From Actinomadura spongiicola (GTDB taxonomy: Bacteria; Actinomycetota; Actinomycetes; Streptosporangiales; Streptosporangiaceae), in assembly GCF_003432485.1 (NCBI RefSeq), contig NZ_QVNQ01000004.1, positions 682,001-746,000 of the forward strand: 64,000 nucleotides of DNA, in the 5' to 3' direction. This document shows positions 1-64,000 of this stretch, piece by piece (the stretch's first letter is position 1; every line of letters starts with the position of its first letter). The notes below the pieces were generated by a model. The model did no database searches, had not been told where the DNA came from, and saw only the letters and a list, made by a program, of their open reading frames with translations. The position numbers were made by a program, and so were the translations under genes.

Positions 1-33
1 CGCGACGCCGCGCGGGCACCCGCCCGCCTCGGC

Positions 34-717
34 ATGCCGCGCGGACCGATATCGTCTGTGGGATACGACGCCGTCGGCCTAGTCGGGGCCAAGGGCGCCA
101 CAGCCGAGGAGGTGGGTCAGGTACCGGGCACCACGGAGACCGTGGAGCAGCGTCAGGAACGGTTCCAGCGCGACGTGCTCCCGTTCTTGGACCAGCTGTA
201 TTCGGCCGCGCTGCGCATGACGCGCAACCCCGCGGACGCCGAGGATCTCGTGCAGGAGACCTTCGCCAAGGCGTTCGCGTCCTTCCACCAGTTCAAGGAA
301 GGCACCAACCTCAAGGCGTGGCTGTACCGGATCCTGACCAACACGTTCATCAACTCCTACCGCAAGAAGCAGCGACAGCCGCAGCAGGCCGCCACCGAGG
401 ACATCGAGGACTGGCAGATCGCCCGCGCGGAGTCGCACACCTCCAGCGGGTTGAAGTCCGCCGAGTCGGAGGCGCTTGAGCACCTGCCCGACACGGACGT
501 GAAGCGGGCGCTGCAGGAACTGCCGGAGGAGTTCCGCATCGCCGTCTATCTCGCCGACGTCGAGGGCTTCGCCTACAAGGAGATCGCCGAGATCATGGGC
601 ACGCCCATCGGCACGGTGATGTCGCGGCTGCACCGCGGAAGACGGCAGCTGCGCGTCATGCTGGAGGACTACGCTGAGGAGAGGGGCCTCACGCGGGCGA
701 GCGGGGGGTCCCGATGA
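34..717 (+). CDS. sigR: RNA polymerase sigma factor SigR (ECF/group 4)
   Basis: Thiol-oxidative-stress sigma factor that directs RNA polymerase to disulfide-stress promoters. Of 227 residues, sigma region 2 lies at about 50-115 ([19 protein letters not shown], then [19 protein letters not shown]) and region 4 at about 160-212 ([32 protein letters not shown]). The sequence closely recalls the Streptomyces SigR family. The next recognisable gene is its anti-sigma factor RsrA, which fixes the assignment. The start is uncertain: ATG at 34 is the first in the window, with in-frame GTG codons at 112 and 142. The SigR family is known to make long and short forms, and the window begins too close to judge the promoter. 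Confidence 0.93.
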
Positions 718-839
718 GCGCGGCTTCGATGAGCGCGGCTTCGATGAGCGTGGTCTCGATGCCGGACGCTGTGAAGCCGGACATCGTGAAGCCGGACACC
801 GTGCCCTGCCGCGGCGCGGTGTGCGAGAAGGGTGAGTGA
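714..839 (+). CDS. 41-residue ORF between sigR and rsrA
   Basis: ATG overlaps the sigR stop (ATGA), and the TGA stop lies 3 nt before the rsrA ATG and in the same frame as rsrA. The product begins with an imperfect triple pentapeptide ([15 protein letters not shown]), then [10 protein letters not shown] repeats, and ends with two cysteines in [11 protein letters not shown]. The 15-nt DNA unit is repeated nearly exactly, suggesting slippage. It may be translated as a coupling peptide that delivers ribosomes to rsrA, or it may be spacer. No family is recognised. Confidence 0.45.
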
Positions 840-842
840 GCC

Positions 843-1145
843 ATGAGCTGTGGCAACCACCACGAGACCCCGTGCGACGAGGTCCTGGCACGGGTCTACA
901 CCTATCTTGACGGCGAGCTCGACCAGGGCGGCTGCGGTGAGGTGCGCCAGCACCTGGACGAGTGCGGGCCGTGCCTGCGCGAGTACGGGCTCGAAGAGGC
1001 CGTCAAGAAACTCGTGAACAAGTCCTGCGGCTGCGAGTCGGCGCCCACCGACCTGCGCGCCAAGGTGCTCGGCCGCATCGAGGAGATCTGCGGCGAGATC
1101 AAGGCGTCCGGAGGCGCCGAGAAGACCGGGTCCGCGGGCGGCTGA
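843..1145 (+). CDS. rsrA: Anti-sigma factor RsrA (zinc-binding, redox-sensing)
   Basis: Cytoplasmic ZAS-type anti-sigma factor that holds SigR inactive until its thiols are oxidised. The 100-residue product carries the signature H37-x3-C41-x2-C44 (HLDECGPC), plus Cys at 3 and 11 and a Cys pair region near residues 60-62 (KSCGCES). This spacing matches the known RsrA zinc/disulfide arrangement and supports the ATG at 843 as the start. It follows sigR in the same operon, separated by a tiny ORF. SigR-dependent autoregulation is expected from the family, but no promoter is visible here. Confidence 0.93.
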   Translation: MSCGNHHETPCDEVLARVYTYLDGELDQGGCGEVRQHLDECGPCLREYGLEEAVKKLVNKSCGCESAPTDLRAKVLGRIEEICGEIKASGGAEKTGSAGG

Positions 1146-1165
1146 TCGCCGGTATCGTTTCGCGG

Positions 1166-2095
1166 GTGCTCGCACTCGTCACCGGCGCCGCCGGTTTCAT
1201 CGGGTCCCATCTCGTCGACCGGCTCGTCGCCGACGGCCACGAGGTCATCGGCGTGGACGACCTGTCGTCCGGCCGGAACGTCCGTCCCGGTGTGGAGCTG
1301 TGGGAGATGGACGTCACCGACCCGACCCTCGCCGAGAAGGCGGCGGCGCGGCGTCCCGAGGTGATCTGCCATCTGGCGGCGCAGGTCAGCGTGCGCGCCA
1401 GCGTCGCCGACCCGCTGCGCGACGCGCGGATCAACGTGGTCGGGACGGCGAACGTCCTGGAGGCGGCGCGGGCGGCGGGCGCGCGCAAGGTCGTGTTCAC
1501 CTCCAGCTGCGCGGTGTACGGGGTGCCGGACGCGCTGCCCGTCCCGCCGGACGCGGAGCTGCGGCCCGCGTCGCCGTACGCGGCGTCCAAGGTGTCCGGC
1601 GAGGTGTACGCGGGGATGTACACGGCCCTGCACGGCATCGACCACACGACGCTGACGCTGGCGAACGTGTACGGGCCGAGGCAGACGCCCGAGGGCGAGG
1701 CGGGCGTGATCTCGATCTTCACCGACGCGCTGCTGTCCGGCCGTCCCACCCGCGTCTACGGCGACGGCACCCAGACCCGCGACTACGTGTACGTGCTGGA
1801 CGTGGTGGACGCGTTCGCCCGCGCCGCCGAGGGCGGGGGCGACGGGCGCCGCCTCAACGTCGGCACGGGCGTGGAGACCACCGACCGCGACCTGCACACG
1901 CTGGTCGCCGAGGCGGCCGGCGCCCCGGACGACCCGGAGTTCGCGCCGCCCCGCCTGGGCGACCTCCCCGCGATGTCCGTCGATCCGCGGCGCACGCGGG
2001 AGGCGCTCGGCTGGGAGCCGAGGACGGGGCTGCGGGACGGTCTCGCCGCGACGGTCGCGTGGGCGCGGGAGCGGAACGCCCGGGCGCGGAGCTGA
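1166..2095 (+). CDS. NAD-dependent sugar-nucleotide epimerase/dehydratase
   Basis: Extended-SDR enzyme of about 309 residues, most like UDP-glucose 4-epimerases, acting on a nucleotide sugar in the cytoplasm. Seen: N-terminal Rossmann motif GAAGFIG, a HLAAQVSV segment, the catalytic Ser/Thr region (VFTSSCAVYG), YAASK carrying the Tyr-x3-Lys dyad, and the late family motif YGDGTQTRDYVYV. GTG at 1166 is chosen because it places the nucleotide-binding motif at the N terminus as usual. The exact substrate cannot be told. It sits 20 nt after rsrA and may be co-transcribed with it. Confidence 0.88.
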   Translation: MLALVTGAAGFIGSHLVDRLVADGHEVIGVDDLSSGRNVRPGVELWEMDVTDPTLAEKAAARRPEVICHLAAQVSVRASVADPLRDARINVVGTANVLEAARAAGARKVVFTSSCAVYGVPDALPVPPDAELRPASPYAASKVSGEVYAGMYTALHGIDHTTLTLANVYGPRQTPEGEAGVISIFTDALLSGRPTRVYGDGTQTRDYVYVLDVVDAFARAAEGGGDGRRLNVGTGVETTDRDLHTLVAEAAGAPDDPEFAPPRLGDLPAMSVDPRRTREALGWEPRTGLRDGLAATVAWARERNARARS

Positions 2096-2306
2096 ATACC
2101 CCCTAATGCCGGATGTTGTCGTTTCGTAACCTCGTTCCGATGCGCTTTCGGATGCTATTGCATTTGCACATGATTTTCGGGGCCTCGGGATATGGTGCGC
2201 ATACGTAACCCGTATTCGTGCAGTACAAATGATCACAACACGTGACGATTGGTTCACGCTTCGTTCACGTTTTCGTGCATGCCTGTGTGACCTTGCCGGT
2301 CCGCGT

Positions 2307-2312
2307 TAGGCT
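2307..2312 (+). promoter_or_regulatory. Candidate -10 box (TAGGCT) for the HD-GYP leader
   Basis: TAGGCT fits the actinobacterial -10 pattern TANNNT. It lies downstream of direct repeats of TTCACG-type sequence at about 2252-2280. Initiation near 2319 would give a leader of about 375 nt before the HD-GYP gene. This is inference only. Confidence 0.3.
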
Positions 2313-2318
2313 TGAGCC

Positions 2319-2693
2319 GAAATCAGCGACGGGAGCATGTGCATACCCGGGAATTCCGGGGTATGTGCACGGCCGGAAGCCTGGACCGTCCCGGTCCCGG
2401 TGACCGGCCGCGAGGCCGGACGGCCCGGTTCGCGGGGGGAGGCAAGGAGCCATGCTCAAGCGCGTGACGCCGGCGGAAACCGTCCGGCGCCGGAGCGCCT
2501 CGGCGTCGTCGCTGATGATGCCCGAGGGCGTGTCCTGGGTGTAGTGCCGGTAGGCACGCGTTCAGCCCGGTGGCCCGCCTTTCGTCACCGAACACCTTTC
2601 GTCCCCGGCGACCCCGCACCGGCCGCGCCCCGCGAAGGCCGCGCCGCCGCGGAGACGCCGGAGGAAAGGCGTTCACTCCCCGAGGGGGCGGCA
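2319..2693 (+). other. Long structured 5' leader of the HD-GYP operon
   Basis: The 598-nt gap 2096-2693 has no ordinary gene. Its downstream part holds a strong hairpin at about 2338-2372 (GTG-CATACCC pairing with GGGTATG-TG-CAC around GGGAATTCCG), then further GC-rich complementarity, then a 30-codon ORF with an excellent ribosome site, then the AAUG-proximal region of the HD-GYP gene. It could be an attenuator or regulatory RNA. I compared it with c-di-GMP, c-di-AMP and cobalamin riboswitch consensus patterns from memory and could not match it. Confidence 0.35.
2452..2544 (+). CDS. 30-residue leader-type ORF upstream of HD-GYP gene
   Basis: Short ORF beginning MLKRVTPAETVRRR and ending MMPEGVSWV. 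The ATG is preceded by GGGAGGCAAGGAG at ideal spacing, a better ribosome site than most annotated genes nearby. It ends 149 nt before the HD-GYP start. The peptide is basic and Ser/Ala rich, with no signal peptide. It may be a regulatory leader peptide; no family is recognised. Confidence 0.45.
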   Translation: MLKRVTPAETVRRRSASASSLMMPEGVSWV

Positions 2694-4103
2694 ATGCGTG
2701 GACTACCTCTCGCTGCCTGGGCGTACGTCTGTGGCGTGGTCGCGCTGGCGACCGGACTCATCGCGACGTCGTCCTTCACGGACATCGACTGGGCCGAACT
2801 CGCCGTGCTGGCCCTGCTGTTCCTCGTCTGCGACTCCGCGCCCGCCCGGCTGAACGTCGCCCGGGCCCGGGTGTCGATGAGCTTCGCCGCGAGCCTGGCC
2901 TCCGTCGTGCTGTTCGGCGCCGCCGGCGCGGCGCTGCTCGGCATCTGCGCCGTGGTCACCGGCCAGCGGTTCTTCGCGCCGGTCAAACGCGTCTTCAACG
3001 GCGCGCAGCTCGCCCTCAGCGGCTACGTCGCCGGAACGGTCTTCAAGCTCCTCGGCGGCGACCGGTTCGACCCCGGGCAGATCCGCTGGGTCGAGAACGT
3101 CATCGGCCCGTTCCTCGGCGCCCTCGTCACCTTCGTGGTCGTCAACCTGACGCTGATGGCCGGGGTCCTGCTGCTCAGCCGGCAGGCCAAACCACGCGAG
3201 CTGCTGCACGAGTACGGGCAGCTGTCGGTCGGCTGCCTCGGCTACGGCATGGTCGGCCTGCTGATCGCCGGGCTGTGGCCGCGCGTCGGGCCGTTCGCCG
3301 CCGTGCTGGTGCTGCTGCCGCTGCTCATCGCCCGGTGGGCGATGGACCAGGCGTACGTGCAGCAGCAGGCCCACGCCGCCACCCTCGCCGCGCTGTGCCA
3401 GGCCGTCGAGACCAAGGACTACTACACCCGCGGCCACTCCGAGCGGGTCTCCCGCGGCTCGGTGATGATCGCGCAGGAGATCGGGATGCGCGCCGACCGG
3501 GTCGAGGCCATCCGCTACGCCGGGATGCTGCACGACGTCGGCAAGCTCGGCGTCCCCACGAAGGTGCTCCAGAAGAACGGTCCGATGACCGAGGAGGAGT
3601 TCGCCGCGATCCAGCTGCACCCGATGCGCGGGCTGCAGATCGTCCGGGAGATCGGGTTCCTGGACGAGGCGCTCGCCGGGATCATGCACCACCACGAGAA
3701 GATGAACGGACGCGGCTACCCCATGGGCCTCGCGGGCGACGAGATCCCCGAGTTCGCCCGGGTCATCGCCGTCGCCGACGCGTTCGACTCGATGACGTCC
3801 ACCCGCTCCTACCGTCCCGCCCGCAGCGTCGACGAGGCCGTGGCGGAGCTGCGCCGCTCCATGGGCGACCACTTCGACCCCGCGATGGTCGAGGCGTTCC
3901 TGCGGGCGCTCGACCGGGAGGGCTGGGAACCGCCGCGTCCCGTCGTGCTCCCGGACGACGACGTCGTCGAGACCACCCAGCAGGACCACGACGACCCGAG
4001 CACGCCCCTGCGCGTGGCCGGTGACGAGGAACGGCAGGAGCCGGGGAGCGTGGGACGCCGACCACCCACGCGAGAACGGCCCGGCGACGAAGTGCGGCGG
4101 TGA
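2694..4103 (+). CDS. Membrane HD-GYP domain protein (putative c-di-GMP phosphodiesterase)
   Basis: About 469 residues. The N-terminal half has roughly six to seven hydrophobic helices (residues 5-220), forming a membrane sensor. The C-terminal half is a canonical HD-GYP domain: LHDVGKLGVPTKVLQK with His-Asp near residues 280-281, HHHEKMNGRGYPMGL with GYP near 341, and ADAFDSMTSTRSYRP. HD-GYP domains hydrolyse cyclic di-GMP. ATG at 2694 is preferred because GAGGGGG lies just upstream and the first helix begins there; the frame stays open to 2337 but that part looks non-coding. The stop overlaps the next gene (GTGA), and the tail is acidic and proline rich. Confidence 0.85.
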   Translation: MRGLPLAAWAYVCGVVALATGLIATSSFTDIDWAELAVLALLFLVCDSAPARLNVARARVSMSFAASLASVVLFGAAGAALLGICAVVTGQRFFAPVKRVFNGAQLALSGYVAGTVFKLLGGDRFDPGQIRWVENVIGPFLGALVTFVVVNLTLMAGVLLLSRQAKPRELLHEYGQLSVGCLGYGMVGLLIAGLWPRVGPFAAVLVLLPLLIARWAMDQAYVQQQAHAATLAALCQAVETKDYYTRGHSERVSRGSVMIAQEIGMRADRVEAIRYAGMLHDVGKLGVPTKVLQKNGPMTEEEFAAIQLHPMRGLQIVREIGFLDEALAGIMHHHEKMNGRGYPMGLAGDEIPEFARVIAVADAFDSMTSTRSYRPARSVDEAVAELRRSMGDHFDPAMVEAFLRALDREGWEPPRPVVLPDDDVVETTQQDHDDPSTPLRVAGDEERQEPGSVGRRPPTRERPGDEVRR

Positions 4104-5458
4104 ACGGCGCCCCCATGAGCGGTGAGAGCCAGGTCCGGGAGCGGGCCGTGTGGCAGCCGATCGACACCGGCCAGCTGTTGCTGATCGCCACCGTCGGGCT
4201 GTTCGTCGTCGTCGCGTTCGCGCAGGTCGCGGCCGCGGGCCTCCGCCAGCCCAACGTCGCGATCATCTTCGGGGTGCTGATCGCGCTCGGCGAGCTGTTC
4301 CGGATGGTCATGCCCGGCAACCGGGAGGTCGCGCCGATCGCCGGGGCCGGGGCACTGGGCTACGCGCTGCTGGTCGGCGTCGGCCCCGAGGGCGCCGCCA
4401 AGGACGCGCCGCTCGGCGTGGTCGCCGCCGAACACTCGGCGCTCCAGGTCGTCGCCGTCACCGCGGTCGGGATGCTGGTCGGCTCGCTGCCGCATGTCGC
4501 GGTCGGCCGGTGGCCGCGCCCCGACGCGATGGCGCGGCGGCTGTTCACCGTCGCGCTCGTGGCGCTGTGCTTCCGGCCCGTGCTGACGCTCGACCTGCCC
4601 TGGCAACTGCTGCTCGCCGTGATGAGCAGCGTCGTGATCGCCTCGTGCTTCACCGATGTGCTGATCGCCGCGGTGATCCGGGCGGAGGCCGTCCGGGTGC
4701 GGTTCGGCATCGCGCTGCGCGACGAGGTCGAGGCGAAGATGGCGCTGTGCGCGGCGACCAGCGCCACCGCCATGCTGATCGCCGTGGCGACCACCGCGAT
4801 GGGCGAGGCCGCCCTGCTGATCTTCACGCTGCCGATTCTGGTGACGCAGTTCGCCTTCCGCCGGTACGCGGGGACCCGCGCCACCTATCTCCAGACCGTC
4901 CGGGCCCTGTCCCGCGTCACCGAGGTCGGCGGCTACGTCGAGGCGGGCCACTCGCGGCGCGTGTCGCGGCTCGCGGTCGCGATGGGCCGCGAACTCGGAA
5001 TGACCGAGGAGGAACTGCTCGAACTGGAGTACGCGGCGCTCATGCACGACATCGGGCAGCTGTCCCTCGGCGACCCGATCCCCGGCGGCGCGACCGTGCT
5101 GGCGTCCCCGGCCGAGCAGCGCCGCATCGCCGAACTCGGCGCCGAGGTGATCAAACAGACCGGGGTGCTGGACCGGGTCGCGCACATCGTCCAGCTCTCG
5201 TCCCATCCGTACCGGACGGGCCGCGAGCCCGTCACCGATGACTCGTCCGGTGAGGCCGAGAGCAGGCCGCTGCCGCCGCCTCTCGCCGGGCGCATCATCA
5301 AGGTCGCGAACGCCTACGACGACCTGGTCGGCGACTCCGCCGACCGCGACCGCGGCGCCGCCGTGCTGGAGCGGCTGAGGCTGGACTCCGCCGCCGAGTA
5401 CGACCCGACCGTCGTGGAGGCGCTCAGCCGCGTCGTGGACCGCCTGCCCCGCCAGTGA
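4100..5458 (+). CDS. Membrane HD-domain protein with degenerate GYP motif
   Basis: 452 residues, translationally coupled to the preceding HD-GYP gene by a GTGA overlap (an ATG at 4115 is an alternative start). About seven hydrophobic helices precede a C-terminal HD domain: SRRVSRLAVAMGRELG, then MHDIGQLSLGD with the His-Asp pair. Where its neighbour has the GYP motif, this protein has SSHPYRTGREPVTDD followed by an insertion, so c-di-GMP activity is doubtful. It may be a regulatory partner. The last 145 bp overlap the convergent CopD-CtaG gene. Confidence 0.75.
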   Translation: MNGAPMSGESQVRERAVWQPIDTGQLLLIATVGLFVVVAFAQVAAAGLRQPNVAIIFGVLIALGELFRMVMPGNREVAPIAGAGALGYALLVGVGPEGAAKDAPLGVVAAEHSALQVVAVTAVGMLVGSLPHVAVGRWPRPDAMARRLFTVALVALCFRPVLTLDLPWQLLLAVMSSVVIASCFTDVLIAAVIRAEAVRVRFGIALRDEVEAKMALCAATSATAMLIAVATTAMGEAALLIFTLPILVTQFAFRRYAGTRATYLQTVRALSRVTEVGGYVEAGHSRRVSRLAVAMGRELGMTEEELLELEYAALMHDIGQLSLGDPIPGGATVLASPAEQRRIAELGAEVIKQTGVLDRVAHIVQLSSHPYRTGREPVTDDSSGEAESRPLPPPLAGRIIKVANAYDDLVGDSADRDRGAAVLERLRLDSAAEYDPTVVEALSRVVDRLPRQ

Positions 5459-7275
5459 CGCCGCGTGAGTGTGGCGGCGAGCGCCACGGCGACGGTGACG
5501 GTCGCGGTGACCGTCCAGAGGAGCAGCGCGCCGAGATGCTGGTCGTCGAGGGGTGACGCGCCCCAGCGGCGGCCGAGGTCCTCGTACCAGCCGCCGCGGA
5601 CGGTCCCGTCCCGCGTCAGCGCCAGCCCGGCGGCCACGTGCAGCGGCAGGACGATCACCGGTAGCGGCGTCCCGGACGTCCCGTGGAAGTACGCCAGCCC
5701 GATGACGACGAAGCACACCAGCGCGAACGAGTGCAGGGCGTGGTTGGCGAGGGTCGCCCCGAACAGCGGCGACACGGGGAACGCGTAGAGGCTCAGCAGG
5801 AGCAGCGCGGACGCGGCGACCGGACGCGTCAGCACCCGGATCCCGCGGCTGCCCGCGACCGCCGCCAGCAGCTCCGGGCCCTCACCCCGGACGGCGCGCA
5901 GCGCCAGCCGCAGCGGCGCCCCGTACAGCAGCAGCGGCGGCGCCACCACCCCGACCAGGACGTGCTGGACGGCGTGCGCGCTGAACAGGACCATGCTGTA
6001 CCGGGAGATCCCCCCGCATGTCGCCAGCAGCAGGACGAGCAGCCCGGCGGCCCAGGACGCGACGCGCCGCCACGGCCAGTCCCTCGCCCGCGCCACGCCG
6101 ACCCCGTACAGGACGGCGCCCGTCACGATCAGCACGAGGAACAGCGGGTCGATCCACCGGTCGAACAGGAACGGGCCGGGGCCCGCCGGGCCGGGCAGCG
6201 GGAAGCCGAGGCGCAGCGCGACGACGTCGAGGGTGCCCGGCGGGTTCTCGGGCGGCGGCGTGCGGGCGAGTCCCGCCGCGAGCGCCACCGTCGCCGCCAT
6301 GATGAGGATCTCCACCGCGCCGAGCCGGACGAAGGCCCGCGTCCCCGCTCCGTGCCCGAGCGCGGGGATCGTGACGCGGCGGTGCCACCGGCCGAGCGCG
6401 CCGAGGACGACGAGCGCCACGATCTTCGCCGTGACCAGCGCCCCGTACCGCGACCCGGGATGGAAACCGCCGAGCCGCACCCACGCGTTCACGGCGCCGC
6501 TCACCCCGACCACCGTGAACGACACCAGCGCCAGCCCGCTGTACCGCTCGACGACCCGTGGGAGCCTGCCGGGCACGTCCGGCGCGACGGTGACGAGGGC
6601 GACGAGCCCACCGATCCACAGCGCCGCCCCGACGACATGCGCGACCAGGCTGTAGACGGCGAGCGCGTGGTGGGACGCGTCCGCCGCGTGCCCGGTGAAC
6701 AGCGGCGGCAGCAGCCCGGCGAGCGCGCCCGCCAGCAGGTACCCGGCGCGGTCCACGGCGCGCGGCAGGGCGGCCGCGACCGCCAGCGCGACCGCGACGG
6801 CGAGGACGAGCAGCAACGCCCGGCCCTGCGGCAGTTCGAGGAGGAACGTCCGCATCATGTCGGCGGTCACGCCGCCGACCCCGGTGCCGAACAGGTCGAG
6901 GACCGTGAACACGATCAACGCGAGCGTGCCCAGGGCCCAGGCCAGCGCGGTCAGCGACACGGCGCGCAGGCAGCGGCCCGCCGTGGGCGACGGCGGACGG
7001 ACGAACACCGCCGCGACCAGCAGCCATCCGACGGTGAGCACCGCCGCGACGTTCACGCCGAGCCTCGCGACCGACAGCCCGACCTTCGTCACCGCCCCCG
7101 CCTGGGACAGTCCCGGCGCGGCCGTGTCGCTGAGCGCCCCGCCGAGCCGCACGACCAGCGCGAGGACGACCAGCGCGACCGCCGCGGCGCCGATCGCGAG
7201 CATCGGCCCGTCGGCCCCGTCAGCCGAGGGAGCCCGCCGCTCGCCGGTCGCCTCGCTCGTCGCCTCTGTCGCCAC
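5314..7275 (-). CDS. CopD-CtaG fusion: copper resistance / cytochrome c oxidase assembly
   Basis: 653-residue polytopic membrane protein. The N-terminal half resembles CopD (copper uptake/resistance; LVAHVVGAALWIGGLVAL and following helices). The C-terminal half resembles CtaG/caa3-assembly proteins (FSAHAVQHVLVGVVAPPLLL, NHALHSFALVCF), with histidines on the membrane surface that could bind copper. Such fusions are common in actinomycetes and are thought to deliver copper to oxidase. The start is GTG at 7275. The last ~48 codons are antisense to the convergent HD gene and encode a Ser/Arg-rich low-complexity tail, so the functional protein may effectively end near TLTRRHWRGRR. Confidence 0.85.
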   Translation of the reverse strand: MATEATSEATGERRAPSADGADGPMLAIGAAAVALVVLALVVRLGGALSDTAAPGLSQAGAVTKVGLSVARLGVNVAAVLTVGWLLVAAVFVRPPSPTAGRCLRAVSLTALAWALGTLALIVFTVLDLFGTGVGGVTADMMRTFLLELPQGRALLLVLAVAVALAVAAALPRAVDRAGYLLAGALAGLLPPLFTGHAADASHHALAVYSLVAHVVGAALWIGGLVALVTVAPDVPGRLPRVVERYSGLALVSFTVVGVSGAVNAWVRLGGFHPGSRYGALVTAKIVALVVLGALGRWHRRVTIPALGHGAGTRAFVRLGAVEILIMAATVALAAGLARTPPPENPPGTLDVVALRLGFPLPGPAGPGPFLFDRWIDPLFLVLIVTGAVLYGVGVARARDWPWRRVASWAAGLLVLLLATCGGISRYSMVLFSAHAVQHVLVGVVAPPLLLYGAPLRLALRAVRGEGPELLAAVAGSRGIRVLTRPVAASALLLLSLYAFPVSPLFGATLANHALHSFALVCFVVIGLAYFHGTSGTPLPVIVLPLHVAAGLALTRDGTVRGGWYEDLGRRWGASPLDDQHLGALLLWTVTATVTVAVALAATLTRRHWRGRRSTTRLSASTTVGSYSAAESSLSRSSTAAPRSRSAESPTRSS

Positions 7276-7325
7276 GCGTGAACGTACGCACCGACCCGCC
7301 CGGACGGTTCAACGGCCCCCGTTGT

Positions 7326-8516
7326 TCAGGGTGCGGGAGGAAACCGCACGGGGAGGGTCGCCAGTGCGCGGTGGAACGCGCCGGGCCGCCATTCCAGTTC
7401 GTCGACGGGGACGGCGAGTTCCATGTCGGGGAGCCGGTCGAGGAGCTTCTCGATGGCCACCGACGCGATCAACCGGGCGTGGTTCTTGGCGGGACAGGTG
7501 TGCGGCCCGCCCGCGAACGCGAGATGCGCCCGGTTGCCCGTCCGGTTCTCCGTCGACCGGGACGGGTCGGTGTTCGCGGCCGTGTAGCTGATGATGACGG
7601 GCTGGTGGGCGGGGAGCCGGTACCCGTGGAAGTTCACGTCCTGGCGGGGGAACGTCGGCCCGTAGTTGGAGATCGGCGGGTCGGTCCAGAGGATCTCGTC
7701 CAGCGCGTCCTCGACGGGCAGGCTGCCGCCGGACAGGTCGCCGAAGAACCGGTCGTCCGACAGCAGCAGCCGGACGCCGTTGGCGATGAGGGAGTTCGCC
7801 GGCTCGGTGCCGGAGGCGAGCAGCAGCCCGACCTGGTTCATCACCTCCTCCTCGTCGAGCCCGGCGGGATGCCGCAGCATCCAGGACGGCACGTCCGCGC
7901 CCGCCTTCTCGCGCTTCGACGCCACCAGCTCCGTGGCCGCCTCGATGAGCATGGCGAGCGACGCCCCGGGATCGACGCCCTCGATCATGCCGGTCATGCC
8001 GCGTTCGAGCCGGTCGGCGATGTCCCGGGGGCAGCCGAACAGCTCACCGAACACCAGGAGCGGCAGCGGCCGGGTGTACTGGGCGATGAGGTCGGCCTCG
8101 CCGTCGCCCGCGAACGCGTCGAGGAGCCCGTCCGCGGCCTCCTCCACGTACTGGCGCAGCGCCGCCGGGTGGACGCGGGCCAGGCTGTCCACGATCGCCG
8201 ACCGGAACCTGGCGTGGACGGGCCCGTTGGTGAACAGCGCGTTCGGCCGGGCCGCCAGCATCGGCAGGACGGGGCAGTCGGGGCCGACCTCCGCCTCCCA
8301 GACCTCGCTGCACCGCGGGAACCGGTCCGGGTCGCGCAGGATCTCCAGGGCGGCGTCGTATCCGAGGACCAGCGTCGCCGGGACGCCCGGCGCCAGTTCG
8401 ACGGGCGCGAGGTCGCCGTGGGCGCGCAGCCGCTCGTAGACCCGTTCGGGGGTGTCGGTGAACTCCGGTCCGTACAGCGGGGTCCGGGTCTGCTCCTGCT
8501 CGGTCGGGACGGTCAC
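7326..8516 (-). CDS. cvnE: Conservon cytochrome P450 (CvnE, CYP157-like)
   Basis: 396-residue P450, last gene of a five-gene conservon; its GTG overlaps the CvnD stop (GTGA). The heme-thiolate loop is FAGGPHTCPAK with Cys near 341, and the I-helix reads LLLASGTEPANS. The K-helix normally has ExxR, but here it is E-I-L-W (about 274-277), so the invariant Arg is Trp. Loss of ExxR is documented for the CYP157 family of Streptomyces conservons, so this is a family trait rather than a defect. The substrate is unknown. Confidence 0.88.
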   Translation of the reverse strand: MTVPTEQEQTRTPLYGPEFTDTPERVYERLRAHGDLAPVELAPGVPATLVLGYDAALEILRDPDRFPRCSEVWEAEVGPDCPVLPMLAARPNALFTNGPVHARFRSAIVDSLARVHPAALRQYVEEAADGLLDAFAGDGEADLIAQYTRPLPLLVFGELFGCPRDIADRLERGMTGMIEGVDPGASLAMLIEAATELVASKREKAGADVPSWMLRHPAGLDEEEVMNQVGLLLASGTEPANSLIANGVRLLLSDDRFFGDLSGGSLPVEDALDEILWTDPPISNYGPTFPRQDVNFHGYRLPAHQPVIISYTAANTDPSRSTENRTGNRAHLAFAGGPHTCPAKNHARLIASVAIEKLLDRLPDMELAVPVDELEWRPGAFHRALATLPVRFPPAP

Positions 8517-9109
8517 GTGCTCTCCGTGTCGAGGGTGAGGAGGTGGTCGACGAGTGAGATCAGCGCCTCGGTGGACGATCTGCGGTCGCGGGCGTCGCAG
8601 ATCACCAGGGGAGTGGTGGGCGCGAGGTCCAGGGCCTCGCGGACCTCGTCCTCGGGGTAGGCGGGCGAGCCGTCGAAGTGGTTGACGGCCACCGCGTAGG
8701 TGAGGCCCTGCCGCTCCACCACGTCCATGATCGCGAACGACTGTTCCAGCCGGGCCGTGTCCACCAGGATCAGCGCGCCGAGCGCCCCGCGCGCCAGGTC
8801 CTCCCACAGCCGGGAGAACCGCTGCTGGCCCGGGGTGCCGAACAGGTACAGGACGATCTCGTCGGTCAGGGTGAGCCGGCCGAAGTCCATCGCGACCGTG
8901 GTGGTCGTCTTGTCCCGGATGCCGGCGAGGTCGTCGACGGACGCGCCCGCCCGCGTCATCCGCTCCTCGGTGCGCAGCGGCCGGATCTCCGACAGCGTCC
9001 CGACGAAGGTGGTCTTGCCGACGGCGAAATGACCCACGATGAGGATCTTGACGGCGGTGCGGACGGTGTCGCGCAGATGGAACGTCTCAGAGGCGAGCGC
9101 GGAGTCCAT
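8513..9109 (-). CDS. cvnD: Conservon small GTPase-like ATP/GTP-binding protein (CvnD)
   Basis: 198 residues. P-loop GHFAVGKT at residues 26-33, a DFGRL-type switch, LFGTPGQQRF (G3-like DxxG equivalent) and VNHFDGSPAYPED in place of NKxD. In conservons the A-D proteins are proposed to form a membrane-associated complex resembling eukaryotic G-protein signalling. The start overlaps the 3' end of cvnC by 23 bp and the stop overlaps cvnE, so all are tightly coupled. Confidence 0.92.
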   Translation of the reverse strand: MDSALASETFHLRDTVRTAVKILIVGHFAVGKTTFVGTLSEIRPLRTEERMTRAGASVDDLAGIRDKTTTTVAMDFGRLTLTDEIVLYLFGTPGQQRFSRLWEDLARGALGALILVDTARLEQSFAIMDVVERQGLTYAVAVNHFDGSPAYPEDEVREALDLAPTTPLVICDARDRRSSTEALISLVDHLLTLDTEST

Positions 9110-9446
9110 CGAGCACCTCCTGAAGAAGCCGGACCTTCGACGACCGGGCGGTCGCGGACGCGCCCGCGCGGGTGGTGAGATGCCCGCTGTCGACCAGGTC
9201 GGAGAGCAGGACCTTGGTGACGCCGACCGGCAGGCCGAGATGCCCGGCCACCTCCGCCACCGACAGCGCGCCGCCGAGGCACAACTCCACGATCCGGACC
9301 TTCTCCGGGGACAGCCCCGTGCGCGGCAGGTCGCCGGTCGCGAACACGAGGGTGACCACGTCGAAGACGTTGCGGGAGGGGTGGGCGCGCCCGCCGGTGA
9401 CGACGTGCGGCCGCACCAGCGCCCGCTCGTTCCGGCGCGGCGTCAT
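9087..9446 (-). CDS. cvnC: Conservon DUF742 protein (CvnC)
   Basis: 119 residues beginning MTPRRNERALVRPHVVTGGR. The DUF742 body includes LSPEKVRIVELCLGG and SVAEVAGHLGLPVGVTKVLL, a winged-helix-like segment. The start is fixed by an ATGA overlap with the cvnB stop. DUF742 proteins are constant members of conservons and are thought to contact the roadblock and GTPase components. No catalytic residues are expected. Confidence 0.92.
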   Translation of the reverse strand: MTPRRNERALVRPHVVTGGRAHPSRNVFDVVTLVFATGDLPRTGLSPEKVRIVELCLGGALSVAEVAGHLGLPVGVTKVLLSDLVDSGHLTTRAGASATARSSKVRLLQEVLDGLRARL

Positions 9447-9931
9447 GCCGGACGGTCCGCGCCCGAACGGCCCCTGCTGCTTCGATCTGTGCTGTCTGTG
9501 CCGGTCCGGTCCGTGACGGGCCGCGGCGGGCTGGTCAACTCCTTGCCCAGCCGCTGCACCAGTTCCTGGAGCCGGAACGACACCGTCTCCATGTCCACGT
9601 GCTGGGTCGCCGACACCGCGAGGTAGGCGCCGGGACCCGCGGCGACGAGGAACACGTACCCGTCGTCGAACTCGTTCACGGTCTGCCGCCACGTCGTGCC
9701 GGCATCGCCGCAGAACTCGGCGGTGCTGCGGGCGAGCGACTGGAGTCCCGCCATGCCCGCCGCCTGCCGCTCCGCGTCGTCGCGGCCGATCCGCTCGGAG
9801 TGCGCCATGAGCAGGCCGTCGGCCGACAGCAGGATCGCGTACCTCGTCTCCGGCATCCGCAGTGCGTCGTCGAGCATCCAGCCGAGCCGGTTCGTGCCGT
9901 CGTCCATCGCGCCGTTCCACCCCTCGTTCAT
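9443..9931 (-). CDS. cvnB: Conservon roadblock/LC7-domain protein (CvnB)
   Basis: 162 residues with one roadblock/LC7 domain: LDDALRMPETRYAILLSADG, ERQAAGMAGLQSLARS, VFLVAAGPGAYLAVSA and FRLQELVQRLGKEL. In the family this is a dimerising regulator of the partner GTPase. ATGA overlaps at both ends (cvnA upstream, cvnC downstream) indicate translational coupling. The C-terminal 20 residues are Arg/Ser rich and probably disordered. Confidence 0.93.
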   Translation of the reverse strand: MNEGWNGAMDDGTNRLGWMLDDALRMPETRYAILLSADGLLMAHSERIGRDDAERQAAGMAGLQSLARSTAEFCGDAGTTWRQTVNEFDDGYVFLVAAGPGAYLAVSATQHVDMETVSFRLQELVQRLGKELTSPPRPVTDRTGTDSTDRSSRGRSGADRPA

Positions 9932-11277
9932 GGCCGTTCACCTTCCGTGGAAGGAGCGTCAGAGGGAGCGTCAAAAGGTGCGTCGTCAGCGGCGCCGCCG
10001 AGGTCGGGCGGCGTGGACGCGCGACCGGACCGCGTCCCGCGCTGCCAGGCGCCGAGACCCGCGGCGGTCTCCCGCGCCGGCCTGGGCGGGGGCCTCTCCC
10101 CGGCGTCCGGCGCGTCGGTTCCGGCCGGTGGCCTGGGCACCGCGGCCCGGGTCCGCTTGGGCAGGCCCCCCGCGGTGGCCGGCGTGTCCGGCGCGACCGG
10201 GGCGCCGCCCGGCTCGGGGCCCGCCGCCACGGCCGGGAGGGACGCGGGCACAGGTTCGGGACGCCGGGCCTCGGGGGCGGTGGTGAGCAGCGCGTTCGGG
10301 ACGAACACCACGGCCCGCACACCGCCGTACGGTGAGCGGCTGTCGACCGACACGCGGAAGCCGTAGCGGGCGGCGAGGACGCCCGCCACCGCGAACCCGA
10401 TCCGCGGCGGGTCGCCGAGCCGGTGGACGTCCACCGACACCTCCCCGGACAGCAGCTCCGACGCGCGTTGCAGCTCCTCGGCCTCCATCGCGACGCCCGC
10501 GTCGTCGATGATGATGGCGACACCGTTGTGCGCGGGCCGGAAGTTGACCTCGACGGTGGTGTCGGGCCGGGAGTGCCGCGCGGCGTTGTCGAGCAGCTCG
10601 GCCAGCGTCAGCACGATCGGTTCCACGGCCCGGCTCGTCACCGCGTTGCCGGCCGTCCCCTCCAGGTTGACGCGCAGGTAGTCGCGGATGCGGGAGGTCG
10701 CGCCGCGGACCACGTCGCTCAGCGCGGACGCCGAGCGCTGCTGTCCCGGCCACGACCCGCACAGCACCGCGGTGGCCTGGGCGCGGCGGCCGAGCTGCGC
10801 GTTCATGTGGTCGATGCGGAGCAGGCCCTCCAGGACGTCCGGGTCGTCGTGGCGTTCCTGCATGGTGGTGATGGCGAGCTGCTGCTCGTTCGCGAGGCTC
10901 TGCACGGCGCGCATCATCGCCCGCAGCGTCGCCTTCGCGGCCTGGTCGGAGCGCTGCCGGACGCCTTCGGCCGATCCGGCGAACAGCTCCAGCACCGTCC
11001 GCAGGGCCTTGTCGTAGGCGGGCGCCTCGCGGGCGAGGTCGTGCAGAGGCCCGGTGACGTCCGCGCCGGGGTTCGTCAGCGACTCCATGAGCTCGGGCAA
11101 CCGGACGTCGGCCAGGTGCCGCAGCTCCTGTTCGCGCAGCTCGATACCGCGGGTCAGGGCCGCGTTCCGCGCACGCAGCACGGCGGAGGCCCGCTGCTCG
11201 CGGACCAGTTGGACCGTGGCGGCGATGCAGGCGCCGGCCACGACGACGAACGCCGTCGCCAGGAGGAAGGGCTCCAT
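9928..11277 (-). CDS. cvnA: Conservon sensor histidine kinase-like protein (CvnA)
   Basis: About 449 residues. A single N-terminal transmembrane helix (residues 4-24) is followed by a helical linker and a HATPase_c domain (VLTLAELLDNAARHSRP, IIIDDAGVAM, FAVAGVLAARYGF). The C-terminal ~130 residues are Pro/Ala/Arg-rich and disordered. No clear H-box with phosphoacceptor His is seen, as is usual for CvnA. ATG at 11277 (MEPFLLATAF) starts just before the membrane helix; the frame stays open upstream to 11523, but the extra residues look non-coding. First gene of the conservon. Confidence 0.88.
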   Translation of the reverse strand: MEPFLLATAFVVVAGACIAATVQLVREQRASAVLRARNAALTRGIELREQELRHLADVRLPELMESLTNPGADVTGPLHDLAREAPAYDKALRTVLELFAGSAEGVRQRSDQAAKATLRAMMRAVQSLANEQQLAITTMQERHDDPDVLEGLLRIDHMNAQLGRRAQATAVLCGSWPGQQRSASALSDVVRGATSRIRDYLRVNLEGTAGNAVTSRAVEPIVLTLAELLDNAARHSRPDTTVEVNFRPAHNGVAIIIDDAGVAMEAEELQRASELLSGEVSVDVHRLGDPPRIGFAVAGVLAARYGFRVSVDSRSPYGGVRAVVFVPNALLTTAPEARRPEPVPASLPAVAAGPEPGGAPVAPDTPATAGGLPKRTRAAVPRPPAGTDAPDAGERPPPRPARETAAGLGAWQRGTRSGRASTPPDLGGAADDAPFDAPSDAPSTEGERP

Positions 11278-11417
11278 CACATCCTCGGTGCACACGAAGT
11301 TCGGCGGAGGCGGACCGGCGTTCGGCGGCCTCATGACCGGGTCGGGGTGGGGGTGGGTCGCGGGCGTGCGGATGCGCCGCGGTTTCGGCACCGTAAGACG
11401 GAAACGCGTGTGCGCGC

Positions 11418-11433
11418 TTGCGCGTGCGCGCAA
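11418..11433. promoter_or_regulatory. Inverted repeat between cvn operon and AraC gene
   Basis: TTGCGCG-TG-CGCGCAA is a perfect 7-bp inverted repeat in the 272-bp region between the divergent cvnA and AraC-family genes, next to an A/T-rich AAGATTTT stretch. It could be an operator shared by both promoters. This is inference from symmetry alone, and such GC-rich palindromes also arise by chance. Confidence 0.25.
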
Positions 11434-11549
11434 AGATTTTGCGGCCGGACGCATCGCGTGATCATGCCGTGCCTGAGCCGGGTCCGTTCCCGGGGAAGCG
11501 GCCTGATAGATAGTTCTGGTCATATACGCTTTCTGGGCAGGTCGGATGG

Positions 11550-12506
11550 GTGGAGGAGCCTGCGGTGGACGACTTCCTCGGCGGGCTGGGCCGGCGCGGG
11601 GACACCGCCTACCGGCTCGTCCTGTACCGGTCGGACGGCGGCGACCACATCCGGACGCCCGACGCCGCGGACGGCGTATCCGGCCACGATCACGTCCCCG
11701 ACCACGATCTTGACCATGACCCGGGCCGAGCCCCCGAGCGCGACCCCGACGGCGGCGCCTACCGGTTCCTGATGCCGGTCCACGGCGAGATGCTCATGTT
11801 CCGGGACGGCGCGGAGGCGCGCCTGCGGCCCGGCACCGGCGGGCTCGTCTCGCCGGCCGCGCCCGTCCGGGTCGTTCCGCACCGGCCCTCCCGTGCGTTC
11901 GTCCTGACGATCCCCGCGCACGAGGTGGACGGCCGGCTGCACGGCGTCGTCTCGCGCGCCGCGCCGCTCGCCGCCGACCTCGACCTGTCCACCGGGCTCG
12001 GCCGGGTCGTCGCCGACATGGTCCGGGCCGTCGGCGAGGAACGCGAGACCCTCACCGCGCGCCAGTTCGACGCCGCCTGCGACCGGATCACCGAGCTGCT
12101 GTGCATCGTCGTCGCCGACTTCGACGACCCGAACGGCGCCCGCCCCTCCGGGCCCGGTCACCTCGCCGAGGTCGAGGCGGTCGTGCGCCGCCATGTCCGC
12201 GAGCACGCCACCGACCCGGGGCTCACCGGCGCCGCGATGGCGCAGGACCTCGGCTGGTCGCTGCGCCAGATCCAGCTCGCGTTGCAGCGCGCCGGGACCA
12301 CGCCGCGGGAACTGATCCGCGAAGAGCGGCTCCGGCTCGTCCGGGACCGGCTGCGCAACCCCCTCGACGGGGACGTCACGATCACCGACCTGGCGCACGC
12401 CACCGGGTTCTCCTCGGCGAGCGCGCTCAGTCACGCCTTCCGGCGCCGCTTCGGTGTCAGCCCCCGTGAACTGCGCCAACGGGACCGGCGGCGCGCCGCG
12501 CGGTGA
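11550..12506 (+). CDS. AraC-family transcriptional regulator
   Basis: 318 residues. The N-terminal half is a cupin-like AraC-binding domain (TYRFLM... LMPVHGEMLMFRDG). The C-terminal ~100 residues hold two helix-turn-helix motifs: TGAAMAQDLGWSLRQIQLAL and ITDLAHATGFSSASALSHAF, ending RRRFGVSPRELRQ, the AraC signature. GTG at 11550 is listed; GTG at 11565 is equally possible. It is divergent from the conservon, whose expression it might influence. The effector is unknown. Confidence 0.85.
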   Translation: MEEPAVDDFLGGLGRRGDTAYRLVLYRSDGGDHIRTPDAADGVSGHDHVPDHDLDHDPGRAPERDPDGGAYRFLMPVHGEMLMFRDGAEARLRPGTGGLVSPAAPVRVVPHRPSRAFVLTIPAHEVDGRLHGVVSRAAPLAADLDLSTGLGRVVADMVRAVGEERETLTARQFDAACDRITELLCIVVADFDDPNGARPSGPGHLAEVEAVVRRHVREHATDPGLTGAAMAQDLGWSLRQIQLALQRAGTTPRELIREERLRLVRDRLRNPLDGDVTITDLAHATGFSSASALSHAFRRRFGVSPRELRQRDRRRAAR

Positions 12507-12611
12507 CACCGGATTCGGTTGGCACGGATTTCCATATTGCGGGGATCTATCCGGGGTTAACATTCGAGTGAGTTGAGTTATACGGGGCGAAGACGGTACA
12601 GGAGCGCGCTC

Positions 12612-13601
12612 GTGGACCTCGGACCCCACCATCTCAGAATGATCGAGGCGATCGCCGCGACGGGCAGCATCAGCAAGGCCGCGGCCCGGCTCGGCCTCAC
12701 CCAACCGGCCGTCAGCACGATGCTGCGGCGCGTCGAGACCCATCTCGGCGTGCAACTGTTCGTCCGCTCGCCGGAGGGCGTCACGCCGACCCCGGTCGGC
12801 GCCGAGGTCGCCACCCGCGCACGCGCGGCCCTGGCCAGCATCGACGACCTCAACGCCGCCCTGGCGCACCGGATCCGCGACCCCTCCGCCATGCCGTTGC
12901 TGCGCGTCGGGGTGCAGGCGTGTCCGGCGCTGACCGGGCTCGGTGACCACCTCGGCGCGCTGTCACCGGCGTCGCGGTTGCACCTGCGGGTGGACCAGGG
13001 CGGCGGGCGGATCCCCGCGCTCCTGGCCTCCGGCGCGCTCGACGTCGGCCTGTTCCAGGAGCCGGTCGACCACGTCCCGCGTCCCCGCGACGCGTTGGAA
13101 CGGCTCGTCGTCATCGAACGCGAACCGCTCCTCGTCGGCATGTCCTCGTCCAGCCCGCTGGCCGCGCGCCTCACCGTCGACCTCGCCGACCTCGCCGACG
13201 AGGACTGGCTCGACGACCCGCTCGACGACGGGCCGTGGCCCGCCTACGTCCGCGGCGTGTGCGCCGGGGCCGGGTTCCAGCCGCGGGTGCGGTACTGGTC
13301 GAGTGACTGGCAGATCTCCTCCTCACTGATCCGTTCGGGCCGCGCCATCGCCCTGTACCAGCCGACGGCCCGGGCCCGCGAGGGCATCGCGTTCCGTCGC
13401 ATCACCGGCGACCCGATCAGCCAGCGCATCGTCCTGGTCTGGCGACCGGAGGCCGAGCAGGCGGCGCGGCGGCTCCGCGCCGTCTTCAGCGACATCTACC
13501 TGGAGCTCGTCCGGGCCCAGCCCGTCTACAGCGAATGGTGGGACGAGCATCCCGAGGCGCATCCCGCGGTCCCGGTCACCGCGGGACCGGTCGGAGCGTG
13601 A
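12612..13601 (+). CDS. LysR-family transcriptional regulator
   Basis: 329 residues. The N-terminal winged helix is typical (MIEAIAATGSISKAAARLG, LTQPAVSTMLRRVE, LGVQLFVRSPEGVTPT), followed by a periplasmic-binding-like effector domain. GTG at 12612 is preferred over the in-frame TTG at 12573 because AGGAG lies 8 nt upstream and the HTH then starts near the usual position. LysR proteins normally control a divergent neighbour, but the gene to the left is co-directional, so the target is unclear. Confidence 0.86.
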   Translation: MDLGPHHLRMIEAIAATGSISKAAARLGLTQPAVSTMLRRVETHLGVQLFVRSPEGVTPTPVGAEVATRARAALASIDDLNAALAHRIRDPSAMPLLRVGVQACPALTGLGDHLGALSPASRLHLRVDQGGGRIPALLASGALDVGLFQEPVDHVPRPRDALERLVVIEREPLLVGMSSSSPLAARLTVDLADLADEDWLDDPLDDGPWPAYVRGVCAGAGFQPRVRYWSSDWQISSSLIRSGRAIALYQPTARAREGIAFRRITGDPISQRIVLVWRPEAEQAARRLRAVFSDIYLELVRAQPVYSEWWDEHPEAHPAVPVTAGPVGA

Positions 13602-13622
13602 CCGGTCGCCGCGGGCCGGGAC

Positions 13623-13659
13623 GCGGGTTCCGGGAAGGGGGGCGGTTCCCGGAACCCGC
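13623..13659. terminator. Bidirectional terminator hairpin
   Basis: A perfect 14-bp stem (GCGGGTTCCGGGAA with its complement) closes a 9-nt loop between the convergent LysR gene and the secreted-protein gene. No U tract follows, as is usual in high-G+C actinomycetes. Confidence 0.7.
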
Positions 13660-13668
13660 ACAGGGCGG

Positions 13669-14466
13669 CTAGTAGCTGCCCAGGCGGCGGCGCCGCGCCA
13701 CGGCGACGCCGACGGCCGCGGAGAGCGCGCCGCCCGCGCCGAGTGCCAGCAGCACGGGCGCCGCGCCCCTGTCCGGAGCCCGGTCGCCGACACCGGTGGT
13801 CGGCGAGTAGCCGCCGAGCTGACCGGACCGCTGGTAGGCCGACCCCGGAAGCTTGTCGGCGTACCTGGTCTGGACGAGCTTCTGGTACGACCCGACCGTC
13901 ATGCCCTTCCCGACCGACGTCTTGGCGGCGTCGTTCAGGCCGGTCACGCGGCCGTCCTTCACCCGGTACCAGGCGCGGATCTGCGGCTCGGTGAACACCT
14001 GGCCGCCGTCCGCCATCGCCGGGTACGCGGACTCGTCGTCACCGGAGATGATGTTCATGACCTCCCAGTTCTTGCCGGACTTGGTCAGCCACATCGTCGC
14101 CTCCTGCCCGGACGCGGACTCCGCGCCGACGGCGAGGTAGACGAAGTTGGCGACGGGCGCGTTCGGGGTGCCCTTCACGAACGCCGGGTTGAGGGAGTGG
14201 ACGCGCTGGACGTCACCCTCCACCTGCGGCGCCTTGGCGGCGACGGCGGCCTGCGTGACGGCCTGGTTCGTCGTCTGACCCTTCTGGTGCTGGTCGAGGT
14301 GGACGAAGAACGTCCCGAGCCGCTGCTTGACGGCCGCGGACGAGGCGACCTTCGCGGCGGCGGCCTCGTCGGCCGACGGCGGTCCGGCGGCCATCGCCGC
14401 GTTGCCGCCCAGCAGGACGGTTCCGCCGATCAGAGCGGCAGCAGTGACCTTGGTGGTAGTGCGCAT
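13669..14466 (-). CDS. Secreted protein with C-terminal membrane anchor, coupled to a cysteine protease
   Basis: 265 residues, no family recognised. A signal peptide (about residues 1-26, ending AAMA) and a C-terminal hydrophobic segment (about 236-258) followed by ARRRR suggest export and membrane anchoring outside the cell. The middle region is soluble (FVYLAVGAESASGQEATMW, ISGDDESAYPAMADGG, AWYRVKDGRVTGLND). Its ATG lies 1 nt after the stop of the upstream papain-like protease gene, so the two are co-translated. It may be an inhibitor, substrate or anchor for that protease; this is inference. Confidence 0.75.
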   Translation of the reverse strand: MRTTTKVTAAALIGGTVLLGGNAAMAAGPPSADEAAAAKVASSAAVKQRLGTFFVHLDQHQKGQTTNQAVTQAAVAAKAPQVEGDVQRVHSLNPAFVKGTPNAPVANFVYLAVGAESASGQEATMWLTKSGKNWEVMNIISGDDESAYPAMADGGQVFTEPQIRAWYRVKDGRVTGLNDAAKTSVGKGMTVGSYQKLVQTRYADKLPGSAYQRSGQLGGYSPTTGVGDRAPDRGAAPVLLALGAGGALSAAVGVAVARRRRLGSY

Positions 14467-14467
14467 G

Positions 14468-15034
14468 TCAGGCTCCTACCTGGTACAGGGCCTGTCCCCA
14501 GCGGAACTGGCCGTTGCTGCGGTAGCTGCTGTGGCTCATCTCCGCGTACCTGGGGCTGGAGGGCCACGGGTCGCCGTAGGAGAGCGTCTGGCCGTTGTAC
14601 CCGTAGATCACCTGGGCGTGGCCGCCGCCGGCCGTCCAGTAGATGCCGGTCTCGATCGGGCGCCTGCCGTCGATCTCGGTGACGACCTGCTGGTACGACA
14701 GCGGTCCGCTGACCGTGCCGGCGGACAGGCCGAGCTTGCGGAACGCCACCTGGTCCCATTCGAGGTACCCGGGCTGGTTCGGACACTGGCCGCTTGACCG
14801 GTTCCTCGCCATGTTGCAGAACTCGTTCTGGCTGACGTTGCCCTTACCGTGGAACTTGGCGATCGTCAGCCCGCTGGCGGCCCAGCACCATTGGTTCTGT
14901 TCCTGGACGAGCTGTTGGATCTGGAGTACACCTGCCGAGGCGACCCCGGTCGACGCGAAGGTGGTGATGGCCACCCCCGCGAGTCCGACCGCGAGCCGCC
15001 GGCGTGCCCGGGCGGGTCGGGTACGCGTTGTCAT
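14468..15034 (-). CDS. Secreted papain-like cysteine protease
   Basis: 188 residues. A twin-arginine-like basic start (TRPARARRRLAVG) and a hydrophobic core give a signal peptide cleaved near ASA (34). The mature part has the papain-like triad: Cys50 in NQWCWAAS, His139 in GGGHAQVIYGYN and Asp155 in YGDPW, with Gln before the Cys as oxyanion residue. The pattern is like the AvrRpt2/C70 and C39-like extracellular peptidases. Unlike papains it lacks a long propeptide. It is the first gene of a two-gene unit with the membrane-anchored partner downstream. Confidence 0.82.
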   Translation of the reverse strand: MTTRTRPARARRRLAVGLAGVAITTFASTGVASAGVLQIQQLVQEQNQWCWAASGLTIAKFHGKGNVSQNEFCNMARNRSSGQCPNQPGYLEWDQVAFRKLGLSAGTVSGPLSYQQVVTEIDGRRPIETGIYWTAGGGHAQVIYGYNGQTLSYGDPWPSSPRYAEMSHSSYRSNGQFRWGQALYQVGA

Positions 15035-15294
15035 TGGCTTCCGCCTTTTCTCCCGGCGTGTCGTTCGGCCTCTCGCGCGGGTGGTGCGCGTGCGTGTCCG
15101 GGGGCTGAGGCGGTACCTGGCCGCCGGAGACGGGGAGCCGCCCACCGGGCGTTCCCTCCCGGTGCCGGGGAGTTCCGGGGTGGGATCCCCGCGCGAGAGG
15201 CAGAGGGAACGCGATTAAAGTCTCATCCGCCGCCGAATCCGGGTAATGCCAACAGGTCATAACGAGAACCTATGGCCCGGCGACGCAGGAACTT

Positions 15295-16500
15295 CTAGGG
15301 CGCGGCGGCTCGCGGCAGGGTCACGGTGACGTCCAGGCCACCGGTCCGGCGGGGCACGGCGGTGACGGTGCCGTCATGGGCGCGGACGATCGACCGGACG
15401 ATGGACAACCCGAGACCCGCGCCCTTCGCTGTGACGACACGGTCGGCGTCCAGGCGCCGGAACGGTTCGAAAAGCGCGGGAATCTCATAGGGCGGAATCG
15501 CGGGGCCGGAGTTCGACACCTCCAGGACGGCGGAGTCGTGGCACGCCCTGCATGACACCTTGACCCAGCCGGACGGAACGTTGTGGCGCAATCCGTTCTC
15601 CAGAAGGTTCTGCACGACCTTTTCGAGAAGGAGGGCGTCACCTGTCGTTATGGCCTCGGCGGCGTCCGCCTCGACGGTGATGTCGCGTTCCCCGGCCTCC
15701 CGCGCGGCCTGGGACGTGACGTGCCCGACGATGTCGGCGAGGTCCACCGGCGCCCGGTCGGTGATCTCGTTCTCGGAACGCGCGAGCAGCAGCAGCCCGC
15801 CGATGAGACGCTCGTGCCGCGCGTTGATCTGCAACAGGGTCTCGCCGAGCCGCACCACGTCCGGGGACGCCGACGCGCGGTGCATCGCGACCTCGACCAG
15901 CGCGCGGCCGAGCGTGAGGGGCGTGCGCAGCTCGTGGGAGGCGTTGGCGACGAAGCGGCGCTGGCCGTCGAAGGACCGGTCGAGCCGTTCGACCATCGTG
16001 TCGAAGGCGTCGGCGAGCTCCCTGACCTCGTCGCGCGGCCCCCGCAGGGCGATCCGCTCGTGCAGGCCGCGGTCGGCGGCGGCCGAGCCGGCGATACGGC
16101 GGGCGGTCTCGGTGACGCGGTGCAGCGGGGTCAGGACGCGTCCGGCGATGAGCCAGCCGAAGCCCACCGCGGCGCCGCCGACCACGCCGAGCGCGATGGA
16201 CCCCTGCGTGATCAGCGAGGTGACGGCCGCGTCGTTCAGCTCTTCGCGCTGCCTGCGCATCATCCGCTCCGCCTCGCCCATGAACGCGGGGTCGTCGCCC
16301 AGGATCCGCCGTTGCTGCGGCGTCGAGGGCGAGGTGGGTGACGTGGCGGGGGGATTGTTCACCTTCGCGATGACGTTCGTGCCCGACCGCGACAGTTGCT
16401 GGTCGAACAGGGCGTAGGTGGCGGCGAGGAGCACCACCCCGGCGACGAAGAACAGACCGCCGAAGGTGAGGGTCAGCCGGGCGCGCAGCGAGAGCCTCAT
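15295..16500 (-). CDS. Two-component sensor histidine kinase
   Basis: 401 residues. Two transmembrane helices (about 9-29 and 115-135) flank a short extracytoplasmic loop, followed by a HAMP linker, a HisKA H-box (FVANASHELRTPLTLG) and HATPase_c motifs (VVQNLLENGLRHN, GLGLSIVRSIV). The start overlaps the stop of the response regulator gene (ATGA), so the pair is coupled. The divergent lipoprotein/ABC operon is the likely regulated target, an arrangement typical of envelope-stress or antimicrobial-peptide sensing systems. Confidence 0.9.
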   Translation of the reverse strand: MRLSLRARLTLTFGGLFFVAGVVLLAATYALFDQQLSRSGTNVIAKVNNPPATSPTSPSTPQQRRILGDDPAFMGEAERMMRRQREELNDAAVTSLITQGSIALGVVGGAAVGFGWLIAGRVLTPLHRVTETARRIAGSAAADRGLHERIALRGPRDEVRELADAFDTMVERLDRSFDGQRRFVANASHELRTPLTLGRALVEVAMHRASASPDVVRLGETLLQINARHERLIGGLLLLARSENEITDRAPVDLADIVGHVTSQAAREAGERDITVEADAAEAITTGDALLLEKVVQNLLENGLRHNVPSGWVKVSCRACHDSAVLEVSNSGPAIPPYEIPALFEPFRRLDADRVVTAKGAGLGLSIVRSIVRAHDGTVTAVPRRTGGLDVTVTLPRAAAP

Positions 16501-17153
16501 GGAATCCGGTACCCCGCTCCCTTGACGGTCTCGACGACGGGCGGGTCGGCGAGCTTGCGCCGCAGTTTCAGGACGGTGAGGCGGACGGCCCCGGTGAACG
16601 GGTCGGCGTGCTCGTCCCACGCCTTCTCCAGCAGCCGCTCGGCGGAGACGACGGCGCCGTCCGCGCGCAGGAGCTCGGCGAGCACGGCGAACTCCTTCCT
16701 CGCGAGCGGGACGTAGCGCCCGTCCCTGAACACCTCGCGGCGCGCCGGGTCGAGGGTGATGCCCGCGCGGCGCAGCGTCGGCGGCGCGGCGGGACGGCAC
16801 CGGCGGCCGAGCGCGTGGACGCGGGCCGCCAGCTCGGGGAACGCGAACGGCTTGGTGAGATAGTCGTCCGCGCCGAGCCCGAGACCGTCGACCCGGTCGG
16901 TGATCTCCGCGGCGGCGGTGAGCATCAGCACCCGCGCCGCGGTCTCGCCGGCCACGATCTCGCGGCAGACGTCGTCGCCGTGCACCAGCGGAAGGTCACG
17001 GTCGAGGACCACCACGTCGTAGTCGTTGACGCCGACGCGTTCCAGGGCGGCGGCCCCGTCGTAGGCGAGGTCGACGGCGTGCGCGTCGTCGCGCAGCCAT
17101 TCGGCGATCGCGTCGGCGAGAAGCCGCTCGTCCTCCACCACCAGAATCCGCAT
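16497..17153 (-). CDS. OmpR-family response regulator
   Basis: 218 residues. The receiver domain shows the acidic pair (VVEDE), the phosphoacceptor Asp in VVVLDRDLPLVHG, Thr in MLTAAA and Lys in YLTKPF. The C-terminal winged helix is of OmpR/PhoB type (PLARKEFAVLAELLRADG, VRLTVLKLRRKL, VKGAGYRIP). First gene of the two-component operon, divergent from the lipoprotein/ABC operon; the 169-bp gap holds a direct repeat suited to OmpR-type binding. Confidence 0.92.
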   Translation of the reverse strand: MRILVVEDERLLADAIAEWLRDDAHAVDLAYDGAAALERVGVNDYDVVVLDRDLPLVHGDDVCREIVAGETAARVLMLTAAAEITDRVDGLGLGADDYLTKPFAFPELAARVHALGRRCRPAAPPTLRRAGITLDPARREVFRDGRYVPLARKEFAVLAELLRADGAVVSAERLLEKAWDEHADPFTGAVRLTVLKLRRKLADPPVVETVKGAGYRIP

Positions 17154-17234
17154 CGTGCTCCCTCCCCAGGTGCGCCCCGTCGTGATGGTGTCGGATCGGC
17201 TGTTTCGTTTCCGTTAGCCCGCGGTCGCCCCGGC

Positions 17235-17252
17235 GGGAAACGGAGGGGAAAC
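17235..17252. promoter_or_regulatory. 11-bp-spaced direct repeat, candidate response-regulator site
   Basis: GGGAAAC occurs at 17235-17241 and again at 17246-17252, a centre-to-centre distance of 11 bp. OmpR/PhoB regulators typically bind head-to-tail half-sites at this spacing. A related inverse motif GTTTCGTTTCC is at about 17202-17212. The position between the two divergent operons fits autoregulation plus ABC-operon control. Confidence 0.4.
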
Positions 17253-17322
17253 ACACGGGCCTGTTGCATCGCTTCTCGTCCGGCCGGAGCCGTTCCGGCC
17301 GCGAAGGCGAGGAGTAGGACAC

Positions 17323-17853
17323 ATGCGACTTCGAATTCTCGCGGTGCTGCCCATCGCGCTGACCTTGGCGTTGACGGCCGGGTGCGGCGGTGACGACGGC
17401 GGTGAGGGCGTGGCGTCGGTGGAAGGCACGAAGAGCACCGGCACGAAGGGCGGCGGCGCGGCCGGTGGCGGCGCGAAGCTGAGCCGGGACGAGATGGGGG
17501 TGAAGTTCGCGCAGTGCATGCGCGAGAACGGCGTGCACATGGACGACCCGAAGCCCGGCGAACCCCTCCGGTTCATGATCAAGGACGTGCCGAAGGCGAC
17601 CGTGGACAAGGCCATGGAGGCGTGCCGCCAGTACAACCCGCAGGCCAACGCCACCGGCGCGCCCGACCCGGCGCAGCAGGAGCGGGGCCGCAAGTTCGCC
17701 GAGTGCATGCGCCGCAACGGCGTCGAGAAGTTCCCCGACCCGAAGCCCGGCCAGCGCGGCATCATGATCGACAAGAACACGGTCGGGGACGACCCTGACC
17801 TGGAGTCGGCGCAGCGCGCGTGCCAGGACGTCCTCCAGGGCGGGCGGAAGTGA
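17323..17853 (+). CDS. Lipoprotein with duplicated cysteine motif
   Basis: 176 residues. Signal peptide with lipobox LTAGC near residue 21, so a membrane-anchored lipoprotein, followed by a Gly-rich linker. The mature part is an internal duplication: KFAQCMRENGV...DPKPG and KFAECMRRNGV...DPKPG, each followed by a second Cys (MEACRQY, AQRACQD), suggesting one disulfide per repeat. It is the first gene of the MacB-type operon and overlaps the adaptor gene (GTGA). It may be a sensory or substrate-trapping subunit; the function is not known. Confidence 0.78.
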   Translation: MRLRILAVLPIALTLALTAGCGGDDGGEGVASVEGTKSTGTKGGGAAGGGAKLSRDEMGVKFAQCMRENGVHMDDPKPGEPLRFMIKDVPKATVDKAMEACRQYNPQANATGAPDPAQQERGRKFAECMRRNGVEKFPDPKPGQRGIMIDKNTVGDDPDLESAQRACQDVLQGGRK

Positions 17854-18938
17854 CGGGCCGCCCCACCCGGCGGCGCGTCACCCGTTCCAGGGTCGCGCTC
17901 TGCGTCGCCGTGCTGGTCGCGGCCGGGGGAGTCACGTCCGTGGCGGCCTTCGCGGGCGGTGGCGACTCCGGCGGCGGGACGGCCACCGGCCTGCCGCCCG
18001 GCACCACGAAGGTCACGGCCCAGACCCTCAGGGACACCCGGACCGAGGACGGGCGGCTCGGCTACGGCCCGGCGCACACCGTGACGAGCCAGACGAAGGG
18101 CACCCTGACCAAGCTCCCCGACAGCGGAGACGAGATCACCCGGGGGCGCGAGCTGTACGAGGTGGACGGGGATCCGGTGGTGCTGATGTACGGGTCCAAG
18201 CCGGCGTACCGGCCGCTGCGGGTCGGCACGGAGGGCTCCGACGTGAAGCGGTTCGAGGCGAACCTCGCGGCGCTCGGCTACGACGGCTTCACCGTGGACG
18301 ACGAGTACACCGGGAGCACCGCCGAGGCCGTCCAGCGATGGCAGGACGACATCGGCGTCGAGGAGACCGGGGTCGTGGAGCCCGGACGGGTCGCGTTCGC
18401 GTCCGGGCCGGTCCGGGTGGAGACCGTCCAGGCCAGTCCGGGCGAGCCGACGGCGCCCGGCAGGAAGGTCCTCGACCACACCGGCACCGCGAAGGCCGTC
18501 ACCGTCGAACTGGACACCGCCGACCAGCGGCTGGCGAAGAAGGGCGCCGCGGTCGAGGTGACGCTCCCCGAGAACGAGACCGTGACCGCCGAGATCGACG
18601 AGGTCACCACGGTGATCGAGCCGGGCCAGCAGGGCGAGGACCCGGCGACGAAGGTCGAGGTCACCATCTGGCTCGACTCGGGTAAGGCGAAGAAGGCCGC
18701 CGCCAAGTACGCGCTCGCCTCCGTCGACGTGACGTTCACCGCCGGAACACGCGAGAACGTGCTGACCGTGCCGGTGTCCGCGCTCGTGGCGCTGCGGGAG
18801 GGCGGCTTCGGCGTCGAGGTCGTGCGCGGCGCCACGTCGTCCTACGTTCCGGTCGACACGGGCCTGTTCGCGGACGGGAAGGTCGAGATCTCCGGGCAGG
18901 GCGTCGCGGCGGGCACCGTCGTGGGGGTCCCGAAATGA
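17850..18938 (+). CDS. Peptidoglycan-binding/efflux adaptor (MacA-like)
   Basis: 362 residues from a GTG overlapping the lipoprotein stop. One N-terminal membrane helix (about 12-34), a biotinyl-lipoyl/HlyD-like segment, an inserted PG_binding_1 domain ([32 protein letters not shown]), then a beta-barrel region and C-terminal domain ([19 protein letters not shown]). This is the usual actinobacterial adaptor that partners MacB-type ATPase/permease pairs for export across the membrane. The stop overlaps the ATPase start (ATGA). Confidence 0.85.
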
Positions 18939-19633
18939 TCACACTGCGGGAGGTGACGAAGGAGTACTCCGGTGGCGTCCACGCGCTCGCCGGGGTGTCC
19001 CTGCACATCGGCGCGGGCGAACAGGTGGCGATCGTCGGGCCGTCCGGCTCGGGCAAGTCGACGATGTTGAACATCCTCGGCACGCTGGACCGGCCGACCT
19101 CGGGCACCGTCCACATCGACGGGCACGACGTGGGACGGCTGGCGGACGCCGAGCTGTCGGCACTGCGGGCGAGCCGCATCGGCTTCGTGTTCCAGCATTT
19201 CCATCTGGCGGCCGGCACACCGGCGCTCGACAACGTCGCGGACGGGCTCCTCTACTCGGGGCTCCGCCCGGCGGTGCGGCGACGCAGGGCCGTCGAGGCG
19301 CTGGAACGGGTCGGTCTCGGCCACCGGCTGCGTCACGAGCCGCACGAGCTGTCCGGCGGCGAGCGGCAGCGCGTCGCGATCGCGCGGGCGGTCGCGGGCG
19401 AACCGCCGCTGCTGCTCGCGGACGAGCCGACCGGCGCGCTCGACTCGGCGTCCGGGGACGGGGTGATGGAGCTGCTGCGCGACCTGCACGCCGCCGGCAC
19501 CACCGTGGTGATCATCACGCATGACCGGGAGATCGCGGCGGGACTGGCCCGGCAGGTCAGGATGCGCGATGGCCGCGTTGTCGAGGACACCGCGGACAGC
19601 GCGGACACGGCGCTCACCGGGGCGACGCCGTGA
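18935..19633 (+). CDS. ABC transporter ATP-binding protein (MacB/LolD type)
   Basis: 232 residues. Walker [11 protein letters not shown]-loop FVFQHFHL, signature LSGGERQR and Walker [13 protein letters not shown] are all intact, with the H-switch ITHD. The family energises export or lipoprotein extraction with an FtsX-type permease. It overlaps the adaptor upstream (ATGA) and the permease downstream (GTGA). Confidence 0.93.
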
Positions 19634-20835
19634 CCGCCGGGGCGCTGCGACCGGCGCGGATGTGGCCCGGCGACGTCGTCCGGGTCGGCGCGGTGGGGCT
19701 GCGGACCCGTCCGATGCGCGCGTTCCTGTCGGCGCTCGGCATCGCCATCGGGATCGCGGCGATGGTCGCCGTCGTCGGTGTCTCGTCGTCGTCGCGCGCC
19801 GACCTCGACCGGGCCCTCGCCGCCCTCGGCACGAACGTGCTGACCGTGTCGCCCGGCAACACCCTGACCGGCGAGGAGGCGCAGCTCCCCGTCGAGTCGG
19901 AGGCGATGGTCGCGCGGATCGCGCCGGTGCGGGAGGTGTCGGCCATCGCCCTGCTGGACGACGCGAAGGTCTACCGGAACAGCAAGATGCCCGAGACGGA
20001 GACCAAGGGCATCGCGACGTACGCCGCCCGCACCGACCTGCGCGAGGCGACGGGGGCGCGGCTGCGCGGCGGCGCCTGGCTGAACGCCGCGACCGGCTCC
20101 TACCCGGCGACGGTGCTCGGCGCGACCGCCGCGGAGCGTCTCGGGATCGGCCGTGCGGGGCCGGACGTCCAGGTCCTCGTCGGCGGCCACCGGTTCACGG
20201 TCATCGGCATCCTCGACCGGGCGCCGCTCGCCCCCGAGCTGGACTCCGCCGCCCTGGTCGGCTGGACGGCGGCGCAGGCGCGGCTCGGCTTCGACGGACA
20301 TCCGACGACGATCTACACCCGGTCGCGGGACGCGAGCGTCGAGGACGTGCGGAGCGTCCTCGGCGCGACCGCGAACCCGGAGGCGCCGAACGAGGTGGAG
20401 GTGTCCCGGCCGTCCGACGCGCTGGCCGCGCGGAAGGCGGCGGGCGAGGCGTTCACCGGGCTGCTGCTCGGGCTCGGCGCGGTCGCGTTGCTCGTCGGCG
20501 GTGTCGGGGTGGCCAACACCATGGTGATCTCGGTATTGGAGCGGCGCTCGGAGATCGGGCTGCGCCGTTCGCTCGGCGCGACCCGGGGGCAGGTCCGCAC
20601 GCAGTTCCTGGCCGAGTCGCTGTTGCTGTCGGCGCTCGGCGGCGTCGGCGGCGCGCTCCTCGGCGCGGTGGTGACGTCCGGCTACGGCCTCTACCAGGGG
20701 TGGCCGATCGTCGTCCCGGCGTGGGCGGTGCTGGGCGGTGTCGCGGCGACCCTGGTCATCGGCGCGATGGCCGGGCTCTATCCCGCGATCCGCGCGTCGC
20801 GCCTGAGCCCCACGGAGGCGCTCGCGGCACCCTAG
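19630..20835 (+). CDS. ABC transporter permease (FtsX/MacB type)
   Basis: 401 residues from GTG. An N-terminal transmembrane helix ([17 protein letters not shown]), a large extracytoplasmic MacB periplasmic-core domain (about 60-270), and three C-terminal helices with the FtsX signature ([38 protein letters not shown]). It completes the lipoprotein-adaptor-ATPase-permease operon. The likely substrate is a peptide, antibiotic or lipid, which cannot be told from sequence. Confidence 0.9.
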
Positions 20836-20872
20836 TGCGCATGGACACGGCGGAACCGGTCAGAGTCGGAAC

Positions 20873-21448
20873 ATGCAGGATGAAGACGGAGAAACCGTAA
20901 CAACGGTGCTCACCTGGGATGTCAAACCCGGTCGGGAACGCGACTTCGAGGAGTGGGCCGTGGGCCTGCACCGGGCCGCGACCAGCTACCCGGGGCACCA
21001 GGGCGCGACCTGGCTGCGCGCCGAGGGCTCCCGCCACCGGTACTACACCGTGGTCAACTTCGCCGACCGGGAGCGGCTCGACGCGTGGCTGGGGTCCGCG
21101 GAACGCGCCGCGTGGATCGACCGGGTACGCGGGATCGCGAGAGAACATCACCGCGACACGACCGGCCTGGAGACCTGGTTCAGCCTGCCCGGCGAGTCGG
21201 TTCCGCCGCCGTCCGACCTCAAGATGATCGCCGTCACCTTCTGCGCCGTCTACCCGCTGAGCCTTCTCCTCCAGGCGTTCGTCACCCCGTCGACGACGTC
21301 GTGGCCGTTGCCGCTGAAGGCCCTGGTCTTCCCCGTCATCGTGATCCCCCTGCTCACCCTGCTTGTCATGCCCGCGCTGAGCAGGCTGTTCAGGCGCTGG
21401 CTCTACCCGATGAAACGGACGCACCGTCCGGCGAAGCCCGGCCGCTGA
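20873..21448 (+). CDS. Antibiotic-biosynthesis-monooxygenase-fold membrane protein
   Basis: 191 residues. The N-terminal ~100 residues form an ABM ferredoxin-like domain (VLTWDVKPGRERDFEEWA, GHQGATWLRAEGSRHRYY, FADRERLDAWLGSAERA). The C-terminal part has two transmembrane helices (IAVTFCAVYPLSLLLQAF and LVFPVIVIPLLTLLVMPAL) and a basic tail. This ABM-plus-two-helix architecture occurs in bacterial membrane proteins of unknown function. It is co-directional with the ABC operon but 37 nt beyond it. Confidence 0.78.
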   Translation: MQDEDGETVTTVLTWDVKPGRERDFEEWAVGLHRAATSYPGHQGATWLRAEGSRHRYYTVVNFADRERLDAWLGSAERAAWIDRVRGIAREHHRDTTGLETWFSLPGESVPPPSDLKMIAVTFCAVYPLSLLLQAFVTPSTTSWPLPLKALVFPVIVIPLLTLLVMPALSRLFRRWLYPMKRTHRPAKPGR

Positions 21449-21583
21449 CCGGCACCGTCCGCGGACCCCGCCGCACGCGGGAGCGAAACCGGACGTGGCG
21501 CCGAAAAATTAGGCGCGGCCAAGGCGGGTAGGTCCCTCGGAACTGCACCTCGGCGGGGAGCGGACGATGCGGGACGGCGACCG

Positions 21584-22804
21584 ATGCTGAGAGAACTCGT
21601 GGCGGCCAGCCACCTGATGTCCATGGAACAGTTGCCGGGCACGATGGCCCGGCACGCCGCGCACGCGGGCCTCCACAACGCGGTCATCTACGTGGCGGAC
21701 CTACAGCAGACGGTGCTGCGGCTGCTGACCGGGAAGGGGCGGGACGCCGCGCGGGACCCCGGCCCGGAGATTCCCGAGCTCGTGATCGACAGGACCATCG
21801 CCGGGCGGGCGTTCCAGACCATGGAACCGGTGGTCGGGCAGGTGTTCGACGACGGGACCTGCCACTACTGGCTCCCGATCCTCGACGGAACCGAACGGAT
21901 CGGGGTGCTCAGGGTCACCATCCGCCGGGACGACGCGAAGGCCAAGGACGACGCCGAGTACCTGGCCGGGATGGTCGCGCTGCTGATCGTCAGCAAGGGG
22001 CCGTACAGCGACTCGTTCTCCCGGCTGGTGCGGACCAGGGACATGACGGTGTCGGCGGAGATGCAGTGGCGGCTGCTGCCGCCCATGACCTTCGCCAACG
22101 ACCAGGTGGTGATCGGCGCCGCGCTGGAGCCGGCGTACATGCTCGGCGGCGACACCTTCGACTACGCGCTGGCCGACGACACCGTCCACCTCGCGATCTT
22201 CGACGCGATGGGGCACGACACCACCGCCGGGCTGACGTCCAATCTCGCCGTCGCGGCCTGCCGCAACAACCGGCTCCAGGACGCGGGCCTCGTCGGGACG
22301 GGCCAGGCGATCGAGGAGACTCTCGTCGAGCAGGACCGGGACGGACGTTTCGTCACGGCCGTCCTGATGGAACTCGACCTCCAGTCGGGCCTGCTGTCGT
22401 GGATCACGCACGGCCACCCCGCGCCGGTGATCATCCGGAAGGGCCGATGGGTGAGCACGCTGGAGTGCCGTCCCGGCACGCCGCTCGGCACGGGCCTCGG
22501 CGTCGTCCCGCAGCTGTGCACCGAGCAGCTCGAACCGGGCGACCGCATCCTGCTCTACAGCGACGGCATCGTCGAGGCCCGTGACCCGCGCAAACAGGAG
22601 TTCGGCCTCCAACGGTTCGTCGACTTCATCATCCGCAGCAACGCCGCGGGGATGGCCGTGCCGGAGACGCTGCGGCGCCTCATCCGCAGCATCCTCGAAC
22701 ACCACGACGGGCGCCTCGACGACGACGCGACCGTCCTGCTCCTCGAATGGCACGGGCCGCCGTCAGTGCCCAAGGACGTCCTGGCCTCGGTGCGGCAGAC
22801 CTGA
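21584..22804 (+). CDS. GAF-SpoIIE PP2C-family phosphatase
   Basis: 406 residues. An N-terminal GAF-like sensor (about 1-150) is followed by a SpoIIE/RsbU-type PP2C phosphatase domain: AEMQWRLLPP, LGGDTFDYALADDTVHLA, IFDAMGHDTTAGLTSNLAV, LSWITHGHPAPVII and LLYSDGIVEARD, with the metal-binding Asp residues kept. Such enzymes dephosphorylate anti-sigma-factor antagonists in partner-switching systems. A SigF/RsbW pair lies 20 kb away, but a direct link is unproven. Confidence 0.87.
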   Translation: MLRELVAASHLMSMEQLPGTMARHAAHAGLHNAVIYVADLQQTVLRLLTGKGRDAARDPGPEIPELVIDRTIAGRAFQTMEPVVGQVFDDGTCHYWLPILDGTERIGVLRVTIRRDDAKAKDDAEYLAGMVALLIVSKGPYSDSFSRLVRTRDMTVSAEMQWRLLPPMTFANDQVVIGAALEPAYMLGGDTFDYALADDTVHLAIFDAMGHDTTAGLTSNLAVAACRNNRLQDAGLVGTGQAIEETLVEQDRDGRFVTAVLMELDLQSGLLSWITHGHPAPVIIRKGRWVSTLECRPGTPLGTGLGVVPQLCTEQLEPGDRILLYSDGIVEARDPRKQEFGLQRFVDFIIRSNAAGMAVPETLRRLIRSILEHHDGRLDDDATVLLLEWHGPPSVPKDVLASVRQT

Positions 22805-22805
22805 C

Positions 22806-22845
22806 GCCGCGCGCCGGGCACCCCGGCGGGATCCCGGCGCGCGGC
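22806..22845. terminator. Bidirectional terminator hairpin
   Basis: A perfect 13-bp stem (GCCGCGCGCCGGG with its complement) around a 14-nt loop sits between the convergent SpoIIE phosphatase and M50 protease genes. Confidence 0.7.
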
Positions 22846-22862
22846 GGCTCCCAACGGCGGTG

Positions 22863-24209
22863 TCAGGCGTGCGGCATCGGCTCCGGCGCGGAGCCCCGCA
22901 CGTACCGGACGGCCCACCGCACCAGCCCGCTGCACACCCCGTAGAGGATCAGCGCCACACCGGCCAGCGGCAGCACCAGCAGGACGATCTGCAGTCCCGA
23001 GGTGACCAGATCGAGCACCCCGGCTCCTTGCGTGGCCTCGGTCGCGAGCCGCCGCATCATCCACCAGTCCTTGGCGACGAGGTGCGGGATCTGGCTGATG
23101 ATGAGTCCGAGCTGGAACAGCAGGACCGGGATCACGGTCAACACCCACACCGTGACGAAGATCTGCGGCCAGCGCTTGAGGTCGTCGAGGCGCGCGTCGG
23201 CGGGACGCCGCAGCAGCGTCCGGCGCAGGATGGGCCCGATGTACTTGAACAGGTCGGGGATGCCGATCAGGTCCGACATGATGTAGTACCCGTCGAACCG
23301 CAGCGTCGGCAGAAGCTGCTGGACCATCTCCAGGTTGACGTACAGGACGGCGACGAGCAGCGGCTCGAAGCCGGTCTGCAGGTACGCCACCGTCAACCCC
23401 ACGACGAAGATCGCGTTGAAGTAGACGCCCGCGAGGTCGGCGCGCAGCCGCCCGCCGCGGCCGAGCCGGTACGACTCGCTGATGTCGGTGTAGAACGCGG
23501 GCCACACGAGATAGATGCCGCAGCCCATGACGCCGGGCCGGACCCCGCCGTACCGGCAGGCCGCGGCGTGCCCGACCTCGTGGAACGCCACCGACGCGAT
23601 CCCGAGGCCCAGCACGAGCAGGATGCTCACCGGGTTGAGGATCAGGGCCGAGAGAGCGCTCACCACCGACCGGCTGGTGAGCACCCACACCTCGGCGGTC
23701 ACGAACGAGGCGAGCATCAGCGCCAGCACCACGGGCCGGAACAGCCAGGAGAACATCCCGCCGACGAACGAGCTGAACGACGCGGGGAAGACCGCGACCT
23801 TCCACCGCAACGCCAGGAACGGGTCGTTCTTGGTGACCGGCGGCGGTGTCCCGTCGCTGTAGGTGGTGACGCCGAGCGGGGCGAGTTTCTGGTCGGTGAG
23901 GTAGACGATCTGTTCGGCGGTCAGCCGCGCCCCGGCCTGCGCGCTGACCGTGTCGGCCACCTGGTCCAGGGCCCGCCCGATGTCGGCGTCCGCGAGGTCG
24001 CGGTGCTCGTGCAGGGCCTTGGCGACGAGGAACAGCAGCGGTGGCAGCCGGACGAGCCGGCCGGAGGGCAGCCGGACGAGTTGCGGCGGCTCCCGGTAGC
24101 CCGAGTTCTTGAACTCGCCGACGAACTCCGCGCCGTCGACGAGCGTGGGCAGCGTGAGAGCCGTGGGAGGCTCCGCGCCACCCACGGCCGGTGTCGCGGG
24201 CGTGCCCAT
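22863..24209 (-). CDS. M50-type membrane zinc protease with N-terminal PqqD/RRE-like domain
   Basis: 448 residues. The N-terminal ~130 residues look like a small winged-helix of the PqqD/RiPP-recognition kind (QLVRLPSGRLVRLPPLLFLV, then AEQIVYLTDQKLAPLGV), followed by multiple membrane helices. Metal-site motif HEVGH at 210-214 and RFDGYYIMSDLIGIPDLF with Asp306 match the 'putative peptide zinc metalloprotease' branch of M50. The ATG overlaps the stop of an upstream small-peptide gene (TGATG), and a second related peptide gene precedes that. It probably cleaves or helps export those peptides. No ABC transporter or modifying enzyme is adjacent. Confidence 0.82.
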   Translation of the reverse strand: MGTPATPAVGGAEPPTALTLPTLVDGAEFVGEFKNSGYREPPQLVRLPSGRLVRLPPLLFLVAKALHEHRDLADADIGRALDQVADTVSAQAGARLTAEQIVYLTDQKLAPLGVTTYSDGTPPPVTKNDPFLALRWKVAVFPASFSSFVGGMFSWLFRPVVLALMLASFVTAEVWVLTSRSVVSALSALILNPVSILLVLGLGIASVAFHEVGHAAACRYGGVRPGVMGCGIYLVWPAFYTDISESYRLGRGGRLRADLAGVYFNAIFVVGLTVAYLQTGFEPLLVAVLYVNLEMVQQLLPTLRFDGYYIMSDLIGIPDLFKYIGPILRRTLLRRPADARLDDLKRWPQIFVTVWVLTVIPVLLFQLGLIISQIPHLVAKDWWMMRRLATEATQGAGVLDLVTSGLQIVLLVLPLAGVALILYGVCSGLVRWAVRYVRGSAPEPMPHA

Positions 24210-24454
24210 CAGTCCTTCGTCACCACGGTGGCCGGCATGCAGGTCATCGAGGAGTAGGCGGGCTGGGCGAACAGGCCGGTGCCGAGCAGGCCCGTGGTGC
24301 CGGCCGAGTAGCTGGCCGAACAGGCGTAGGCGACCACGGTGGTGCCGTGGCCGTCGCCGCGGAGGGCGGACATCGCCAGGCGCGGTGGCAGCACCTCGGC
24401 GTCGAGCCGGTCGAGATCGGCGTAGGTGATGTTCTGAGGGTTCTTGGGGCTCAT
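24209..24454 (-). CDS. Small peptide 2, candidate RiPP-like precursor
   Basis: 81 residues. An N-terminal leader-like segment (ITYADLDRLDAEVLPPRLAM) strongly resembles that of the other small peptide, followed by a Gly/Ser/Thr-rich tail with two Cys (VVAYAC and SSMTC, 26 residues apart). Eleven of 21 leader positions are identical between the two peptides, and the tails share TVV-x3-C, GLL-xx-LF-type and final xC motifs. No signal peptide. Coupled to the M50 protease by TGATG. The product is unknown; precursor status is inference from architecture. Confidence 0.65.
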   Translation of the reverse strand: MSPKNPQNITYADLDRLDAEVLPPRLAMSALRGDGHGTTVVAYACSASYSAGTTGLLGTGLFAQPAYSSMTCMPATVVTKD

Positions 24455-24484
24455 GTGACCACTTTCTCTGTGCGGGAACAGGGA

Positions 24485-24516
24485 GGAAGGGCTGGCGGGA
24501 ATACGCCAGCCCTTCC
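24485..24516 (-). terminator. Attenuator-like hairpin between the two peptide genes
   Basis: A perfect 13-bp stem (GGAAGGGCTGGCG and complement) with a 6-nt loop lies in the 97-bp gap between the peptide-1 stop and the peptide-2 start. It would reduce transcription into peptide 2 and the M50 gene, favouring peptide 1. Confidence 0.65.
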
Positions 24517-24551
24517 CGTGCGGGCCGTGGCCCGCTACGTCAGACCTGAGG

Positions 24552-24794
24552 TCAGCCGTTGATCGCGGTGTTGGTCGTGGTGCAGATCTGCGAGTTGCCC
24601 GCAGGAGCCGTGGTGAACAGGCTGAGGAGGCCCATCTGCGGCTGGTTGTTGTTGCTGGAGCAGGAGCTGGAGACGACGGTGTCGCCGCCGCCGCCCCCGT
24701 GGCCGCCACCCGCGAGGAGGGTGGACAGCACCGCGCGCTCCGGCAGAACCTCGCCGGCCAGCTTGTCCAGTTCGCTGTAGCTGAAAGACTTCAT
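24552..24794 (-). CDS. Small peptide 1, candidate RiPP-like precursor
   Basis: 80 residues. Leader-like start MKSFSYSELDKLAGEVLPER, then AVLSTLL, a Gly-rich hinge (AGGGHGGGGG), and a tail rich in Ser, Thr and Asn with Cys in TVVSSSC and NSQIC, 25 residues apart. The leader resembles the neighbouring peptide. There is no signal peptide, so export would need the M50 protein or a distant transporter. GGGAG lies 11 nt upstream of the ATG. First gene of the unit, followed by a strong hairpin. Confidence 0.68.
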   Translation of the reverse strand: MKSFSYSELDKLAGEVLPERAVLSTLLAGGGHGGGGGDTVVSSSCSSNNNQPQMGLLSLFTTAPAGNSQICTTTNTAING

Positions 24795-24884
24795 GTGGTT
24801 CTCGTCTCCCTTGTCACGCCCGGAATCCCTCGGTGGGTACCGGATGTCTCTGCCCCCGCACCAGATCGGAGCGGGGTAGCTCTA

Positions 24885-24914
24885 CGTATATCAGATGTGA
24901 CAGACAGTGGCCAA
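24885..24914 (-). promoter_or_regulatory. Candidate promoter of the peptide/M50 operon
   Basis: On the minus strand, TTGGCC (24914-24909) and TATACG (24890-24885) are separated by 18 bp, close to housekeeping sigma consensus, about 90 bp upstream of peptide 1. The rest of 24795-24979 separates this operon from the divergent F420 gene. Confidence 0.35.
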
Positions 24915-24979
24915 GAAGGGGGTGGCCTGCGGCGGAGCCGAGCCGTGAATCGCCGTGCGGACGGGGTAGGCGAGCCGGC

Positions 24980-25948
24980 ATGGAATTCGGATACACGCTG
25001 CTGTGCGAGCAGACACCGCCCAAGCAACTCGTCGCCGACCTCGTCGAGGCGGAGGAGGCCGGGTTCGAGTACTCGGTCATCTCCGACCACTACTTCCCGT
25101 GGCTGGAGGACCAGGGCCACTCCGCCTACGCCTGGTCGGTGCTCGGCGCGCTGGCGCAGGCCACCCACCGCATCCCGCTGATGACGTTCGTGACCTGCCC
25201 CATCATGCGGTACCACCCCGCCGTGGTGGCGCAGAAGGCCGCCACGATGGGCGTCCTGTCGGACGGACGGTTCACCCTCGGCCTCGGCTCGGGCGAGAAC
25301 CTCAACGAGCACGTCGTCGGCCGCGGCTGGCCCTCGGTGGACGTCCGCCACGAGATGTTCGAGGAGGCCGTCGAGATCATCAGGGCCCTGTTCGGCGGCG
25401 AGTACGTCAACTACCGGGGCCGCCACTTCACCGTCGACTCCGCGAAGCTGTACGACCTGCCGGACCAGCCCGTCCGGATCGGGATGGCCGCCTACGGCCC
25501 ACGCGCCGGACGGCTCGCGGCCCGGCACGCCGACCTGCTGATCTCCGACCAGCCCGTCAGGGACGTCGTGGACCTCTTCCACGGCGAGGGCGGCGCGGGC
25601 AGGCCCGTCTACGGGCAGATCCCCGTCGCGTACGGCGACGACCACGAGGAGTGCGTGCGCCGCGCGCACCGCTACTGGAAGTTCTCGGCGCCCGGCTGGA
25701 AGGTGATGGCCGAGCTGCCCGGCCCGGGGAACTTCGAGGCCGCGACGGAGACCGTCCGTCCGGAGGACGTCGCCGCGTCCGTGCCGTGCGGGAACGACGT
25801 GGACGACTATCTGCGGGCCGTCCAGCAGTGGGCGGACGCGGGATTCACCCACATCGCGTTCTGCCAATCCGGCCCCGACCACCAGAAAGACTTCCGAACC
25901 TGGGCGGAGGCCGACCTCCTTCCCGCCCTCCGCGAACGCTTCGGCTGA
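24980..25948 (+). CDS. LLM-class F420-dependent oxidoreductase
   Basis: 322 residues of the luciferase-like fold, most like F420-dependent glucose-6-phosphate dehydrogenase/TIGR03557-type proteins. Seen: MEFGYTLLCEQTPP, ISDHYFPWLEDQGHSAYAW, MTFVTCPIMRYHPAVVAQKA and LGLGSGENLNEHVVG. Uses the deazaflavin F420 for hydride transfer in the cytoplasm; the substrate is unclear. ATG at 24980 is chosen because it starts directly at the conserved strand. It is divergent from the peptide/M50 operon and may or may not be related. Confidence 0.88.
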   Translation: MEFGYTLLCEQTPPKQLVADLVEAEEAGFEYSVISDHYFPWLEDQGHSAYAWSVLGALAQATHRIPLMTFVTCPIMRYHPAVVAQKAATMGVLSDGRFTLGLGSGENLNEHVVGRGWPSVDVRHEMFEEAVEIIRALFGGEYVNYRGRHFTVDSAKLYDLPDQPVRIGMAAYGPRAGRLAARHADLLISDQPVRDVVDLFHGEGGAGRPVYGQIPVAYGDDHEECVRRAHRYWKFSAPGWKVMAELPGPGNFEAATETVRPEDVAASVPCGNDVDDYLRAVQQWADAGFTHIAFCQSGPDHQKDFRTWAEADLLPALRERFG

Positions 25949-26002
25949 ATCCGGTTCGGAGATTTGCGAGCGCCGGAGTCCCGCGCCTGTGACGATGGAC
26001 GT

Positions 26003-26983
26003 ATGACCGGAAGCGATGGCGCGGCACTCGCCGGCGATCTGCCGCACTGCCTGTCGGGCGCGGCGACGTCGGCGCGGCGCGCGGAGGCACGGGCGCGGCG
26101 AACCCATCCGCTCGTGCTCTGGTACGGCCCGACGTACGGGGTGATGGAACGCGTCGCCGACGGCTGGATGATGTCCGGGATGGAGCGGATGACGCCGCAG
26201 GACGCCCGTGACTCCCTCGCCTGGTGGTTCCGGAACATGGCCCGGAACCCCGGGACGCCCGAGGCGCACCGCCCGCGGTACCGGGAGGGCGCGGCGTTCC
26301 TCGAACGCGGCCGCCCCGACGAGCTCACCGTCGCCGGGCGCGTGTTCCGCGTCGTCCGCGCCGACCGGTTCTGCCGCTTCGGCGTGGACGGACCCGAAAC
26401 GCCGCGGCCCACCGACCCCGACGACCTGCCCGAGCCGCGCACCCGCCGCGACGCCCGCCGGTTCGACCACGGGCTGCTGCCGCCCGCGTACGCGCCCGGG
26501 TCGCCGGAGCTGCTCGGCGAGCGGTGGGAGACGGTCCCCGACGGGCCGCTCGTGCCGCCCGAGGTGACCCGCGACGCCCGCCGGGCGCTCAGCACCCACC
26601 CGGGCATCGCCCGGCTCGCCGTCCGGTTCGCCGCCGCCGAGCGGGAGAACGGGACGTGGCCGCCGCACGGCCCGTTCCTGCACAGCCCCGCGTCCGTCCG
26701 CGACCATCTGGCCACCTATTTCGACACGATCGTGCCGATGATGCTGCCGTCGTCCCCGGACGTGCTCGCCGAGTACCGGGGCGCCGCCGACCTGCTCCGC
26801 GACGGGACGCGACGCACCGAGCTGACCGTCCTCGGACGTCGTTTCCGCATCATCCGCGTCGAGTACGTCGTCCGTGTCGGGCCGGACGGGCCGGAGCGTC
26901 CCCGCCCGTCCGACTACGACCCCGAGGAGCCCCTCACCGGCGAGCCCGAGGGCGCGCACGACCTCATCGACGACGACTGGTGA
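26003..26983 (+). CDS. DUF5954 family protein
   Basis: 326 residues of an actinomycete-restricted family of unknown function. Recognisable segments are LVLWYGPTYGVMERVADGW, AHRPRYREGAAFLERG, RVFRVVRADRFCRFGVDGPE and, in a similar second half, YRGAADLLRDGTRRTELTVL with RRFRIIRVEYVVRVGPDGPE. The two halves look like a duplication of one unit. The ATG follows ACGT with no obvious ribosome site. Confidence 0.7.
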   Translation: MTGSDGAALAGDLPHCLSGAATSARRAEARARRTHPLVLWYGPTYGVMERVADGWMMSGMERMTPQDARDSLAWWFRNMARNPGTPEAHRPRYREGAAFLERGRPDELTVAGRVFRVVRADRFCRFGVDGPETPRPTDPDDLPEPRTRRDARRFDHGLLPPAYAPGSPELLGERWETVPDGPLVPPEVTRDARRALSTHPGIARLAVRFAAAERENGTWPPHGPFLHSPASVRDHLATYFDTIVPMMLPSSPDVLAEYRGAADLLRDGTRRTELTVLGRRFRIIRVEYVVRVGPDGPERPRPSDYDPEEPLTGEPEGAHDLIDDDW

Positions 26984-27002
26984 GTCGGCGGGTGAGGGGC
27001 GG

Positions 27003-27572
27003 GTGAGAGGTTTCGCGCGGCGCGAGTTCCAGCTCGTCCTGCTCCGCCGGATGGCCGACTACCAGCCGGGTCTCGTGGAGAGCGCGATGCGCGAGCTGGG
27101 CGCGTCCCGTACGGAGATGCGGGAGGTCAACGCCCGGTGGCAGCGCGTCGTCCGGTCCCGGACGTTCCCACCCGGGCGGCGCCGCTACGAGACCGTCCTC
27201 GGCCCGCCCGCCGCCGTCGAGCGGCGCCCGGTCGGCCCGTCGGTGACGTGCGAGGTCGCGTGGTGGCCGCCGTTTCCGCTGTGGCCGGGCCTGCGCTTCG
27301 AGATCATGGTGGGGCTGGACGGCTCGGTCGCGCACGAGTGGCTCGTCCGCGACGACGGCGTCCCCGTCCCGCGCCTGGACACGGTCGCCGACATCACGCC
27401 CTGGTCCTGCGTCGTCGGCGACGTCGACACGCGCTTCGGATCGGTCGCCCACCAGGACGGCGAGGCCCCGAGCCGCTGGCACACCACGTTCCGCGCCTCC
27501 GACGGCGCCTCCGAGTCCACCTACGTGGCGCATTTCGTGTGGGGCCTGGTCCAGACGGTCGAGTCCGTCTAA
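27003..27572 (+). CDS. Hypothetical protein
   Basis: 189 residues, not recognised. It is soluble, with a helical start ([20 protein letters not shown]) and a Trp-rich strand region ([37 protein letters not shown]). GTG at 27003 follows GAGGGG and lies 20 nt after the DUF5954 stop, so the two are probably co-transcribed. Confidence 0.65.
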
Positions 27573-27703
27573 CGGGCCGCGCCGCGGCCTCCTCCTCCGG
27601 AAAACCCTTCGCGCCCGCACGCCCCGCGCGGTTACGGTGCGGAAGCCGCATAAACGATCTTGTATTGCGGCGGTCGTCATCAGAGAGAAGAGGAGGATCC
27701 CCG

Positions 27704-29731
<2,028 letters not shown>

Positions 29732-29741
29732 CCGGTGGCAC

Positions 29742-29770
29742 GGACGGCGGGGACACGGTCCCCGCCGTCC
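29742..29770. terminator. Terminator of the EF-G gene
   Basis: A perfect 13-bp stem (GGACGGCGGGGAC and complement) around a 3-nt loop, 10 nt after the EF-G stop. Confidence 0.75.
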
Positions 29771-29873
29771 CGCCGGGCGGGCGGCCGAAGCGCGGCACCA
29801 CGGCGCCCGAGAAACCGCTAGTCTCGGCCGGGTCGGGGCACCCGGCCCCGGAGACCGCGAGGGGGTTGCGCTG

Positions 29874-31208
29874 GTGTTCGAGTCCGTGCTCGTGGCGAAC
29901 CGCGGCGAGATCGCCGGCCGGATCGTCCACACCGCCCGCGCGATGGGCGTCAAGGCCATCGCCGTGTACGCGGACGCCGACGCCGACCTGCCGTTCGTCG
30001 CCGAGGCGGACGAGGCCATCCTCATCGGCCCCGCCGACCCCGCCCGCAGCTACCTGAACGTCCCGGCGATCCTGGAGGCCGCGCACCGCACGAACGCGCA
30101 GGCCGTCCACCCCGGCTGCGGATACCTCGCCGAGAACGCCGACCTCGCCCGGGCCGTCGTCGACCGCGGCCTCCACTGGATCGGTCCGCCGCCGCTCACC
30201 GTCGCCCGGATGAGCGACAAGATCAACGCCCGGAACCTGATGAAGGAGGCGGGCCTTCCCGTCGCCCCCGGCGTGTGGGAGCCCGTCCCGGACGTCGAGA
30301 CCGCCGTCGAGGAGGCCGAGCGCATCGGCTACCCGGTGATGGTGAAACCCGCCGCCGGCGCGGGCGGCGTCGGCCTCGCCGCCGCCCACGACGAGACGAC
30401 GCTGCGCGCCGCGTACGCCATGGCCCGCGCCGACGCCGAACACGTCTTCGGGCAGGGCGACATCCTGCTCGAACGGTACGTGGCGGGCGCCCGGCACGTC
30501 GAGGTGCAGATCCTCGGCCTCGCCGACGGCGCCGTCGTCGCGCTCGGCGAACGGGACTGCTCCGTCCAGCTCGGCCGCCAGAAGATCGCCGGGGAGACCC
30601 CGTCGCCGGGTGTCGCCGCGCCGCTGCGCGAGCGGATGCTCGCCGCCGCCGTCCACGCGGCCGAGACGGTCGGCCACCGCGGCGCCGGCACCGTCGAGTT
30701 CCTCGTCGACCCCGCCGCGCAGGAGTACTACTTCCTGGAGATGAACACCCGGCTCACCACCGAGCACCCGATCACCGAACTCGTCACCGGAATCGACCTC
30801 GTCGAGCAGCAGTTCCGCGTCGCCGCCGGCGAACCCGTGTCCTTCACGGACGCGGCCCCGCACGGACACGCCATCGAGTTCCGCGTCCACGCCGAACACG
30901 GGTCCGCTCCCTCACCTGAGGAGATCAAGGTGTGGGAGGAGCCCGTCGGCGACGGCATCCGCATCGACGCCGGGTACGCCGAGGGCAACACCGTCACCGC
31001 GCACTACGACTCGCTGCTCGCGAAGCTGTCCGTCCACGGCGACGACCGCGCCCACGCCCTGCGCCGGGCCCGCGCCGCCCTCGACGCGTTCCGCATCGAG
31101 GGGCCGCGCACCAACCTGCCGTTCCTGAGCGCACTCCTGGACCATCCCGAATTCGCGGCCGGAACCTACGACACCGCCATCGTGGAACGCATGAACGGCC
31201 ACCGATGA
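29874..31208 (+). CDS. Atypical biotin carboxylase-like ATP-grasp protein
   Basis: 444 residues, full length for a stand-alone biotin carboxylase: N-terminal VLVANRGEIAGRI, HPGCGYLAENADLA, ATP-grasp ERDCSVQ and EMNTR...EHPITELVTGIDLVEQ, and C-terminal GNTVTAHYDSLLAKL. Several normally fixed positions differ: the glycine loop is GAGGVG rather than GGGGKG/RG, and the segment after EMNTR is LTTEHP rather than IQVEHP. The catalytic Glu and a C-terminal Arg remain. No carboxyltransferase or BCCP gene is adjacent. Its stop overlaps a BsaP-like gene (ATGA), tying it to biotin. GTG at 29874 follows GAGGGGG. Confidence 0.8.
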   Translation: MFESVLVANRGEIAGRIVHTARAMGVKAIAVYADADADLPFVAEADEAILIGPADPARSYLNVPAILEAAHRTNAQAVHPGCGYLAENADLARAVVDRGLHWIGPPPLTVARMSDKINARNLMKEAGLPVAPGVWEPVPDVETAVEEAERIGYPVMVKPAAGAGGVGLAAAHDETTLRAAYAMARADAEHVFGQGDILLERYVAGARHVEVQILGLADGAVVALGERDCSVQLGRQKIAGETPSPGVAAPLRERMLAAAVHAAETVGHRGAGTVEFLVDPAAQEYYFLEMNTRLTTEHPITELVTGIDLVEQQFRVAAGEPVSFTDAAPHGHAIEFRVHAEHGSAPSPEEIKVWEEPVGDGIRIDAGYAEGNTVTAHYDSLLAKLSVHGDDRAHALRRARAALDAFRIEGPRTNLPFLSALLDHPEFAAGTYDTAIVERMNGHR

Positions 31209-31444
31209 CCGACCCGCAGGACCACCCCGTCGCCCCCTACTGCGACCGCTGCGGAGAACCCACCGCGACCTCAGACCACACCACCTGCCGCGCCGCCCGC
31301 GAACTGGAACCGCCCCGCTACTGCCCCCACTGCCGCCGCCGCATGATCGTCCAAGTCAGCCCACTGGCCTGGACGGCCCACTGCACCTGTTCATTCAATC
31401 TCGATCAGGGCTGCTCGCCTGGCGGCTCGCAACCCTGCTCGTGA
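31205..31444 (+). CDS. bsaP: BsaP-like biotin synthase auxiliary protein
   Basis: 79 residues with three Cys clusters: YCDRCGEP (13,16), TTCR (28), YCPHCRRRM (40,43) then VQVSPLAWTAHC (60). This resembles actinobacterial BsaP, a small Fe-S/zinc-type partner that supports biotin synthase, and bioB itself is 2.4 kb away. The gene is coupled to the biotin carboxylase-like gene. The C-terminal segment after TAHC (SFNLDQGCSPGGSQPCS) looks unrelated and runs into repeat-like DNA, so the native tail may have been altered. The assignment is from memory of the family. Confidence 0.6.
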   Translation: MTDPQDHPVAPYCDRCGEPTATSDHTTCRAARELEPPRYCPHCRRRMIVQVSPLAWTAHCTCSFNLDQGCSPGGSQPCS

Positions 31445-31447
31445 TTG

Positions 31448-31528
31448 TGCGAGCGCTGCATCGCTTCGCGATCTGGTCAAGGAGGCTCACCTTCGGCGTC
31501 GCCTCCTCGACCAGTTAACGCGCTCGCG
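31448..31528. repeat. Intergenic inverted-repeat element, copy C
   Basis: 81 bp bounded by TGCGAGCGC and GCGCTCGCG, sharing the GCTGCATCGCTTCG left part with two other copies at 43.2 and 56.4 kb. The interior forms a long hairpin (CTGGTC-AGGAGGC with complement). Confidence 0.55.
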
Positions 31529-31554
31529 CGGTGGCCGACGTTTCTGACAGGCCC

Positions 31555-32058
31555 CTAGAGCTTGAGCGTGTATGTCAGGAGGTTGACCCCTGGCTCTACC
31601 TCCCAGTCGCGGTCGGGGGTGCGGACGAATCCCATGCGCTCGTACATGCGGTGCGCCTGCGTCATGTTCGGCTGGGTCGACAGCCGGAGTCCGGTGAGCC
31701 CGGCCGCGCGGGCCCGGTCCACGCAGGCCCGCACCAGGGCCCGTCCGAGGCCGTGGCCGCGCGCCTTGTCCAGGACGGCGAGCATCCGGAACTCCGCCTC
31801 GTCCGGCCCGGCCAGCGCCGCGTAGGGGCTGCCGGGCGGGCAGTACGTCACGGCCCCGCCGATCTCGCCGCCGATCTCGGCGACGAGCAGCTCCGACTCG
31901 GCGGCGCGGCTTGCGGTGTCCCGGAGCTTGCTTATGTAGGGCGACGTGGGCGACATCAGCCCGCCGCCGACATAGACCTCCACGGTCAGCTCACCGATGA
32001 GGTCGTACTCGTCCGCCCGCGCCGCCCGGACGACCACCTCACCGTCCGAATACGACAT
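31555..32058 (-). CDS. GNAT-family N-acetyltransferase
   Basis: 167 residues from ATG at 32058. GNAT core: EFRMLAVLDKARGHGLGRAL (motif A acetyl-CoA loop in GHGLGRA), LRLSTQPNMTQAHRMYERMG (motif B) and a C-terminal strand. It transfers an acetyl group to an amine; the substrate is unknown. ORF continuation to 32130 exists, but the extra residues (MRSRQDGCSCIH) look non-coding. Confidence 0.85.
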   Translation of the reverse strand: MSYSDGEVVVRAARADEYDLIGELTVEVYVGGGLMSPTSPYISKLRDTASRAAESELLVAEIGGEIGGAVTYCPPGSPYAALAGPDEAEFRMLAVLDKARGHGLGRALVRACVDRARAAGLTGLRLSTQPNMTQAHRMYERMGFVRTPDRDWEVEPGVNLLTYTLKL

Positions 32059-32148
32059 CGTTCCTATGTCACCACTTCCCTTGTGCACAGGAAAGTGTAT
32101 GCATGAACAACCGTCTTGCCTTGATCGCACCCGGCGGGAGCGCGAGAT

Positions 32149-32961
32149 CTAGATGACGTCCTGACAGGTGGACTCGGCGGGCAGGAGAGGGCGGAGCCGC
32201 ACGGAGTACGTCTTGCCCTCGCTGCGCCAGACGGTGTCGGGCGCAGTGGCGGGGAGCTTCGACGCCGGGACGACCGTGCAGAGGGCGCCCGCCGCCTCCT
32301 CGCCCCTGGCGAGCGGGGCGAGGGGCCAGTTCTTGACCTTGGCGCCGCCGCTGGTCTCGCCCGCCAGGACGGCCGTCTTCTCCGGCCGGTACGGCTTGGG
32401 CGGTGCGGCCTGGTCGGACGCGGGCCAGGAACGCGGGTCGAGCCGCTTGAGGAACCTCGCCTCCGGGGCGCTCGCGGACTCGGACCCGGGCTGGATGACA
32501 CGGGTCGTGGCGTCGCCCATCGTGATCTCGGCGATGATCGCGTCCATGATCCGGTCGGAGCCGACGGTGTGGGAGCGGCCCAGACCGGCGTCGCGGGCCT
32601 CGTCGAGGAGCCGCCGGAGCGCCTCCGGCTTGAGCCGGTACTCCGTCAGCTCGTACTGCGGCGGGCCGGACGACACGACCGCGCGTCCGGTGGAGAACAG
32701 GGAGAACTCCGGGACGCTGCCGGGGCCGCCGAGCCCGGCGATACCGCCGGTCTCGCGCCAACGCAGGACGAGCTTCTCTTCGGCGGGGGAGTCCTTGGCG
32801 GGGGACCCGGTCGTGGGAACCGTGGCGGACGTGGCGGGTGCGGAGGACGACGGCCCGGCCGTCTCGGAGCCGTCGCCGCAGGAGGTCAACGCCGCGCAGG
32901 CCGCGACGGCCACGGCGGCGAACGCCGGCACCCGGTGGGAGCGTGTGTGTGAACCGGCCAT
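32149..32961 (-). CDS. Putative lipoprotein of unknown function
   Basis: 270 residues. The signal peptide ends in lipobox ALTSC (about residue 28), followed by a Ser/Thr/Pro-rich linker. The mature domain begins LVLRWRETGGIAGLGGPGSV and contains YRLKPEALRRLLDEARDAGLG and STCQDVI at the end, with two Cys that may pair. It resembles actinobacterial lipoproteins with no assigned role. It is divergent from bioD. Confidence 0.7.
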   Translation of the reverse strand: MAGSHTRSHRVPAFAAVAVAACAALTSCGDGSETAGPSSSAPATSATVPTTGSPAKDSPAEEKLVLRWRETGGIAGLGGPGSVPEFSLFSTGRAVVSSGPPQYELTEYRLKPEALRRLLDEARDAGLGRSHTVGSDRIMDAIIAEITMGDATTRVIQPGSESASAPEARFLKRLDPRSWPASDQAAPPKPYRPEKTAVLAGETSGGAKVKNWPLAPLARGEEAAGALCTVVPASKLPATAPDTVWRSEGKTYSVRLRPLLPAESTCQDVI

Positions 32962-33050
32962 GACTCTTGGACGCTCCACCGCGCCGCCCGGTTCCGCGTG
33001 GTTCCGCCGGGGGAGGGGATGCGGGCGTCGTGGCCGTGCCGGGGCCGCGC

Positions 33051-33056
33051 TAGTGT
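33051..33056 (+). promoter_or_regulatory. Candidate -10 box for a leaderless bioD transcript
   Basis: TAGTGT ends 8 nt before the bioD GTG, and no ribosome-binding sequence is seen in between, as in leaderless actinobacterial mRNAs. Confidence 0.4.
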
Positions 33057-33064
33057 GCCGCCTT

Positions 33065-33790
33065 GTGAGTGTGCTCGTGGTGACCGGGACGTGTACGGGT
33101 GTCGGCAAGACCGTCGTCACCGCGGCATTGGCAGCGGTCGCCGCCGCGCGGGGCGCGTCCGTCGCGGTCGTCAAACCCGGCCAGACCGGTGTCGGCGTCG
33201 GGGAGCCCGGTGACGTGGACGAGGTCCGGCGCCTCGCCGCCGTCGACGACGTGCACGAGCTGGCCCGATTCCCCGACCCGCTGTCGCCCGCCGCGGCGGC
33301 CCGGCGCGCCGGTCTCCCGCCCGTCCGGCTGGCCGACGCGGCGAACCGCGTCCGGGACCTGTCCGGCGACCGTCGCCTGGTGCTGGTCGAGGGCGCGGGA
33401 GGTCTCCTCGTCCGCTACGACGAGGAGGGCGCCACGATCGCGGACCTGGCGCACGAGGTCGGCGCCGCCGCCGTCGTCGTGACCCGTCCCGACCTCGGCA
33501 CCCTCAACCACACGGCGCTGACGCTGGAGGCGATGGCGCACCGCGGCGTCGAACTCGCGGGCGTCGTCGTCGGCGCGTGGCCGGACGACCCGGACCTCGC
33601 GATGCGCAGCAACATCCGCGACCTGGAGACCATCGCGGCCCGGCCGCTGTCGGGCGTTCTACCGGCGGGGGCGGGCGCGCTCGACCCGGCGGAGTTCCTC
33701 CTGACCGCGCACCGCGGCCTGGCCCCCTCGTTCGGCGGCGCGTTCGACCCCGCCGAGTTCCGCGACCGTCACGGCCCCGACAAGGAGTAA
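33065..33790 (+). CDS. bioD: Dethiobiotin synthetase
   Basis: Converts 7,8-diaminopelargonate, CO2 and ATP to dethiobiotin, the third step of the biotin pathway. 241 residues with P-loop VTGTCTGVGKT, VVKPGQTG (substrate/phosphate Lys), LVEGAGGLL and VVVTRPDLGTLNH. GTG at 33065 places the P-loop at the N terminus, as usual for BioD. It lies 3 nt before bioB, so the pair is an operon. Confidence 0.92.
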   Translation: MSVLVVTGTCTGVGKTVVTAALAAVAAARGASVAVVKPGQTGVGVGEPGDVDEVRRLAAVDDVHELARFPDPLSPAAAARRAGLPPVRLADAANRVRDLSGDRRLVLVEGAGGLLVRYDEEGATIADLAHEVGAAAVVVTRPDLGTLNHTALTLEAMAHRGVELAGVVVGAWPDDPDLAMRSNIRDLETIAARPLSGVLPAGAGALDPAEFLLTAHRGLAPSFGGAFDPAEFRDRHGPDKE

Positions 33791-33793
33791 CAC

Positions 33794-34789
33794 GTGACCG
33801 ACATCCTCGAAGTCGCCCGCCGCCAGGTTTTGGACGAGGGAACGGGACTGTCCGCCGAGCAGGTCCTGGAGTGCCTCACCCTCCCCGACGACCGGCTGGA
33901 GGCCCTGCTCGCCGTCGCCCACGAGGTGCGGATGCGGTGGTGCGGGCCGGAGGTCGAGGTCGAGGGCATCGTGTCGTTGAAGACCGGCGGCTGCCCCGAG
34001 GACTGCCATTTCTGCTCGCAGTCCGGCAGGTTCGAATCACCGGTCCGATCGGTGTGGCTGAACATCCCGGACCTGGTCGAGGCGGCGAAGGAGACCGCGC
34101 GGACCGGCGCGACCGAGTTCTGCATCGTCGCGGCCGTCCGCGGCCCCGACGAACGGCTGATGGCCCAGGTCCGCGACGGCATCACCGCCATCAACGACGC
34201 CGTGGAGATCAACATCGCGTGTTCGCTCGGAATGCTCACCCAGGAGCAGGTGGACGAGCTGGCCGCGATGGGCGTCCACCGCTACAACCACAACCTGGAG
34301 ACGGCCCGCTCCCACTTCCCGAACGTCGTCACCACCCACACGTGGGAGGAACGCTGGGACACGCTCCGCATGGTGAAGGACGCCGGAATGGAGGTGTGCT
34401 GCGGCGGCATCGTCGGCATGGGCGAATCGGTCGAGCAGCGCGCCGAGTTCGCCGGTCAGCTCGCCGAACTGGACCCCGACGAGGTTCCGCTGAACTTCCT
34501 CGCCCCGCGTCCCGGCACCCCGTTCGCCGACTTCCCGCTGGTCGAGGGCACCGAGGCGCTGAAGACGATCGCCGCGTTCCGCCTCGCCCTGCCCCGCACC
34601 ATCCTCCGCTACGCGGGCGGCCGTGAACTCACCCTCGGCGACCTCGGCACCCGCGACGGAATGCTCGGCGGCATCAACGCCCTCATCGTCGGCAACTACC
34701 TCACCACCCTCGGCCGCCCCGCCGCCAAGGACCTGGAACTCCTCAGCACGCTGAAAATGCCCATCAAGGCCCTCAGCCAGACCCTGTGA
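33794..34789 (+). CDS. bioB: Biotin synthase
   Basis: Radical-SAM enzyme that inserts sulfur into dethiobiotin. 331 residues, with the [4Fe-4S] triad Cys67-x3-Cys71-x2-Cys74 in [14 protein letters not shown]. Other family features are [39 protein letters not shown] and GNYLTT. It follows bioD by 3 nt. An auxiliary protein (BsaP-like) is encoded at 31.2 kb. Confidence 0.95.
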
Positions 34790-34825
34790 CCCTCATGGTG
34801 AGCACGTGGCCCGTCAGCCGCGCGT

Positions 34826-35083
34826 TCACACGATATGGATCATCCGCTCCCGGATGATGCGACGAAGGTGGTAGAGCACGGTCTTGCCGTCGACGCCTTC
34901 GGCCCAGGAGATGCCGACCTCGGTGAGTTTCCCCTCGTCCTGATGATCGAGGACCTCGATGCTGGCTTCCTCTGGCAGGAAGAGGTGTTCCCGGACCTCT
35001 TCGGCGGTCATGTCGCGGGGGTCCTTGGGGTAGACCACACCATGAACGACAATCTTGGTCCGTTGGTCGACCGTCGTGGCCAT
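34826..35083 (-). CDS. Hypothetical small protein
   Basis: 85 residues from ATG at 35083, with DQRTKIVVHGVVYPKDPRDM, an EEVREHLFLPEEASIE helix and an Ile/Arg-rich end. Not recognised. An upstream TTG (35134) would extend it and overlap the Uma2 gene. The two minus-strand genes probably form one unit. Confidence 0.55.
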   Translation of the reverse strand: MATTVDQRTKIVVHGVVYPKDPRDMTAEEVREHLFLPEEASIEVLDHQDEGKLTEVGISWAEGVDGKTVLYHLRRIIRERMIHIV

Positions 35084-35112
35084 GGGGGGAATCCTGGCCG
35101 CTGCTTCCTGCT

Positions 35113-35781
35113 CTACTTCTTCCACGGCTGCCAACGCCTAGTCTCGATCTCGACGTTGAACGGCTCCGGCAACTGGATCGTCTCGCCGAACTCCCACGAC
35201 TCCCGATGTAGGTAAGCGCCCGTGGAGCGGTCTGGGATGCAGTAGAGGGTCGTCTTGGCCTCCTTCGGTGATCGATCGACGAGAAGGTAGTAGGGGATCT
35301 CGACTTGGGCGTAGCGGGACCATTTGTTGGGTTCCGCCAGTCGGCGCCCGCTTGTCGGTGGGCGGTCCTGTTCGGAGTTGCCGGGCGAGGTGACTTCGAC
35401 CACCATCTCGATCTCGTCAGGCGACAGCCCGAAAGCGTCGGCGTTGGCGGCCGCTTTCAGCACGTCCGCCGCCAGAACGACGAGATCGGGGATCGCGGAC
35501 TTGCCCGCCGTCTCTCGCCACAGGTTGACGACCTGCGTGGGCACCCATGGGACGTCGCGGTCCCTCGACGGGGCGGTCGTCAACGCCGTGCTGATGTCGG
35601 TGAGAATCCCTGCATGCGCCACGGTCGGTGCCGGTGACACGACGATCTGACCCCCGATGATCTCGACCCGTATACCTTCGTACGGAAGATCGAGAAGGTC
35701 CTCCACTTCGCCGCGCACCCACATGTCCCACAGGGTGTTGTCGGACAGGTCGTCAAGGTTGAAAACCAAGGTCTCCGCCAC
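35113..35781 (-). CDS. Uma2/DUF820 family putative endonuclease
   Basis: 222 residues of the Uma2 PD-(D/E)XK fold: RVEIIGGQIVVSPAPTVAHA, SAIPDLVVLAADVLKAA, MVVEVTSPGNSEQDRP and YAQVEIPYYLLVDR match the usual E-GG, PD and E-x-K regions. Uma2 families are abundant in actinomycetes and have unclear function. GTG at 35781 (VAETLVFN) is chosen over a much longer open frame that overlaps the dasR 3' region. Confidence 0.75.
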   Translation of the reverse strand: MAETLVFNLDDLSDNTLWDMWVRGEVEDLLDLPYEGIRVEIIGGQIVVSPAPTVAHAGILTDISTALTTAPSRDRDVPWVPTQVVNLWRETAGKSAIPDLVVLAADVLKAAANADAFGLSPDEIEMVVEVTSPGNSEQDRPPTSGRRLAEPNKWSRYAQVEIPYYLLVDRSPKEAKTTLYCIPDRSTGAYLHRESWEFGETIQLPEPFNVEIETRRWQPWKK

Positions 35782-35899
35782 GTTCTGCGACCTTTCCCTC
35801 ACGATCTGCTCCCGGTCATCGTAGAGAAGGTTTGTACTCAGCGTAGCCAGATCCTTCGAACTTGTGGTCGAAAATCTGGACGCGGTGGGCTGGCCGGGG

Positions 35900-36703
35900 T
35901 CAGCGGCGGAGGCGGGTGACGAACTTGTAGCGGTCGCCTCGGTAGAGGGACTGGGCCCACTCGACGGGCTGGCCCGTGGTGTCGAAGGCGTGCCGGGAGA
36001 GCAGCAGCATGGGGAGGCCGACGTCCACGCCGAGGAGTTGCGCGTCGTGGGGGGTGGCGAGGACGGTCTCGATCGTCTCCTCGGCCTCGGTGAGGTGGAC
36101 GTCGTAGGCGGTGGCGAGCGTCTCGTACAGGGAGCGGTGGCGGGGGAGTTCGCGGCGCAGGCCGGGGAAGCGGCGGGCCGGCAGGTGCGAGGTGTCGATG
36201 GACATGGCCTCGCCGTCGGCGAGGCGGAGCCGGTGGACGCGCAGGACACGGCCGCCGGGGCGGATGGCGAGGAGGGTGGCGAGGCGTTCGTCGGCGCTGA
36301 CGTAGCCGGCGTCCAGGATGCGGGTCTCGGGGCGGAGCCCGTGGTGCCGCATGTCCTCGGTGTAACTGACGAGCTGGAGTTCCTGCGACACCTTCGGCTT
36401 GGCGACGAAGGTGCCCTTGCCCTGGATGCGTTGCAGGCGCCCCTCGACGACGAGTTCGGTGAGGGCCTGGCGGACGGTCGTACGGGACGTCTCGTACTTC
36501 TCGGCGAGAGCCCGTTCGGGAGGCAGCGGACTGCCCGGGGGAAGCGACTGGATCAGCTCGACCAGAAGCTCTTTGAGTTTGTAGTACTTGGGAATGCGGG
36601 GTGCCTGGTTCGGGTGGCGTTTCCCGACGTCACCCAGCGGCACCCGGTCGTACCCGTGCTCGAATCCGCCCCCGTGCCGGGGCCCGCCCCTGACCTCCGT
36701 CAC
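35900..36703 (-). CDS. dasR: GntR/HutC-family regulator, DasR-like
   Basis: 267 residues very similar to Streptomyces Das[35 protein letters not shown] (GntR HTH), [31 protein letters not shown] and C-terminal [18 protein letters not shown] of the UTRA domain. In the family it senses phosphorylated amino sugars and represses chitin/GlcNAc and antibiotic genes. No palindromic dre-like site or amino-sugar gene is recognised nearby. The GTG start at 36703 is followed by a ~35-residue N-terminal extension. Confidence 0.88.
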
Positions 36704-36740
36704 GGCATCTCCTCACGTTCATCACCGGTTTTCCCCGATG

Positions 36741-37913
36741 TTACGTGTGAAGACTACGGCCGGTAGAACAGGCGATCTTCGCCAGGGCCTCTCGGAGGTG
36801 GACGAGGTCCGATTCGTCCAGTGTGGCGCGTGCGGTGAGACGCAGGCACGCACGGCCCACGGGGACGGACGGCGGCCGGAAGCAGCCGACGTGAAGGCCG
36901 TGTTCGGCGCAGATCCCGGCGGCGTGGACGGCGACGTGCGGTTCGCCGAGGAACACCGGGACGACGGCCGCGGCCGGGTCGGCGGTCTCCAGGCCGGAAC
37001 CGGCCGCGAGGTCCGCGATCCGGCGGGCCCGGTCGCGGGCGCGGACGGGAAGGCCGGGATCTGTTTCGAGGATGTCGAGGGCGGCGAGCGCGGCCCCGGC
37101 GGCGGGCGGGTTGAGGCCGGTGTCGAAGATGAACGACCGGCCGGTGTCGACCAGGGTGTCGATCACCTCGGGGGCGCCGAGGACGGCGCCGCCCTGCGCC
37201 GCCAGCGACTTCGACAGCGTGACGGTGAGGATCACGTCGGGTTCGCCCGCGAGGCCCGCGGCGTGCGCGGCGCCGCGGCCGTGGTCGCCGACGACGCCGA
37301 GCGCGTGCGCCTCGTCGACGATCAGCAGCGCGCCGTGCGCCCGGACGGCGGTGTGGAGGTCCCGCAGCGGCGCGAGGTCGCCGTCCACGGAGAACACGGC
37401 GTCGGTGACGACGACCGCGTGCTCCTCGTCCCTGTCCGCGAGGGCCCTTTCGACGGCGACGACGTCGCGGTGCGGGACGATCGCGACCCGTGATCGGGAC
37501 AGCCGGCACGCGTCCACGATCGAGGCGTGGTTGACCCGGTCGGACACCACGAGCGTGCCCGGCCCGGCGAGGGCGGTGACGGCGCCGAGGTTGGCGAGGA
37601 AGCCGGAGGAGAACACGAGCCCGGCGGCGCTGCCGGTGAACGCGGCGAGCCGCCGGTCCAGTTCGGCGTGCAGTTCCGTCGTTCCGGTGACGAGGCGGGA
37701 ACCGGTCGAGCCGGTGCCCCACGCCCGGGCGGCGGCGACGGCGCCCTCGACGACGCGGGGGTCGGAGGCGAGCCCGAGATAGTCGTTGGACGCCAGGTCC
37801 ACGAGCCCGCCGGGGCCGCCGTGCCGGGGACGCAGCGTCCGGCGCAGCCCGGCCTCGGCGCGCCGCGCCGCCGCGTCACGGAGCCTGGCCAGCGGATCCC
37901 CTGCTGCGAACAT
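36741..37913 (-). CDS. bioF: 8-amino-7-oxononanoate synthase
   Basis: PLP enzyme that condenses pimeloyl thioester with L-alanine, the first dedicated biotin step. 390 residues with SNDYLGLA, GTGSTGSRLVTGTTELH, DRVNHASIVDACRL, VIVDEAHALG-type (LIVDEAHALG) and LTVTLSKSLAAQGG with PLP Lys235. ATG at 37913 (MFAAGDPL) is used; the open frame extends upstream, but this start matches family length. It is transcribed opposite to bioDB, so biotin genes are scattered here; bioA is not in the window. Confidence 0.92.
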   Translation of the reverse strand: MFAAGDPLARLRDAAARRAEAGLRRTLRPRHGGPGGLVDLASNDYLGLASDPRVVEGAVAAARAWGTGSTGSRLVTGTTELHAELDRRLAAFTGSAAGLVFSSGFLANLGAVTALAGPGTLVVSDRVNHASIVDACRLSRSRVAIVPHRDVVAVERALADRDEEHAVVVTDAVFSVDGDLAPLRDLHTAVRAHGALLIVDEAHALGVVGDHGRGAAHAAGLAGEPDVILTVTLSKSLAAQGGAVLGAPEVIDTLVDTGRSFIFDTGLNPPAAGAALAALDILETDPGLPVRARDRARRIADLAAGSGLETADPAAAVVPVFLGEPHVAVHAAGICAEHGLHVGCFRPPSVPVGRACLRLTARATLDESDLVHLREALAKIACSTGRSLHT

Positions 37914-37987
37914 GCGGGAATTCTTCCAGGTCGCCCGGATTCGGGGTGCGGGCCGGGGCACCAAAACCCATCGGCGATGATGGTGGC

Positions 37988-39661
37988 GTGCCTACCTTGA
38001 CCGATCTTGTCCGCGATCACAGCGATCTCGCGGCCGCCGACCTGGAGTGGCTGCACGCGCTGGTGTCCGACTGGCAGCTCCTCGCCGACCTGTCGTTCGC
38101 GGACCTGCTGCTCTGGGTGCCGTTGCGGTCGGCGGACGCGCTGGACGCCGCCGCGCCGGACACCGACCGGCACTCCCGCGGCGCCCGGCGTGCCGCGCCG
38201 GACCCGGGGGCGAGCGTTCCGGGCTGGGTGGCGATCGCGCAGATGCGGCCGACGACCGGGCCGACCGCCTACCCGGAGGACCTCGTCGGGAAGATCGTCC
38301 GGACGGGACGGCGCGGGCTGATCGACGTGGCCTGGCGCGAGGGACGGATCGTCCGGGAGGGCGACCCCGAGTGGGGCAGCGGCATTCCCGTCCGGGAGGA
38401 GTCGATCCCGGTGCGGCGCGCCGACAAGGTCCTCGGCGTGATCCAGCGGAGCACGAACCTCAGCTCCGCCCGCACCCCGAGCCGGCTGGAACTGACGTAC
38501 CTACAGAGCGCCAGCGATCTCGCGACCATGATCTGCGAGGGGACGTTCCCCGCGTCGGACGACGGGCCCAACATGGTCCGTTCGCCGCGCGTCGGCGACG
38601 GCCTGATGCGATTGGACCGCTCCGGCCGCGTCGTCTACGCCAGCCCGAATGCGCAGTCGGCGTACCGGCGGCTCGGCTACCCGGCCGACCTGGTGGGCGA
38701 GGCGCTCGGGCAGGTCACCGCCGACCTGTGCGACACGGGGGAGCCGCGGGAGGAGGCGCTGAGCGTCGTGCTGTCGGGCCGGGCGCCCCGCGAGGTCGAG
38801 GTGGAGGCGCACGGGTCGATCATGCAGCTCCGGACGATCCCGCTGGTCGTCAGCGAGGAGCGGATCGGCGCGATCGTGCTGTGCCGGGACGTCACCGAGC
38901 TGCGGTGGCGTGACCGGGAGCTGCTGTCCAAGGACGCCACCATCCGGGAGATCCATCACCGGGTGAAGAACAACCTGCAGACGGTCGCGGCGCTGCTGCG
39001 GCTCCAGGCGCGGCGGTTGCAGATCCCGGAGGGGCGGGCGGCGCTGGACGAGGCGGTCCGCCGCGTCGGGTCCATCGCGATCGTGCACGAGACGCTGTCG
39101 CACACCCCCGACGAGCTGATCGACTTCGACGACATCGCGGACCGGGTCATCACGATGGCGGCGGAGGTCTCCACCCCGGAGACCAAGGTCACGCCGAAGC
39201 GGACCGGCAGCTTCGGGGTGCTGCCCGCCGAGATCGCCACACCGTTGGCGATGGCGCTCACCGAGCTGCTCCAGAACGCACTGGAACACGGTCTGGCGAA
39301 CCGCTTCGGAACCCTCGAAGTGGTCGCGCGCCGCTCCGGCGACGGCGACCACCCAGCCGAGCGTGAGGCTCCGGGCCGGAACATTCCCGGCGGTGAGGGG
39401 TCGGGGAGTGGGGGGACGGACGACGAGGGCGGCCGGCTCGTCACGGTCGTCGCCGATGACGGCGTCGGCCTTCCCGAGGACTTCGACGTGGAGGGCGCCA
39501 CCAGCCTCGGCCTTCAGATCGTCCGAACGCTGATCGTCGGGGAGTTGGGCGGTCGCCTCGACTTCCGGCCCCGGCCCGGCGGCGGCACCGAGGTGGTGGT
39601 GGACGTGCCCCTCACCAACCCGCAGTTCCAGCGGCGCCAGCCACCGCCCGGGACGGCCTGA
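37988..39661 (+). CDS. pdtaS: PdtaS-type sensor histidine kinase
   Basis: Cytosolic GAF-PAS-HisKA_2 (HWE/PdtaS) kinase that in mycobacteria phosphorylates PdtaR. 557 residues: the GAF start VPTLTDLVRDHSDL is characteristic, PAS at about 210-310, the H-box EIHHRVKNNLQTV with His323, and the ATPase motif LTELLQNALEHGLANR with GLQIV. GTG at 37988 matches the usual N terminus. It is convergent with whiB1, as in Mycobacterium. A glycine/acid-rich insert interrupts the ATPase domain near residue 465. Confidence 0.9.
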   Translation: MPTLTDLVRDHSDLAAADLEWLHALVSDWQLLADLSFADLLLWVPLRSADALDAAAPDTDRHSRGARRAAPDPGASVPGWVAIAQMRPTTGPTAYPEDLVGKIVRTGRRGLIDVAWREGRIVREGDPEWGSGIPVREESIPVRRADKVLGVIQRSTNLSSARTPSRLELTYLQSASDLATMICEGTFPASDDGPNMVRSPRVGDGLMRLDRSGRVVYASPNAQSAYRRLGYPADLVGEALGQVTADLCDTGEPREEALSVVLSGRAPREVEVEAHGSIMQLRTIPLVVSEERIGAIVLCRDVTELRWRDRELLSKDATIREIHHRVKNNLQTVAALLRLQARRLQIPEGRAALDEAVRRVGSIAIVHETLSHTPDELIDFDDIADRVITMAAEVSTPETKVTPKRTGSFGVLPAEIATPLAMALTELLQNALEHGLANRFGTLEVVARRSGDGDHPAEREAPGRNIPGGEGSGSGGTDDEGGRLVTVVADDGVGLPEDFDVEGATSLGLQIVRTLIVGELGGRLDFRPRPGGGTEVVVDVPLTNPQFQRRQPPPGTA

Positions 39662-39685
39662 GACGCGGCCTCGGATTGGGGGCGG

Positions 39686-39934
39686 TCAGACGCGTGCGCG
39701 GGCCCGGGAGACACGGCGGCGCAGGGCACGGCGCTCGTCCTCGCCCATGCCGCCCCACACGCCCGACTCCTGGCCGGACTCCAGCGCCCAGCGCAGACAG
39801 GCGTCGGTCACGTCGCAGCGGCGACACACCTGCTTGGCCTCTTCGATCTGGAGAATCGCGGGTCCGGTGTTGCCGATCGGGAAGAACAACTCGGGGTCCA
39901 CGTCACGGCAGGCTGCGCGGTGGCGCCAGTCCAT
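39686..39934 (-). CDS. whiB1: WhiB1/WblE-type iron-sulfur transcription factor
   Basis: 82 residues with the four-Cys [4Fe-4S] set C9, C37, C40, C46, FFPIG, and the C-terminal GVWGGM turn plus a basic tail (RRRVSRARAR). This is the exact arrangement of WhiB1, a nitric-oxide-sensitive essential regulator in mycobacteria. The adjacent pdtaS matches mycobacterial synteny. ATG at 39934 is clear. The ~290-bp upstream region is its promoter. Confidence 0.95.
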   Translation of the reverse strand: MDWRHRAACRDVDPELFFPIGNTGPAILQIEEAKQVCRRCDVTDACLRWALESGQESGVWGGMGEDERRALRRRVSRARARV

Positions 39935-40131
39935 GCGGTCCACTCCTTCGTCGGGTAGTGGAGGAACTCCACTCTTGTGAACGATTTCACATGTCGCGAA
40001 CACCCGGGTGGCGGTAGCCAGGTCCAGGGTGAATGTTCGGCGGCGCTGCGAGACGGAGACCGACGGCGTTGGGGCCTCTCATCGGCGGGCGCACTTTGAG
40101 CGTGTCAGGGGGGCGCCGGGCGACGCAAGAC

Positions 40132-40153
40132 CTTTGAGAAAGGATTCTCAAAG
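40132..40153. promoter_or_regulatory. Inverted repeat upstream of whiB1
   Basis: CTTTGAGAA-AGGA-TTCTCAAAG is a perfect 9-bp inverted repeat about 200 bp upstream of the whiB1 start, in the only A/T-richer part of the region. A partial copy (CTTTGAG) is at 40094. It could be an operator; the binding protein is unknown. Otherwise 39935-40225 holds no gene. Confidence 0.4.
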
Positions 40154-40225
40154 TATGGGTGTCGCATGTGTCACACCCGGAGGTCAGACCTGTTACTTGG
40201 CTCTCACCTGGCAGGCCATACGGAG

Positions 40226-41167
40226 TCAAATGACGATGCGTATCGCCTTCGGGACCGACCGGAACGTCACATCGCGCTGCTCGCCAAGGTAGTCGCCGTC
40301 CAACTGAAAGGCCATCGGACGCTCCGCGCGCAATGTGACCTCCGCGGCGTCGTGCACGTTCACCACGTGTCGTCCCAGGACGGGACGGTGCCGCGCGGTC
40401 AGCATCTGCGCCACCGCGCCGAGCGTCGGACCGACGTCCAGTGAACGCATTCCGAACACGTCCAGCCCCCGGGAGAAGTTCGCCTTGGGACTCGGATTCA
40501 CCGGAAGGCGACCCATGAAAGTCCACGGCGACGTATTCGAGATGAAAGCAAGGAACAGTCCAGTTTTTGGCGGACGTCCCGGTTGTTCCAAAGTGAGGGC
40601 CGGACGCCGCCGATCGGTCCCGGAGAAGAAATGCCGGAGCGCCGTCTGGACGTACAACGAGTTGTACGCCGTCGCCCCCGCCGCGCGGCGCCGCTCCACC
40701 TCCCGGACGACCTCCGCGTCCAACCCGACACCCGCGCAGAACGTGAAGAAGCGTTCCCCACCGTCCGGATGGGACGCCGTGCCCAGCCCGATCGTCCGGT
40801 ACCGCCCCGCCCGCAGCGCCTCCAGCACCGCCTTCGTCGCGCCGATCGGATCCCCCGGCAGGCCGAGCGTCCGCGCGAACACGTTCGTGCTCCCCGTCGG
40901 CAACACCGCGAGCGCAGGCACATCCGGCGACGGTCCCTCCGCCAGAAGCCCGTTCACCGCCTCGTTCACCGTCCCGTCCCCACCCAGCGTGATCACGACG
41001 TCGTAGCCGTCCACCGCCGCCTGCCGGGACAACTCCATCGCATGACCGCGATGGCCCGTCTCCGCGAGAACCAGATCGAGATCACCGGAGAACGCCCGGA
41101 TGAGAATGTCACGGGCCCGCCGGGAGGTGGAGGTCGCCATGGGGTTGGCGATGAGCATCGCGCGCAC
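40226..41167 (-). CDS. Diacylglycerol kinase-family lipid kinase (YegS/DagK-like)
   Basis: 313 residues. The nucleotide-binding start MLIANPMATSTSRRARD, ITLGGDGTVNEAVNGL and LPTGSTNVFARTLGLP are diagnostic, and FTFCAGVGLDAEVVREVER follows. The enzyme phosphorylates a lipid, typically diacylglycerol, at the membrane. GTG at 41167 gives VRAMLIANP; ATG at 41158 is an alternative. The end region has FQLDGDYLGE, typical of the family. Confidence 0.9.
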   Translation of the reverse strand: MRAMLIANPMATSTSRRARDILIRAFSGDLDLVLAETGHRGHAMELSRQAAVDGYDVVITLGGDGTVNEAVNGLLAEGPSPDVPALAVLPTGSTNVFARTLGLPGDPIGATKAVLEALRAGRYRTIGLGTASHPDGGERFFTFCAGVGLDAEVVREVERRRAAGATAYNSLYVQTALRHFFSGTDRRRPALTLEQPGRPPKTGLFLAFISNTSPWTFMGRLPVNPSPKANFSRGLDVFGMRSLDVGPTLGAVAQMLTARHRPVLGRHVVNVHDAAEVTLRAERPMAFQLDGDYLGEQRDVTFRSVPKAIRIVI

Positions 41168-41241
41168 GGCGCCAGGGTATCGACCGTTCCGGATGCGTTC
41201 GCCCCGCCTCCGCCTCCGCGCCACGCCCCACCCCGGGCGAG

Positions 41242-41247
41242 TAGGGT
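41242..41247 (+). promoter_or_regulatory. Candidate -10 box for a leaderless transcript
   Basis: TAGGGT ends 8 nt before the GTG of the membrane-protein gene; no ribosome site is visible in between. Confidence 0.35.
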
Positions 41248-41255
41248 TTCGGGTT

Positions 41256-41795
41256 GTGTCGAAACGTCCCATCACCGTGCGGGCCGCCGCCGCCCTCGAA
41301 GCCCTCGAAGGCGCCGGCGCCATCGGATTCGGCGTCTACACCGGCGTCGAGACGGCCACCGGCGCCGCCGTCGACGAGGCCAGCGCCATCGGCGTCACCG
41401 TCCTCGCCCTCGCCGGCGGACTCGGCATGCTCGCCTGCGCCCGCGGACTCCTGCGCGCCGACCAGTGGAGCCGCGCCCCCACGGTCCTCACCCAACTGTT
41501 CGCCCTGCCCATCGCCTGGTCCCTGTGGCAGTCCGAACGACCCGCCATCGCCATCCCCATGGGCGTCGTCGCCGTCCTCGCCCTCATCGCCGTCCTCAGC
41601 CCGCCCAGCACCGCCTGGCTCCTCGAAGACGACGACGACACCGAACCCGGCGACGACCGTGAAGACGGACAAGCCGTCGAAGCGGCCCCGAAACCCACAC
41701 CGAAGGCCGTCGAGCCCGCGCCACGCCCCAGCGAACCCCGCAGCCTCGGGCAGCGCCTCAAAGACCGCCTCAAAGAACAGCCCACCAAGGACTGA
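41256..41795 (+). CDS. Small integral membrane protein with acidic/proline tail
   Basis: 179 residues with about four helices in the first ~125 residues (AAAALEALEGAGAIGFGVY, IGVTVLALAGGLGMLACARG, LTQLFALPIAWSLW, IAIPMGVVAVLALIAVLS), then a charged cytoplasmic tail (DDDDTEPGDDRED, proline-rich, basic end). Common in actinomycetes, function unknown. The start is GTG at 41256 and may be leaderless. Confidence 0.75.
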   Translation: MSKRPITVRAAAALEALEGAGAIGFGVYTGVETATGAAVDEASAIGVTVLALAGGLGMLACARGLLRADQWSRAPTVLTQLFALPIAWSLWQSERPAIAIPMGVVAVLALIAVLSPPSTAWLLEDDDDTEPGDDREDGQAVEAAPKPTPKAVEPAPRPSEPRSLGQRLKDRLKEQPTKD

Positions 41796-41809
41796 CCCGG
41801 GCCCCGGCC

Positions 41810-42622
41810 CTACTCGTCGGCGGTGAGACCCTCCCGGAGCTGCGCCAACGTCCGCGCCAGCAACCGGGAAACGTGCATCTGCGAGATGCCGAGCTCCGCC
41901 GCGATCTGCGACTGCGTCATGTTCCCGAAGAACCGCAACAGAAGAATCTTCTTCTCCCGCGCCGGAAGCTTCTCCAACAGCGGCTTCAACGACTCGCGGT
42001 ACTCGACGCCCTCCAGCGACTCGTCCACCATCCCGAGCGAATCGGCCACCGCCGGAGCGTCCTCGTCCCCCGAATCCGGCGCGTCCAACGACACCGTGGA
42101 ATAGGCGTTGGCGGACTCCAGGCCCTCCAACACCTCCTCCTCGCTCATCTGGAGATGCGCCGCCAGCTCGCTCACCGTCGGAGCGCGGCCCTCCCGCTGC
42201 GCGAGATCACTGATCGCCTTCGTCAGCGACAGCTTCAACTCCTGCAGCCGCCGCGGCACCCGCACCGCCCAGCCCTTGTCGCGGAAATGCCGCTTGATCT
42301 CACCGACGATCGTGGGCGTGGCGTACGTCGAGAACTCCACACCCCGCTCCAGATCGAACCGGTCGATCGACTTGATCAAACCGATCGTGGCGACCTGGAT
42401 GAGATCGTCCAGCCACTCACCGCGGTTACGGAACCGGCGGGCGAGATACTCCACCAGCGGAAGATGCAACTCCACCAGCTCATCACGGATGCGCTGACGC
42501 TCCGGATCGCCCTCCGGCAGGACCGCGAGGCGCTCGAACAAGGCACGCGCCCGAGCACGGTCCGGCACCGCGCTGTCGGACCGCTCGTTGCCCGCACCGG
42601 CGATCGTCGTCTTCTCCGTCAC
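41810..42622 (-). CDS. sigF: Stress/sporulation sigma factor of the SigF/SigB group
   Basis: 270 residues of a group-3 sigma factor: VEYLARRFRNRGEWLDDLIQ and IGLIKSIDRFD (region 2), GEIKRHFRDKGWAVRVPRRL (region 2/3), and the region 4 helix NMTQSQIAAELGISQMHVSR. Regulated in this family by the RsbW-type anti-sigma factor. GTG at 42622 overlaps the rsbW stop (GTGA), so expression is coupled. Confidence 0.92.
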   Translation of the reverse strand: MTEKTTIAGAGNERSDSAVPDRARARALFERLAVLPEGDPERQRIRDELVELHLPLVEYLARRFRNRGEWLDDLIQVATIGLIKSIDRFDLERGVEFSTYATPTIVGEIKRHFRDKGWAVRVPRRLQELKLSLTKAISDLAQREGRAPTVSELAAHLQMSEEEVLEGLESANAYSTVSLDAPDSGDEDAPAVADSLGMVDESLEGVEYRESLKPLLEKLPAREKKILLLRFFGNMTQSQIAAELGISQMHVSRLLARTLAQLREGLTADE

Positions 42623-43026
42623 GAGACCCCCGCCGAACCGCGGCGCTTCTGCAGCGTCACGGTGACCCGGTCGTCGGCGCCCGCCTGAGCGTCCACCTCG
42701 CCCGCCAGCGACGACAGCACCGTCCACGCGAACGTGTCGCGGCTCGGCACCTCACCGTCCACCGTGAGCACCGAGACGGAGATGCGCATCGCGTCCCCCG
42801 TCAACTCGAACTCGCACACCAGGTCCGTCCCCGGCAGCGCCTGGGCCAGCAGCATCGCGCACGCCTCATCGACGGCGATACGCAGGTCCTCTATCTCATC
42901 CAGCGTGAAGTCCAACCTCGCCGCGAGACCCGCGGTCGCGGTCCGCAGGACGGACAGGTAGGCGCTCGCGGCAGGCAACTTCACCGTCACCACGTCGCGG
43001 ACGGACAACTTCGTACTGGTCGGCAT
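42619..43026 (-). CDS. rsbW: Anti-sigma factor RsbW-like kinase
   Basis: 135 residues of a HATPase_c serine kinase/anti-sigma factor: LDEIEDLRIAVDEACAML holds the N-box, then LVCEFELTGDAMRISVSV. It binds SigF and is expected to phosphorylate an RsbV antagonist, none of which is seen here. ATG at 43026 (MPTSTKLSVRDVV) is chosen; the frame remains open to 43176, but that part runs through a perfect inverted repeat and does not look coding. Confidence 0.88.
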   Translation of the reverse strand: MPTSTKLSVRDVVTVKLPAASAYLSVLRTATAGLAARLDFTLDEIEDLRIAVDEACAMLLAQALPGTDLVCEFELTGDAMRISVSVLTVDGEVPSRDTFAWTVLSSLAGEVDAQAGADDRVTVTLQKRRGSAGVS

Positions 43027-43133
43027 TGCAGCGGTTTCCTCGGTCACGTCACTCCCTCGCAGGATGGTCCCGCTGCTACCGAAACTACCGCCTGAGAGCA
43101 CCACTGCGAGACTTCGCCGCGCTGTGTTTATTT

Positions 43134-43183
43134 GTAGTACGTGACGGCTGAGGCCCTGGAGGGCCTCAGCCGTCACGTACTAC
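43134..43183. repeat. Perfect 23-bp inverted repeat
   Basis: The arm at 43134-43156 (GTAGTACGTGACGGCTGAGG...) pairs perfectly with 43161-43183 around TGGA. It lies between divergent genes, so it is not an ordinary terminator of either; it directly abuts repeat element A. Confidence 0.8.
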
Positions 43184-43184
43184 G

Positions 43185-43273
43185 TGCGATCGCTGCATCG
43201 CTTCGGCTCGCCTTGCGGCTCGCTGCGCGATCAGGTTCTCGCAGGCTCGAACCTGCCTTCGGACGCGATCGCA
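43185..43273. repeat. Intergenic inverted-repeat element, copy A
   Basis: 89 bp bounded by TGCGATCGC and GCGATCGCA, with an internal hairpin CAGGTTC-TCGCAGGCTC-GAACCTG. It is about 90% identical by eye to copy B at 56.4 kb and partly related to copy C at 31.4 kb. Confidence 0.7.
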
Positions 43274-43318
43274 AACCTTGAGGTTGTCGGGGGTTGCTGT
43301 GGTGGCTGGGGTTGGCGC

Positions 43319-43404
43319 GTCTGTGGGTGCGGGTGGGTGTGTCCGTGGGTGCGGGGGGTGCGTCTGTGGGTGTGGGGGATACGTCCGTGGGTGCGGGGGT
43401 TTGG
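43319..43404 (+). repeat. G-rich tandem repeats upstream of the GNAT gene
   Basis: Four imperfect 21-22-nt units of the form GTCYGTGGGTGCGGGGGGTGC start at 43319, 43341, 43362 and 43383. Many GGG runs with short spacing could form G-quadruplexes in the non-template strand ahead of the GNAT gene. No protein-coding role is seen in 43274-43477. Confidence 0.6.
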
Positions 43405-43465
43405 GGGGACGCGGGGGTGTGATCGTGGGGGTGGTTGCGCTGGGGTTTGGGGGGGTTGAGTCTTG

Positions 43466-43471
43466 TAGCCT
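43466..43471 (+). promoter_or_regulatory. Candidate -10 box for a leaderless GNAT transcript
   Basis: TAGCCT ends 6 nt before the GTG at 43478; no ribosome site is present. Confidence 0.35.
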
Positions 43472-43477
43472 GCTCTG

Positions 43478-43990
43478 GTGATTCGGGGTGCTGTGGTTGA
43501 GGACATTCCTGAGATCTTGCGGTTGATCCGGGAGCTTGCGGAGTACGAGCGGAGCCTGGACTCGGTGAAGGCGACCGAGGAGCAGGTGCGGGAGAGTCTC
43601 TTTGGGGACGATCCCGCGGTCTTCGCTCATGTGGCGGAGCATGAGGGGCGCGTTGTCGGGTTCGCTGTGTGGTTTCTCACGTACTCGACCTGGAACGGGA
43701 CGCATGGGATCTATCTGGAGGATCTCTATGTGGAGCCGGGGGTGCGGGGGTTCGGGTATGGGAAGGCGTTGCTGAGCGAGTTGGCGCGGATCGCTGATGA
43801 GCGTAGGTATGGGCGCGTTGAGTGGTCTGTTCTCACGTGGAACGAGCCGGCTATCGCGTTCTACGAGGCGATGGGGGCTCGGCCGCAGGACGAGTGGACG
43901 GTGTACCGGCTTACCGGGGACGCCATCGCCGCGGCTGCGGGTGATCAACGGTCGCGGACCGAGCACACCGGGCAGGGCGCTTCGGCGTAG
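43478..43990 (+). CDS. GNAT-family N-acetyltransferase
   Basis: 170 residues: IRGAVVEDIPEILRLIRELA, FAVWFLTYSTWNGTHGIYLE, LYVEPGVRGFGYGKALLSEL (acetyl-CoA loop) and WSVLTWNEPAIAFYEAMGA. It is closest to the diamine/thialysine acetyltransferase branch, but the substrate is not certain. Codon use is less G/C-biased than its neighbours (many gct, gtt, cat codons), unlike nearly all other genes here. Its last 46 bp overlap the convergent zinc-ribbon gene. Confidence 0.88.
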   Translation: MIRGAVVEDIPEILRLIRELAEYERSLDSVKATEEQVRESLFGDDPAVFAHVAEHEGRVVGFAVWFLTYSTWNGTHGIYLEDLYVEPGVRGFGYGKALLSELARIADERRYGRVEWSVLTWNEPAIAFYEAMGARPQDEWTVYRLTGDAIAAAAGDQRSRTEHTGQGASA

Positions 43991-44211
43991 TTGCCGCCCG
44001 CTACGACCACGCCCGCGCCCAGACAGTGCGGGCACAGGCCCGAACTCCGGACCGCCGGATGTTCCCATACGGCCCGTGGTTCGTCGTCGGGCGGTTCGGT
44101 GTTGCCGCCGACCTGTTTGCGGCCCTGGCAGAGCGCGCACAACAGGCGGAGGGAGCCTAGGCGCTCCTCTCCCGTTCCGCCGCACTCCGGGCACTCGATC
44201 TCGTCGCTCAC
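43945..44211 (-). CDS. Small four-CxxC zinc-ribbon protein
   Basis: 88 residues from GTG at 44211 (VSDEIECPECGGTG). Four Cys pairs, CPECGGTG, LCALCQG, CPHCLGAG and CPVC, resemble DnaJ-type CxxCxGxG zinc fingers, but no J-domain is present. It may bind zinc and a protein or nucleic acid partner. The 3' end overlaps the GNAT gene. Confidence 0.65.
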   Translation of the reverse strand: MSDEIECPECGGTGEERLGSLRLLCALCQGRKQVGGNTEPPDDEPRAVWEHPAVRSSGLCPHCLGAGVVVAGGNYAEAPCPVCSVRDR

Positions 44212-44335
44212 ACGCACCGCCACGTTCGCAGTCCGCGCCGGGCACGACCTTGCCCGGACACCCACCTAGAAGAATGACCGGCGCATGCCCCGGTGGGCAA
44301 CGCTCTTTTCGGAACCGGGGTGGTCGGGCACGGCT

Positions 44336-44364
44336 GAGGCCCGGCCCCGGTGGGGTCGGGCCTC
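44336..44364 (-). terminator. Terminator downstream of sodN
   Basis: GAGGCCCG...CGGGCCTC hairpin with an inner CCCC-GGT-GGGG part, 15 nt beyond the sodN stop; one internal pair is mismatched. Confidence 0.6.
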
Positions 44365-44378
44365 TACGGTCGCGCGGG

Positions 44379-44780
44379 TCAGGCCTGCTTGGTCTCCCAG
44401 AAGATCTTGTCGATCTCCGCGATCTTGGCGAGCAGCTCGTCCGCGACCTTGACGTCCATGCTGCCCTTGGTGCCGGAGGCCCCCGCCAGCTTGGTGGCCT
44501 CGTTGAACAGCTGGTGGAGCTGCGGGTACTTCTCGAAGTGCGGCGGCTTGAAGTAGTCGGTCCACAGGACCCACAGGTGTTCCTTGACGAGCTGCGAGCG
44601 CTGCTCCTTGATCAGGATCGCGCGGGCGCGGAACTCCGGGTCGTCGTTGGCCGCGTACTTCTCGGCGATCGCCTTGACCGACTCGGCCTCGATCCGGGCC
44701 TGCGCCGGGTCGTAGACGCCGCACGGCAGGTCGCAGTGCGCGGACACCGTGGTCTTCGGGCGCAGAAGCTTGAGCAACAC
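44379..44780 (-). CDS. sodN: Nickel superoxide dismutase
   Basis: Dismutates superoxide using a nickel site in the N-terminal hook. The mature start is H15-C16-D-L-P-C20-G-V-Y, after a 14-residue pro-peptide (VLLKLLRPKTTVSA) removed by SodX. GTG at 44780 is preferred over ATG at 44810 because it gives the family-standard 14-residue pro-peptide and follows GAGGGAAGGG. 133 residues in total. The divergent gene encodes the maturation protease. Confidence 0.96.
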   Translation of the reverse strand: MLLKLLRPKTTVSAHCDLPCGVYDPAQARIEAESVKAIAEKYAANDDPEFRARAILIKEQRSQLVKEHLWVLWTDYFKPPHFEKYPQLHQLFNEATKLAGASGTKGSMDVKVADELLAKIAEIDKIFWETKQA

Positions 44781-44952
44781 CTGCGAATCCCTTCCCTCGT
44801 TGCGGATCATGCTCAGGTCACCGACATTACCCTTGTGGCACCGGGGCCGTCCGGCCAGGGCGCTCGGTAATTCGGCCTAAGACCCGGGGTCTGGCCCCGG
44901 AAATACTTCATGACCGCCGTCCGTCGATGTATGCGGGCGGTTGAGGAGGAGC

Positions 44953-45354
44953 ATGTGGCGTCCGGCGGTCTGGTTGATCGGCGTGGCCTTGCTGGTTCGG
45001 GCGCGGCGGCGGTTGATGACCGTCGAGGTGGCCGGCGAGTCGATGGCGCCTGGATTGTGGCCGGGGGACTGGTTGCTCGTGCGTGTCGGTGTTCGGCCCG
45101 GTGTCGGTGATCTCGTCGTGGCGCGGCACCCTGAGCGGGGGGACGTTCTCATCGTCAAGCGGGCGACCCGTCGGTCGGGGGACGGGTGGTGGCTGGAGAG
45201 CGACAACCAGAGTGCGCCGGGACGGCGTGACAGTTGGGACTTCGGCGCCGTCCCCGACGCGCTCATCGTCGGACGGGTCGTCGGACGCTACTGGCCGCTG
45301 TTCACACGCGGGCGACGCCGTCGCGGCGGGCCTGCTCGGCCACGGCCTCGGTGA
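44953..45354 (+). CDS. sodX: Nickel SOD maturation protease SodX
   Basis: S26-family (signal-peptidase-like) protease of 133 residues that removes the NiSOD pro-peptide. A membrane helix lies at about 4-17; catalytic Ser30 is in VAGESMAPGL and the general-base Lys69 in DVLIVKR. GAGGAGGAGC just upstream fixes ATG at 44953; an earlier TTG is rejected. It is divergent from sodN. The final 53 bp overlap the convergent malic enzyme gene. Confidence 0.93.
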   Translation: MWRPAVWLIGVALLVRARRRLMTVEVAGESMAPGLWPGDWLLVRVGVRPGVGDLVVARHPERGDVLIVKRATRRSGDGWWLESDNQSAPGRRDSWDFGAVPDALIVGRVVGRYWPLFTRGRRRRGGPARPRPR

Positions 45355-46507
45355 CGGCGGGGGCCACCCGCTCGTCGAAGGGGCCGGGGATCACGTAGTC
45401 GGGGGAGAGGTCCTCGCCGACGATGTCGGCGAGGGCGGTCGCCGCCGCGAGCTTCATGCCCTCGGTGATCGAGTGGGCGCGGACGTCCAGGGCGCCGCGG
45501 AAGATGCCGGGGAACGCCAGGACGTTGTTGATCTGGTTGGGATAGTCGCTGCGGCCCGTGGCGACCACCCTGGCGTGCCGGCGCGCCACCTCCGGGTGGA
45601 CCTCCGGGGTGGGGTTGGAGAGGGCGAAGACGATCGCGTCGTCCGACATCGTGGCGATGCACGACTCCCGGACGGTGCTGCCGGACAGGCCGAGGAACAC
45701 GTCCGCGCCGCGCAGCGCCTCCTCGGTGGAGCCCTTCAACTTCGACCGGTTGGTGATGGCGGCGATCTGCTCCTTCGACGGGTTCAGGCCGTCCCGTCCC
45801 TCGTAGATGATGCCCTTGCTGTCGGAGAGGGCGATATCGCCGATGCCCGCCTCGATGAGGATCCGGGAGACCGCGATGCCCGAGGCGCCCGCTCCGGCGA
45901 CGACCGCGCGCAGGTCCGACAGGGGGCGTCCGACCAGGCGGGCCGCGTTGGTGAGGGCGGCGAGCACCACGATCGCGGTGCCGTGCTGGTCGTCGTGGAA
46001 GACGGGGATGTCGAGCGCGTCGCGGAGCCGGTCCTCGATCTCGAAGCACCGGGGCGCGCTGATGTCCTCCAGGTTGATGCCGCCGAAGCTCGGCGCCATC
46101 CGGACCACCGTGTCGACGATCTCGTCGACGTCCGTGCAGCTCAGCGCGATCGGCACGGAGTCGACCCCGGCGAACTCCTTGAACAGCAGGGACTTGCCCT
46201 CCATCACCGGCATGGACGCGGCGGGGCCGATGTCACCGAGGCCGAGCACGGCGGTGCCGTCGGTGACGACGGCGACGACCCGGGACGACCACGTGTAGTC
46301 GTACGCCAGCTCCGGGCGGTCGGCGATCGCCGTGCAGACGCGGGCGACGCCGGGTGTGTAGGCCAGGGAAAGGTCGTCCTTGTTACGGACGGGGATGGTC
46401 GAGCGCATCTCCAGCTTTCCGCCACGATGCAGTGGAAAGGCCGGATCGTCGTCCAGTGAGGACGGATCGGTGGAAACGGGCTGAGCGGACACGGCGACCC
46501 CTGTCAT
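45302..46507 (-). CDS. Malic enzyme (NAD(P)-dependent malate dehydrogenase, decarboxylating)
   Basis: Converts malate to pyruvate and CO2. 401 residues: SLAYTPGVARVCTAI, GDIGPAASMPVMEGKSLLFK, catalytic region APSFGGINLEDISAP, VFHDDQHGTAIVVLAAL (metal Asp and Gln-His), GAGASGIAVSRILIEAG (NAD site) and NPTPEVHPEVARRH. The short length marks the small bacterial type. The C terminus overlaps sodX antisense by 53 bp. 46508-46853 upstream holds no recognisable gene. Confidence 0.93.
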   Translation of the reverse strand: MTGVAVSAQPVSTDPSSLDDDPAFPLHRGGKLEMRSTIPVRNKDDLSLAYTPGVARVCTAIADRPELAYDYTWSSRVVAVVTDGTAVLGLGDIGPAASMPVMEGKSLLFKEFAGVDSVPIALSCTDVDEIVDTVVRMAPSFGGINLEDISAPRCFEIEDRLRDALDIPVFHDDQHGTAIVVLAALTNAARLVGRPLSDLRAVVAGAGASGIAVSRILIEAGIGDIALSDSKGIIYEGRDGLNPSKEQIAAITNRSKLKGSTEEALRGADVFLGLSGSTVRESCIATMSDDAIVFALSNPTPEVHPEVARRHARVVATGRSDYPNQINNVLAFPGIFRGALDVRAHSITEGMKLAAATALADIVGEDLSPDYVIPGPFDERVAPAVTEAVAEQARRDGVARV

Positions 46508-46853
46508 CGGAAAACTGGCTCTCTTGGATGCCGCCGAGGTGGAGTGGTGTGGTGGCCGGTCACCCGGTGGTCATCTCGTGCGACGAACGGGGGTCACCCG
46601 TTGTCCGATTGTGCCATACCCGCTGTCGCGGGCCCGTCGGCCGGGGTGGTGGCGACAGTCACGTGGGCGTTGCCGACCTGTAGCCGTCCGGTTGCCGTCC
46701 GTGGGGTAGAGGAGGGTTGCTGTACCGGTCCGGGGCCCGCTCGTTGCGCTATTGTTTCGCACCCTTTATCCGGATCATGGAAGTTGTGGTGAAAGATGTG
46801 CACCTGACCTTTGGATCTACGCGGATCCGACGCAACCATCTGGAGGGGGACCA

Positions 46854-47759
46854 GTGATCACCGGTTCTCTGCGCCGTCACGGAATCGTGACGGGCGTGCT
46901 TGTGCTGACGGGCGCGCTCGCGCTGTCGGCCTGCGGCGAGAAGAAGGACGACACGGGTGCGGGCCCGTCGATCACCGCTTCGGGCGGCGTCGACCAGGGA
47001 CTGGTCGCCATGGTCCCGGACTCGATCAAGTCGGACGGCAAGATCGTGATCGGCGTGGACTCGTCCTACGCTCCGAACGAGTTCCTGGAGGCCGACGGGA
47101 AGACCGTCGTCGGCTGGGACCGGGAGCTGTTCGACGCGGTGGCCGCCAAGCTCGGACTCAAGACCGAATGGGTCACCAGCAAGTTCGACGACATCATTCC
47201 GGGCGTCCAGTCCGGCAAGTACGAGGCGGGCGTCTCCTCGTTCACCATCAACGACGAGCGCAAGAAGGCCGTCACCATGGTGAGCTACTTCAACGCGGGC
47301 ACCCAGTGGGCGACCAAGAAGGGCAACCCCGCGGGCATCCAGCCCGACAACGCGTGCGGCAAGAAGGTCGCCGTGCAGAAGGCCACCGTCCAGGTCGAGG
47401 ACGTCCAGAAGCGGTCGAAGGCCTGCACGGACGCCGGGAAGCCCGCGATCACGATCGACCAGTACCAGGGGCAGGACCAGGCGACCGCGGCCATCGTGTC
47501 CGGCAAGGACGACGCCGGGCTCGCCGACTCGCCGATCATCGCCTACGCGGTGCAGAAGACCAACGGCCAGCTCGAACTGCTCGGCGACATCTACGAGGCC
47601 GCCCCGTACGGCTTCGTCGTGGCCAAGGAGCAGTCACGGTTCGCCAAGGCCATCGCCGGGGCCACCAAGTCGCTCCAGGGTGACGGCACCTACAAGAAGA
47701 TCCTGGAGAAGTGGAACGTCCAGGCCGGTGCCCTCAACGATTCGGTCGTGAACCCCTAG
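46854..47759 (+). CDS. Polar amino-acid (glutamate-type) ABC transporter substrate-binding lipoprotein
   Basis: 301 residues: signal peptide with lipobox ALSAC, then a type II periplasmic-binding domain (SIKSDGKIVIGVDSSYAPNE, VVGWDRELFDAVAAKLGLK, FDDIIPGVQSGKYEAGVSSF, GKDDAGLADSPIIAYAVQ). GTG at 46854 follows GGAGGGGGA. It is the first gene of a three-gene uptake operon with permease and ATPase. The amino acid bound cannot be fixed from sequence. Confidence 0.92.
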   Translation: MITGSLRRHGIVTGVLVLTGALALSACGEKKDDTGAGPSITASGGVDQGLVAMVPDSIKSDGKIVIGVDSSYAPNEFLEADGKTVVGWDRELFDAVAAKLGLKTEWVTSKFDDIIPGVQSGKYEAGVSSFTINDERKKAVTMVSYFNAGTQWATKKGNPAGIQPDNACGKKVAVQKATVQVEDVQKRSKACTDAGKPAITIDQYQGQDQATAAIVSGKDDAGLADSPIIAYAVQKTNGQLELLGDIYEAAPYGFVVAKEQSRFAKAIAGATKSLQGDGTYKKILEKWNVQAGALNDSVVNP

Positions 47760-47762
47760 ACC

Positions 47763-48752
47763 ATGACCGATCTCTCCAAGGACACGCCGGACCCGGCGCG
47801 GCCCGAGGCCATCAAGGCCGTGCCGGTCCGGCACCCCGGCCGCTGGGTGGCGGTGGTCGTCATCGCCGTCCTGGCCGCGATGTTCGTCAACATGCTGGTG
47901 ACGAACGAGAACTTCAAATGGTCGTTCATCGTCGACAACGCGTTCCGGCCCAACATCGTCGAGGGGGTCTGGACCACCATCGCGCTGACCGTGCTGGCGA
48001 TGGTGATCGGCGTGCTCTTCGGGATCGTGCTCGCCGTGATGCGGCTGTCGGACAACCCCATCCTCAGCGGTGTCGCCTGGCTCTACACGTGGTTCTTCCG
48101 GGCCGTCCCCCGGCTGGTGCTCGCCATCCTCTTCGGCAACATGGGGATCCTGTACGCGAAGTACCACATCGGCGGCGTGCCGTTCGCGGGCCCGCTCGGC
48201 GACCTGATGGGCGTCGACATCGACGGGACGCTGTTCACCGTCGACGCGCGCACGCTGCTGAGCGGCTTCATGGCCGGTCTGCTGGCGCTCGCGCTCTCGG
48301 AGGCCGCCTACATGGCGGAGATCGTGCGGGCCGGGATCCTGTCGGTCGACCCGGGCCAGGAGGAGGCCGCGGGCGCCCTCGGGATGTCGCGGGCGCTGAC
48401 CCTGCGCCGGATCATCCTGCCGCAGGCCATGCGGGTCATCATCCCGCCGACCGGCAACGAGACCATCGCGATGCTGAAGGACACCTCGCTGGTGGCCTTC
48501 GTGCCGGTCACCAACGAGCTGTTCTTCCAACTCCAGGCGGTGGGCTCCCGGACGTTCAACGTCTTCCCGATGCTCGTCGCGGCCTGCATGTGGTACCTGA
48601 TCCTGACCAGTTTCCTGCTCGCGGGCCAGTTCTTCATCGAGCGGCACTTCGCCCGCGGCGCGGGAGAGCAGCCCAGGGACAAGCGGACGGCCCTGCGCGC
48701 CCTCGGTTTCGGTAGCGGAGGCGGAGCCGCAGGGGGAGGTGGCGGAGCATGA
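47763..48752 (+). CDS. Polar amino-acid ABC transporter permease
   Basis: 329 residues with a HisM/GlnP-type His/Glu/Gln permease core: [37 protein letters not shown] (the RxxP signature region), [20 protein letters not shown] (EAA loop) and [18 protein letters not shown] Gly-rich tail follows. Only one permease is encoded, so it probably works as a homodimer. 3 nt after the binding-protein gene. Confidence 0.92.
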
Positions 48753-49531
48753 GCACGGCGGACGAGACCGGCGGTCTGATGGTCAGGGCCGAGGCGGTGC
48801 ACAAGAGCTTCGGACGGCTCGAAGTGCTCCGCGGAATCGATCTGGAGGTCAAGTCCGGCGAGGTGATGTGCGTCGTCGGGCCGTCCGGGTCGGGCAAGTC
48901 CACGTTCCTGCGCTGCATCAACCACCTGGAGAAGATCGACGCGGGACGGCTGTGGGTGAACGGTCACCTGGTCGGCTACCGGGAGTCGGGCGGCAGGCTC
49001 TACGAGCTGCGCGACCGGGAGGTGGCCGCGCAGCGCCGTGACATCGGCATGGTCTTCCAGCGGTTCAACCTGTTCCCGCACATGACGGCGCTGGAGAACA
49101 TCATGGAGGCGCCGTACCGGGTGAAGCGGCAGCCGAAGGCGGAGGTCAGGTCGCGTTCCCTCGCGCTGCTGGAGCGCGTGGGGCTGAGCGACAAGGCGGG
49201 CAGCTACCCGGCGCAGCTGTCGGGCGGGCAGCAGCAGCGGGTCGCGATCGCGCGGGCGCTCGCGATGGAGCCCGCGCTGATGCTGTTCGACGAGCCGACC
49301 TCGGCGCTGGACCCCGAGCTGGTCGGCGAGGTCCTGGAGGTCATGAAGCAGCTCGCGCTCGACGGCATGACCATGGTCGTGGTGACGCACGAGATGGGCT
49401 TCGCGCGTGAGGTCGGCGACTCGCTGGTGTTCATGGACGGCGGTGTCGTCGTCGAGCAGGGCACGCCCGGCGACGTCCTGACCGAACCGCGCCACCCCCG
49501 CACCCGGGATTTCCTGTCCAAGGTGCTCTGA
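48749..49531 (+). CDS. Polar amino-acid ABC transporter ATPase
   Basis: 260 residues: Walker [26 protein letters not shown]-loop region, [15 protein letters not shown] and Walker [14 protein letters not shown]-loop VTHE. ATGA overlaps the permease stop. It completes the operon. Confidence 0.94.
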
Positions 49532-49568
49532 CCGGGGGCCGGACCATTTCGGACATGGGGCGGAGGAC

Positions 49569-49574
49569 TATCGT
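49569..49574 (+). promoter_or_regulatory. Candidate -10 box near the dehydrogenase gene
   Basis: TATCGT ends 6 nt before the ATG at 49581, compatible with a leaderless mRNA, although GGAGGA at 49562 could act as a distant ribosome site. Confidence 0.3.
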
Positions 49575-49580
49575 GCGTCC

Positions 49581-50549
49581 ATGTTCGCTGTCACGGCTAC
49601 GCAGATCGACGCAGACAATCCGCTGGACGGGCTGACGACCGGGGAGCGGCCCGACCCCGAGGTGCCGGACGGCTGGACGACCGTCACGGTGCGGGCCGCC
49701 GCGCTCAACCATCACGACCTGTGGTCGCTCAAGGGGGTCGGGCTGTCCGCCGACCGGCTCCCGATGATCCTCGGCTGCGACGCGGCCGGGGTCGACGAGG
49801 ACGGCAACGAGGTCATCGTGCACGCCGTGATCGGCGACCCGGACCGGGGCGGCGGCGACGAGACCCTCGACCCGAAGCGTTCGCTGCTGTCGGAGGTCCA
49901 CCCCGGGACGCTGGCGGAGAAGGTCGCGGTGCCGCGCCGCAACCTCGTCCCGAAGCCCGCCGGGCTGTCGTTCGAGGAGGCGGCCTGCCTGCCGACGGCC
50001 TGGCTCACCGCGTACCGGATGCTGTTCGCCAGGGCGGAACTGGAGCCGGGGGCGTCGGTGCTGGTGCAGGGCGCGGGCGGCGGGGTCGCGAGCGCGGCGA
50101 TCGCGCTGGCGTCGGCGGCCGGATTCCGCGTCTACGCGACCAGCCGCAGCGAGGCCAAGCGCGAGCGGGCGCTGGAGCTGGGCGCGGACGCGGCGTTCGA
50201 GCCGGGCGCGCGGCTGCCCGAGCGCGTGGACGCCGTCATCGAGACGGTCGGGCAGGCGACCTGGTCGCATTCGCTGAAGTCGCTGCGGCCCGGCGGCCGG
50301 ATCGTGGTGTCCGGCGCGACCAGCGGGCAGGTGCCCCCCGCGGAGCTGAACCGGGTGTTCTTCCTCCAGCTTTCGGTGGTCGGATCCACGATGGGGACGC
50401 GTGACCAGCTGGAGCGGCTGGCGCGGTTCCTCGTCAAAACGGGGACCAGGCCGCTGATCGACCGGACGCTGCCGCTGAGCCGGGCGCGGGAGGGGTTCGC
50501 CGCGATGGCCGACGGCGACCTCTTCGGCAAGATCGTCTTCACGCCCTGA
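49581..50549 (+). CDS. Zinc-binding-dehydrogenase/quinone oxidoreductase-family protein
   Basis: 322 residues of the MDR/quinone-oxidoreductase fold: ALNHHDLWSLKGVGL (substrate domain), LGCDAAGVDEDGNEV, VQGAGGGVASAAIALASAAG (nucleotide loop), GAERALELGADAAF-type segment and VVSGATSGQVPPAELNRVFF. No structural zinc Cys cluster is seen, so a quinone/enoyl reductase role is more likely than alcohol dehydrogenase. It is NADPH-dependent by family. Confidence 0.85.
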   Translation: MFAVTATQIDADNPLDGLTTGERPDPEVPDGWTTVTVRAAALNHHDLWSLKGVGLSADRLPMILGCDAAGVDEDGNEVIVHAVIGDPDRGGGDETLDPKRSLLSEVHPGTLAEKVAVPRRNLVPKPAGLSFEEAACLPTAWLTAYRMLFARAELEPGASVLVQGAGGGVASAAIALASAAGFRVYATSRSEAKRERALELGADAAFEPGARLPERVDAVIETVGQATWSHSLKSLRPGGRIVVSGATSGQVPPAELNRVFFLQLSVVGSTMGTRDQLERLARFLVKTGTRPLIDRTLPLSRAREGFAAMADGDLFGKIVFTP

Positions 50550-50558
50550 GGGCCGGGG

Positions 50559-51287
50559 TCAGGCCCGGTCGGCGCGGCGGAGGACCTCGGCCTTCAGCCG
50601 CTCGCGGGTCTCGTCCAGAAGGGTCTGGGCGGCGGCGAGGCCGTCGTCGTCCAGACCCGACGCCGCCGCGGCCTCGCGGACGTCCTCGACGAACGTGCGG
50701 AGCAGACGCTCCAGCTTGAGCCGGGCGACGTCCTCGCGGGTGCCGGTCGCCGTCTTCCAGGCGTCCTCCCAGTTCCGCCGCCACTCCTCCTTCCACGCCT
50801 GCCGCTGCTCGCGCCAGTACTCCTTGTGGCGTTTCCACTCCTCCTTCTGGCGCTCGCCGGTCTCCTTCCACGCGTCCTTGGACGTGGCCTTGCCCTGGGT
50901 GCGCATCGTCCGGGCGGCCTGGGTCAGCTCCTCGCGCAGCGACCGGACGGTCTGCCGGACGTCCTCCTGCACGCCGCGGGCGAACTCCTGCGCCGACGCG
51001 GAGATCTCCTCCTCCAACTCGGCCAGCTCGTCCATCCGGCGTTCCAGCTCCTCGCGGCCCTTGTCGGTCAGCGAGTACACCTTCTTGCCCTTGATCACCT
51101 CATGGGTGACCAGGCCGTCCGACTCCAGCCGCGCGAGCCGCGGGTAGATCGTGCCGGGGGACGGCGAGTACACCCCGAGAAACCGGTCCTGGAGGAGCCG
51201 GATCACCTCGTAGCCGTGGCGCGGGCTCTCCTCCAGCAGCTTCAGCAGGTACAGCCGCAGGCGACCGTGGCCGAATACGGGGCTCAC
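50559..51287 (-). CDS. PadR-family regulator with long coiled-coil C-terminus
   Basis: 242 residues. The N-terminal winged helix is PadR type (LKLLEESPRHGYEVIRLLQD, PSPGTIYPRLARLESDGLV, VYSLTDKGREEL). Residues ~85-240 form a long charged coiled coil with a Trp/Lys/Glu-rich stretch (QKEEWKRHKEYWREQRQAWK), unusually long for the family. GTG at 51287 starts 7 nt after the DUF4097 gene, so the two are one operon. Confidence 0.85.
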   Translation of the reverse strand: MSPVFGHGRLRLYLLKLLEESPRHGYEVIRLLQDRFLGVYSPSPGTIYPRLARLESDGLVTHEVIKGKKVYSLTDKGREELERRMDELAELEEEISASAQEFARGVQEDVRQTVRSLREELTQAARTMRTQGKATSKDAWKETGERQKEEWKRHKEYWREQRQAWKEEWRRNWEDAWKTATGTREDVARLKLERLLRTFVEDVREAAAASGLDDDGLAAAQTLLDETRERLKAEVLRRADRA

Positions 51288-51294
51288 GTGATCC

Positions 51295-52119
51295 TCACTT
51301 GTCCCTTCGCGGGGTGGTGGTGTCGGGGGCGTCGTCGTTCCGCCCGATGAGGGTGATCGAGCCGGACACCGTGTTGACGGTGAGGCGCGCCGAGCCGTTC
51401 CCGAGCGTCCCGGCCCGGCCACGGGCGACGAGGCTCTCCTGCTCGTCGAGTTCCGGGAACGTCGTCTCGATCCTGCCGGCCGCCGAGCTCAGGCCGACCC
51501 GCGCGTCGGCGGAGTCGGGGATCCGCAGCGCCACCCCGCCGGACACGGTGGTGACCTCGACCACGCCGTCGCCGGACAGGGCCGCGTCGGCGGCGATCCG
51601 CCCGCTGACCGTCCGCGCCGTCAGCCGGTCGACGGTCCCGCCCGCCAGGGACAGGTCACCGGAGACCGAGACGAACGAGACCGCGCCGTCCAGACCCTGC
51701 GCCTCGATCCTGCCGGTGACGGTGCCCGCGTCGATCGCGCCCGCCACCCCGTCGAGCGTCACGTCGCCGGAGACGCTCTTGACGGACGTCCGGGACGTCA
51801 TGCCGGTCACGACCGCGTCCGCCGACACGAGGTTGAGGCCGACCGGGCAGTCGTGCGGGACGGTCACCGTGACGTCCGCGCGGCACGGCTCGGTGCGCAG
51901 CCAGCTCAGCACGCCCTCCCACACCCTCTCGTGGGTGATCGTCAACATGCCCGCGTCATGGGTGACCAGCAGGGGAGGGCCCTCCACGTCGCCGACGATG
52001 ACGGCCGGCCGCTCGTCGGAGGCGAGCACCGAGACGTGCCCCGCGATCAACGTGGTCCGCAGCGCGACCACGCCGTCGAAGTCCAGGGTGGTCGGTTCGT
52101 CGATCGTCCAGCGCGACAT
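51295..52119 (-). CDS. DUF4097 beta-helix/adhesin-like protein
   Basis: 274 residues made of repeated V-x-SGDV/SGRI-type beta-strands (SVSGDVTLDGVAGAID, SVSGDLSLAGG, TVSGRIAADAAL), the DUF4097 pattern. In several bacteria such genes sit with PadR and are thought to sense cell-envelope stress. There is no signal peptide, so it is cytoplasmic. ATG at 52119. It precedes the PadR gene by 7 nt. Confidence 0.8.
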   Translation of the reverse strand: MSRWTIDEPTTLDFDGVVALRTTLIAGHVSVLASDERPAVIVGDVEGPPLLVTHDAGMLTITHERVWEGVLSWLRTEPCRADVTVTVPHDCPVGLNLVSADAVVTGMTSRTSVKSVSGDVTLDGVAGAIDAGTVTGRIEAQGLDGAVSFVSVSGDLSLAGGTVDRLTARTVSGRIAADAALSGDGVVEVTTVSGGVALRIPDSADARVGLSSAAGRIETTFPELDEQESLVARGRAGTLGNGSARLTVNTVSGSITLIGRNDDAPDTTTPRRDK

Positions 52120-52203
52120 CGCGATCTGCCCTTCCGTCCGAGCGGCCTCCCCGAACACGATATGTCGCGTTCAAGGAAAGTCAAGATGTATCGCGTCAGG
52201 GGG

Positions 52204-52383
52204 TCAGTCGTCCTCGACGTCGTCCAGCCTGGCCAGCCAGGTGGCGAGCCGCTCGACGGGCGTCTCGAACTCGGGGTTCAGGTCGACGAACTCGCGCAGC
52301 CGCTCGGCCAGCCACGTCAGGCTGACCTCCTCGGCGCCGCGCCGGTCCGCCAGCTCCTCGATGCCCCGGTCGGTGAAGTACAT
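52204..52383 (-). CDS. DUF6104-type small protein
   Basis: 59 residues, MYFTDRGIEELADRRG, VSLTWLAERLREFVDLNPEF, PVERLATWLARLDD: a small acidic conserved actinomycete protein of unknown role. ATG at 52383 is preferred to an upstream TTG (52410). Confidence 0.7.
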   Translation of the reverse strand: MYFTDRGIEELADRRGAEEVSLTWLAERLREFVDLNPEFETPVERLATWLARLDDVEDD

Positions 52384-52426
52384 CGCCTCGTTCTCTTTCC
52401 TGCCGAACAACTCCCTGCCGGAGACG

Positions 52427-52463
52427 GCCGAGGGCCCCGGTGTCGCGCACCGGAGCCCTCGGC
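52427..52463 (-). terminator. Terminator of kgd
   Basis: GCCGAGGGC(C)CCGGTG and its complement, a 16-bp stem with one mismatch and a 5-nt loop, 18 nt beyond the kgd stop. Confidence 0.7.
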
Positions 52464-52480
52464 TCGAACCGTCCAGGGAC

Positions 52481-55400
52481 CTACTTCTGCCCGAACAGGC
52501 GGGCGATCAGCGCCTCCTGCTCGGCCTGGTGCAGCTTCGCCGACCCCACGGCCGGGGACGAGGACGCCGGGCGCGACACCCGCGACATCCGCAGCCCCTC
52601 GATGTGGTGCGGCAGCTTCAACGCCATGAACGGCCAGGCGCCCATGTTCGCCGGCTCGTCCTGCACCCACACGACCTCGACGTCCGACGGGTACTTCGCC
52701 AGCTCCGCCCTGATCTCGTCCACCGGCGGCGGGTACAGCCGCTCGATCCGGACGACCGCCGTGTCGGTCGCGCCCGCCTCCTGCCGCGCCTTCACCACCT
52801 CGTAGTAGATCTTGCCGGTGGTGAGCAGCACGCGCCGCACCCCCGCCGGGTCGATCGCCGGGTCGGCCTCCGAGATGACCGGCTGGAACGCGCCGCCGGT
52901 GATCTGCGCCACCGGCGACGTGGCCGCCTTCAACCGCAGCAGCGACTTCGGCGTGAACACGATCAGCGGCTTCTTCCGGCCCGACAGCACCTGCCAGCGC
53001 AGGAGGTGGAAGTAGTTCGCCGGGGTCGTCGGGTACACGACCGTCATGTTGTCCTGCGCGCAGAGCTGGAGGTAACGCTCGATCCGCGCGGACGAGTGGT
53101 CGGGACCCTGCCCCTCGTAACCGTGCGGCAGCAGCAGCACGACACTGGAGTGCTGGCCCCACTTCTGCTCGCCGGACGAGATGTACTCGTCCACGATCGA
53201 CTGGGCGCCGTTCGCGAAGTCGCCGAACTGCGCCTCCCAACAGACCAGCGCGTCCGGGCGGGTCATGGAGTAGCCGTACTCGAAGCCCATCGCCGCGTAC
53301 TCGCTGAGCAGCGAGTCGTGGACGTAGAACTTCGACACGCCGTGCCCGAACTGCTTGAGCGGCGTGTGCTCCTCACCCGTCTTGCGGTCGACGAGCACCG
53401 CGTGCCGCTGGCCGAACGTCCCGCGCCGGGTGTCCTGCCCGACGAGCCGCACCGGATGACCGTCGATCAGCAGCGATCCGAACGCCAGCAGCTCCCCGGT
53501 CGCCCAGTCGATCGCGTCGTCCTCGATCATCTGCGCGCGGCGCTGCAGGATCGGCTGGAGCCGCGGATGCGGCGTGAAGCCCTCCGGCAGGCTGACCTGC
53601 GACTCGATGATCCGCTTGACGGTCTCCGCCGGGATCGCCGAACCCGCGCCGCCATGGTCGATCGGGATGCTCTCCTCGACGTCCGGCTTCACCACCGAAC
53701 CCGGCTCCAGCGGCTTCTTCACCGCCTCGCGCGTCTCGGTGAACGCTCGCTCCAGCTGCTCCTGGTAGTCGCGGAGCGCCTGCTCGGCCTCCTCGACGGT
53801 GATGTCGCCGCGACCGATCAGCGCCTCGGTGTACAGCTTGCGCACCGACCGCTTCGCGTCGATCAGGTCGTACATCAGCGGCTGTGTGAACGAGGGGTTC
53901 TCGCCCTCGTTGTGCCCGCGCCGCCGGTAGCACACCATGTCGATGACGACGTCCTTCTTGAACGTCTGCCGGTACTCGAACGCCAGCAGCGCGACCCGCG
54001 CGCACGCCTCCGGGTCGTCGCCGTTCACATGGAAGATCGGCGCCTGGATCATCCGGGCCACGTCCGTGGAGTAGACGCTGGACCGCGAGTACTCCGGCGC
54101 GGTCGTGAAGCCCACCTGATTGTTGATGATCACGTGCACGGTGCCGCCGGTGCGGTAGCCGCGCAGCTGCGACAGGTTCAGCGTCTCCGCCACGACGCCC
54201 TGCCCGGCGAACGCCGCGTCGCCGTGGACGAGGATCGGCAGCACGCTGAACCCGGCCTCACCGACGTCGAGGAGGTCCTGCTTGGCGCGGACGACGCCCT
54301 CCAGCACCGGGTCGACCGTCTCCAGGTGCGACGGGTTCGCCACCAGCTCGCAGTGGATCTTGGAGCCGTCGTCGGCGACGAAGTCGCCGGACGCGCCGAG
54401 GTGGTACTTCACGTCGCCGGAGCCCTGCGCGCTGCGCGGGTCGAGGTTGCCCTCGAACTCGCCGAAGATCTGCCCGTAGGACTTGCCGACGATGTTGGCG
54501 AGGACGTTCAGCCGTCCCCGGTGCGCCATCCCGATGACGACCTCGTCCAGGCTCTCCTTCGCCGCCGCGGAGATCACCGCGTCCAGCAGCGGGATGACGG
54601 ACTCGCCGCCCTCCAGCGAGAACCGCTTCTGCCCGACGAACTTCGTCTGCAGGAACGTCTCGAACGCCTCCGCGCTGTTCAGCCGCCGCAGCACGTGCAG
54701 CTGCTCCTCGCGGGACGGCTTGTCGTGCGGGACCTCCACGCGCTCCTGGATCCAGGCGCGCTCCTCCGGGTCCTGCATGTGCATGTACTCGATGCCGACC
54801 GTCCGGCAGTACGCCATCCGCAGCACGCCGAGGATCTCGCGCAGCTGCATGGTCGGCTTCCCGCCGAACCCGCCGGTCGCGAACTCGCGCTCCAGGTCCC
54901 ACAGGGTGAGGCCGTGCTTGAGGATGTCGAGGTCGGGGTGGCGGCGCTGCTTGTACTCCAGCGGGTCGGTGTCGGCCATCAGATGGCCGCGGACCCGGTA
55001 GGCGTGGATCAGCTCGTGGACGCGGGCGACCTTCGCGACGTCGTCCTCGTGGGTGGCGGAGATGTCCTTCACCCAGCGCACCGGCTCGTACGGGATGCGC
55101 AGCGCCTCGAAGATCTCGTCGTAGAAGCCGTCCGCGCCGAGCAGCAGCTCGTGGATGCGGCGCAGGAAGTCGCCGGACTGCGCGCCCTGGATGATCCGGT
55201 GGTCGTAGGTGGAGGTCAGCGTCATGACCTTGCTGATCCCCATGCGCGACAGCGTGTCGCTGGAAGCGCCGGCGAACTCCGCCGGGTACTCCATGGCGCC
55301 CACACCGATGATCGTCCCCTGGCCCGGCATCAGCCGCGGCACCGAGTGGACGGTGCCGATCGTGCCCGGGTTCGTCAGGCTGATCGTCGTGCCCTGGAAG

Positions 55401-56176
55401 TCGTCCAACGTGAGCTTGCCGCCGCGGGCCTTGCGGACGATCTCCTCATAGGCGGCCCAGAACTGGCGGAAGTCGAGCGTCTCGGCGGCCTTGATGCTCG
55501 GCACCACGAGCTGCCGGGACCCGTCGCTCTTCTGGAGGTCGATCGCCAACCCGAAGTTCACGTGCTCCGGCCTGATCAGCACGGGCTTGCCGTCCACCTC
55601 GGTGAACGCCGCGTTCATCTCCGGCATCACCGCGAGCGCCTTGACGATCGCGTAACCGATCAGATGGGTGAACGAGACCTTGCCGCCGCGCCCGCGCTTC
55701 AGATGGTTGTTGATGACGATGCGGTTGTCGATCAGCAACTTCGCCGGGACGGCGCGCACGCTCGTCGCCGTCGGCACGCCCAGGCTGGCCTCCATGTTGG
55801 ACGCCGTCCGGGCGGCGACCCCGCGCAACCGGACCTCCTCGGCGCCCGCGGGCACCGGCGGCGGGGCGGGCTTCCGCTCGCCCTTCGGCTCGGGCCTGGC
55901 CGGGGGCTTCACGGGCTGCTGCGGTGTCGGCGGAGCGGCCGCGGTGCCGTTCGCGGCCTTCCCGGCCGCGATCTCGGTCGGCGCCTGGGGGGAGGCGGGG
56001 GTCACGGACGTGGGCCGGCTGTCCGGCTGGTAGTCCGCGAAGAAGTTCCACCAGGCCTCGTCAACCGAGTTCGGGTCTTCGAGGTACTTCTGGTACAGCT
56101 CGTCGACCAGCCACTCGTTGGCACCGAAATCTGTCATCTTGGGGTCGGCACTTGTTTGCGACGACTCTGTCGACAC
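52481..56176 (-). CDS. kgd: Fused 2-oxoglutarate decarboxylase/dehydrogenase E1-E2 (Kgd)
   Basis: Multifunctional TCA-cycle enzyme of 1231 residues. The N-terminal '[18 protein letters not shown]' segment, a Pro/Ala linker, an E2 succinyltransferase-like domain ([32 protein letters not shown]) and a thiamine-dependent E1 domain ([56 protein letters not shown]). There is no lipoyl domain, as usual in actinobacterial Kgd. GTG at 56176 is chosen; ATG at 56137 is possible. A 3.7-kb antisense open frame is a coding shadow. Confidence 0.95.
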
Positions 56177-56395
56177 GGCGGAGATCGCCCTCTTCCGCAG
56201 CTCGCAGGTAATTTCTAAGACCAATCAAGGCTACTCGCCTCCGACCCCCTCCCAGGCCAGTAGGGCCGTTAACCCCCCGCCGCGCGGTGTCCGACCCCGG
56301 CCGAACCCGCCGAAGCCGGGGCCTCAGCTTCGACAGTGTTCATTGCAGTCCACTCCTCCTTCGGCCCTGGCGGGCCTCCATCGTCGTGCACTGCG

Positions 56396-56485
56396 TGCGA
56401 TCGCTAGCATCGCTCCGACTCGCCTTGCGGCTCGCTGCGCGATCAGGTTCTCGCAAGCTCGAACCTGGCTTCGCACGCGATCGCG
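56396..56485. repeat. Intergenic inverted-repeat element, copy B
   Basis: 90 bp bounded by TGCGATCGC and GCGATCGCG, about 90% identical by eye to copy A, same orientation. It lies in the 376-bp gap between kgd and the AIM24 gene (56177-56552), which otherwise holds nothing recognised apart from a promoter-like stretch. Confidence 0.7.
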
Positions 56486-56552
56486 CCCGTTGGGGTCGGT
56501 GCGTGGCTGAGGCCTGGTGGTCGGGGTCGTCGGGTGACGAGCTGCCTACGCG

Positions 56553-57224
56553 TCAGTGGGTGTGGTGGGGGACGGTGGGGCCTTCGCTTGCCTGGACGAG
56601 GACGAAGCCCTGGCCCTGGTAGGCGAGCTGCATGGCCTCGCCGCTGCCGCGTCCGATGAGGGCGCCGGCCTTGAAGGTGCGGTTGACGCCGACCTGGAGG
56701 CTGGTGCTCCACGCGACGGCGGACTGGCCGTCGGCGAAGGTCGGGGCGCGGCCGCAGTCGAGCATCACGGGCGTGCCGTGGGTGGTGAGCGCGACCCAGC
56801 CGGTGCCCGTCAGGGTGGTGTTGAAGAGGCCGCCCGCCGCGATCCCGGCGCCCTGGACGCGCTGGATGTCCGACTGGAGGTGCGCGTCGTAACCGAGGAT
56901 GTTCTTGCCGTTGACGGTGATGCCCTCGTTCTCCAGGTAGAACAGGTGGATGTCGTCGGCGTCGTTGGCGCAGAACAGCAGGCCCTGGCCCTTGACGCGC
57001 ATCAGCGGGACGCCCTCGCCGGTCAGGGCCTTCTTCATGAACTTGCCGATGCCGCCGGAACCCTCGTAGTCGAACTCCATCTGGCCCTGGAACGCGACCA
57101 TGGAGCCCTGCCGCGCCAGGACCTCCCCGTTGAGGTGGACTCTGAGCATCTTGGAGTTCTGGAGCGCGAAGTGGCCGGGGAGCTGCTGTCCCTGATCAAG
57201 GTTTCCGAAGAACTGGCTGCGCAT
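56553..57224 (-). CDS. AIM24-family protein
   Basis: 223 residues of the AIM24/TIGR00266 beta-sandwich family: HLNGEVLARQGSMVAFQGQM, GIGKFMKKALTGEGVPLMRV, GKNILGYDAHLQSDIQRVQG and GVNRTFKAGALIGRGSG. Bacterial members are cytoplasmic with no settled function. ATG at 57224. Upstream of kgd on the same strand, separated by repeat element B. Confidence 0.85.
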   Translation of the reverse strand: MRSQFFGNLDQGQQLPGHFALQNSKMLRVHLNGEVLARQGSMVAFQGQMEFDYEGSGGIGKFMKKALTGEGVPLMRVKGQGLLFCANDADDIHLFYLENEGITVNGKNILGYDAHLQSDIQRVQGAGIAAGGLFNTTLTGTGWVALTTHGTPVMLDCGRAPTFADGQSAVAWSTSLQVGVNRTFKAGALIGRGSGEAMQLAYQGQGFVLVQASEGPTVPHHTH

Positions 57225-57286
57225 GGTCGGGTTCGTTCCTTCTCATCGGGTTGCTAGAGATCCGTCAGCATAACGAGGAGATGGAG

Positions 57287-58195
57287 TCAACGTTCCCGGT
57301 TGTGGGGGGCCGTCCAGTCGAGGAACGGTCCCTTCGGGACGATGCCCGACGGGTTGATGTGGGGGTGCGTCACGTAGTAGTGCCGCTTGATGTGGTCGAA
57401 GTCGGTGGTCTCGCCGAACGCGGGGATCGCGTACAGGTCGCGGGCGTAGGCCCAGAGGTTCGGGTAGTCGACGAGGCGGCGCAGGTTGCACTTGAAGTGC
57501 GAGTAGTAGACGGCGTCGAAGCGGGCGAGCGTGGTGTAGAGGCGGACGTCGGCCTCGGTGATCTCGTCGCCGAGCAGGTACCGCCGGTGCGCGAGGCGTT
57601 CCTCGAGGTCGTCGAGGGTGGTGAAGAGGGCGTCGAAGGCCTCCTCGTAGGCGTCCTGGGCGGTGGCGAACCCGGCCTTGTAGACGCCGTTGTTGACGGT
57701 CGTGTAGACGCGGCGGTCCAGCTCGTCGATCTCGGGGCGGAGGGCCTCCGGGTACAGGTCGGGCGCGCCGGGACGGTGGTGGGCGGTGAACTCGGTCTCC
57801 ATCATCGTGGTGATGGCGGGGAAGTCGTTGGTCACCAGGCGTTCCGTCACGGTGTCCCAGACGCACGGGACGGTGAAGCGTCCCACGAAGGACGGGTCGG
57901 TGCGCAGGTAGAGCTCGGAGAGGAACTCCACGCCGGTGACGGGGTCGCGGCCGGGGATCCGCCAGCCGCGCTCGTCGCGGATCGGGTCGACGACGGCGAG
58001 GCCGATCACGTCCTCCAGGCCCAGCAGCCGCCGGACGATCATGCTGCGCTGCGCCCACGGGCACGCGTAGGAGACGAAGAGCCGGTAGCGGCCGGGTTCG
58101 GCGGGCAGGCCGCCGGTTCCGTCCGCGGTGATCCGCTCGGTGAAGCGGTTCGGCTGCCGGACGAAGTGTCCTTCTTCGACCTCTCGTGTGGTCAT
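57287..58195 (-). CDS. Glutathione-transferase-like reductase (mycothiol-type hydroquinone reductase family)
   Basis: 302 residues of the Omega-class/S-glutathionyl-hydroquinone-reductase-like family, with catalytic Cys45 in VSYACPWAQR. Other marks are VPCVWDTVTERLVTNDFPAI, RVYTTVNNGVYKAGFATAQ, RYLLGDEITEADVRLYTTLAR and HYYVTHPHINPSGIVPKGP. In actinomycetes the thiol is probably mycothiol. It lies 23 nt after the DapB-like gene. Confidence 0.87.
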   Translation of the reverse strand: MTTREVEEGHFVRQPNRFTERITADGTGGLPAEPGRYRLFVSYACPWAQRSMIVRRLLGLEDVIGLAVVDPIRDERGWRIPGRDPVTGVEFLSELYLRTDPSFVGRFTVPCVWDTVTERLVTNDFPAITTMMETEFTAHHRPGAPDLYPEALRPEIDELDRRVYTTVNNGVYKAGFATAQDAYEEAFDALFTTLDDLEERLAHRRYLLGDEITEADVRLYTTLARFDAVYYSHFKCNLRRLVDYPNLWAYARDLYAIPAFGETTDFDHIKRHYYVTHPHINPSGIVPKGPFLDWTAPHNRER

Positions 58196-58218
58196 GGCGC
58201 GCTCCCTTCGCTCTCCCT

Positions 58219-59286
58219 TCAGACTCGCATGCGGCCGCAGACCACCGGCAGGTCGAGGTGGGTGCGGATGCCGGGCGGGGCGGCGCAGACGACGGGGACG
58301 GAGTTCAGGACGTGGGCGGCCGCCGCGGCGATCGGGTCGGACACCCAGTCCTCGCCGGCCGCCAGCGTGACGGACGGGCGGCCGTCCACGCGCAGGGAGT
58401 AGCCGGGACGGCCCCACTCGTCGGACGTCCGGGACGCGTCTGCCCGGTGCACGATCTCGACGGTGATCACGGGCCGTCCGGCGGCCAGGCCGCTGAAGGT
58501 CCAGCGGGCGGCGGCGACGGTGCCGCGCGGGATCGGTCCGGCGGCGATGGCGAGGTCGACGCGGGCGAGCCGGTGCTCCACGTCCATGTCGATCTCGTCG
58601 AGGTCGACGCCGAGTCCGGTCGCGATCAGGTGGAGGCTCTCGGTGAACAGCGCCCACATCGCGGTGCGGACGGGCCGCAGCGCCCGCAGGTAGGCGTCCT
58701 CGTCCCTGCCGAACCCGATCATGTGGTGGACCATCTGCCAGGACGGATGCCGGGAGAAGTCGGTGCATTCCCGAACGTAGACATGGGTGATGCCGCGGGA
58801 GAGCCGCGACAGCACCAGCGGCATGACGTCGGCCATGAACCCGCTGCTGACCCCGCTGCCGTGCACCGAGACGCCGCCCCGCTTGCACGCCTGTTCCAGC
58901 TCGCCGGCGAACAGCGGGCCGTGCGCCTGCGGGTAGACGTAGCCGTTCGTGGCGATCAGGTTCTTGCCGGACGCCAGCAGCGAGCAGATGAGATCCAGTT
59001 CGGCGTACCGGTCGAGGGCCGGGGTCGCGGCGTAGACGACGCAGTCGGCGTCGAGGTCGAGGATGTCCTGGAGGTCGCCGGTCGCGGCGACGCCGACGGG
59101 GTCTCGTCCGGCGAGGACGCCGGCGTCGACGCCCGCCTTGGCGGGGGTGTGCGCCCAGGCGCCGACCAGCTCCATGTCGGGCCGGTCCAGGACGCCCCTG
59201 ATCACGCAGCGTCCCATCGCCCCCGTCGCCCACTGCACCACCCGGTACGGGCGGGGGCCCGGGTTGACCGCGTCGAAAGTGCTCAT
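58219..59286 (-). CDS. Dihydrodipicolinate-reductase-like NAD(P) dehydrogenase
   Basis: 355 residues. An N-terminal Rossmann domain (YRVVQWATGAMGRCVIRGVL, VGAWAHTPAKAGVDAG) resembles DapB/2,4-diaminopentanoate dehydrogenase-like oxidoreductases; the C-terminal part (TFSGLAAGRPVITVEIVHRA) is specific to this group. A true DapB role is unlikely given the length. It probably acts on a small-molecule substrate together with the downstream transferase. The upstream SDR is divergent. Confidence 0.75.
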   Translation of the reverse strand: MSTFDAVNPGPRPYRVVQWATGAMGRCVIRGVLDRPDMELVGAWAHTPAKAGVDAGVLAGRDPVGVAATGDLQDILDLDADCVVYAATPALDRYAELDLICSLLASGKNLIATNGYVYPQAHGPLFAGELEQACKRGGVSVHGSGVSSGFMADVMPLVLSRLSRGITHVYVRECTDFSRHPSWQMVHHMIGFGRDEDAYLRALRPVRTAMWALFTESLHLIATGLGVDLDEIDMDVEHRLARVDLAIAAGPIPRGTVAAARWTFSGLAAGRPVITVEIVHRADASRTSDEWGRPGYSLRVDGRPSVTLAAGEDWVSDPIAAAAAHVLNSVPVVCAAPPGIRTHLDLPVVCGRMRV

Positions 59287-59524
59287 GGGACGGGACCTCC
59301 GTTGCTCCTCGCGAGGAGACTGCGCCGGTCAGAGGGCGAAATGGGGCTTTCCATGCAACTTTCTGACAACTCCCATCGTACGCGGGCAAGATTTCTCGTC
59401 CAGTGCGGAGGGCGAACCGGGGGCCGCAGCCGAGCGAGATTCGGTCCGGTGGTACCACTGGGTGACCCGGATGGTGACCCGGGTGCGGCCGGAGGGACGT
59501 CCGGCGGGACGGGAGGAGACGGGA

Positions 59525-60427
59525 ATGTCGGAACTGCTATTCGACGACCGGGTCGCGGTCGTGACCGGCGCGGGCCACGGTCTCGGCCGGCGGCACGCGC
59601 TGGAACTCGCCGCGCGTGGCGCCCGGGTCGTCGTCAACGACGTCGGCGGCGACCGGTCGGGTGCCGGCGCCTCGGCCGGTCCGGCCCAGCGGGTCGTGGA
59701 CGAGATCACCGCGAACGGCGGCGAGGCCGTCGCGAACTCCGGCGACGTCGCGACCCCGGACGGCGCGGAGTCGATCGTCCGGTCCGCGCTGGAGGCGTTC
59801 GGCGGGCTCGACATCGTGATCAACAACGCGGGCATCCTGCGCGACCGGTCGGTGAAGAACATGACCGTGGACGAGTTCGACGCGGTCGTCGCGGTGCACC
59901 TGCGCGGCTCGTTCCTCGTCTCCGCCGCCGCCTGGCCGCACCTGCGCGAGAGCGGCCAGGGGCGGGTCGTCAACACCTCGTCCCCGGCGGGCCTGTTCGG
60001 CAACTTCGGCCAGGCCAACTACGCCGCCGCCAAGATGGGCCTGGTCGGGCTCACCCGGACCCTGGCGCACGAGGGCGCCAAGTACGGCATCGGGGCCAAC
60101 GCCATCGCGCCGATCGCCTGGACCCGCATGACCGAGGACCTGCTGCCCGCCGACCTCGCCGACCGGCTCGGCGTCGAGCAGGTCACGCCGCTCGTGACCT
60201 ACCTCGTCCACGAGTCCAACCGGGAGTCCGGCGAGGTCTACACCGTCGGCGGCGGCCGCGTCGCGAAGATCTTCGTGGCGGAGGGCCCCGGCTACGCGCG
60301 GCGGGAGACGCTGTCGGCGGAGGACGTCCGCGACCACTGGGAGGCCATCAACGCGGCCGAGCCGATGACGGTGTACCGGAACATGATGGAGCAGATGGGC
60401 CCGCTGATCCGGCGGCACACCACCTGA
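59525..60427 (+). CDS. SDR-family 3-hydroxyacyl-CoA-type dehydrogenase
   Basis: 300 residues: TGAGHGLGRRHALELAARGA, DVGGDRSGAGASAGPAQRVV, NNAGILRDRS, and the Ser...Tyr-x3-Lys set in VNTSSPAGLFGNFGQANYAAAK. The pattern is that of the HSD17B4/FabG-like group that oxidises or reduces 3-hydroxyacyl-CoA. ATG at 59525. Divergent from the DapB-like gene, perhaps in a shared catabolic unit. Confidence 0.87.
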   Translation: MSELLFDDRVAVVTGAGHGLGRRHALELAARGARVVVNDVGGDRSGAGASAGPAQRVVDEITANGGEAVANSGDVATPDGAESIVRSALEAFGGLDIVINNAGILRDRSVKNMTVDEFDAVVAVHLRGSFLVSAAAWPHLRESGQGRVVNTSSPAGLFGNFGQANYAAAKMGLVGLTRTLAHEGAKYGIGANAIAPIAWTRMTEDLLPADLADRLGVEQVTPLVTYLVHESNRESGEVYTVGGGRVAKIFVAEGPGYARRETLSAEDVRDHWEAINAAEPMTVYRNMMEQMGPLIRRHTT

Positions 60428-60475
60428 GGGCGGACACGCCGTGGCGTCCGCGAGGACGTCCGGCCCGGTCCGCCC

Positions 60476-61327
60476 CTACTCGGCCAGCGCCAGGGAGAGC
60501 GCCTCGACGTAGCGGAGGGCGGCGAGGCGGGCCAGGGCCGGGTGGGCGCCCAGCGGGGCGGAGTACGGGCAGCCCACGGCGGCCGCGGCGGACGCGACGA
60601 GCGCCGTGTCCGGCTCCGGGCCGATCAGGTGCGGGGCCAGCGCGATGGACGTGGCGCCCGCCGCGCGGAGCTGCTCCGCCGCGGCCTTGACGGACGACTC
60701 GTCGTTCAGGGAGGCGGTGAACACCGGGGCGGCGAGCCGGGAGGCCAGCAGCACGCCGGTGACCTCGGCCTGCCGGACGGCGGTGACGTCGCCGGGGGTG
60801 GCGACGATGACACCGGACGCGGCGGTCACCATCGTCATCATCCGGATGCGGTCGGCGCGGGCGAGGCCGGCGTCGGCGAGCCGGTCGTGGAGGGCCTCGG
60901 CGATGAACGGGTGCGGGCCGAGCGGCTCGGCGGCGACCGCCCGCGCCGGGGCGTTCATGACGATGGCGCGCAGGGCCGCGTCCAGGGCCGGGTCGGGACC
61001 GGTGGACAACGGGACGACCACCGCCGCGAGCTCGTCGTCCTCGCGGCGCATCCCGGCGAGGACCGTGTGCAGGTTCGCCTCGTCACCCTCCAGGAACCCG
61101 ACCCGGGCGGGCTGACCGGTGTGCTCGATCTCGACGAGCCGCACGAGCTCGATGGCGAGATCGGTGCCGGGCCGCCGGGCGGAGCCGGGCACGGCCAGGA
61201 CCAGGGTGGGCAGTCCGGGGGGCAGCAGGAATGACTCGTCGCCGCGGTGCCGGCCGCCACGGGGGGCGCGGCGCCGCCGCGACGGCAGCGCGTCGGGTGC
61301 CTGGCTCTCGGAACTCACGGCGGGCAT
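60476..61327 (-). CDS. CbiX/sirohydrochlorin-chelatase-like protein lacking the usual His
   Basis: 283 residues from ATG at 61327. The two-domain chelatase fold is recognisable: LVLAVPGSARRPGTDLAIEL in the first repeat, where the family has xxHGSRxP, and IALAPHLIGPEPDTALVA in the second. Pro47 replaces the metal-binding His of HGS, and the later G-x-H motif is not obvious, so ferrochelatase-type activity is doubtful. An Arg-rich N-terminal extension (residues 15-28) precedes it. Confidence 0.72.
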   Translation of the reverse strand: MPAVSSESQAPDALPSRRRRAPRGGRHRGDESFLLPPGLPTLVLAVPGSARRPGTDLAIELVRLVEIEHTGQPARVGFLEGDEANLHTVLAGMRREDDELAAVVVPLSTGPDPALDAALRAIVMNAPARAVAAEPLGPHPFIAEALHDRLADAGLARADRIRMMTMVTAASGVIVATPGDVTAVRQAEVTGVLLASRLAAPVFTASLNDESSVKAAAEQLRAAGATSIALAPHLIGPEPDTALVASAAAAVGCPYSAPLGAHPALARLAALRYVEALSLALAE

Positions 61328-61719
61328 CGTAACGTCCTCGCCCCGGACGCCCTCGGTCCAGGGTCTCGGTCTCCCGTCCCGGTCGCCGCCGTCGCCTGCG
61401 TGGGGGACGTGGTGGTCGCCTGTGTGAATCGTGCTCTCCTTCCCGTGCCGGCCGGAGGGCCGAGCAGTCGGTGAAGAACGAGAGTATGGCGCAATGGCGC
61501 GGGACAACAGTGCGAAATGATGTAAATTATCCTGCTTTGCCGCAATCTCGTGGCCGTTGATTCGTTTATCCGGGCCCCGATGGTGCCGGGGGTGACCGTT
61601 TCGCGGCAGGCGGTGATGCCAGCCCGGAACGCCCGCCCACGTAGTAGGCTCCGGCACGCCCCTTACTCCCACAGATCGGGAGGAAAACCCCGCATGCCCC
61701 GCCCCCGGAGGCCGAAGCC

Positions 61720-64000
61720 GTGACGGTTCCTCGATTCTCCTCCATCCGGGCGAGGATCACGCTGTTGGTCCTCGTGCCGTTGCTGGCGCTGGCCTCGCTG
61801 TGGGTCTTCCTCACCGGCACGACCTACGGCGACGCGAACGAGCTCATCCAGAGCCGGAAGTTCCAGCAGGAGACCCTGCTGCCGATGCAACGGCTCGTCC
61901 ACGGACTGCAGAAGGAGCGGCGCCTGTCGATGGCCGAGCTCGTCGGCGGACGGCTCGCGGCCTCGGGAGCGATGCGGGAGCAGCGACGGGCGACCGACAA
62001 GGCGGCGGCGGACGTCCGCGCGGGCAGCGGCGACGAGGGCCTGCGCGACGCGCTCCCGCCCCAGACCGTCCGGCGGGTGGACGCGCTCGTCCGGGGCCTC
62101 GACACGCTCCAGACGATCCGCCGGAACGTGGACCAGCGGACCGCCGACCGCGGCCAGATCCTCCGCGACTACAACACCCTCATCGACACGAGCTTCGCCG
62201 TCCACGGCGCGACCGCGCCCGGGGACGGCTCCATCACCGCGCACTCCCGGACCCTCACCGAGATCGGCCGGGCCCGCGAGTTCATGGCCCGCGAGGACGC
62301 GCTGCTGACCGGCGCGCTCGCCGCCGGGCGCGTCAACACGGCCGAGCGCGGCCTGTTCGCGCAGCTCGTCGGGGCCCAGCGGATGCTGTTCACCGACGCC
62401 GCGGCGAACCTGCCGGACCTCGACCGCGCCCGCTACGACGAGCTCATGGGGTCGGCGCGGTTCGTCCAGCTCCGGGAGCTGGAGGACCAGGTCGTCCGCG
62501 GCGCCGAGCCGCCCGCGACCGCCGAGTCGCGCAGGACCCGCGCGGCTCCCCGCGCCGGGCAGGCCACCGCGCCGGCCAGGGCGCGCACCGAGGTCATCGA
62601 CCCCGCCACCTGGCGGTCGGTGTTCGACACCGCCAACGCCGACCTGTACGCCCTGGAAATCAAGGTCCTCGACGACGTCACCGAGCACGCCAGGGAGAAC
62701 GCGGTCGACGCGTTCCTGCGGCTCGGCCTCACCGGCGGCCTCGGGCTGGTCGCCATCATCGTGTCGGCGCTGCTCGCGGTCCGCGTCTCGCGGCGGCTGC
62801 TGCGCGAGTGCCGGACCCTCGCCTCCGGCGTCGTGGCCTTCACCCACGAGCGGCTCCCGAAACTGGCCGAGCAGATCCGCGCCGGGCGCGCCCCCGAACC
62901 GGAACCGGCGCCGGACGTCGCCTACCGCATCGACGAGATCCGCCAGATCGCCGAGTCGTTCGACCGGGCCCGCGCCGCCGTGCTGCTGGCCGCCGAGGGC
63001 GAGGTCGCGGCCCGGCGCGGCATCAGCGAGGTCTTCGTCAACCTCGCGCGCCGCAACCAGGCGCTGCTGCACCGCCAGCTCAGCCTGCTCGACACGATGG
63101 AGCGCCGCACCGAGGACCCGTCCGAGCTGTCGGACCTGTTCCGCCTCGACCACCTCGCGACCCGGATGCGCCGGCACGCCGAGGGCCTGGTCATCCTGGC
63201 GGGACGGACGGCGGGGCGCGGCTGGCGCCGTCCCGTGCCGCTGGTGGACGTGGTGCGCGGCGCGGTCGCCGAGGTCGAGGACTATCCACGCGTCCAGGTG
63301 CAGCCGCTGCCGCGGGTCGCGCTGCTCGGCTCCGCGGTCGCCGACGTCATCCACCTGCTCGCTGAGGTGGTGGAGAACGCCACGACGTTCTCGCCGCCGC
63401 AGTCGCCGGTGCGGGTCAGCGGCCAGGCCGTCGCCAACGGGTTCGCGATCGAGGTCGAGGACCGCGGTCTCGGCATGACCGAGGAGGCGATGCGCGTCGC
63501 GAACGAGCGGCTCGCCCGCCCGCCGGAGTTCGACCCGTCCGACACCGCCCAGCTCGGGCTGTTCGTCGTGGCGCGGCTGGCGGAACGGCACTCGATCACG
63601 GTGACGCTCCGGCCGTCCCCCTACGGCGGGACGACCGCCGTCGCGCTGATCCCCGGCACGATCGTCGTGGAGAACGCCGACGAGCCCCCGCGCCGGGCGA
63701 CCGGGCCGATCCAGACGGTGCAGGGCCCGCCCGCCGCCTCCGGCGGCGCCGAGACCGGCGGCGTCGTCCGGCTGGTCGCCGAGGCCCCGGCCGAGGAGGC
63801 GTCCAGGGAGACGGCCAAGGAGACGACCCAGGCCGGACCCGAGACCCCGCCCCCGCCCGCGACGCCGCTGAAGAAGGGCGAACTGCCCAAGCGGCGGCGG
63901 CAACAGCATCTGGCTCCCCAACTGAAGCAGCGGGTGGACGCGCGCCTGGCCGCGCAGGGCCGCCAGGCCCCGCCCGAACCGGCCGGGACGATGCCGCTGT
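61720..64000 (+). CDS. NIT-domain sensor histidine kinase (partial, runs off edge)
   Basis: 760 residues are visible without a stop. Two transmembrane helices (about 9-29 and 338-358) flank an extracytoplasmic nitrate/sulfonate-sensing (NIT) domain (QRLVHGLQKERRLSMAELVG). A cytoplasmic HAMP-like linker and HATPase_c region follow (EVFVNLARRNQALLHRQLSL, LAEVVENATTFSPP, VEDRGLGMTEEAM, GLFVVARLAERHSI). The Pro-rich C-terminal tail continues at the window edge. This is the CvnA-like type that heads conservons. GTG at 61720 with GGAG 10 nt upstream; a 9-codon ORF (61694) overlaps it by GTGA. Confidence 0.85.
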   Translation, partial: MTVPRFSSIRARITLLVLVPLLALASLWVFLTGTTYGDANELIQSRKFQQETLLPMQRLVHGLQKERRLSMAELVGGRLAASGAMREQRRATDKAAADVRAGSGDEGLRDALPPQTVRRVDALVRGLDTLQTIRRNVDQRTADRGQILRDYNTLIDTSFAVHGATAPGDGSITAHSRTLTEIGRAREFMAREDALLTGALAAGRVNTAERGLFAQLVGAQRMLFTDAAANLPDLDRARYDELMGSARFVQLRELEDQVVRGAEPPATAESRRTRAAPRAGQATAPARARTEVIDPATWRSVFDTANADLYALEIKVLDDVTEHARENAVDAFLRLGLTGGLGLVAIIVSALLAVRVSRRLLRECRTLASGVVAFTHERLPKLAEQIRAGRAPEPEPAPDVAYRIDEIRQIAESFDRARAAVLLAAEGEVAARRGISEVFVNLARRNQALLHRQLSLLDTMERRTEDPSELSDLFRLDHLATRMRRHAEGLVILAGRTAGRGWRRPVPLVDVVRGAVAEVEDYPRVQVQPLPRVALLGSAVADVIHLLAEVVENATTFSPPQSPVRVSGQAVANGFAIEVEDRGLGMTEEAMRVANERLARPPEFDPSDTAQLGLFVVARLAERHSITVTLRPSPYGGTTAVALIPGTIVVENADEPPRRATGPIQTVQGPPAASGGAETGGVVRLVAEAPAEEASRETAKETTQAGPETPPPPATPLKKGELPKRRRQQHLAPQLKQRVDARLAAQGRQAPPEPAGTMPL

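Follow-up and report, generated by a model that had tools for sequence, protein, structure and literature searches.

Two adjacent small open reading frames in Actinomadura spongiicola lie upstream of a gene for a membrane protease, and this locus raises the question of what so small a set of genes makes and how its products would be released. RRE (RiPP recognition element) domains are guides for peptide-modifying pathways, M50 proteases are often part of signalling cascades, and the actinobacteria are a group important for antibiotics. The window analysed here is the whole stretch of 64,000 nucleotides (contig NZ_QVNQ01000004.1 of assembly GCF_003432485.1, positions 682,001 to 746,000), and a previous sequence-only reading of it had singled out two paired peptides, hereafter A and B, coupled to an M50 protease at 22863-24794, an observation that we confirm in all its features, with small corrections to two counts. 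The cassette is probably a stand-alone route in which a leader-guided RRE-site-2 protease processes two unmodified disulfide peptides and may also export them. A search of open-licence papers found no description of such a cassette.

Gene models and probable control region

The stop of peptide B and the start of the protease overlap as TGATG, with one base common to TGA and ATG, just as first described, and an overlap of this kind is seen for 27 of the 40 type-B peptides from Actinomadura loci. Pooled dN/dS ratios from 11 close species pairs were 0.42 for A, 0.51 for B and 0.33 for the M50 gene, values that mark each of the three as a protein-coding gene constrained by purifying selection. With ratios below 1 and relatives in dozens of genomes, the two small open reading frames stand as real genes.

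Table 1. Features of the cassette and its surroundings, in window positions
Feature	Position	Strand	Remarks
Papain-like peptidase	14468-15145	-	matches Peptidase_C70 and Peptidase_C39_2
MacAB-like ABC exporter	17820-20835		2 kb beyond the protease
SpoIIE-type PP2C phosphatase	21584-22804	+	convergent with the protease; 33/40 Actinomadura loci
RRE-M50 intramembrane (site-2 type) metalloprotease, 448 aa	22863-24209	-	HEVGH 210-214, Asp306 in LRFDGYY
RRE / PqqD-like domain, putative leader-binding	23844-24158	-	protease residues 18-122; AF2 model
Peptide B precursor, 81 aa	24209-24454	-	short linker after the leader; core cysteines Cys45 and Cys72
Peptide A precursor, 80 aa	24552-24794	-	leader in residues 1-24; linker rich in Gly; core cysteines Cys45 and Cys71
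Conserved region before A	24795-24914	-	strikingly conserved in Actinomadura
5' UTR hairpin 2	24819-24844	-	nearly invariant; too invariant for a covariation test
5' UTR hairpin 1	24855-24875	-	compensatory changes, 4 pairs altered on both sides
TATACG(TAG), likely -10 of the cassette promoter	24885-24890	-	invariant
TTGGCC, likely -35	24909-24914	-	18 nt upstream of TATACG
TIGR03557 F420-dependent oxidoreductase (luciferase-like)	24980-25948	+	divergent from the cassette; 32/40 Actinomadura loci

Across Actinomadura, A is preceded by an invariant TATACGTAG, usually with TTGGCC 18 nt upstream and followed by a 5' UTR of ~85 nt that folds into two hairpins. Because a strict sigma-70 consensus scan flagged neither TATACG nor TTGGCC, their roles as -10 and -35 are ones that we infer; the terminator scan likewise found nothing. 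For hairpin 1, 32 cells were changed on both sides against 8.8 in shuffles, none of the 500 shuffles scored as high, and slid structures scored far lower. Rfam returned no relevant family for the 5' UTR. The promoter-like element and the two-hairpin UTR also stand before some orphan A copies (loci L163 and L165).

Precursor peptides and the protease

The leaders of A (FSYSELDKLAGEVLPERAVLS) and B (ITYADLDRLDAEVLPPRLAMS) are identical at 10 of 21 positions; the sequence-only reading was right that the two share a leader, and its count of 11 falls by one on recounting. Leader conservation in orthologues, which that reading made one of its tests, is directly established: the consensus is SxxELDxLxGEVLPERxVLS, with L, LP and R invariant. 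The tails of both peptides contain the reported TVV-x3-C, and the spacing of the second cysteine needs a similarly small correction, with 25 (A) or 26 (B) residues between the two. The two-cysteine core is equally firm, being a constant ~43-44 residues in which both cysteines are invariant; 130 of the 139 peptides contain exactly two cysteines, separated by 23-27 residues. The cores are rich in Ser and Thr as well as containing Cys, and the C-termini are variable. The flexible linker is Gly-rich, with Asn/Asp in Actinomadura A and with Ala/Ser in Streptomyces A. In Actinomadura A the leader is 85% and the core 47% conserved, the pattern expected of precursor peptides in general; in B and in Streptomyces the core is well conserved. 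Neither precursor has a clear transmembrane segment, and Pfam and NCBIfam gave no relevant match for any peptide type. A and B form distinct lineages that are retained jointly across Streptomyces, Amycolatopsis and Saccharopolyspora, and a tree did not pair the Actinomadura A/B lineages with particular Streptomyces A/B lineages.

The protease carries the HEVGH motif named at the outset (Table 1), and its catalytic residues H210, E211, H214 and D306 are invariant in 17 protease sequences, so that the HExxH and distal Asp of M50 site-2 proteases are both present in the membrane-embedded core. The Pfam M50 match is weak (best 0.0035). A model of the whole chain contains many long helices at a middling pLDDT of 77; Foldseek found it no significant match and no convincing site-2 protease among solved structures, and a profile search of the protease against solved structures gave nothing useful.

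The N-terminal domain (residues 18-122) had been called PqqD/RRE-like, and the model bears this out. Predicted by AF2 with a pLDDT of 91.6 and a pTM of 0.83, it has three strands and a helical bundle, the three-stranded beta and three-helix winged-helix arrangement of the PqqD-like fold. When the model was aligned with VIA-align to 415 chains, the top three were the lasso RRE-leader complexes 6jx3, 5v1v and 5v1u (Z 8.2, 8.0 and 7.9), with the RREs of MibB, PqqD (5sxy, Z 6.7), CteB and ThcOx lower in the ranking. A Z of about 8 would be moderate taken alone, but it is difficult to see why one RRE after another should head a ranking of 415 chains if the modelled fold is not that of an RRE. Foldseek with the same model gave no significant PDB match, and Pfam and NCBIfam gave no PqqD/RRE match for the protease.

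Co-inheritance and neighbourhood

A protease scan of 84,980 species genomes yielded 79 loci, 70 of which have a close actinobacterial relative. Cassettes occur in Actinomadura, Streptomyces, Amycolatopsis, Saccharopolyspora and Actinomycetospora, and the named Streptomyces species that bear them are mostly of the verticillate group. Leader-bearing peptides lie upstream of nearly all protease loci; the exceptions include two loci interrupted by contig ends (L058 and L074), Saccharopolyspora flava, in which A is divergent and B lies downstream of the protease, and L055, in which a masked or N-filled stretch (~7550-7850) breaks the second peptide, A, in the public assembly.

The proposed check by profile search for a conserved three-gene cassette came out positive, and the linkage and co-occurrence of the three genes are directly established. 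In Actinomadura, 50 of 65 genomes have the peptides and the identical 50 have the protease (1 in 10^14.3 arrangements, a ratio that ignores shared ancestry); in Streptomyces, peptides and protease are found in the same 10 of 296 genomes (1 in 10^18.1 arrangements, again ignoring shared ancestry). The order is A-B-M50 in Actinomadura and B-A-M50 in Streptomyces, and the trio stays together despite these changes and the divergent A and downstream B of Saccharopolyspora. Some Actinomadura genomes with one protease have extra A-type copies away from it, suggesting substrates that are served in trans; given these copies, A may also act without B. One Streptomyces (G481) has a cassette near both ends of a single 8.5-Mb contig (G481:C1:135596 and 8395741), presumably within terminal inverted repeats, and a third protease copy besides.

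In a comparison of 40 Actinomadura loci with 30 loci of other genera, conservation was limited to the two peptides and the protease. Beside the trio there is no conserved modifying enzyme in any genus, and no exporter, immunity gene or receptor accompanies the cassette across genera. The sequence-only reading was thus correct that a modifying enzyme is not adjacent, and it overlooked an ABC transporter, the MacAB-like exporter 2 kb away (Table 1). The permease of this exporter accompanies the cassette at only 11 of 40 Actinomadura loci and at none from other genera, so we do not count the exporter as part of it. The F420 oxidoreductase and the SpoIIE-type phosphatase were likewise rejected as cassette parts, all three being rarely or not conserved beyond Actinomadura. 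The oxidoreductase adjoins the cassette in Actinomadura only and is probably a stable neighbour, nothing more.

The frequent place of M50 proteases in signalling cascades and the nearby phosphatase speak for a regulatory reading, in which the protease would act in a cascade like those of SpoIVFB or RseP, with the small proteins as its inhibitors or anti-factors rather than secreted products. The phosphatase adjoins most Actinomadura loci, but outside that genus lies near the cassette in just 3 of 30, and the RRE domain, the leader grammar and the tandem and orphan substrate copies fit precursor processing instead; we consider this reading very improbable. A true RiPP pair, with A and B modified by an enzyme from a distant locus of the same genome (for example to carry thioethers or epimerised residues) and the local protease only stripping the leader, would suit the composition of the cores, and RRE-protease fusions with short leader open reading frames are known from RiPP clusters (daptides). 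It is nonetheless unlikely, since the trio has no conserved enzyme partner and the luciferase-like neighbour is an ordinary TIGR03557 protein.

Because only the peptides and the protease are conserved, RRE-guided cleavage of two unmodified peptides is the simplest mechanism. The cytoplasmic RRE domain would bind the ELDxL..E(V/L)LPxR leader of A and B, and the site-2 type M50 core would cut the precursor near or just after LPxR. The C-terminal part would then be freed, probably outwards, and might be exported by the protease itself, although an exporter from another locus may take part. The predicted products are two distinct, otherwise unmodified peptides, each with a ~43-residue core and a single disulfide, made as a pair coupled to the protease and perhaps acting jointly.

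Known systems and the wider family

Several known systems resemble the cassette in part. Two-peptide class II bacteriocins have two short precursors with leaders, and their products are unmodified or disulfide-bonded; however, their leaders are of the double-Gly type and they come with a C39 ABC exporter and an immunity gene, neither of which is conserved with the cassette. Lasso RRE proteins (B1/E, e.g. 6jx3 and 5v1v) share the modelled fold of the N-terminal domain, but their partners are a leader peptidase and a cyclase rather than a membrane protease.

The closest likeness is to daptides, whose peptidase MpaP is described as an RRE-dependent intramembrane enzyme, with the RRE fused to a site-2 protease, for leader removal (Ren et al., PMC10036551). 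Like the cassette, daptide clusters combine an N-terminal RRE and site-2 protease with at least two short open reading frames that have an acidic EL.. leader ending in a Pro element, and the NCBIfam daptide leader protease model (NF041824) matches 17 of 17 members of the present family (best 5e-29) below its cut-off, the window protease scoring 83 bits against a far higher 300. In contrast, the daptide leader motif ELExMEAP is absent, its place taken by the LPxR of ELDxL.GEVLPxR; the enzymes MpaB, MpaC, MpaD and MpaM are absent among the conserved neighbours and the scanned immediate neighbours in the window; daptide clusters have an ABC transporter, whereas the cassette has no conserved one; and daptide cores end in an invariant Thr, whereas those of the cassette have two cysteines and variable C-termini. 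The M50 proteases EpeP/YydH/LiaK (NF058609; best 3e-14, 48 bits for the window protease, below cut-off) are weakly similar, in the membrane core only, not the RRE. Cleavage as well as export of the peptide has been attributed to EpeP (PMC10885120), but this type of cluster has a radical-SAM epimerase, which is missing from the conserved neighbours of the cassette, and the cassette has two precursors. The cassette protease would thus work in the manner of daptide and epipeptide leader proteases, and the cassette is neither type of cluster.

Kin competition is the setting in which the epipeptide, believed to be freed by such a related enzyme, acts (PMC7614699), and the products of A and B could similarly be a two-peptide antagonistic or signalling agent, a bacteriocin or a pheromone. 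Two distinct co-inherited lineages, a core more variable than the leader in Actinomadura A and a patchy distribution would all agree with this, but no immunity gene, receptor or exporter is conserved, orphan A copies occur without B, and core conservation is high in B and among the Streptomyces peptides. We hold this to be possible, though on balance doubtful.

The cassette is probably one visible part of a larger, apparently undescribed family. Protease relatives at E <1e-70 were present in 22 genomes beyond the window's own among 296 genomes across Actinomycetota, and leader-only peptide relatives turned up independently. At 25 relative loci that we inspected, other leader-bearing neighbours with unrelated cores lie beside the protease: three tandem ~70-aa peptides with an Ala/Asn/Gln tail (NANVAAPVNAAVAANVLSD.SVAYANAEQ), 220-300-aa proteins in which this pattern is repeated, beside longer proteases, peptides whose core contains VPVGIAANVCG..C, others with a short hydrophobic core (ISVLGIPLLGL) and, in Streptomyces, ELLPGREALG..F peptides. 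A strict script passed 19 of the 25 loci, and four more by eye made 23. Among 221 open reading frames beside the protease, 27 carry an LPx[RK] leader, and among 283 at a greater distance 2 do (Fisher p = 1e-8, an illustrative figure, as the motif was refined after some loci had been viewed). When a profile built from the tandem peptides and those with Cys was compared with the cassette peptides, the two could be aligned from the leader on (95.7% probability, E 8.7e-9), and neither Pfam nor NCBIfam has a model for the wider-family peptides.

The initial description of a minimal leader-peptide maturation cassette therefore keeps its elements, namely the two-peptide cassette, the leader, the RRE-M50 fusion and the lack of an enzyme, and was too narrow in scope, related proteases serving several unrelated cores across Actinomycetota. 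None of the outcomes that it had named as refuting it was observed. RRE-M50 proteases might be a general, hitherto undescribed leader-guided route of secretion and maturation in Actinomycetota, using one leader grammar for many unrelated, unmodified cargoes, with two-Cys peptide pairs at one extreme and Ala/Asn-repeat proteins of ~300 aa at the other, and without a Sec signal or an ABC transporter, a proposal to which we give somewhat less than an even chance; ELxx..E.LPx[RK]..[ML][SA] is offered with the same reserve as its grammar. Here the RRE is joined to a membrane protease that has no partner for modification, and the leader grammar recurs with very different cargoes; if the proposal is true, RREs also direct peptides to a membrane release machine, and an LPx[RK] leader beside an RRE-M50 gene would be a simple rule for finding many unannotated small secreted proteins in actinobacteria.

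The wider family also bears on whether the products are structural surface peptides, a hydrophobin- or amyloid-like coat of aerial hyphae or spores that the RRE-protease would export by a non-Sec route. The repeat proteins served by related proteases look coat-like, the hosts are filamentous actinobacteria, and the cassette peptides combine low-complexity linkers with a conserved hydrophobic two-Cys core and, for A, multiple copies; on the other side, 15 of 65 Actinomadura genomes manage without the system, and PF03777 gives no chaplin match. Such a coat is conceivable, and we give it the same weight as antagonism or signalling. Chaplins are look-alikes, being short two-Cys peptides of filamentous actinobacteria with a leader of another kind, and chaplin identity was rejected because a PF03777 search of this genome picks out true chaplins at other loci but passes over the present open reading frames.

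At seven loci (L131, L132, L133, L135, L136, L141 and L143), a longer RRE-M50 stands beside leader-bearing 220-300-aa proteins with repeated NANVAAPIDAAVAANVLS units. The L131 protease has a C-terminal region of SCxxC..AxAxQ repeats. At L127, L130 and L137 this region is a separate open reading frame that probably starts with a signal peptide, and a lipoprotein-like gene comes next. Divergent RRE-M50 proteins occur in about a tenth of sampled Streptomyces, and at L178 and L138 they are found beside ELLPGREALGxxxFSF peptides.
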